From Ramlibacter sp. (GTDB lineage: Bacteria; Pseudomonadota; Gammaproteobacteria; Burkholderiales; Burkholderiaceae_C), in the NCBI GenBank assembly GCA_028291885.1, contig JAQGNJ010000039.1, forward strand, positions 1 through 34,875: a stretch of DNA of 34,875 bases, written 5' to 3'. Positions within the stretch are counted from its first letter, which is position 1, and the number at the start of each line of letters is the position of its first letter. Below are positions 1-34,875 of the stretch, piece by piece. The position numbers were made by a program, and so were the translations under genes. The notes below the pieces were generated by a model. That model was not told the origin of the DNA and ran no database searches. It worked only from the letters and a program-made list of their open reading frames with translations.

Positions 1-158
1 CCTGCGCGACATGGAAGCCGACGAGCGCTGAACAAGGTTCAGTCCGCCCTGTCCTACGGTGGACTCGGCCGTGGCCGACTGGCCACTGGCTTGTGCGTCA
101 CTACATTGAATGGAAGCGCGGGCTTTGCCGCCCGCATGGCCTCACGAAAGGAACCAGG

Positions 159-707
159 ATGAACCTCATCGAACGCAAGAGCCTGGTCGCAATCTCCTGC
201 CTGGCGGCGCTGCTGTCGCTGGGCGCCTGCGACCGCACCGACAACCGCACGATGGGCGAGCGACTCGACTCCGCAACCGCGAAGACGGACAAGGCGGCGG
301 AGAAAGCCAAGGCGCAAGCACAGGCCGCAGCCGTCGACGCAGAGCAGGCCGCGAAGGAGGCCGCGGAGGCCACAAGGAACGCCGGCGCCAGCGCGGCCAC
401 CGAACTGAAGGACGCGAGCGCCAAGGCCGCCGTCGTGACGGCACAGGCCGCGGAGAGCGCCACCGAAGCCGCGCGCAAGTTCGCCGAGCAGCTGGACGAC
501 GTCACGATCACGGCCAAGGTCACGACCGGACTGGCGGCCGACAAGAACCTGAGCGCGCTGAAGATCAAGGTGAACAGCCGCGACGGTGTCGTGACGCTCA
601 AGGGCCCCGCGCCCACGCAGGCGGCGCGGGAGCGGGCCGAGGAGATCGCCCGCAACGTCAAGGGCGTCACCTCGGTCAACAACCAGCTGAGCGTGCAGGC
701 CGGCTGA
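159..707 (+). CDS. BON-domain lipoprotein with Ala-rich, LEA-like helical N-terminal region
   Basis: Internal ATG at 159 of ORF 93..707 gives MNLIERKSLVAISCLAALLSLGACDR (lipobox LGAC); C-terminal DDVTITAKVTTGLAADKNLSALKIKVNSRDGVVTLKG is BON-like. Confidence 0.85.
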   Translation: MNLIERKSLVAISCLAALLSLGACDRTDNRTMGERLDSATAKTDKAAEKAKAQAQAAAVDAEQAAKEAAEATRNAGASAATELKDASAKAAVVTAQAAESATEAARKFAEQLDDVTITAKVTTGLAADKNLSALKIKVNSRDGVVTLKGPAPTQAARERAEEIARNVKGVTSVNNQLSVQAG

Positions 708-719
708 GCGGCAGCTCAG
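704..719. terminator. Small hairpin between convergent genes, containing both stop codons
   Basis: CTGAGC-GGCA-GCTCAG perfect 6-bp stem; TGA 705-707 and TCA 716-718 are inside. Confidence 0.4.
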
Positions 720-1918
720 GTCGTTTCGGCCGGCTGGGGTGCGCCGGACTGCGCAGGCGGTTCCGCGGGCTCCACCTGCGGGCTCTGGGAACCGTCGTCC
801 ACCTGGCCCACCTGGCAGTTGTCGCTTTGCGGCTCCTGCTCCAGCTGTGCGTGCGGCGACTGGATCAGGTCATGGATGAAGCGCAGCTTGTCCAGCGCCG
901 CCGGGCTGAGCGCGAACGGGTAAGCGTCGTCTTGGCCAAGGCTGCGGTTCAGGCTGTTCAACAGCAGCGTGAGCGGCACCCATTGCTCCACGAGATGGTC
1001 GAAGTCGGTCGGCCCGGTCTCGAACGGGTTGCTCACCTCGTCGTAGTCTTCCTCGGGGCCCGGCACGACCAGCCGGGTGTTGTACGACGCGGCGGTCTCC
1101 AGCAGATCCACCATGTGCAGGTAGTGGGCCCAGGTCTCGGCCCAGTCTTCCCAGGGATGGGCGGTGGCGTAGGCGCTGACGAAGTTGTCCTGCCATGAGG
1201 CCGGCGCCCCCGACGCGTAGTACGTCTGCAGCGACTGTCCGTAGTCGGCCTGTTCGTCCCCGAACACGGCCCGGAACTCCTCCAGCCGGCCGGCGTCGCG
1301 CACCAGGCGGTCCCAGTAGTAGTGGCCGGATTCATGGCGCAGGTGCCCGAGCAGCGTGCGATAGGGTTCGCGCAGCTGCAGGCGCCGGCGCACCCGCTCG
1401 TCGTCATCCGCCTCGGCCACGTTGAGCGTGATCAAACCGTTGCAATGGCCCGTCATGACCTGCTGGCCAGGCTGGTCGGCCAGGAACTGGAACACCGGCC
1501 CGTCCTGCTCGCCCGCGGGCGGGTCGACCGACACCAGGCCGAGCCGCGCCAGCGTGTAGAACAGCCGCCGCTTGGCCGTCTCGATGCGGAACCAGCGCTC
1601 GTGGTTTCCTTCGATCGACAGGTCCGGCAGGATTTGCGTCAGCCGGCAGGAGACGCACAGCGGATTCGGGTCGCTTTCGGGGATGGCGAAGTTGCAGGCC
1701 TGGTGCTGCGTGTTGTTCTGGCACAGCCTGTAGCGGCGGGTCGACGTGGCGTTGCCGCGTTTCTTGCGGATCCAGACGCCGTCGCTTTCCGGCACCGGCT
1801 CCAGCGCGGCGACGGACATGCGCGGCGGCAGGAAAGCCAGCTTGCTGCCGCAGTGCAGGCAGGACACGTTTTCGAAAAAAACGGCATGGCCGCAGTTGTC
1901 GCAATTGAATAACTTCAT
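716..1918 (-). CDS. Putative zinc-binding metallopeptidase with N-terminal zinc ribbon
   Basis: MKLFNCDNCGHAVFFENVSCLHCGS zinc ribbon; RHESGHYYWDRLV (HExxH-type) motif; start placed at internal ATG 1916-1918. Confidence 0.8.
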   Translation of the reverse strand: MKLFNCDNCGHAVFFENVSCLHCGSKLAFLPPRMSVAALEPVPESDGVWIRKKRGNATSTRRYRLCQNNTQHQACNFAIPESDPNPLCVSCRLTQILPDLSIEGNHERWFRIETAKRRLFYTLARLGLVSVDPPAGEQDGPVFQFLADQPGQQVMTGHCNGLITLNVAEADDDERVRRRLQLREPYRTLLGHLRHESGHYYWDRLVRDAGRLEEFRAVFGDEQADYGQSLQTYYASGAPASWQDNFVSAYATAHPWEDWAETWAHYLHMVDLLETAASYNTRLVVPGPEEDYDEVSNPFETGPTDFDHLVEQWVPLTLLLNSLNRSLGQDDAYPFALSPAALDKLRFIHDLIQSPHAQLEQEPQSDNCQVGQVDDGSQSPQVEPAEPPAQSGAPQPAETT

Positions 1919-1939
1919 ATTCCGTGCTCGACAGGACGT

Positions 1940-1984
1940 TCCAAAAGAAAAGAGGCAGGCGGGGCGTTGCCGCCCGGCCTGCCT
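1940..1984 (-). terminator. Rho-independent terminator downstream of the BON gene at 2001..2321
   Basis: Minus strand AGGCAGGC-c-GGGCG-GCAA-CGCCC-c-GCCTGCCT followed by CTTTTCTTTT. Confidence 0.8.
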
Positions 1985-2000
1985 GCTAGGTGCGGTGGAT

Positions 2001-2321
2001 TTACGGGCGCACGGCCAGGTTGTTGCGCACTTCACGCACGCCGCGCGAGTTGCGTGCCAGGTATTCGGCCTGCGACTTCTCGGCGTTCGACTTGGCGAAG
2101 CCGGAAAGCGAGACGGTCCCGTTCAGCGTTTCCACCTTGATGGCGGCCGCATCGACGGTCTTGTCCTCGACGAACTTGGCCTTCACCGCGGTGGTGATGG
2201 CCACGTCGTCGATGTAGGCGCCCGGGGTTTCCTGGCCGCGCACCACAGCGCAGCCGGTCGTGAGGATGGTGGTGCCTGCAAGGGCAGCCAATGCCAGGGC
2301 CCGGATGTATTTCGTGTTCAT
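2001..2321 (-). CDS. BON-domain (OsmY-like) lipoprotein
   Basis: Signal with LTTGCAVV lipobox; IDDVAITTAVKAKFVEDKTVDAAAIKVETLNGTVSLSGF. Confidence 0.85.
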   Translation of the reverse strand: MNTKYIRALALAALAGTTILTTGCAVVRGQETPGAYIDDVAITTAVKAKFVEDKTVDAAAIKVETLNGTVSLSGFAKSNAEKSQAEYLARNSRGVREVRNNLAVRP

Positions 2322-2407
2322 GTATTTCTCCTTCGAGTGAATCGGTTCGTCTGTGCCTGTCGTTGCAAAAAGCTCGCCCGCCGGGCACTACGTCGGCGGG
2401 GTTGCGG

Positions 2408-2869
2408 TCATAGTTCGGGTTCGCGGCCCTGCTGCTGCGCATGCCAGCCCTGCGCGTCCGAGAGCGCGGACATCACGACGCCGGAGAGTTGCGAGGACTT
2501 CACGATGGCGACCACAAGGGTCGTCAGCGAGATCAATCGCCAGGGCCTGGTCACCACCAGCAGGGCGCCGACGCCGGCGGAAATCGCCAGCACCTGGAAC
2601 GGTTTCCTGCGCATATAGGACTGCAGCGCCGGGCTCGCCATCTCCAGCGCCATCTGCGCCGGGTGATGGCGCCACCAGGAGCGCGCCGCCCCCGACAGGC
2701 CGCCGAACCAGCCTCCGCGGCGCGAGCGCCGCTCGCCGTCCGCGGCTTCGCCGCCGGCGGCGTCGGGGGATTCCGCGTCGCTGGCGTCTCGCTCACCGCG
2801 GTGCTCGTGGCGTCCGAGGTATTCGACGATGGCGAGCCGGCTGCGGGCCAGCTTCTCGGAGGGCGTCAT
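2408..2869 (-). CDS. Hypothetical membrane protein, third gene of a YqjD/YqjE-like operon
   Basis: Overlaps the YqjE-like gene by 4 nt; hydrophobic segment FQVLAISAGVGALLVV. Confidence 0.65.
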   Translation of the reverse strand: MTPSEKLARSRLAIVEYLGRHEHRGERDASDAESPDAAGGEAADGERRSRRGGWFGGLSGAARSWWRHHPAQMALEMASPALQSYMRRKPFQVLAISAGVGALLVVTRPWRLISLTTLVVAIVKSSQLSGVVMSALSDAQGWHAQQQGREPEL

Positions 2870-3243
2870 GAACGCGCTCCGGCCATCCGCAAAGCCTGGG
2901 CGTCGGCGTCGAGCTGTCCGCGCAGTTCGACGAAAGCCTGCGTCGGCAGGCTCTTGCGCGCGATGCTCATGGAAACCAGCGCCAGGGCGAGCGCGACGCC
3001 GGGCGCCAGCACCAGGACCCAGTGGAACCCCTGCATGAAGCCCAGCATGACGGCCACGCCGGCAAGCACCAGGAAGACGACGAAGGACACGGCCGCGACG
3101 CCCCAGGCAATGGCGCGGCGCAGCACTTCCGCGCCCAGGGTGGCCGCCTCCTGCTGCGCCAGGGCAGCGTAGCCACTGAGGTGGTCGACAACCAGCTCGG
3201 GCCGGCTGACCAGGACCCTGAAGATGGGATGGATCATCGCCAT
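2866..3243 (-). CDS. Phage-holin-family / YqjE-like membrane protein
   Basis: Two hydrophobic hairpin helices (AIAWGVAAVSFVVFLVLAGVAVMLGF; VLVLAPGVALALALV); position downstream of a DUF883 gene. Confidence 0.75.
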   Translation of the reverse strand: MAMIHPIFRVLVSRPELVVDHLSGYAALAQQEAATLGAEVLRRAIAWGVAAVSFVVFLVLAGVAVMLGFMQGFHWVLVLAPGVALALALVSMSIARKSLPTQAFVELRGQLDADAQALRMAGARS

Positions 3244-3263
3244 CGCTTGGACGTGCGGTTGGA

Positions 3264-3620
3264 TCAGAGACGGTTGCGGCGACGGGCTGCGACGAGCAGT
3301 CCCGCGATCACCGCGCCGGCTGCCACGGCGATCAGCACCGATTTCACCGGCTGCTGCGAGACGTAGCGGCCGGTCACGTCCGCATAGCGCGAGAGCTGCT
3401 TCTGGGCGGCGGCGGCTGCTTCGGACGCGACGTCCACGCCCCGGCTGGCGAGGTCCTTGGCGCCGAAGCCCAGGTCGCGGACCTTCTCGCTGGCCTTGCC
3501 GATCACCTGGCTCGCGAGCTGCCGCGTGCTGTCGAGCGCGCTCTCGGCGCCGTTCATGGCCTCGTCGGCGTAGGAAGCGGGCGTGCTGCTGCGCAGGGAT
3601 CTGGTGCTCGGTGTGTTCAT
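3264..3620 (-). CDS. DUF883 family protein (YqjD/ElaB-like)
   Basis: Amphipathic N-terminus and C-terminal TM with terminal basic cluster: QQPVKSVLIAVAAGAVIAGLLVAARRRNRL. Confidence 0.85.
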   Translation of the reverse strand: MNTPSTRSLRSSTPASYADEAMNGAESALDSTRQLASQVIGKASEKVRDLGFGAKDLASRGVDVASEAAAAAQKQLSRYADVTGRYVSQQPVKSVLIAVAAGAVIAGLLVAARRRNRL

Positions 3621-3693
3621 GGTGACCTCTTCTGGTTGGTGGACGTGGACTGGAAACTGGTGGCCTGGACGGGCAGGGATGCAGGGCCGGGCG

Positions 3694-3864
3694 TCAGCCC
3701 TTGCGCTTGTGCACCATGCTGACGATGAACGTCACGACCGCCATGGCGACGAAGACGAAGAACAGGATCTTGGCGATCTCGACGGCGCCCGCCGCGATGC
3801 CGCCGAAGCCGAACAGGGCGGCGATCAGCGCGACGATCAGGAATACAACGGCGTAATGAAGCAT
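3694..3864 (-). CDS. DUF1328 (YtjA-like) small membrane protein
   Basis: Reverse-strand translation [58 protein letters not shown]-like AAGGAGAA upstream; absent from supplied ORF track. Confidence 0.9.
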
Positions 3865-4001
3865 CTTCGTTCTCCTTGGGCGAGTGCCCGTGGCACCCGT
3901 GCGTCCCTGGTGGAACGCTTGAGCCCAAGCTTAGAACGGAAGGTCAGCCATTGCTGATCAGCGGCAAGCGTGACTGGTTGTCGGTGGCCGCGATGGATGC
4001 C

Positions 4002-4019
4002 TGTAGGAGTCCGCCGACA
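4002..4019. promoter_or_regulatory. Candidate response-regulator site TGTAGG-AGTCCG-CCGACA
   Basis: Same arms as the site at 6696-6713. Confidence 0.45.
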
Positions 4020-4033
4020 CCCGGACGGGAATT

Positions 4034-5392
4034 TCAGGCGGTCTGCGCACTGCAGGGAAGGGTGGCGCCGATCCGCGTACCGGTGCCCGGTTGCGATTGC
4101 ACCACCAGCCGGCCGCCTGCCGCTTCGACCCGGTGCTTCATGCCGGCCAGCCCATGGGTGGAACTGCGCACGTCGTTGACGTCGAAGCCCTTGCCGTTGT
4201 CCTTGATGTCCACCTCGACCTGGCCGCTGGAGTTGCGCACGCTGATGTCGACCTGCTCGGCCTGCGCGTACTTGCCGACGTTGGTGAGCGACTCCTGGAC
4301 CAGCCGGTACACCGTCAGCTGGCTCGACTCGTCCAGTTCGACCGGCTCCAGGTTGGTGGCGACCTCGATGCCGGAGCGTTCCGCGAATTCGCGCGCCAGG
4401 ATCTCGAGCGACGCCGTGAGCCCGAGGTTGGACAGCGACGAGGGCCGCAGGTCTTCGATGATCCGCCGCTTCAGGGCGATGCCGCTGTTGAGGGTTTCGG
4501 TCAGGTGCTGCAGCCGTTGCGCGAACTCCGGCGCCTGGGCGCCCAGCTTGGACTTCAGGCGGGCGACGTCCAGCTTGGCCGCCGTCAGCAGGGCGCCGAG
4601 CTCGTCGTGCAGCTCGCGCGCCAGGTGGCCGCGCTCCTCCTCTCGCACCTGCTGCAGGTGGGTCGCGAGCTCGGCCAGCGTGGCGGTGCGCTCGCGCACC
4701 TGCCGCTCCAGCAGATCGCGTTCCTGCTGCAGGATCTGCTGCTGCTGCTCGCCGGCGAGCTTCAGCGCCGTGGTCTGGCGCAGGTAAAGGTAGAACGCCA
4801 GCAGGCCCGCCATGGCGACGGCGGCGATGCCGATGCGCGAGAGCAGCAGCGAACGGCGCACCTGCACCTGGCTGACCTCCATCCGGGCGGTGCTGGCATC
4901 GATCAGCTTGGTCGCCTGTTCCCGGATCGCATCCATGTGCTCCTTGCCGACGTCCGTCATCAGCACGAACTTCCAGGCTTCCTCGTTGCCCTGCTTGCGC
5001 ATGCGCACGGACAGGTCCATCTCGGCCAGCTTGCGCTGCACGTTGCGTCCGAGCTGGGACAGGGTGGCGAATTCGTCGGCGTTGGAGGTGTGCAGCAGCC
5101 GCAGGTTGTCCAGGTTCTGGGTGATCTCGCCCACCGCGGCGTTGTACGGCTCCAGGTAGCGGGGGTCGCCGGTGAGCAGGTAGCCCCGGGAGCCGGTTTC
5201 GGCGTCCAGCACGTGCTGCAGCAGCCGGTTCAGGGTGCCCCGGGTGCGCGACGCCTCCGCGATGTCGTCCAGCGCGGCGCTCGACCGGTTGTAGCCGGTT
5301 TCGTTGATCCCGATCAGGATGCAGGCCGCGAGAATCGCCAGAAGCAGGCTGATAGCCATCTTCGGCATAGAAAACGATCGCATCAATATCAC
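4034..5392 (-). CDS. CHASE3-type sensor histidine kinase (HisKA_3, NarX/DegS-like)
   Basis: N-terminal TM, LDAETGSRGYLLTGDPRYLEPY CHASE3 signature, REEERGHLARELHDELGALL H-box, HGLAGMKHRVEAAGG G-box. Confidence 0.9.
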   Translation of the reverse strand: MILMRSFSMPKMAISLLLAILAACILIGINETGYNRSSAALDDIAEASRTRGTLNRLLQHVLDAETGSRGYLLTGDPRYLEPYNAAVGEITQNLDNLRLLHTSNADEFATLSQLGRNVQRKLAEMDLSVRMRKQGNEEAWKFVLMTDVGKEHMDAIREQATKLIDASTARMEVSQVQVRRSLLLSRIGIAAVAMAGLLAFYLYLRQTTALKLAGEQQQQILQQERDLLERQVRERTATLAELATHLQQVREEERGHLARELHDELGALLTAAKLDVARLKSKLGAQAPEFAQRLQHLTETLNSGIALKRRIIEDLRPSSLSNLGLTASLEILAREFAERSGIEVATNLEPVELDESSQLTVYRLVQESLTNVGKYAQAEQVDISVRNSSGQVEVDIKDNGKGFDVNDVRSSTHGLAGMKHRVEAAGGRLVVQSQPGTGTRIGATLPCSAQTA

Positions 5393-5509
5393 TCCAAACC
5401 GCCTTCGTTATGAATAAAATCGCCAATAATCGACACTAGAGGGAGACGGCCCCTTCCGCTGTTGTTGTACAAACGGGCCTGTGCTTGTCATCGCGAAAGA
5501 GAACCAGAC

Positions 5510-6142
5510 ATGATCAAAGTCGGAATTGTGGATGACCATGCCATCGTGCGGTCGGGGCTGAAGCAGTTTTTCTCCGAGCAGGTCGACCTGCGCGTCGTCG
5601 GGGAAGCTTCCAGCGGCCGCGAGGCCATCGACCTGGTTCGCACCACCGAACTCGATGTGCTGGTGATGGACCTGTCCATGCCTGGCCAGAGCGGCATCGA
5701 CGCGCTCGGCATGATCCGCGCCAAGGCGCCCGACGTCGGCATCCTGATCCTCTCGGGCTATCCGGAGGAGCACTATGCGATGAACCTGATCCGCCAGGGC
5801 GCGAGCGGGTACTTGAACAAGGAATGCGAGCCGATGGAGATCGTCAACGCGATCCGCACCATCGCGCTGGGACGGCGCTACATCTCTCCGGCCGTCGCCG
5901 AACTGCTCGCGCAGCAGCTCAATCGCAAGGAAGGCGGCGCGCCTCACGAGCAGCTCTCCGAGCGCGAATTCCAGGTGTTCCTCAAGCTCGCCAAGGGAGA
6001 GACGGCCGGTGACATCGCCAAGGCGCTGTCGCTGAGCGTCAAGACGGTCAGCACGTACCGCACCCGCCTGATGGAAAAAATGAGCCTGGCCTCGAACAGC
6101 GACCTGACCTATTACGCGCTGAAGAACAAGCTGATCGACTGA
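5510..6142 (+). CDS. NarL/FixJ (LuxR-type) response regulator
   Basis: MIKVGIVDDHAIVRSGLKQFF receiver; LSEREFQVFLKLAKGETAGDIAKALSLSVKTVSTYRTRLMEKM HTH; internal ATG at 5510. Confidence 0.93.
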   Translation: MIKVGIVDDHAIVRSGLKQFFSEQVDLRVVGEASSGREAIDLVRTTELDVLVMDLSMPGQSGIDALGMIRAKAPDVGILILSGYPEEHYAMNLIRQGASGYLNKECEPMEIVNAIRTIALGRRYISPAVAELLAQQLNRKEGGAPHEQLSEREFQVFLKLAKGETAGDIAKALSLSVKTVSTYRTRLMEKMSLASNSDLTYYALKNKLID

Positions 6143-6157
6143 AGCCCGCTGCGCGCC

Positions 6158-6547
6158 TCATGGCGCGGGCGCGGAGGGCGTGCACTGCTCCATGCAGTAC
6201 TCGACCAGCGCATCGATCTCGTTGGATTTGTCGAAGACCGCGTCCGCACCGAGCTGGGCGCAGCGTTTGCGCATGTCCTCGGTCGCATAGTTGCTCAGGA
6301 CCACCACGCGCTGCGCTCCCTGCCGCCCCTGGCAGGCCTCGAGCACGCCCAGGCCGCTGCCTTGCTTGAGAAAGAGGTCCACGATCGTCAGGTCCCAGGC
6401 CGCGGGATGGCCCGAGAGCCAGCTGCGTGCCTCGTTCTCCGTTTCGGCCCAGCCCAGCGCCTTGATGCATGCCAGTTCTTCCAGCGTCCCGATCAGGTTT
6501 TCGCGGATCGTGGCGTTGTCTTCGACGATATAAGTGCGCAGTTCCAC
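6158..6547 (-). CDS. Single-domain response regulator (receiver only)
   Basis: VELRTYIVEDNATIRENLIGTLEEL...WDLTIVDLFLKQGSGLGVL...VVVLSNYA...AVFDKSNE; no output domain; GTG start at 6547 preferred (ORF can extend to 6601). Confidence 0.85.
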   Translation of the reverse strand: MELRTYIVEDNATIRENLIGTLEELACIKALGWAETENEARSWLSGHPAAWDLTIVDLFLKQGSGLGVLEACQGRQGAQRVVVLSNYATEDMRKRCAQLGADAVFDKSNEIDALVEYCMEQCTPSAPAP

Positions 6548-6670
6548 GGTGGTCAATTCATGGCGCGTTCCAAGGCACACGCGCCGTCGGCTTTCGGGCA
6601 ATTGCGGGCCGGGCGATCACCCGGCGCTTCTCCTCCAGCGGGCATTTTGCCAGTGCGACCGCGGGCCAAT

Positions 6671-6688
6671 CGTAGGACCTTTCCTACA
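6671..6688. promoter_or_regulatory. Candidate response-regulator site CGTAGG-ACCTTT-CCTACA
   Basis: Perfect GTAGGA-CCTT-TCCTAC inverted repeat inside an 18-bp motif. Confidence 0.5.
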
Positions 6689-6695
6689 GCTCGAG

Positions 6696-6713
6696 TGTAG
6701 GCACGCACCGACA
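6696..6713. promoter_or_regulatory. Second tandem candidate site TGTAGG-CACGCA-CCGACA
   Basis: Identical arms to site 4002-4019; 25 bp centre-to-centre from the preceding site. Confidence 0.45.
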
Positions 6714-6819
6714 GGAGCTCAGGCGCACTACTGGCAGCAAAGCAATTGCACACCCAGCACACTGGCGTGAAACAGGTAAACGCCGGGACACCGAAACCGG
6801 TTCAGGGAACATCCGAAAA

Positions 6820-7026
6820 ATGAAACTGTTGATCCAGTCCGCAATGATTTTCTTCGGCACGCTGATGGCTGCCGCCGTCGTGGCGCTGGGCGAGCCTGGC
6901 AAGGCCGATGAAGCCTTCGTCAGGAGCGCTGCCACGCAATCGGGCAATGGTGCGCAGGCGGGTGCTCCGGACTCGCGCCCGCTGGTCAGCGTCGCTTGGA
7001 CCGACGCGGGCCTCGGCGCACGCTGA
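6820..7026 (+). CDS. Possible small membrane/exported protein
   Basis: MKLLIQSAMIFFGTLMAAAVVALGEPGKADEAF: hydrophobic N-terminus; ends 8 nt before the AsmA start. Confidence 0.35.
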   Translation: MKLLIQSAMIFFGTLMAAAVVALGEPGKADEAFVRSAATQSGNGAQAGAPDSRPLVSVAWTDAGLGAR

Positions 7027-7034
7027 TCGACGCC

Positions 7035-9215
7035 ATGGACGGAACGACCGCCACCGCACGCAGTCCCGGCACCGGCCGTCCGCTCTGGGTCAAGCTGCTG
7101 GCCGGGTTCGTCGTGCTGCTGCTGGCCCTCGTGTTGCTGGTCGTCTTTTTCCCCTGGGACTGGCTGCGCGGGCCGGTGAACCGCTATGTCACCGACCGCA
7201 CCGGCCGCCATTTCGAGATCACGCGCCATCTCGATGTCAAAGTCGGACGCACCACCCGCGTCTTTGCCGACGGCATCGAGTTCGCCAATCCCGAGTGGGC
7301 CAAGGATTCGCACCTGGTGAAGGCCGACGCGGCGGAGATCGACATCAGGCTGTTGCCGTTGCTGCGCGGACGCATCGAGCTGCCGTTGATCAAGTTCACC
7401 CGGCCGCAGCTCGGGTTGCAGATGGAGCCGGACGGGCGCCGCAGCTGGGCGCTCGGGCGCGACACCTCCGACAAGGGCAACCTGCCGGATATCGGCGCAC
7501 TGGTCGTCGATCAGGGCACGATGCACTTCCTGGCAAGCGAATACGGCGCCGACGTGCGGACCGAATTCGCCATCGACAACCGCGGCGACGCCAAGCTGCC
7601 GCTCGGATACAAGGCCAGCGGAACGTGGCAGAAGGAGCCCTTCACCGCCCAGGGCCGGGCCGGCAACGTGATGAATCTCGGAGGCGCGGAAAAGGGATCG
7701 TTCCCGCTGGAGATCGCCGCGGCGGCCGCGCACACCACGCTGAAGGCATCGGGCACGGTGGACAACCTGGCCACGATGGACGGGGCCAATGCGAGCTTCA
7801 CGATGCAAGGCGCCAACCTGTCCGAGCTGTACAAGCTGCTCGGGGTCGTGCTGCCCGAGACGCCTCGCTACGAGCTGCGTGGCCACATGACCAAGCAGGC
7901 CGACGTCTGGAAAGTCGACCAGATCAACGGCAAGCTGGGCAACTCCGACATCAGCGGCCAGATGACCTTCGACCGGTCGCAGCCCGTGCCGCTGCTGACC
8001 GGCAAGCTGCAGTCCAGGGCGCTGGACTTCGACGATCTCGCGCCGCTGGTCGGCCTGCCCGAGCAACCGCGCAGCGCGGCGGCGTTGCCGCACGTCGCGC
8101 CAATTGCCGTCGGCACTGCCCCTGCGAAGGCGGCGCGCGCCAACGTTGCACCCGGTCGCGTGTTGCCGACGGCGGCGCTGGACGTCGCGCGGCTGAAGGC
8201 GATGAACGCGGACGTGCAGTACAGCGCCGCGAAGATCACGAACGTGCGGCAGCTGCCGCTGGAGCGAATGAGCGTGCACGTCAAGCTCAAGGACAGCGTG
8301 CTGCAGCTCGACCCGACCGACCTGGGCGTGGCGGGCGGACGCTTCACCGGACGCATCCGGATCAATGGCAAGAGCGATCCGGCGGTCGCGGAGATCAAGC
8401 TGGACGCGCGCGCCCTCGAACTGGGCAAGCTTTTTCCCTCCGCCAAGCTGACCCGGGCGAGCTTCGGCAAGATCCACGGCGTCATCGACCTGCGTGGCCG
8501 CGGCAACTCGGTGGCCCAGATGCTGGGGACCTCGTCGGGCAACTTTGCCCTGTTGATGGGGCGTGGGCAGATCAGCAACCTGCTGCTGGAAATCGCCGGG
8601 CTCGACGGCGGCGAGATCATCAAGTTCTTCGCCGAGGGCGACCAGAACGCGGAGCTGCGCTGCGCCGCCGCGGCATTCGACGTGAAGAACGGCGTCATGA
8701 CCAGCCGCGCCCTGGTGCTCGACACCTCCGACACCGTGATCTACGGCGACGGCTATGTCAGCCTCGCGAACGAGGCGATGGACCTGACGCTCAATCCCTA
8801 TCCCAAGGACAAGAGCATCCTGGCGTTCCGCTCGCCGCTCAAGCTTGCCGGCACGTTCGCCAAGCCCAAGGCAGGCGTCGACAAGGCGGCGCTGACCGGC
8901 AAGGCCGGCGTCGTGCTGGCGCTGGGTGCGATCAATCCCCTGCTGGGGCTGGCGGCGACGATCGAGACCGGTCCGGGCAAGGACGCCGATTGCCGCTCCG
9001 TACTGCAGGAGGCAGCCGATCCCGCTGCCGCCGCCCGCGCCGCGGCCGCAGGCACGCCAGACCCGTCCAAGCCCGCGCAGGGCAACACCACCAACGTCAT
9101 GGGAGCGGCGCCAAAGAGCGGTGTGTCGCCGCAGCAGCTGGCGCGTGAGCGGCTGGAGCGGCTGGAGCGCCTTCCGCAGGAGCGGGACGCGGCGGCCGCC
9201 GCCAGGCAGCGCTAG
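7035..9215 (+). CDS. AsmA family protein
   Basis: N-terminal TM then FPWDWLRGPVNRYVTDRTGRHFEITRHLDVKVGRTTRVFADGIEFANPEWAKD; long beta-rich AsmA-like body. Confidence 0.88.
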   Translation: MDGTTATARSPGTGRPLWVKLLAGFVVLLLALVLLVVFFPWDWLRGPVNRYVTDRTGRHFEITRHLDVKVGRTTRVFADGIEFANPEWAKDSHLVKADAAEIDIRLLPLLRGRIELPLIKFTRPQLGLQMEPDGRRSWALGRDTSDKGNLPDIGALVVDQGTMHFLASEYGADVRTEFAIDNRGDAKLPLGYKASGTWQKEPFTAQGRAGNVMNLGGAEKGSFPLEIAAAAAHTTLKASGTVDNLATMDGANASFTMQGANLSELYKLLGVVLPETPRYELRGHMTKQADVWKVDQINGKLGNSDISGQMTFDRSQPVPLLTGKLQSRALDFDDLAPLVGLPEQPRSAAALPHVAPIAVGTAPAKAARANVAPGRVLPTAALDVARLKAMNADVQYSAAKITNVRQLPLERMSVHVKLKDSVLQLDPTDLGVAGGRFTGRIRINGKSDPAVAEIKLDARALELGKLFPSAKLTRASFGKIHGVIDLRGRGNSVAQMLGTSSGNFALLMGRGQISNLLLEIAGLDGGEIIKFFAEGDQNAELRCAAAAFDVKNGVMTSRALVLDTSDTVIYGDGYVSLANEAMDLTLNPYPKDKSILAFRSPLKLAGTFAKPKAGVDKAALTGKAGVVLALGAINPLLGLAATIETGPGKDADCRSVLQEAADPAAAARAAAAGTPDPSKPAQGNTTNVMGAAPKSGVSPQQLARERLERLERLPQERDAAAAARQR

Positions 9216-9991
9216 CCGACTTTCGCCGTCGGCGCCGGCCGGGCGGAGCAGACAGGGCAGGCCGCGTTGCGCGGCACACGCAGCTCGCTCCACTCCATCG
9301 TCCGTCCATCGAGCATCAGCATCCGGCCGGCCAGCGAAGGGCCGGCGCCGGAGAGCAGTTTGAGCGCTTCGGCCGCCTGCATCGACCCGATGATCCCCAC
9401 CATGGGAGCGAACACACCCATCGTGGCGCAACGCGTTTCCTCGAACTCCAGATCCGGCGGGAACACGCAGGCATAGCAGGGCGAGGCCGGATCCGCCGGC
9501 TCGTAGACGGCGACCTGGCCGTCGAAGCGGATCGCGGCGCCCGAGACCAGCGGCTTGCCGTGCCGCACGCAGGCCGCGTTGATCGCGTGGCGGGTCGCGA
9601 AGTTGTCGCAGCAGTCCAGCACCACGTCCGCTTGCGGGACCAGTGCGTCCAGCAGCGCCGCGTCGGCACGGGCGTTGACGGCGATCACCTCGGACTCAGG
9701 ATTGATCTGCGCGATGGCCTGCCGGGCCGACTCCGCCTTGGGCGAGCCGAGGCGTGCCATGTCGTGGGCGATCTGGCGCTGCAGGTTGGTCAGGTCCACC
9801 GTGTCGTTGTCGACCAGCGTGATCCTGCCGACGCCCGCCGTCCCCAGGTAAAGGGCCACGGGCGATCCCAGGCCGCCGGCCCCGATCACCAGGGCATGGG
9901 CCGCGAGCATTCGCTCCTGGCCTTCGATGCCCACTTCGTTCAGCAGGATGTGGCGCGAATAGCGCAGCAACTGGTCGTCCGTCATTGCCAC
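9212..9991 (-). CDS. moeB: MoeB/ThiF/HesA family adenylyltransferase
   Basis: RYSRHILLNEVGIEGQERMLAAHALVIGAGGLGSPVALYLGTAGVGRITLVDNDTVDLTNLQRQ; CYAC and CPVC zinc cysteines. Confidence 0.9.
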   Translation of the reverse strand: MAMTDDQLLRYSRHILLNEVGIEGQERMLAAHALVIGAGGLGSPVALYLGTAGVGRITLVDNDTVDLTNLQRQIAHDMARLGSPKAESARQAIAQINPESEVIAVNARADAALLDALVPQADVVLDCCDNFATRHAINAACVRHGKPLVSGAAIRFDGQVAVYEPADPASPCYACVFPPDLEFEETRCATMGVFAPMVGIIGSMQAAEALKLLSGAGPSLAGRMLMLDGRTMEWSELRVPRNAACPVCSARPAPTAKVG

Positions 9992-10000
9992 GATTGTGGA

Positions 10001-10034
10001 GGAAGAAAAAGAAAAGCCGGCAGGGCGCCGGCTT
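10001..10034 (-). terminator. Rho-independent terminator of the S41 peptidase gene
   Basis: Minus strand AAGCCGGC-GCCCT-GCCGGCTT then TTCTTTTTCTTCC. Confidence 0.85.
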
Positions 10035-10079
10035 GTTCTCGGGACCCGGCGCTGGCCGGGACGACACGGCGTCGCCGTG

Positions 10080-11516
10080 TCAGTTTTCCTTCTTTTCTTC
10101 CTTGCGTTCGACCATGGTCTTGCTGATCAGGACCGGACGGCCCTTGAGCTGGTTGATGGCCTGGACCAGCTGGAAGTCCTTGTCGCTGCCGAATTCCGGC
10201 GCCTTGCGGTCCACCGGCGGCTTCTTGGCTTCGTCTTCAGCCTTCTTGCGCGCCTCTTCGCGCATCTTCTCGCGCGCGGGATCCTTCACCTCGGCGCCCT
10301 GGCCGCTGCCAAGATGCTTGTCGAGGTCTGCTTCCCGGGTGCGCAGCACGGCGAACACATTGCCTTCTTCGCTTTCGTCGACCATCACGTCCGGGACGAT
10401 GCCCTTGGCCTGGATCGACTTGCCGCTGGGCGTGTAGTAGCGGGCCGTTGTCAGCTTCAGCCCGGTGTCCGGACCCAGCGGGCGCACGGTCTGCACCGAA
10501 CCCTTGCCGAAAGTCTGGCTGCCCAGGACGGTGGCGCGCCTGTGGTCCTGCAGGGCGCCGGCCACGATCTCGCTGGCCGAAGCCGAGCCTTCGTTGACCA
10601 GCACCACCAGCGGCACGGTCTTGAGGGAAGCGGGCAGGCGACGCAGCGGGTCGGCCCCGGCACGGCGCTGGTAGAACTCCGGCGCCGCCTTGTAGACGAA
10701 CTTGCTTTCCGCCAGCTGGCCGTTGGTCGAGACCACGGTCACGTTCTCGGGAAGGAAGGCGGCCGAGATCGCAACGGCGGCGTCGAGCAGGCCGCCCGGG
10801 TCGTTGCGCAGGTCCAGCACCATGCCCTTGAGATTGGGCTCCGCCTTGTAGATTTCGTCGACCTTCCTGACGAAGTCGTCGACCGTGCGTTCCTGGAACT
10901 GCGACAGGCGGATCCAGCCGTAGCCCGGCTCGACCACCTTGCCGCGCACCGATTGCGTGCGGATTTCCTCGCGCGTGATCGTGACCGGGAAGCTGCGGTT
11001 TTCGTCCTTGCGGAAGATGGTGAGCAGCACCTTGGTGTTCGGCTCGCCGCGCATGCGCTTGACGGCGTCGTTCAGGCTCAGCCCTTTGACCACCGTGTCG
11101 TCGATCTTGGTGATCAGGTCGTTGGGCTTGAGGCCGGCGCGGAAGGCGGGCGAGCCCTCGATCGGCGAAACCACCTTGACCAGGCCGTCTTCCTGCGAGA
11201 TCTCGATGCCGACGCCGACGAAGCGGCCGGAGGTGCCTTCACGGAATTCCTTGAACGACTTCTTGTCGAAGTACTGCGAATGGGGATCGAGGCTGGCCAC
11301 CATGCCGGAGATGGCGTCGGTGATCAGCTTCTTTTCGTCGACAGGCTCGACATAGTCGGACTTGACCATGCCGAATACGGCGGCGAGCTGCTGGAGCTCT
11401 TCGAGCGGGAGCGGGGCCATCGCGCCACGCGCGACCGTCTGCAGGGAAACGGTCGTCAGCGCACCGGCCAATGCGCCTACGGAAATCCAGCCGGCAATCT
11501 TGAGTTTGTGGCTCAT
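10080..11516 (-). CDS. S41 family C-terminal processing peptidase with PDZ domain
   Basis: GRFVGVGIEISQEDGLVKVVSPIEGSPAFRAGLKPNDLITKID PDZ; VNEGSASASEIVAGALQDHRRATVLGSQTFGKGSVQ catalytic Ser/Lys region. Confidence 0.95.
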   Translation of the reverse strand: MSHKLKIAGWISVGALAGALTTVSLQTVARGAMAPLPLEELQQLAAVFGMVKSDYVEPVDEKKLITDAISGMVASLDPHSQYFDKKSFKEFREGTSGRFVGVGIEISQEDGLVKVVSPIEGSPAFRAGLKPNDLITKIDDTVVKGLSLNDAVKRMRGEPNTKVLLTIFRKDENRSFPVTITREEIRTQSVRGKVVEPGYGWIRLSQFQERTVDDFVRKVDEIYKAEPNLKGMVLDLRNDPGGLLDAAVAISAAFLPENVTVVSTNGQLAESKFVYKAAPEFYQRRAGADPLRRLPASLKTVPLVVLVNEGSASASEIVAGALQDHRRATVLGSQTFGKGSVQTVRPLGPDTGLKLTTARYYTPSGKSIQAKGIVPDVMVDESEEGNVFAVLRTREADLDKHLGSGQGAEVKDPAREKMREEARKKAEDEAKKPPVDRKAPEFGSDKDFQLVQAINQLKGRPVLISKTMVERKEEKKEN

Positions 11517-11649
11517 AACGATGAAAAGTCCTCTCGACTTTCAATACTACACCTGGGAAAGGTGTATGACGCGGACCGTCCCGGCTGGTTCCCGGGGCTG
11601 TTGGCAAATTGTGGAAAAGTCCTGATGTTTACCTTGGCTTGACGCGCGC

Positions 11650-12393
11650 TCAGCCCTTGCCCTGGCCGGCGACGGCCGCTGCGGCTTTCGCCGCCGCCTG
11701 CGCGTCCCCGAGGTAATAGTGGCGGATCGGCTTGAGCTGCGCATCGAGCTCGTACACCAGCGGGATGCCGTTGGGGATGTTCAGGCCCACGATGTCGGCG
11801 TCCGAAATCTCGTCGAGATACTTCACCAGCGCGCGGATCGAGTTGCCATGGGCGGCCACCAGGATCCGCTTGCCGGCCTTGATCGCCGGCGCCATCGACT
11901 CGTTCCAGAACGGCAGGACGCGGGCCACGGTGTCCTTCAGGCATTCGGTCAGCGGGATCTGGTCCGGCGCGAGCCTGGCGTAGCGGATGTCGCCGCGCTC
12001 GGAGCGCGGGTCGGATGGCTCGAGCGCCGGCGGCGGGGTGTCGTAGCTGCGGCGCCAGGCCAGCACCTGGGCGTCGCCGTATTTCTTTGCCGTCTCCGCC
12101 TTGTTCAGCCCCTGCAGCGCGCCATAGTGGCGCTCGTTGAGGCGCCAGCTGTGGGCCACCGGCAGCCAGGTGCGGTCCATCTCGTCCAGGCAATGCCAGA
12201 GCGTGCGGGTGGCGCGCTTGAGCACGCTGGTGTAGCAAAGGTCGAAGTCGTAGCCTTGCGCCTTGAGCAGCCGGCCCGACTCCTTGGCCTGCTCGACGCC
12301 GGTCGCAGTCAGGTCCACATCGGTCCAGCCGGTGAAACGGTTCTCGAGATTCCAGGTCGATTCGCCATGGCGGATCAGCACGAGTTTGTACAT
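11650..12393 (-). CDS. gpmA: 2,3-bisphosphoglycerate-dependent phosphoglycerate mutase
   Basis: [63 protein letters not shown]. Confidence 0.97.
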
Positions 12394-12476
12394 GGGCTTG
12401 GGTTGGGAAAGAGCAGGATGGAACCCGGCATTTTAGAATCGCGGGTTGGCCTTCTTCCCCTACTTCAAGGAAAACC

Positions 12477-12884
12477 GTGAATTTCATCGTTGAGAACTGG
12501 ATGCTCATCGCCGTCGCCGTGAGTTCGGGCGCATTGCTGCTGTGGCCGCTCGTCAAGGGCGCCGGCGGCGGCGCGCTCAGTCCCGCTGGCGCCGTCCAGC
12601 TCATCAACCGCGAGCGCGGCGTGGTCGTCGACATCCGCGAGCCCGAGGAGTTCTCCGCCGGACACGTGGGCGGCGCCAGGAACGTGCCGCTGGGCCAGTT
12701 CGAACAGCGTCTGCCCGAGGTCGTCAAGAACAAGACCGTGCCGCTGATCCTGGTCTGTGCCAGCGGCGGCCGCGCCGTCCGCGCCGAGGCCATCGCCCGG
12801 AAACTGGGTTACGACAAGGCCCAGGCGATGGCGGGTGGGCTGAAATCCTGGAAAGAAGCTAATCTTCCGGTCGAGAAGGCGTGA
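12477..12884 (+). CDS. Rhodanese-like domain protein with N-terminal TM
   Basis: GVVVDIREPEEFSAGHVGGARNVPL, LVCASGGRAVRAEAIARKLGY; GTG start at 12477. Confidence 0.92.
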   Translation: MNFIVENWMLIAVAVSSGALLLWPLVKGAGGGALSPAGAVQLINRERGVVVDIREPEEFSAGHVGGARNVPLGQFEQRLPEVVKNKTVPLILVCASGGRAVRAEAIARKLGYDKAQAMAGGLKSWKEANLPVEKA

Positions 12885-12909
12885 GTCGTCCCGCCAAGGA
12901 ACAAGAAAC

Positions 12910-13170
12910 ATGCAAGCCGTCAAGATGTACACCACCGCCGTTTGCCCGTTCTGCATCCGGGCCAAGCAGATCCTCAAGGCCAAGGGGGTCGAGCAGATCG
13001 AGGAAATCCGCATCGACTCCGAGCCCGGGGAGCGGATCAAGATGATGGAGATCACCGGCCGGCGCACCGTGCCCCAGATCTTCATCGGCGACACCCATGT
13101 CGGCGGCTGCGACGACCTGATGGCGCTCGACAGTCGTGGCGGCCTGGTGCCGCTGCTGAACGCCGGCTGA
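12910..13170 (+). CDS. grxC: Glutaredoxin 3
   Basis: VKMYTTAVCPFCIRAKQIL; RRTVPQIFIGDTHVGGCDDLMAL. Confidence 0.95.
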   Translation: MQAVKMYTTAVCPFCIRAKQILKAKGVEQIEEIRIDSEPGERIKMMEITGRRTVPQIFIGDTHVGGCDDLMALDSRGGLVPLLNAG

Positions 13171-13262
13171 GCCCGCGGCGCTGAGATAATCGCGCATCCC
13201 TTCCGGATTGCCCGCCGCGCGCTTGCGAGGCGGGCGTCCTTTCAGAACCCCGAAAGAATTCC

Positions 13263-13730
13263 ATGGCCGACCAGCAAGACCCCGTGTTCCAGATCCAGCG
13301 CGTCTACCTGAAGGAAGCGTCGCTCGAACAGCCCAATTCGCCCGCCATCCTGCTGGAACAGGAACAGCCTTCGGTCGACATCCAGCTCGGTGTCGAAGCC
13401 GGCCAGGCCGCCGACGGCGTGTACGAAGTCTGCGTGACGGCCACCGTCACGACCAAGATCAAGGACAAGACCGTGTTCCTGGTCGAGGTCAAGCAGGCCG
13501 GCATCTTCGAGATCCGCAACCTGCCGCAGGACCAGATGAACGCCATCATGGGCATCGCCTGCCCGCAGATCGTCTATCCGTACCTGCGCGGCAACGTCGC
13601 CGACCTGGTCACCCGCGCCGGCTTCCCGCCCGTGCACCTGGCGGAGATCAACTTCCAGGCGATGTACGAGCAACAGCAAGCCGAACTGGCCCAGCAGCAG
13701 CCGGCGCCGCAGATCATCACCCAGGCCTGA
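13263..13730 (+). CDS. secB: Protein-export chaperone SecB
   Basis: [96 protein letters not shown]. Confidence 0.97.
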
Positions 13731-13772
13731 GCGCCGGCGGCAGGCCTGGACCATCCCCGCGCTGTCGCTCCG

Positions 13773-14774
13773 ATGAAGATTCTTTTGCTCGGTGCCGGTG
13801 CCTGGGGCACGGCGCTGGCGGTGAGCGCCGCGCCACGGCACCAGGTCTCGCTCTGGGGGCGCGATCCGTCGCAGGCAGCCGCCCTGCGAACCTCGCGCGA
13901 AAACACCCGCTACCTCCCCGGAATCGCACTGCCGCCTTCGCTGGACGTGCTCGACGCCGCCCCCGGCGAGCTGCCGGCGCTGGCCGCCGGCTTCGACCTG
14001 GTGGTGATCGCGACGCCGATGGCGGGGCTGCGCGGGCTGTTGCTGGCGTTGCGCGATTGCAAGGCGCCGGTCGCCTGGTTGTGCAAGGGATTCGAAGCAC
14101 CGGTGTCCGGGCCGTATGGCTTGCTCGGACACGAGGTGCGTGCCGAAGTCGCGCCGCGCCTGCGCTCCGGCGCACTCAGCGGACCGAGCTTCGCCCAGGA
14201 GGTCGCGCGCGGCCAGCCGACGGCGCTGGTCGCGGCGAGCGCGGACGCTCTGGTGCGCGAAGCGCTGGTCGACGCCTTCCACTCCGCCAGCGTGCGGGTG
14301 TACGCGAACGACGACCTGCCCGGCGTCGAAGTCGGTGGCGCCGTGAAGAACGTGCTGGCGATCGCCACCGGCCTGTGCGACGGGCTCAGCCTGGGGCTGA
14401 ACGCCCGCGCGGCGCTGATCACGCGCGGCCTGGCGGAGATGAGCCGGCTGGGAGTGGCGCTCGGAGCCCGGGCGGACACTTTCATGGGCCTGTCGGGGCT
14501 GGGCGACCTGGTGCTCACCGCCACCGGCGACCTGAGCCGCAATCGCCAGGTGGGGCTGCAGCTGGCGGCCGGCAAGACGCTGCAGCAGGCAGTCGATTCG
14601 CTGGGCCACGTCGCCGAGGGCGTCTATTGCGCTCGCACGGTGGTCCAGCGCGCGGCGCACCTGGAGGTGGAGATGCCGATCTCCAGGGCCGTCGTCGACC
14701 TGCTCGATGGCAGCTTGCGGCCGCAGCAGGCGGTCGCCGCGCTCATGGGGCGTGACGCCACGACCGAGCGCTGA
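13773..14774 (+). CDS. gpsA: NAD(P)H-dependent glycerol-3-phosphate dehydrogenase
   Basis: [71 protein letters not shown]. Confidence 0.97.
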
Positions 14775-14783
14775 CGGGTCGCC

Positions 14784-15875
14784 TCAGGACGTCCTGCGCG
14801 GCGGGTTGTTGTAGACGAAGCTGGAATAGGTGTGCTCGGCGAACCGGTGCCACAGCAGCACCTCGCCCCTGAACTTGCTCCACGACTCGTAGAGCTTGCG
14901 GAACGCCGGGTTCTTCTCCGATTCCTCGGCGTAGATGTCGAACGCCGCGTCCTGCGCCGCCTTCATCAACTCGGTGGAATAGGCGTGCAGCTTGACGCCG
15001 CTGCCCACCAGCCGGCGCAGCGCGGGCGGGTTCTTGAAGTCGTACTCGGCCATCATGTCGAGGTTGGCCTCGGCCGCGGCGGCTTCGAAGGCCGCCTGGT
15101 AATCCTTGGGCAGCGCTTCCCAGGCCTTGGTGTTGACGTAGAAGGAGTACATCGAGTTGCTCTCCCACCAGCCGGGGTAGTAGTAGTGCGGCGCAACCTT
15201 GTAGAACCCGAGTTTTTCGTCGTCGTAGGGGCCGACCCATTCGGCGGCGTCGATCGTGCCTTTTTCCAGCGCGGGGTAGATGTCGCCGCCGGCGATCTGC
15301 TGCGGCACCGCGCCCAGCCGCGCCATCACTTCGCCGCCGATGCCGGGGATGCGCATCTTCAGGCCCTTGAGGTCGGCCAGCGAGCGGATCTCCTTGCGGA
15401 ACCAGCCGCCCATCTGCACCCCGGTGTTGCCGCCCGGAAAGCTGACGATGTTGAAGTCGCGCAGGAACTCGCGCACCAGCTGCAGGCCGCCGCCATAGAG
15501 CATCCAGGCGTTCTGCTGGCGCTGGTTCAGGCCGAACGGCAGCGTCGTTTCAAAGCCGAAGGCCTTGTTCTTGCCGACGAAGTAGTAGCTGGCCGTGTGG
15601 CCGCACTCGATGCTGGCGCCCTGCACCGCATCGACCACACCAAAAGCGGGCACGAGCTCACCGGCGGCGTGCACGGAGACCTGGAACCGTCCGTTCGTGA
15701 TCTGCGCCAGGCGCCGCGACAGCACTTGCGCGCCGCCATAGATGGTGTCCAGGGTCTTGGGAAAGCTGGAGGCCATCCGCCATCGAATGGCGGGCGCCGT
15801 CTGCGCGATCGCGGGGGCCGAAACCGCCGCCGCGCCTGCCACCATCCCCGATTGAAGGAACCGTCGTTTGTCCAT
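14784..15875 (-). CDS. TRAP transporter solute-binding protein (DctP family, TakP-like)
   Basis: Tat-like DKRRFLQSG signal; FPKTLDTIYGGAQVLSRRLAQITNGRFQVSVHAAGELVPAFGVVDAVQ; YYYPGWWESNSMYSFYVN; internal ATG at 15875. Confidence 0.9.
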   Translation of the reverse strand: MDKRRFLQSGMVAGAAAVSAPAIAQTAPAIRWRMASSFPKTLDTIYGGAQVLSRRLAQITNGRFQVSVHAAGELVPAFGVVDAVQGASIECGHTASYYFVGKNKAFGFETTLPFGLNQRQQNAWMLYGGGLQLVREFLRDFNIVSFPGGNTGVQMGGWFRKEIRSLADLKGLKMRIPGIGGEVMARLGAVPQQIAGGDIYPALEKGTIDAAEWVGPYDDEKLGFYKVAPHYYYPGWWESNSMYSFYVNTKAWEALPKDYQAAFEAAAAEANLDMMAEYDFKNPPALRRLVGSGVKLHAYSTELMKAAQDAAFDIYAEESEKNPAFRKLYESWSKFRGEVLLWHRFAEHTYSSFVYNNPPRRTS

Positions 15876-15888
15876 GGCCTGACCTCCG

Positions 15889-15906
15889 GTTGGTTTGTAT
15901 ACCAAC
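15889..15906. promoter_or_regulatory. Inverted repeat / candidate GntR-type operator at the TRAP gene 5' end
   Basis: GTTGGT-TTGTAT-ACCAAC containing GTATAC, just upstream of minus-strand SD GGAGGT. Confidence 0.5.
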
Positions 15907-15948
15907 ACGCAAGAGCAATGCCAGATCGCCGGTCGGCCGGCGCGCTCT

Positions 15949-16275
15949 TCAGGCCGGGGAAGCCACCTGGGCCAGGCACTCGCGGATCTGGCCGGCGTCG
16001 TGCGGGCGGACCAGCCGCCCGACCTCCGCGCCATCGCGCAGGAAGACCAGGGTCGGCCAGAACTTGACCCGGAACGACCGGCCCAGCGGCCGGCCGCTGC
16101 CGTCTTCCACCTTCAGGTGCCGCACCCCGGGATGGCCGGCCAGTGCCTCGGCGATCGGCCCCTGGGCGGCGCGGCAATAGCCGCACCATGGGGTGCCGAA
16201 CTCGAGCAGCGCCGCCCCTTGCAGGGAATCGACGTCAGCACGGGTCGGCCCCGGGTTCTCGTACTCGGTGTTCAT
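15949..16275 (-). CDS. Thioredoxin family protein
   Basis: ALLEFGTPWCGYCRAAQGPIAEAL; FWPTLVFLRDGAEVGRLVRP. Confidence 0.9.
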   Translation of the reverse strand: MNTEYENPGPTRADVDSLQGAALLEFGTPWCGYCRAAQGPIAEALAGHPGVRHLKVEDGSGRPLGRSFRVKFWPTLVFLRDGAEVGRLVRPHDAGQIRECLAQVASPA

Positions 16276-16310
16276 CGCCCGATTATTTGCCCCCGCGCAC
16301 CGCCTGCGCG

Positions 16311-16874
16311 TCAGCCGGCGCCTCGCGCATCATCGGCGCCTGTCCGTCGTTCGACCGCCGCCTGGCTGAGCACCTGCAGCACCCGGCCCTGGCCGACCAG
16401 CCGCTCCTGGGCGACCACCCGGAACGACGTGTCCTGGGGAAACCGGGCAAGCGCGATCTTCGGCTTGAGGAACTGCGCCTGGACGCGGATCGGCGCGTCC
16501 GAGGCCAGCCAGCCGGCGAGCGGCTGGGACAGCCGGGCGGAGAAGGCTTCGGTGCCGACCACCAGGGCGCAGGTGTCGCCGTCCAGCGGCTTGCCCAGGG
16601 CCGGGGCCGGCGCCAGCGGCGTCATTTCGACCAGCAACTCGCCGGCAAAAGGCCGGCCGCCGAACGGCGACTTGCGTCCCAGCTTGATCTTGCGTCCGAA
16701 ATACGCGATGACATTGCCGATCACCGGCACCCAGAGCACCAGCATCAGGGAGCCGAGGTCGCGCAGGGTGGAAGGATTGGGCGCCCAGTGCCGGACGGCG
16801 GCGCCGGCCAGCGCGAGAACGAGCAGGACGATGACGACGAGTTTGCGGCGGGCAGGGGTGGCATTCAAGGGCAT
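16311..16874 (-). CDS. Hypothetical membrane protein
   Basis: Two N-terminal hydrophobic segments then soluble domain; in-frame between annotated neighbours. Confidence 0.65.
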   Translation of the reverse strand: MPLNATPARRKLVVIVLLVLALAGAAVRHWAPNPSTLRDLGSLMLVLWVPVIGNVIAYFGRKIKLGRKSPFGGRPFAGELLVEMTPLAPAPALGKPLDGDTCALVVGTEAFSARLSQPLAGWLASDAPIRVQAQFLKPKIALARFPQDTSFRVVAQERLVGQGRVLQVLSQAAVERRTGADDARGAG

Positions 16875-16948
16875 CGCCCGAGGCTAACCGCTTTCCGCCG
16901 ACGGCCTTTGCGCCGGCGAGCCGCCTGCGTTGCAGCTATGCTTGGCAG

Positions 16949-17812
16949 ATGAGTTTTGCTTTCGATTTTTCTCCCTCATCCCTGGCCGAACTGGCGCGCG
17001 CCGACGCGGCCCGCGCCCTAGCCGAAGACGTCCGCGGCGGCGACCTCACGGCCGCCCTCGTTCCCGAGGGCCGGCGCGGCCAGGCCCGCGTGCTGGCCCG
17101 CGAAAGCGCCGTGATCTGCGGCGCGCCCTGGGTCGAAGCGACCCTGCGCCAGGTCGACCCGGCCCTGCAATTTCGCTGGCTGGTGCCGGAAGGCGGGCGC
17201 AGCCAGGTCGACCAGGTGGTGCTCGAAGTGGAAGGCTCGGCGCGCAGCCTGCTCACCGCCGAACGCACCGCGCTCAATTTCCTGCAGCTGCTCAGCGCCG
17301 TTGCGACCAAGACCGCCGTCTATGTGGAAGCGGTGCGCGGCACGCGGGCGCAGATCGTCGACACCCGCAAGACCTTGCCGGGACTTCGGCTGGCGCAGAA
17401 ATACGCGGTGCGCACCGGCGGCGGCGTCAACCACCGCATCGGCCTGTACGACGCCGTGCTGATCAAGGAAAACCACATCGCCGCCGCCGGTGGTATCGGA
17501 CCGGTGCTGGAGGCCGCCAAACGCGTCGCGGCGCAGGCGGACTTCATCCAGCTGGAGGTCGAAACCCTGGCGCAGCTGGAAGAAGGCCTGGCCGCCGGCG
17601 CGACCATGATCCTGCTGGACAACATGCCCTTGTCCGACCTGCGCGAGGCCGTGCGGATCAACGCCGGCCGCGCCAGCCTGGAGATCTCGGGCGGCGTCAC
17701 GATGGAAACCTTGCGCGTCTACGCCGAAACCGGCGTCGACCGCATCTCCGTCGGCGGCCTGACCAAGGACGTGAAGGCGACCGACTTCTCGATGCGCCTG
17801 AAAGAGCTGTGA
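16949..17812 (+). CDS. nadC: Nicotinate-nucleotide diphosphorylase (carboxylating)
   Basis: [74 protein letters not shown]. Confidence 0.97.
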
Positions 17813-18933
17813 TGAGCGCGGTCATTCCCATCTTCGACGTCGAGTACGAGCATCCGCTGCCCGGCAACGCCTGCGACACCAAGCACGCCTGGGCGCGGAT
17901 CCCGCCCGAGCCTTCGCCCGACGAGCGTGCCGCGCTCAAGGACAAGATCCGCCGGCTGCTCGAGGAGCGCAATGCGGTGATGGTCTCGCACTACTACGTG
18001 CACCCGGACCTGCAGGACCTGGCCGAGGAAACCGGCGGCATCGTCAGCGATTCGCTGGAGATGGCGCGCTTCGGCCGTGACCATCCGGCGCGCACGCTGG
18101 TCGTGTCCGGCGTCAAGTTCATGGGCGAAACGTCCAAGATCCTGTCGCCCGAAAAGCGCGTGCTGATGCCGGACCTGGATGCCACCTGCTCGCTGGACCT
18201 GGGCTGCCCGATCGACGAATTCGACGCCTTTTGCGACCAGCATCCCGACCGCACCGTCGTCGTCTACGCGAATACGAGCGCCGCGGTGAAGGCCCGTTCC
18301 GACTGGCTGGTGACCTCGAGCTGCGCGCTGGACATCGTCGGCGCGCTCAAGGAGAAGGGCCACAAGATCCTGTGGGCGCCCGACAAGCACCTCGGCGGCT
18401 ACATCCAGCGCCAGACCGGCGCCGACATGGTGTTCTGGAGCGGCTCGTGCATCGTCCACGACGAATTCAAGGCCTTCGAGCTGGAGGCGCTCAAGAAGGA
18501 CTATCCCAACGCCAAGGTGCTGGTGCATCCGGAGTCGCCGGCCGACGTCGTCGCGCTGGCGGACGCGGTCGGTTCGACCTCGGCGATCCTGAAGGCTGCT
18601 CGCGAAATGCACGCCAGGGAGTTCATCGTCGCCACCGACAACGGGATGATGCACAAACTGCGCACGCTGAACCCGGACAAGGTGTTCATCGAAGCGCCCA
18701 CCGCCGGGAACAGTGCCACCTGCAAGAGCTGCGCGCACTGCCCGTGGATGGCCATGAACGGCCTGGCCGGCCTGGCCCACGTGCTGGAGACCGGCGCCAA
18801 CGAGATCCACGTCGATCCCGCGCTCGGCGAACGCGCCCGGCTGCCGATCGACCGCATGCTGGCCTTCACCGCCGCCCTGAAGAAGTCTGGCCAGGCGGCT
18901 GGGGCTCTCGTTCCCGAGATCGGCGCCGCTTGA
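17812..18933 (+). CDS. nadA: Quinolinate synthase
   Basis: [82 protein letters not shown]; start codon shares 1 nt with the nadC stop. Confidence 0.97.
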
Positions 18934-18958
18934 AAGCGGTTGTCCGCCCCCGCTTTCA
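18931..18958. terminator. Bidirectional hairpin terminator between nadA and nadB
   Basis: TGAAAGCGG ... CCGCTTTCA perfect 9-bp arms; nadA TGA and nadB TCA(TGA) both lie in the arms. Confidence 0.65.
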
Positions 18959-20551
18959 GGGAACAAGGATGGTCGGCTTGGAGTTGGGGTCGAGAGCGGG
19001 GTAGTCGCGGCTGAAATGCAGGCCGCGGCTTTCGTGGCGCGACTGGGCCGAGCGGACGATCAGTTCGGCCACCTGGACCAGGTTGCGCAGCTCCAGCAGG
19101 TCGCGCGACACATGGAAGGCGCTGTAGAACTCCTGGATTTCCTGCTGCAGCAGGCGGATGCGGTGCGACGCGCGCTCCAGCCGCTTGTTGGTCCGCACGA
19201 TGCCGACGTAGTCCCACATGAAGCGGCGCAGCTCTTCCCAGTTGTGCGAGATCACCACCGCCTCGTCGGCGTCCGTGACCTGGCTCTCGTCCCAGGCCGG
19301 CAGCGCCGGCGGCGCGGGCAGCTCGGTGGCGCGGATGTCCTGCGCCGCGGCGTCGGCGAACACCATGCATTCCACCAGCGAGTTGCTGGCGAGCCGGTTG
19401 GCGCCGTGCAGGCCGGTGTACGAGGTCTCGCCGATCGCGTGCAGGCCGGCCAGGTCGGTGCGGCCGGCCAGGTCGGTGTGGACGCCGCCGCAGGTGTAGT
19501 GCGCGGCCGGCACCACCGGGATCGGCTGCCTGGTGATGTCGATGCCCAGCTCCAGGCAGCGCGCGTGGATGTTCGGGAAGTGCTCGCGCACGAACTCCGG
19601 CGGCTGGTGCGAGATGTCCAGGTACACACAGTCCAGGCCGTGCTTCTTCATCTCGAAGTCGATGGCGCGGGCGACGACGTCGCGAGGCGCGAGTTCGGCG
19701 CGCGGATCGTGCTCCGGCATGAAGCGCGTGCCGTCCGGCAGCAGCAGCCGGCCGCCTTCGCCACGCACGGCCTCGGTGATCAGGAAGCTCTTGACGCTGG
19801 GATGGAACAGGCAGGTCGGGTGGAACTGGATGAACTCCATGTTCGTCACGCGGCAGCCGGCACGCCATGCCACGGCGATGCCGTCGCCGGTCGCGGTGTC
19901 GGGATTGGTCGTGAACAGGTAGACCTTGCCGGCGCCGCCGGTCGCGATGATGGTGTGCGGCGCGCGGAAGGTCAGCACCTCGCCGGTCTTCTCGTCCAGC
20001 GCGTACAGGCCCAGGCATCGGTTGCCCGATTTCTCCTGCAGGCCGAGCTTGGCGCTGGTGATCAGGTCCACCAGCATGTGGTGCTCGAACAGCGTGATGT
20101 TGGGCGTGCGGCGCACGTGCTCGATCAGCGTGCGCTGCACCGCGGCGCCTGTGGCGTCTGTCACGTGCACGATGCGGCGCGCGCTGTGGCCGCCCTCGCG
20201 CGTCAGGTGCAGGTGGCCGTCTTCCTCGGAGAACGGCACGCCGAGCTGGCGCAGCCAGGCGATGCTCTCGGGCGCGTGCTCGACGACGAAGCGCGTCGCC
20301 GCGGGGTCGGACAGGCCTGCGCCGGCGACCAGGGTGTCGTCGACGTGGGAGGCAAAGGTGTCGCCTTCTCCCAGCACGGCGGCGATGCCGCCCTGGGCCC
20401 AGCCACTGGAGCCGTCGCTCATCGAGCGCTTGGTGAGGATCGCCACCCTGTGCGTCGGCGCGAGGTGCATCGCCGCGGAGAGGCCCGCCAGGCCGCTGCC
20501 GACGATCAGCACATCGAAATCGTGCGGGGACTGCGGGACGGAAGTTGTCAT
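18956..20551 (-). CDS. nadB: L-aspartate oxidase
   Basis: [83 protein letters not shown]. Confidence 0.97.
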
Positions 20552-20567
20552 TCTTGTTGTTCTGGTT

Positions 20568-21365
20568 TCAGGCCGGCGAGTAGGCCAGCCGCACATAGAT
20601 CGGCGCGAAGGCTTCGGCCTGCGTCACCTCGATCAGCGTTTCCTTGGCCAGCTCCAGCATGGCGATGAAGGTGACGATCAGCACCTGCATGCCGCGCGAG
20701 ACGTCGAACAGGTGCTCGAACTCGACGAACTTGCGGCCCTGCAGCTTGCGCAGGACGATGCTCATGTGCTCGCGCACCGAAAGCTCCTCGCGGGTGATCT
20801 TGTGGTGCTGGACCAGCCTGGCGCGCTTGACGATGTCGCGCCAAGCTTCCTGCAGGTCGACCACGTCGACGTCGGGGAAGCGAGGCTGCAGCGACTGCTC
20901 GATGTAGACCTGGGCCCGCAGCACGTCGCGACCGACCTGGGGAACCTCGTTCAGGCGGAAAGCCGCCGCCTTCATCTGCTCGTATTCCAGCAGCCGGCGC
21001 ACGAGTTCGGCACGCGGGTCTTCCGCTTCCTCGCCCCCGGCCGTCTTGCGCGGCGGCAGCAGCATGCGCGACTTGATCTCGATCAGCATCGCCGCCATCA
21101 GCAGGTATTCGGCCGCCAGTTCCAGGTTGCGGCTGCGGATCTCGTCGACGTAGACCAGATACTGGCGGGTCACGCCCGCCATCGGGATGTCCAGGATGTT
21201 GAAGTTCTGCTTGCGGATCAGGTACAGCAGCAGGTCGAGCGGGCCTTCGAAGGCTTCGAGGAAGACCTCCAGTGCATCGGGCGGGATGTACAGGTCGGTC
21301 GGCATGGCGAACAGCGGTTCGCCATAGAGCCGCGCCAGCGCCACCTGGTCGACCACCTCGGGCAT
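20568..21365 (-). CDS. scpA: Segregation and condensation protein A
   Basis: [45 protein letters not shown]...[21 protein letters not shown]; start uncertain (ATG at 21365 or upstream alternative start). Confidence 0.9.
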
Positions 21366-21424
21366 GCCGGGCGCCGCCGGCGCGTCCGGATCGGGCAGGG
21401 TGGCGGGGGCGGCAGCCAAACCGG

Positions 21425-21643
21425 TCAGCGCGTGTTGTTCTGGTACACGTAGGGCTTCTGCGCGACCTGCCCCTCGCGGAATTCGCCCCAGGCTTCGCGA
21501 TCGACGTGCTTGTCCCAGAGCAGGGCGCGCCCGGCGCGCTGCCGCGCCTCGAGATCGGGCTCTTTGGCCTTGAGCTGCTCGATGAACTGGGTGACCTCCG
21601 ATTTGTAGTCGGGACGCCGGAAGATTTTGAGCAGGATGGACAT
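21425..21643 (-). CDS. DUF3460 family small protein
   Basis: MSILLKIFRRPDYKSEVTQFIEQLKAKEPDLEARQRAGRALLWDK; internal ATG at 21643. Confidence 0.8.
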   Translation of the reverse strand: MSILLKIFRRPDYKSEVTQFIEQLKAKEPDLEARQRAGRALLWDKHVDREAWGEFREGQVAQKPYVYQNNTR

Positions 21644-21680
21644 ATAGACTGGACCTTTCCACGATTTTACTTGGACCGTC

Positions 21681-22184
21681 ATGGCCCACAGGTTTTTGGC
21701 GCTCGCGGCGCCCGCCGCTCTCCTGGCCGGCCTCCTGCTCGCGGGCTGCGACCCGCAGCGGATCAGCGAACTGGAGGAGGGCGTCGCCACCGAAGAAGAC
21801 GTCCGCGCGCGTTTCGGCCAACCCGAGCAGGTCTGGGATGGTCCCGGCGGCGCGCGCATCCTGGAATACAACCGCCAGCCCGCCGGCCAGAAGAACTACA
21901 TGATCACCATCGGCCGCGACGGCCGCATGAGCGCCTTGCGCCAGGTGCTGAATCCGGGCAGCTTTGCCCGCGTCCAGCCCGGGATGATGATGGAGGAGGT
22001 GCGCAAGATGCTGGGCAAGCCGGCCCGCACGACCAGCTATGCGCTGAAGAACGAGGCGGCCTGGGAGTGGCGCTACCTGGAGCCGCCCAACACCGCGATG
22101 GTCTTCACCGTGTGGTTCAACCCCGACTACAGGGTGCTGCGGACGTCCATGGCGCCGGATCCGCAGGCGCCGGAGAACAGGTAG
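21681..22184 (+). CDS. BamE/SmpA-OmlA-like lipoprotein with two repeats
   Basis: LLLAGCDPQR lipobox; two units, EEGVATEEDVRARFGQPEQVW and QPGMMMEEVRKMLGKPARTTSYALKNEAAWEWRY. Confidence 0.85.
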   Translation: MAHRFLALAAPAALLAGLLLAGCDPQRISELEEGVATEEDVRARFGQPEQVWDGPGGARILEYNRQPAGQKNYMITIGRDGRMSALRQVLNPGSFARVQPGMMMEEVRKMLGKPARTTSYALKNEAAWEWRYLEPPNTAMVFTVWFNPDYRVLRTSMAPDPQAPENR

Positions 22185-22211
22185 CTTGCCCGGTTTCCGG
22201 TCGGATCGTTT

Positions 22212-22457
22212 TCAGCGTTCCGGGCTTGGCAGCACCACGTCCGCGGCGGCGCCGACCGCGCGGCCCGTGAGCCGCACGGTGCCGATCGCCGCGTCGGCCG
22301 CCAGGCCCACGCCCTTGACCGCAATGCTGGCCGCCGTGTCGGCGACCGCGATCACGGCGCAGCCGCCAAGCAGGCCGGTGGCCGCGACCAGTGCGCACGC
22401 CAGCTGGACGCGCAAGGCGCGGCGCTTGCGGCCGGCGGTCGTCGGATTGCTGTGCAT
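22212..22457 (-). CDS. Small lipoprotein
   Basis: LACALVAATGLLGGCAVIAVADTAASIAVKGVGLAADAAIG: lipobox LLGGC. Confidence 0.65.
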   Translation of the reverse strand: MHSNPTTAGRKRRALRVQLACALVAATGLLGGCAVIAVADTAASIAVKGVGLAADAAIGTVRLTGRAVGAAADVVLPSPER

Positions 22458-22479
22458 GGCACGATTCTAGGACCTGGCC

Positions 22480-24567
22480 TCAGCGCACCCGCATGCCGGG
22501 CTGGGCGCCGGGCCAGGGATTGAGCACGTAGATGCCGCCGGCCTTGTCGTCCGCGTCGCTTGCGGCCAGCACCATGCCTTCGCTGATGCCGAACTTCATC
22601 TTGCGCGGCGCCAGGTTGGCGACCATCACAGTCAGTTTGCCGACCAGGTCTTGCGGCTTGTAAGCCGACGCGATGCCGCTGAACACATTGCGCGTCCGGC
22701 CTTCGCCCACGTCCAGCGTCAGCCGCAGCAGCTTGGTCGAGCCCTCCACCGCCTCGCAGTTCAAGATCTTCGCGATCCGCAGGTCGACCCTGGCGAAGTC
22801 GTCGATCGTGATGCCGGGGGCGATTTCCTCGCCGCCCGGTGCGCTCGCCTCGCCCTCGGGAGGGGATTGGGCCGCGGGCTGACCCGCTGGCGCCTGCTCC
22901 CCTGCCGGCGCCTCGAACAGCGCATCCAGCTGCTTCGCATCCACGCGCTGCATCAGGTGCTTGTAGTCGCCGACGACGTGGCCCTCGCCCATCGGCGTCG
23001 CGGCATTGCTCCAGTCCAGCGCAGCGCACTTGAGGAAGGCCTGCGCCTGCGTCGCCAGTTCCGGCAGCACGGGCCTGAGGCAGGCGGTGAGCACCTTGAA
23101 CATCTCCAGGCAGTAGCTGCCCACGGCCGCCGCCTCGGCGCCCTTGCCCTCCTTGGCGAGCTTCCAGGGAGCGGCGTGGTCGAAGGCGGTGTTCACCAGG
23201 TCGGCTGCCGCCATGATTTCCCGCAGGGCCCTGGCGTAGTCGCGCGATTCGTAGAGCGAGCGGACGCTCTCGCACAGGGCGGAAGCGTCGATCGCTGCCA
23301 GGCTTGCGCCGGTTCCCGTGAGCTTGCCGCCGGGGACGAACTTCACCGCCCGGCTGGCGATGTTCACGTACTTGCCGATCAGGTCGCTGTTGACCCGGGC
23401 CATGAAGTCCTCGGGGTTGAAGTCGATGTCCTCGTTGCGGCCCGACAGCTTGGCCGCCAGGTAATAGCGCAGCCATTCCGGGTTCATCCCCAGCGACAGG
23501 TACTTGAGCGGATCGAGGCCGGTGCCGCGGCTCTTGCTCATCTTCTCGCCGTTGTTCACCGTCAGGAAGCCGTGGACGAAGATGTTGTCGGGCGTCTTGC
23601 GGCCGCTGAACTTGAGCATCGCCGGCCAGAACAGCGTGTGGAAGGTGACGATGTCCTTGCCGATGAAATGCACCTGCTCCAGCGCCGGGTCGGCCATGTA
23701 GGCGGCGTAGTCCTGGCCGCGGCGGTCCAGCAGGTTCTTGAGCGAGGCGAGATAGCCGATCGGCGCGTCCAGCCAGACGTAGAAGTACTTGCCCGCCGCA
23801 TCGGGGATCTCGATGCCGAAATAGGGCGCGTCGCGCGAGATGTCCCAGTCGCCCAGGCCCTCGCTCTTGGTGCCGTCGGCGTTCTCGCGGACGGTGAACC
23901 ATTCCCTGACCTTGTTGGCCACCTCGGGCTGGAGCCGGCCGTCCTGGGTCCAGCGCTCCAGGAATTGCACGCAGCGCGGATCGGACAGCCTGAAGAAGAA
24001 GTGCTCCGAGCTCCTGAGCACCGGCGTCGCGCCGGACAGGGCCGAGTAGGGGTTGATCAGGTCGGTCGGCGCATACACGGCGCCGCAGACCTCGCAGTTG
24101 TCGCCGTACTGGTCCTTGCTGTGGCAGCGCGGGCATTCGCCCTTGATGAAGCGGTCCGGCAGGAACATGTTCTTCTCGGGGTCGAAGAACTGCTCGATGA
24201 CGCGGGTTTCGATCAGGCCGTTGGCCTTCAGGTCCAGGTAGACCTGGCGCGCCAGCTCGTGGTTCTCGGGTCCGTCCGTCGAGTGCCAGTTGTCGAACCG
24301 GATGTGGAAGCCGTCCAGGTAAGGCTTGCGGCCGGCGGCGATGTCGGCGACGAACTGCTGGGGCGTCTTGCCGGCCTTCTCGGCGGCGATCATGATCGGC
24401 GCGCCATGGGCGTCGTTCGCGCCCACGAAGTTCACGTCGCTGCCCTGCATCCGCTGGTGCCGCACCCAGATGTCGGCCTGGATGTACTCCATGATGTGGC
24501 CGATGTGGAAGTTGCCGTTGGCGTACGGCAGGGCGGTGGTGACGAAGAGCTTTCGCTGTGCGGGCAT
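22480..24567 (-). CDS. metG: Methionyl-tRNA synthetase with C-terminal tRNA-binding domain
   Basis: [31 protein letters not shown] (HIGH); KMSKSRGTG (KMSKS); C-terminal [27 protein letters not shown]. Confidence 0.98.
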
Positions 24568-24643
24568 GGGGGACTTTTCCAGAGGGGAACCGGCGATTTT
24601 ACCGGCGGGCACTACACTTGCCTCGCAACAGGAAACAAGACCC

Positions 24644-25732
24644 ATGGCGACCCATGAACAGCTTCTTTCGGCCCTCGCGGCCGTCACCGACCCGAACACC
24701 GGCAAGGACTTCGTCAGCACCAAGGCCCTGAAGAACCTGCAGGTCAACGGCTCGGACGTTTCGTTCGACGTCGAGCTCGGTTATCCGGCCAAGAGCCAGA
24801 TCCCGGCGTTGCGCACGGCGCTGGTCGCCGCCGCAAAGGGTGTGGCCGGCGTCGGCAACGTGTCGGCCAACATCGCCAGCAAGATCGTCGCCCACTCGGC
24901 GCAGCGCGGCGTCGCACTGCTGCCCAGCGTCAAGAACATCATCGCCGTCGCGTCGGGCAAGGGCGGCGTCGGCAAGAGCACGACGGCCGTCAACCTGGCG
25001 CTGGCGCTGGCGGCCGAAGGCGCCGCCGTCGGCCTGCTGGACGCCGACATCTACGGCCCCAGCCAGCCGATGATGATGGGGATCGACGGCCGGCCCGAAT
25101 CCAGCGACGGCAAGACCATGGAGCCGCTGGAGAACTACGGCGTGCAGGTGATGTCGATCGGTTTCCTGGTGAACCAGGACGAGGCCATGATCTGGCGCGG
25201 CCCGATGGCGACCCAGGCGCTGGAGCAGCTGCTGCGCCAGACCAACTGGAAGGACCTCGATTACCTGATCGTCGACCTGCCGCCCGGCACCGGCGACATC
25301 CAGCTGACGCTGTCGCAGCGCGTGCCGATGACGGGCGCCGTGATCGTCACGACGCCGCAGGACATCGCGCTGCTCGACGCGCGCAAGGGCATCAAGATGT
25401 TCGAGAAGGTCGGCGTGCCGATCCTGGGCATCGTGGAAAACATGGCGGTGCACATCTGCAGCAATTGCGGCCACGTGGAGCACATCTTCGGCGAGGGCGG
25501 CGGCAAGAAGATGGCGGCCGACTATTCGATGGACTACCTGGGCGCGCTGCCGCTGGACATCAGGATCCGGCTGCAGGCCGACAGCGGCAAGCCGACGGTG
25601 GTCGCCGACCCGGACGGCGAAGTCGCCGGCATCTACAAGGCCGTCGCGCGCCAGGTGGCGATCAAGATCGCGGCCAAGGCCAAGGACTTCTCGTCGAAGT
25701 TCCCGTCGATCAAGATCTCCAAGGACACCTGA
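24644..25732 (+). CDS. apbC: Iron-sulfur cluster carrier ATPase (Mrp/ApbC)
   Basis: [25 protein letters not shown] Walker [25 protein letters not shown] CxxC. Confidence 0.96.
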
Positions 25733-25745
25733 ACGGCGCCTGGAG

Positions 25746-26567
25746 CTACCGCGCGGCCGTGAGCTGGCGGTAGACCTCGCCCGAGACGCGCGCCAGTTCC
25801 GCCTGGTCGGCGCCGGCCGAAATCGCATAGCCGAAAGGCGCGTCCACCCAGTAGAAGACGTTGACCTTGCCTTCGCGCGCGAAGCGGAAGGCGGTTTCCT
25901 GCCGGTTCCCGCCCTGATCGGCCCCGTCGGCCGCCGGGATTTCCCGCGACACATACAGCGTCAGCCGCACGCCGGCCGCGTCGTGGTACATGAACTGCGC
26001 GACCGGTCCGCGCCCGCCGGGCAACAGCCGGCCGCCCTCGAGCGTGTAGCCCAGCGCCTGCAGGTGCGGCGGCTTCATCGGCGCGCCCATGCGCTTGGAC
26101 AGCCAGGTCACGAGCTGGTCTTCCTGCTCGGCGCTCACTTCCACCGCGCGCCGCACCTCCGGGCTGTAGACGGCGTGGGCGACGGCGGCGCGTTGCGCGA
26201 AACCGGTGTCGGGAGCGCGCTGGGCCGACTGCGTCGACGTGGACGCCGCGCCGTGCAAGGCCCAACCGGCAGCGCCGCTCGCCAGCGCAATCGCGAGCCC
26301 GGCCGCCAGCCGCTGCAGGTACCACGGTGTCGGCCCCCGCACGGCTGCCCGCAGCCGCGCCGGCAAGGGCTCGTCGAGCACGGGATCGAACAGCACCCGC
26401 AACTCGTGCTTGTGCATCCGGTAGCTGTCGACCCGCGCCGATTCGTCCGGCCGGCTGGCCAGCAGGTGCTCGACCTCGATGCGGCGCTCGGCCGTGAGCT
26501 GGCCGTCGACCAGCGCGTGCAGGTCGGCCTCGGTCACGGGCGTCTGGTCGGGTGGGTTCGGGTTCAT
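25746..26567 (-). CDS. Anti-sigma factor family transmembrane protein
   Basis: VTEADLHALVDGQLTAERRIEVEHLLASRPD zinc-finger-like anti-sigma N-terminus, single TM; downstream of an ECF sigma gene. Confidence 0.85.
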   Translation of the reverse strand: MNPNPPDQTPVTEADLHALVDGQLTAERRIEVEHLLASRPDESARVDSYRMHKHELRVLFDPVLDEPLPARLRAAVRGPTPWYLQRLAAGLAIALASGAAGWALHGAASTSTQSAQRAPDTGFAQRAAVAHAVYSPEVRRAVEVSAEQEDQLVTWLSKRMGAPMKPPHLQALGYTLEGGRLLPGGRGPVAQFMYHDAAGVRLTLYVSREIPAADGADQGGNRQETAFRFAREGKVNVFYWVDAPFGYAISAGADQAELARVSGEVYRQLTAAR

Positions 26568-26577
26568 TGCAGCCGGC

Positions 26578-27090
26578 TCATTTGACGACCTTCAGGCGCA
26601 CCGGGTCGGGCCGGCCTTCGCCTTCCATCAGCAGGCGCAGCCGTTCGCGGCCGCGCGACAGGCGCGACATGACGGTTCCGGGCGGGATTGCCAGCAACTG
26701 CGCAACCTCCGCATAGCTCATGTCTTCGAGCCCGACCAGCAGCAGGACCTCCCGCTGTTCCAGCGGCAGCCGCTCCAGGGCCGCCTGCAGGTCGAGCAGC
26801 GCCAGCCGGTCGCCTTGTGCTGCGGGCACCGGGATCTCCGGCGTGTCGTCATCCTGCGCGACCGTCTGCAGCCGGGGCCGCCGGACACCGTCGGCGTGGA
26901 GGTTGTGCATCGTCGCGAACAGCCACGCCCGCATGTCGCCCACGCCGCGCCATAGCCGCGACCTCGCCCAGGCCCGCTCCAGCGTGTCCTGCACCAGGTC
27001 GTCGGCGTCGTCGCGATTGCCGGCCAGCGCCCGCGCATAGCGGCGCAGGCGCGGCACCCACGGCAGCAACTGGTCTTCGTCGGCTTCCAT
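26578..27090 (-). CDS. ECF-subfamily RNA polymerase sigma factor
   Basis: DADDLVQDTLERAWAR region 2; LPLEQREVLLLVGLEDMSYAEVAQLLAIPPGTVMSRLSRGRERL region 4. Confidence 0.95.
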   Translation of the reverse strand: MEADEDQLLPWVPRLRRYARALAGNRDDADDLVQDTLERAWARSRLWRGVGDMRAWLFATMHNLHADGVRRPRLQTVAQDDDTPEIPVPAAQGDRLALLDLQAALERLPLEQREVLLLVGLEDMSYAEVAQLLAIPPGTVMSRLSRGRERLRLLMEGEGRPDPVRLKVVK

Positions 27091-27115
27091 GCGCCCCCAG
27101 TGTGCGCCCGGCCGG

Positions 27116-27484
27116 TCAGTCCTTCACGACGTGCCAGACGTCCTTGAAGTTGTCGCCCGTGCGGTCGCCGGCCTTCTGGTCGCCCTTGTAGAAATACAGC
27201 GGCTTGCCCTTGTAGGCGATCTGGCGGGCGCCGTCGGCGCGGACGATCACGCTGTACGCCCCCGTGGGCTGCTCGGCGGCGGTGACCAGCAACGGCGGCC
27301 AGAGGGCGGCGCAGGGGCCATTGCACGCGCTGGCGCCGGGCGACTTGTCGGCGTCGAAGGTGTAGAGCGTCATGCCGTTGCCGGCGACCATGGCGCCGTT
27401 GACGATGCTGGCCGGGTCGGCCGCCGAAGCCAGCGTGCAGCCGGCCGCCAGCAGCAGGCCGGCGAGAAGTCGGGTGGTTGTCAT
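27116..27484 (-). CDS. Secreted COG4315/Lipoprotein_15-type repeat protein
   Basis: NGMTLYTFDADKSPGASACNGPCAALWPPLLV...QIAYKGKPLYFYKGDQKAGDRTGD; internal ATG at 27484. Confidence 0.88.
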   Translation of the reverse strand: MTTTRLLAGLLLAAGCTLASAADPASIVNGAMVAGNGMTLYTFDADKSPGASACNGPCAALWPPLLVTAAEQPTGAYSVIVRADGARQIAYKGKPLYFYKGDQKAGDRTGDNFKDVWHVVKD

Positions 27485-27511
27485 GCGTTTGCCCTCTCTG
27501 TGGTGGATCCA

Positions 27512-27534
27512 AGCGTGAGCGCACGGCTCACGCT
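27512..27534. promoter_or_regulatory. Perfect 9-bp inverted repeat just downstream of the predicted ECF promoter
   Basis: AGCGTGAGC-GCACG-GCTCACGCT. Confidence 0.6.
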
Positions 27535-27539
27535 GGGGC

Positions 27540-27566
27540 AGACGCACAAAGGCGGCGGTTTATTCC
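27540..27566 (-). promoter_or_regulatory. Candidate ECF-type promoter
   Basis: Minus strand GGAATA-N16-CGTCT; the -35 overlaps the TAA stop of the upstream hydrolase gene. Confidence 0.5.
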
Positions 27567-29107
27567 TGGAACTGCGCGAAAAACCTGCCGGCGGCCGAGA
27601 TGCAGAAGGGAGCGAGACCGGCGTGGTAGTTGCGGGCCAGCTCCCATTGCGGGTCGTCGCCGGCCAGCCGGGCCTGGGCCTGCGTCGCTTCCTTCAGGAG
27701 CAGGAAGCCCAGCTTTTCGGCCGCCAAAGGATCGGCCGCGGTCGCCGGGCGCTGGTCGAGGTCCACCGGCAGCACCCGGCCGGCGCCCAGGCTGCTCCAG
27801 GCCCGCGCCATCGCCACCGTGTTGGCGAACGACACGGTGGCGTCGCCGGAGCCGCCGCACAGCATCACGGGCGCCTTGGGCGTGAAGCCACGCAGGTCGT
27901 TGACCCTGGCGTCGAGCCGCAAGCCGAAGCGGGGATCCGACGGGCGCGCCAGCAGGTCCTGCAGGTAGGCCAGCCGGAAACTGTTGGTGAACAGGTTGTT
28001 GCTGCCGAAGCCGCGGGCAAACACCGCGTCCATCCCGGTGCCGGTGGGCGGGGTCAGCGCGTCCAGCGCCGGCTGCAGGCCGGAGCCGGCCGCAGCCTGG
28101 GGCGGCGTCCGGCTGAACAGCGCCGCCTCGGGCAGCTTGCCGGTCCTGGCCAGCGTGGCGGCGTCGGCGCCGGGCAGCAGCGTCTCGATCCCGCCGGCAT
28201 AGGCGCTTTCGTACAGATCGCCCGGCGTGCCATACACGTTGCCGTAGGAGCGCTGGTAACTCGTGGCAAGCATGCTGGCGAACAGGGTCGACCCGTAGTG
28301 GACCTGGCCGGCGAAGTTGTCGTCGAGCTCATTGGCGAGCAAGTACGGGCCCGACATCGGCGCCGAGGCGGTGACCGCCACTCCCGCGTCCTCCAGGGCG
28401 CGCTGGGTGGCCAGCGCCACATGGCCGCCTTGCGAATAGCCGGCCAGGAACAGCCTGGTGCCGGCAGCGACGCTCGGGGTGAAGCTCCCAAGCGCCGTCC
28501 TGGCCGCCGCCAGCGCGTCGCGCATTTCGGACGATTGCTGCTGGGCGTTCAGGAAGGGGTGGTAGGCGAGCGCCGAGCTGTCGTAGCCGGCGTAATTCGG
28601 CGCGACGACGATGTAGCCGCGGGCGGCAAAGATCGCCGCCACCGTCAGGCTCTCGGTATAGGCCGGATTGGCGTTGTCGCCGAGGCCGGCCATGTTGAAG
28701 TTCTTCTCCGGATGCGTGGCGTGCGCATACAGCACGATGGGGCGCGCGCCGGTGCAGCGCGCATCGCTGCCGCCGGGCGTCATCAGCGCGCCGGAAGCGC
28801 TCGTCGCCTCGCCGGCGCCGCCGGTGGTGGTGTACCGCAGGTAGCGGACCTCGATGTCGCAGATCGGGTCGCCGGCCAGCGCGAGCAGGGTCTGGTCGCG
28901 GGCCGGGCCGCTCTGCATCAGGCGCTTGAACGCAGCCGCGCTCAGGGCCAGCGTGCGGGGCGGAGGGCTTTGCAGCAGGGTCCCGGTCGCGCGCGGCTGC
29001 TCCGGAGCGGCGGGCGTGCCGGCCGGGCCGGCGCTTCCGCCGCCTCCACAGCCTGCCAGCAGGAGGGTGACGAGGGCTGCGCCCAGGGCCTGGTGGGATG
29101 ACTTCAT
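27560..29107 (-). CDS. Lipase-like alpha/beta hydrolase lipoprotein
   Basis: LVTLLLAGCGGGG lipobox; YIVVAPNYAGYD; LFLAGYSQGGHVALATQRAL nucleophile elbow. Confidence 0.85.
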   Translation of the reverse strand: MKSSHQALGAALVTLLLAGCGGGGSAGPAGTPAAPEQPRATGTLLQSPPPRTLALSAAAFKRLMQSGPARDQTLLALAGDPICDIEVRYLRYTTTGGAGEATSASGALMTPGGSDARCTGARPIVLYAHATHPEKNFNMAGLGDNANPAYTESLTVAAIFAARGYIVVAPNYAGYDSSALAYHPFLNAQQQSSEMRDALAAARTALGSFTPSVAAGTRLFLAGYSQGGHVALATQRALEDAGVAVTASAPMSGPYLLANELDDNFAGQVHYGSTLFASMLATSYQRSYGNVYGTPGDLYESAYAGGIETLLPGADAATLARTGKLPEAALFSRTPPQAAAGSGLQPALDALTPPTGTGMDAVFARGFGSNNLFTNSFRLAYLQDLLARPSDPRFGLRLDARVNDLRGFTPKAPVMLCGGSGDATVSFANTVAMARAWSSLGAGRVLPVDLDQRPATAADPLAAEKLGFLLLKEATQAQARLAGDDPQWELARNYHAGLAPFCISAAGRFFAQFQE

Positions 29108-29216
29108 CGCGACCACTTTACGCAAAGGGTGTCAACGAATCGTGAAGGCGGCCGGGGCTGTTACGATTTTCGGCGATGCAAACAGAATTCGCGCACGGCG
29201 CCGTGCACCCCAGGCC

Positions 29217-29765
29217 ATGACAGCACGCCCCGCCATCGACGTCGCCGTCGTCATGCGGCGCGAGCGCATCGACCACCGCTGGCAGCCCTGGCGCTGGATC
29301 CTGGCCGAGGTCGTCGCGCAGGAGCCGGGCTTCGGCGCCGAGCCGCGGCTGATGCACAGGAACGACCGGGAGGAAGTCTGGCTGCACCCCGGGTTCAAGG
29401 TCGAACTGTTTCGCGACGACGCCGAGGGCTACTACCTCAATGCCACGACCGATGCGCCGTGCTGGTTCGTGCTCTGGCGGATGGAGGAGGAGCCGACCAT
29501 TGCGCCGGAGCCGCTGGCCCGGCCGGCCATGGTGTCTCTGAGCTACCACGACGCCGGGCGCTGGCTCGATGCCCAGGAGACGGTGGAGCAGGTGCCGGCG
29601 CCGCCGGAGGTGATCGAGTGGATGCGCGCCTTCGTCGACGAGCACTACGTGGTCGAACCGAAAAAGCGCAAGCGTCCGGAAAGCTTCAAGCGGCTGGAGG
29701 ATCGCTTCGGCAATCCCGCGACCGTGACGACCGTCAAGAAATTCGGAGGCGAGGACAATGGCTGA
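29217..29765 (+). CDS. DUF3305 domain protein
   Basis: VVMRRERIDHRWQPWRWILAEVV...EVWLHPGFKVELFRDDAEGYYLNATTDAPCWFVLWRMEE; position upstream of DUF3306. Confidence 0.82.
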   Translation: MTARPAIDVAVVMRRERIDHRWQPWRWILAEVVAQEPGFGAEPRLMHRNDREEVWLHPGFKVELFRDDAEGYYLNATTDAPCWFVLWRMEEEPTIAPEPLARPAMVSLSYHDAGRWLDAQETVEQVPAPPEVIEWMRAFVDEHYVVEPKKRKRPESFKRLEDRFGNPATVTTVKKFGGEDNG

Positions 29766-30366
29766 TGGCTTTCTGGGCCGCTGGTCCAAGCGCAAGCTCG
29801 ATGCCAAGGAAGGCAAGCCGCTGGAAGCGGAACCGCCCTTGCCCTCACCCGAGCCCTCTCCCGCGAGCGGGCGAGGGAGCGAATTGCAGGCCCCCTCGCA
29901 CCAGGGGGGTGAGGGGCAGCCCGCCGAGCCTCTCCCGCTGACGCTCGAAGACGCCCAGGCCCTGACGAGCGAATCCGACTTCCGGCCCTTCGCGGCGCGC
30001 GGCGTCGCGCCCGAAGTGCGGAACGCCGCGATGAAGAAGTTGTTCAGCGATCCGCATTTCAATGTGATGGACCGGCTCGACACCTACATCGACGACTACT
30101 CGCAGCCCGATCCGATCCCCCAGGACATGCTGCGCAAGCTGGCGAGCGCCAAGTTCCTGGGCTTGTTCGACGCGGAAGAAAAACAGGAAGCGCAGGAAAT
30201 CGCCCGCCGCGAGAGGGAAGTTTCCGATAACCCCACGGCCGAAACCGTGGCACAGTCTGCGGCGGCGCCCGCAGACTCCCCAGCCCTCCCCAATGACGAC
30301 CCTGATTTGCGATTGCAACAAGACCATGCCCCTCCAGGAAAAACTCCTGGGGGCGGCGCTGCGTGA
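29758..30366 (+). CDS. DUF3306 domain protein
   Basis: MADGFLGRWSKRKLDAKEGK...DFRPFAARGVAPEVRNAAMKKLFSDPHFNVMDRLDTYIDDY; 8-nt overlap with the upstream gene. Confidence 0.82.
   Translation: MADGFLGRWSKRKLDAKEGKPLEAEPPLPSPEPSPASGRGSELQAPSHQGGEGQPAEPLPLTLEDAQALTSESDFRPFAARGVAPEVRNAAMKKLFSDPHFNVMDRLDTYIDDYSQPDPIPQDMLRKLASAKFLGLFDAEEKQEAQEIARREREVSDNPTAETVAQSAAAPADSPALPNDDPDLRLQQDHAPPGKTPGGGAA
29842..29915. repeat. Compound palindromic (REP-like) element inside the DUF3306 CDS
   Basis: Outer arms CCCTCACCC/GGGTGAGGG; inner hairpins CCCTCtCCCGC-ga-GCGGGcGAGGG and CCCCCT-cgcacc-AGGGGG. Confidence 0.7.
30254..30277. promoter_or_regulatory. Perfect hairpin upstream of the overlapping [4Fe-4S] gene start
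   Basis: AGTCTGCGG-CGGCGC-CCGCAGACT; preceded by CCACGG-CCGAAA-CCGTGG at 30233-30250. Confidence 0.5.
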
Positions 30367-32392
30367 GGAGCTGACGCTCCACTCCACCTTGTGCCGGCGC
30401 GAAGCCGGGGCCTTCCAGCAGGCGATCAGGACCGGCGCCGAAGTGGTCGTCGCCTGCACCCAGGAAAAGCGCCTCTTCGCCGAACTGGCGCAGGAAACCG
30501 AAGGCGCCGTGTCGCCGATCCGCTTCGTCAACATCCGCGAGACCGGCGGCTGGAGCCGCGACGCGTCGCAGGCGATGCCCAAGCTGGCCGCCCTGCTGGC
30601 GGCGGCCCACCTGCCGGAGCCCGAGCCGGTGCCGACCGTCACCTACAGGAGCGGCGGCCGGCTGCTGGTGATCGGCGCGCTGCAGGAAGCCGAGCGCGCC
30701 GCCGCGATGCTCGAAGACGTGCTCGCCGTCACCGTGTTTGCGCAGGGCGGCGCCGGCGCCCAGGAGCGGCGCTGGCCGGTGCTGGCCGGCAAGATCGACA
30801 GTCTGGACGGCTGGCTCGGCGCCTTCGAGCTGAAGTACTCGCAAGGCAACCCGATCGACCTGGACCTGTGCACCCGCTGCAACGCCTGCATCACCGCGTG
30901 TCCGGAAGGCGCGATCGGCTTCGATTACCAGGTCAAGCTGGACAGCTGCACCGATCACCGCTCCTGCGTGCAGGCCTGCCAGGTGGCGGGCGCGATCGAC
31001 TTCAGCCGGCCGGTGCAGGCGCTCGCGGAGCAGTTCGACCTGGTGCTGGACCTGCGGGCGGCTCCGGCGTTCACGCGGCACGCGCTGCCGCAAGGCTATT
31101 TCCATCTCCCTGTCCCGCTTGCGGGAGAGGGCAGAGGCGAGGGGCATTTGCAGACGCTGCTCAAGCTGCGCGAGCTGGTCGGCGAGTTCGAGAAGCCAAA
31201 ATTCTTCGTCTACAAGCAGAAGCTGTGCGCCCACAGCCGCAACGAGACGGTGGGCTGCAACGCCTGCATCGAGATCTGTTCCGCCGAGGCCATCAGCAGC
31301 GAGAAGTCGCGCCAGCAGATCAAGGTCAATCCCAATCTCTGTGTCGGCTGCGGCGCCTGTACCACCGTCTGCCCGACCGGCGCCCTGACCTATGCCTATC
31401 CGCGCGCCGGCGATCAGGGCGTCAAGTTCCGCACCTTGCTCTCCACCTATGCCGGGGCCGGCGGCAAGGACGCCGTGTTGCTTCTGCACAGCCAGGAAAA
31501 AGGCCAGTCGCTGGTGGAGCAGCTCGGACGCGCCGCGCAGGTCAAGACCGCGGCCGGCGTGCCGGCCAACGTCATTCCCGTGCCGCTCTGGCACACGGCC
31601 AGTGTCGGCGTCGATCTGTGGCTGTCGGCATTCGCTTTCGGCGCCAGCCAGGTTGCGGTGCTGACCACGGACGAAGAGGCACTTCAGTACATCACCGGCC
31701 TGAAGGCGCAGATGGCCGTGGCGCAGGCCATCGTCAACGGGCTGGGTTATAGCGGCACGCATTTCCAGCTGCTGTGGGCCACTACGCCGGCCGAACTCGA
31801 TGCGTCGCTGCAGGCGCTGGGGCAGACCCGCCAGACCGGGCCGAAGGTGCCCGCCCGCTTCGCCGTGGCGCAGGAAAAGCGCAGCACGCTGGAGATGTCG
31901 CTGGACCACCTGGTCGAGCAGGCGACGCTGCGTCCCGAGGCGATCGCGCTGCCGGCGGCCGGTTCGCCTTTCGGCAACGTCGTCGTCGACAAGGCCAAGT
32001 GCACGCTGTGCCTGAGTTGCGTCAGCGCCTGCCCGGCCAGCGCGCTGCAGGACAACCCGCTGCAGCCGCAGCTGCGCTTCATCGAGAAGAACTGCGTGCA
32101 GTGCGGCCTGTGCGCCAGCACCTGCCCGGAAGACGCGATCACGCTGCAGCCGCGCCTGCTGCTCACGCCGCAGCGCAAGGAAGCGCGGGTGCTCAACGAG
32201 ACCCAGCCCTATGGCTGCATCCGCTGCGGCAAGCCCTTCGGCACGCTCAAGGCGATCGAGGCGATGCTGGGCAAGCTGGCCGGCCATTCGATGTTCCAGG
32301 GCGCCGCGCTCGAACGCCTCAAGATGTGCGGCGACTGCCGCGTGATCGACATCTACTCGGCTGAAAACGAGGCGAAGATCACCGATGTCTGA
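30293..32392 (+). CDS. Multi-[4Fe-4S] ferredoxin-type protein of the formate dehydrogenase accessory group
   Basis: CTRCNACITACPEG, CTDHRSCVQAC, CAHSRNETVGCNACIEIC, CVGCGACTTVCPTG, CTLCLSCVSACPAS, CVQCGLCASTCPED. Confidence 0.9.
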   Translation: MTTLICDCNKTMPLQEKLLGAALREELTLHSTLCRREAGAFQQAIRTGAEVVVACTQEKRLFAELAQETEGAVSPIRFVNIRETGGWSRDASQAMPKLAALLAAAHLPEPEPVPTVTYRSGGRLLVIGALQEAERAAAMLEDVLAVTVFAQGGAGAQERRWPVLAGKIDSLDGWLGAFELKYSQGNPIDLDLCTRCNACITACPEGAIGFDYQVKLDSCTDHRSCVQACQVAGAIDFSRPVQALAEQFDLVLDLRAAPAFTRHALPQGYFHLPVPLAGEGRGEGHLQTLLKLRELVGEFEKPKFFVYKQKLCAHSRNETVGCNACIEICSAEAISSEKSRQQIKVNPNLCVGCGACTTVCPTGALTYAYPRAGDQGVKFRTLLSTYAGAGGKDAVLLLHSQEKGQSLVEQLGRAAQVKTAAGVPANVIPVPLWHTASVGVDLWLSAFAFGASQVAVLTTDEEALQYITGLKAQMAVAQAIVNGLGYSGTHFQLLWATTPAELDASLQALGQTRQTGPKVPARFAVAQEKRSTLEMSLDHLVEQATLRPEAIALPAAGSPFGNVVVDKAKCTLCLSCVSACPASALQDNPLQPQLRFIEKNCVQCGLCASTCPEDAITLQPRLLLTPQRKEARVLNETQPYGCIRCGKPFGTLKAIEAMLGKLAGHSMFQGAALERLKMCGDCRVIDIYSAENEAKITDV
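31106..31145. repeat. Second REP-like copy, opposite orientation, inside the ferredoxin CDS
   Basis: CTCCCTGTCCCGCTTGCGGGAGAGGGCAGAGGCGAGGGGC resembles the reverse complement of 29841-29880; hairpin CCCTgTCCCGC-tt-GCGGGAgAGGG. Confidence 0.7.
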
Positions 32393-33002
32393 CGCCATCC
32401 CGCAGTCGTCCGCGCTGGACGAAGAGACCGCGCGCGCCGAAATCTACGGGCTTCTCGCCCAGCTGTTTTATTCGCCGCCGACGCCTGAACTGCTGGAGGC
32501 GCTGCGCGTCGCGCCGACGGAAGCGCCGGCGGCCGGCGGCTTCCTCGAAGAGCCGTGGCGCGACGTCGTCGCCAGCGCGCGAGCCCTCGACGACCAGGCC
32601 ATCGCCCGCGAATACGACGCGCTCTTCGGCGGCGTCGGCAAGCCCGAGATCTACCTGTTCGGCTCGCACTACCTGAGCGGCTTCCTCAACGAACGGCCGC
32701 TGGTCAGGCTGCGTTCGGACCTGGCCGCACTCGGGCTGGAGCGGCACGGAGCCATGTCCGACACGGAGGACCACATCGCCTACCTGAGCGAGGTGATGCG
32801 CTACCTGATCGCGGGCGACGACGCGGCGGTGGCGAACCTCACGCGCCAGTCGGAGTTCTTCGCGGCGCACCTGCAGCCGTGGATCGCGGGCCTGTGCGAC
32901 ACCATCATCGCGCACCCCAAAGCCCGGTTCTATGCCGTGGTCGCGGCCTTCACCCGGGCGTTCGTGGGCGTCGAGGCCCAGGGCTTCGACATGCTCGATT
33001 AA
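32385..33002 (+). CDS. TorD/DmsD family molecular chaperone
   Basis: AREYDALFGGVGKPEIYLFGSHYLSGFLNERPLVRLRSDLAALGL...MSDTEDHIAYLSEVMRYLI; 8-nt overlap with the upstream gene. Confidence 0.9.
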   Translation: MSDAIPQSSALDEETARAEIYGLLAQLFYSPPTPELLEALRVAPTEAPAAGGFLEEPWRDVVASARALDDQAIAREYDALFGGVGKPEIYLFGSHYLSGFLNERPLVRLRSDLAALGLERHGAMSDTEDHIAYLSEVMRYLIAGDDAAVANLTRQSEFFAAHLQPWIAGLCDTIIAHPKARFYAVVAAFTRAFVGVEAQGFDMLD

Positions 33003-34875
33003 GGGCCGGGGGAGACTTCGGCGCGGCCGTTGTTGGTCGGCGCCGCCGCCGCTTCGGGCACCTGCGGCTCGGTCCACAGGGTCACGCTGAAGACGGCGCC
33101 GCCCTCCGCGGCATTGCGGGCCGCGATGCTGCCGCCATAGCGCTCGACCAGCCCCAGGCTGATCCACAGCCCCAGGCCGTTGCCGTCGTTCTTGGTGGTG
33201 AAGAAGGGCCGGAACAGCCGGTCCCGGACTTCGGGCGCCAGGCCGGCCCCGCTGTCCTGGACCTCGATCACCACGCCGGCGCGGCCCTGCGCACCCCGCG
33301 TGTCGCGCGTCGCCAGCGTCAGCACACCGCCTTGCGGCATCGCCTGGATCGCGTTCACCAGCAGGTTGATCACCACCTGCTGCAGCTCCTGGCGATTGCA
33401 GCCCGCGCGGGCCGTCGCGTCCAGCCTTCGCACGACCTGGATCCGGGTGCGCGCCAGCAGGTGGCCGACCAGCACCAGCGAGTCCTCCAGCACCCGGCCG
33501 GTGTCCAGCATCTCCACGTAGCCCGCGTACTCGGTCGGCCTGGCGTACTGCAGCAGCTGGGTGACGATCAGGCGCATGCGCTCGACCTGCTCGTCGAGCA
33601 GGCGCATCTCGGCGGCGACCGGCGTGGCATGCCGCCCGAGCGTTTCGCGCATCAGGTCCAGGTTGCCCTGGATCACGGCGATCGGGTTGTTGATCTCGTG
33701 GGCGATGCTGGCCGTGAGCTGGCCGATGGCGGCCAGCTTTTCCGACTTCACCAGCTGCTGCTGCGCCTGCTGCAGCGACTCGTTGCTGGCGGCCAGCTCG
33801 CGGGTGCGCTCGGCGACCTTCAGATCGAGCTCCTCGCCCCAGCGTTGCAGGCTGCGGGTCTTCTCGTCGATTACGTTCAGCAGCTGGTCGAGGTGGTTGG
33901 CCAGCGTGCCGATCTCGTCGCGCGCCTCCACCGGCCCGACCCGCGCCGCGCTCTGGCCTTCTTCCACCAGTTGCATCGTGCGGTTCATCTGTTCGACGGG
34001 ACGGAAGATGCTGCTCGCCCAGCGCAGCGAGAACAGCGCCGCCAGCGCCATCACCGCCAGGAAGATCAGGCCGATGGTCGCGAGCATGCCGAACTTCACC
34101 AGCCGGAACGGCTCCTCCAGGTAGCCGACGTACAGCATGCCGACGCGCTTGCCCGAGCCGTCCAGCAGCGGCTCGTAGGCCGAGACATACCAGTCGTTCA
34201 CCACGAAGGCGCGATCCAGCCAGGTGGCGCCCTGCTGGAGCACGGCGTCGCTCACCGCCTGCGAGACGCGGGTGCCGATGGCCCGCTCGTCCTTGAACAG
34301 CCGGACGTTCGTGGTGATGCGGACGTCGTCCATGAACAGGGTCGCCGTGCCCTGGCTGCCGAAGGGCAGCGAGCCCTCGGGGTAGACGATGCGGTTGATG
34401 TGGTCGATGAACGGCAGGTTCTGGTTCAACAGGATGCCGCCGCGCAGCCGGGCGATCACGCGGCCGGCGTCGTCCACGACGTCCGACACCGCCAGCACCG
34501 CGAAGGCGCGGTCTTCGATGCGGCGATCGCTGGGCGCTGCGTTGCGCGTGGGGATGAGCGGGATGCGGATGCGGTCGCGCAAGTGCGGCGCCATCAGCGA
34601 GAAGGTCTCCCCGTCCAAGACGGCAAGCTGGGCGCCGCGGATGCGCTCCTCGCCCTGGCCCGGCGGCGCGAACTGGTGGGGGCCGGGACCCACCACCTGC
34701 AGGAAGTCCAGCCGCAGGTCCGCCCGGGCGTGTGCGAGCAGGCCGTCCAGCGCCGCCTGGTCGCCCGCGACCAGCGCTCGCATCAGCGCGTGCGAGCCGG
34801 CGATCGCATCCGTGCCGCCGCCGACTTCGGCGATCACCTGGTTGAAGTAGCCGTGGGCCACCGCCAAGTCGCTGC
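32999..34875 (-). CDS. Cache/HAMP sensor histidine kinase, N-terminus beyond window edge
   Basis: FMDDVRITTNVRLFKDERAIGTRVSQAV sensory region, HAMP after TM, KLAAIGQLTASIAHEINNPIAVIQGNLDLM H-box, GNGLGLWISLGLVERYGGSI; frame open to position 34875. Confidence 0.9.
   Translation of the reverse strand, partial: SDLAVAHGYFNQVIAEVGGGTDAIAGSHALMRALVAGDQAALDGLLAHARADLRLDFLQVVGPGPHQFAPPGQGEERIRGAQLAVLDGETFSLMAPHLRDRIRIPLIPTRNAAPSDRRIEDRAFAVLAVSDVVDDAGRVIARLRGGILLNQNLPFIDHINRIVYPEGSLPFGSQGTATLFMDDVRITTNVRLFKDERAIGTRVSQAVSDAVLQQGATWLDRAFVVNDWYVSAYEPLLDGSGKRVGMLYVGYLEEPFRLVKFGMLATIGLIFLAVMALAALFSLRWASSIFRPVEQMNRTMQLVEEGQSAARVGPVEARDEIGTLANHLDQLLNVIDEKTRSLQRWGEELDLKVAERTRELAASNESLQQAQQQLVKSEKLAAIGQLTASIAHEINNPIAVIQGNLDLMRETLGRHATPVAAEMRLLDEQVERMRLIVTQLLQYARPTEYAGYVEMLDTGRVLEDSLVLVGHLLARTRIQVVRRLDATARAGCNRQELQQVVINLLVNAIQAMPQGGVLTLATRDTRGAQGRAGVVIEVQDSGAGLAPEVRDRLFRPFFTTKNDGNGLGLWISLGLVERYGGSIAARNAAEGGAVFSVTLWTEPQVPEAAAAPTNNGRAEVSPGP

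Follow-up and report, generated by a model that had tools for sequence, protein, structure and literature searches.

A conserved TGTAGG-N6-CCKACA inverted repeat as the likely operator of a NarL/FixJ-type response regulator in Ramlibacter and related soil bacteria

Three copies of an 18-bp inverted repeat lie around a two-component locus in a 34,875-nt stretch of Ramlibacter sp. DNA (contig JAQGNJ010000039.1; hereafter the window), which raises the question of what protein, if any, reads them and which genes they control. A preliminary description of this DNA had likened the repeats to sites of NarL/FixJ-family regulators, with the regulator encoded at 5510-6142 as the obvious candidate. We estimate a probability of roughly 0.85 that the motif is the operator of this regulator, which would be paired with the CHASE3 kinase at 4034-5392 and would drive a stress-type regulon. 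The motif, its conservation, spacing and promoter geometry, the classes of target and the linkage to the regulator gene were all computed. The genes of the home locus are:

2001..3620, minus strand: remaining genes of the DUF1328 operon, encoding DUF883-like, holin-superfamily-like and BON-domain proteins, with gene order kept
3694..3864, minus strand: DUF1328 small membrane protein (PF07043, above cut-off), first gene of the operon at 2001-3864
4034..5392, minus strand: sensor histidine kinase, CHASE3-HisKA_3-HATPase_c by Pfam, predicted to be the regulator's likely partner
5510..6142, plus strand: response regulator of NarL/FixJ type (Response_reg and GerE), predicted to be the DNA-binding protein
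6158..6547, minus strand: receiver-only protein (Response_reg), predicted to be the most conserved target of the site array
6820..7026, plus strand: small protein gene with a conserved MKLLIQSAMIFFGTLMAAAVVALGEP start, predicted target of a divergent promoter, with AsmA next

The regulator combines a receiver domain (PF00072, 94.1 bits) with a LuxR-type GerE domain (PF00196, 57.1 bits), both above cut-off. Judged by protein identity, it is conserved to an unusual degree: most Ramlibacter loci share 97-100% with it, and the Polaromonas and Curvibacter copies are 83-91% identical. The kinases of those two genera retain only 63-68%. The nearest relatives of the kinase are from Ramlibacter (up to 86% identity), which places the genome in this genus, and it adjoins the regulator divergently in almost every relative for which the locus spans both genes. 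Within the operon at 2001-3620, the BON match exceeds its cut-off, and those to DUF883_C and Phage_holin_3_6 are weak.

Around these genes we distinguish five sites or half-sites, all given on the plus strand:

3979..3984, plus strand: conserved half-site TGTCGG, 23 bp from site D
4002..4019, plus strand: site D, TGTAGG-AGTCCG-CCGACA, an exact match and the distal site of the DUF1328 operon promoter
6671..6688, plus strand: site 1, CGTAGG-ACCTTT-CCTACA, an exact match, proximal (class II position) for the receiver-only gene promoter
6696..6713, plus strand: site 2, TGTAGG-CACGCA-CCGACA, an exact match in tandem with site 1 at a spacing of 25 bp
6719..6736, plus strand: putative site 3, weak and degenerate, with a spacing of about 23 bp to site 2 and possibly proximal for the small-ORF promoter

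Sites D, 1 and 2 are the only exact matches to YGTAGG-N6-CCKACA in the window, and all three are intergenic, as the preliminary description had claimed: site D is flanked by the stop of the kinase gene (4034) and the start of DUF1328 (3864), and the pair at 6671-6713 by the receiver-only gene (start near 6547) and the small ORF (6820). The whole 4.32 Mb assembly holds seven exact sites, three of them within this 2.7-kb stretch. Chance recurrence, already called very unlikely, is ruled out by dinucleotide shuffles of the window (a mean of 0.01 matches, with none of 100 shuffles reaching three) and by the rarity of altered spacers (nine unique N7 and eight unique N5 sites in 40 genomes). Two half-sites had also been proposed. 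The TGTCGG at 3979-3984 is real (1.55 bits), its TGT being present in 32-33 of the 33 loci aligned; the one at 51-58 found no support, having two mismatches in its 41-58 context and no counterpart near the BON gene of relatives in a scan allowing at most one mismatch.

Phylogenetic footprinting, which the preliminary description had suggested, found the motif at the same two intergenic places in about 30 related loci from Ramlibacter, Caenimonas, Polaromonas, Xylophilus and Curvibacter. Information content was 0.9-1.3 bits within sites compared to 0.2-0.35 bits in their flanks, with means of 1.30 bits for site 1 (32 aligned loci; core GTAGGA-N4-TCCTAC nearly invariant), 1.14 bits for site D (about 32 loci) and 0.91 bits for site 2 (about 30 loci). 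At weak site 3, the G at 6723 is kept in 30 of 31 loci and the consensus at 6731-6735 reads CCGAC. Beyond the sites, the island ATTNTGCCAG at 6644-6653 is nearly invariant in 32 loci. Extra conserved columns (TGATC-G and C-GTGA) also occur at 3955-3972 in the DUF1328 promoter, between the TGTCGG half-site and CTAAGCTT.

Comparison of these loci supports the receiver-only gene, the small membrane-peptide gene and the DUF1328 operon as the probable conserved targets. In about 30 loci the sites lie upstream of the receiver-only gene, both where AsmA is adjacent and where it is not. AsmA is ruled out as a conserved target, because loci that lack it as a neighbor still carry the sites; the earlier placement of the site pair upstream of the receiver-only gene and the small ORF stands, and the extension to AsmA does not. 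The small protein at 6820-7026 (plus strand) is unannotated: its start codon and N-terminus (MKLLIQSAMIFFGTLMAA-like) are conserved in 13 loci independently of AsmA, its tail is variable, and a Pfam search gave no match.

Is the neighboring regulator the protein that reads these sites? In a family sample of 151 genomes, 13 of the 72 listed exact sites in regulator-carrying genomes lay within 3.5 kb of the regulator gene, compared to 0.11 expected, and these came from 12 genera. Genomes with the regulator held 2.32 motifs each versus 1.04 in those without (Mann-Whitney p = 6.5e-6), an excess that may be partly confounded with genome size; the reversed-pattern control gave 1.11 and 0.81, respectively. 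Some regulator-carrying genomes (G129, G306) had no exact site. Separately, an identical palindrome, TGTAGGGCCAGCCCTACA, recurs in many genera (e.g., G365:C1:834236, G250:C15:62086, G377:C3:60598), often without the regulator, and looks like an unrelated element that inflates the motif counts of regulator-free genomes.

The sites could instead belong to another LuxR/NarL-type regulator, the neighboring one being incidental: the half-site layout is common to several NarL/FixJ regulators, our first look at the genome found 93 candidate related receivers, and another protein could bind the sites since many genomes hold several LuxR-type regulators. We consider this unlikely, given that exact sites cluster beside orthologues of 5510-6142 in 12 genera and also adjoin more distant homologues elsewhere (51-68% identity; 51-58% in other families). 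The three sites are thus very probably docking sites for the adjacent regulator, as far as sequence comparison can tell.

The arrangement of sites relative to promoters bears on what the regulator would do there. We oriented asymmetric sites toward their predicted target, taking the CCTACA half as proximal, and the gene on the predicted side started away from the site in 47 of 63 cases. Among 62 asymmetric intergenic sites, 24 had a (T/C)ANNAT hexamer starting 21 nt (20 sites) or 22 nt (4 sites) past the site, compared to at most three sites at any other offset, though kaiC orthologues make up much of this spike (about 17 promoters). The 21-nt rule was found at many kaiC orthologues and also at STAS, CHRD and other promoters, and was not seen at the DUF1328 and multi-HAMP promoters. 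A -10-like hexamer at this distance would put the center of the site at about -42, so that it abuts a poor -35, the arrangement of class II activation. The predicted promoter elements of the home locus are:

3927..3934, minus strand: putative sigma38-like -10 (CTAAGCTT) of the DUF1328 operon, with conserved AAG/TTA columns, the sigma factor being assigned by resemblance
6644..6649, minus strand: predicted -10 of the receiver-only gene promoter, CANAAT (CAAAAT in the window), extended by TG(G/T), 21 nt from site 1
6758..6763, plus strand: predicted -10 (CACACT) for divergent transcription of the small ORF, at distances of 44 nt (site 2) and 21 nt (weak site 3)

The spacing between site 1 and CAAAAT equals that in other promoters of the regulon, and five of the six CANAAT positions are kept in 31-32 of 32 loci. 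A reading of CTGGCA (6653-6648) as a -35 was dropped in favor of an extended -10 (TGG-CAAAAT), since a -10 at 21-22 nt recurs in other promoters. On the opposite side, the window and eight other loci have a (C/T)A(C/G/T)ACT hexamer at a constant 44 nt from site 2. With conserved hexamers on both sides, the array appears to serve two divergent promoters. The CTAAGCTT element lies 44 nt from the TGTCGG half-site and 67 nt from site D, and at other promoters it is found 42-43 or 66-67 nt from sites. A different promoter layout occurs at 6 of 11 multi-HAMP kinase promoters (L016, L126, L152, L165, L174, L192), where the sites are fully palindromic and are mostly followed by a CCAGTACTGGGTTTGC-like element no more than about 25 nt away.

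Instead of activating, the regulator might repress from these sites or play a dual role, as site 1 abuts its promoter and a divergent array could have opposite effects at its two promoters. Yet the proximal site lies upstream of the -10 without covering it and beside a poor -35, like class II activated promoters (PMC7250471), and we judge repression or a dual role improbable. Activation through the NarL/FixJ regulator remains the preferred reading, and its early nomination is backed by promoter geometry and by the way site and regulator are linked and occur together across genera.

Pattern searches, the source of all our regulon counts, extended the target set beyond the home locus. TGTAGG-N6-CCKACA occurred at about 100 unique sites in 37 Ramlibacter genomes, with a strand count of 117 versus 54 for the reversed pattern. 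According to a crude gene caller, 74 of 102 sites (~73%) were intergenic, versus 12% of random positions in the same loci, so that the genome-wide scan proposed at the outset found the motif mostly between genes, not randomly scattered in coding sequence. Several families recurred downstream: KaiC (13 genomes), a multi-HAMP kinase (11 sites), and RsbRD_N/STAS, receiver-only and small hydrophilic proteins (four each), as well as DUF1328 with its operon, catalase, CHRD and others (Pfam names). Both kaiC and the multi-HAMP gene carry sites in the source assembly too. Control of kaiC was seen in Ramlibacter only and not in other genera. A repeat element (REP-like palindrome) or terminator stem involving no regulator is scarcely credible and was rejected: the motif is palindromic and intergenic, and TGTAGG strings also appear in a paper on REPs of other bacteria (PMC2817692), but there are only about three copies per genome, their position is fixed relative to the promoter, their spacer sequence is not conserved and the same gene families recur downstream.

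We infer binding, phosphotransfer, activation over repression and a stress role from these patterns. In the proposed mechanism, the CHASE3 kinase (4034-5392) would phosphorylate the regulator (5510-6142), one dimer of which would bind each TGTMGG-N6-CCKACA inverted repeat, with tandem dimers often 23-25 bp apart; where the proximal half-site lies 21-22 nt upstream of the -10 (center near -42, abutting a poor -35), transcription would be activated. One home array would serve the two divergent promoters of the receiver-only gene (minus strand) and the small membrane-protein gene (plus strand), and a second would activate the DUF1328/DUF883-like/BON operon. Elsewhere in Ramlibacter genomes, kaiC, the multi-HAMP kinase, the RsbRD/STAS protein, catalase and others may be under the same regulator. 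The regulator thus appears to switch on scattered stress and timing genes, including the clock-like gene kaiC, in Ramlibacter and related soil bacteria. A larger role for the two-component system, as a general-stress master switch of Comamonadaceae that in Ramlibacter wires sensing into the KaiC-kinase timer operon with receiver-only feedback, is a tentative idea that we regard as somewhat doubtful.

Our conclusion is that the motif is real and conserved, and that it is probably the operator of a regulon whose regulator is ordinary in kind. The interesting parts are the link to kaiC and the compact grammar of the promoters. One member of the genus, R. tataouinensis, is a desert cyst-former whose operon of KaiC and histidine kinase has been interpreted as an 'hourglass' timer (PMC3164672); neither promoters nor LuxR regulators nor a regulon come up in that paper. 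In Ramlibacter kaiC is a recurrent motif target; upstream control is our proposed addition to this operon, and the motif supplies a candidate transcriptional activator for kaiC. With a consensus and a spacing rule defined, the stress-type regulon is now testable. We looked in the literature for the motif, for a stress regulator of Comamonadaceae and for a GacA box in betaproteobacteria and found no match; none of the papers searched appears to describe the regulon, the consensus or the kaiC link.

The kind of system is known, its inverted repeats being like those of GacA/UvrY and BvgA. RcsB is likewise a NarL/FixJ regulator with an inverted-repeat site, and it is more distant from our regulator (27% identity versus 37% for UvrY). 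The likeness to BvgA is one of geometry only: at BvgA-activated Bordetella promoters, dimers sit every 22 bp with the proximal one abutting a non-consensus -35 (PMC7250471), compared to tandem spacings here of 25 and ~23 bp and N21-22 to the -10, whereas the kinase and targets of the Bordetella system differ from the stress and kaiC set found here.

The closest resemblance is to GacA/UvrY/SirA, the top NCBIfam model for the regulator (NF007018, 186.9 bits, below the family cut-off of 280). The partner in those systems is a BarA/GacS-type hybrid, whereas the kinase here is CHASE3-HisKA_3-HATPase_c without receiver or Hpt. Given the score below cut-off and the different kinase type beside it, we describe the regulator as GacA-like rather than filing it as GacA. 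GacA/UvrY/SirA regulators drive sRNAs that bind CsrA/RsmA; a search of the home locus (3000-9300) found no Rfam family of Rsm/Csr sRNA. UvrY sites at csrB and csrC lie far upstream, whereas those described here adjoin -10 elements, and the published UvrY site is an 18-nt inverted repeat with consensus TGTAAG-N6-CTTACA (PMC4682653). Both this operator and our motif are 18-bp inverted repeats with a 6-nt spacer and outer TGTA/TACA, and they differ in the fifth base, which is G in our motif (TGTAGG/CCKACA) and A in the GacA/UvrY/SirA site. The recognition region (S)xKT(V/I)STYR is common to nearly all the more distant homologues, one of which (56% identical, in L217) has an exact GacA-type box, TGTAAGCGCTCTCTTACA, beside its gene. 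The motif suggests that, in a single lineage of regulators, this operator and the GacA box are one base change apart.
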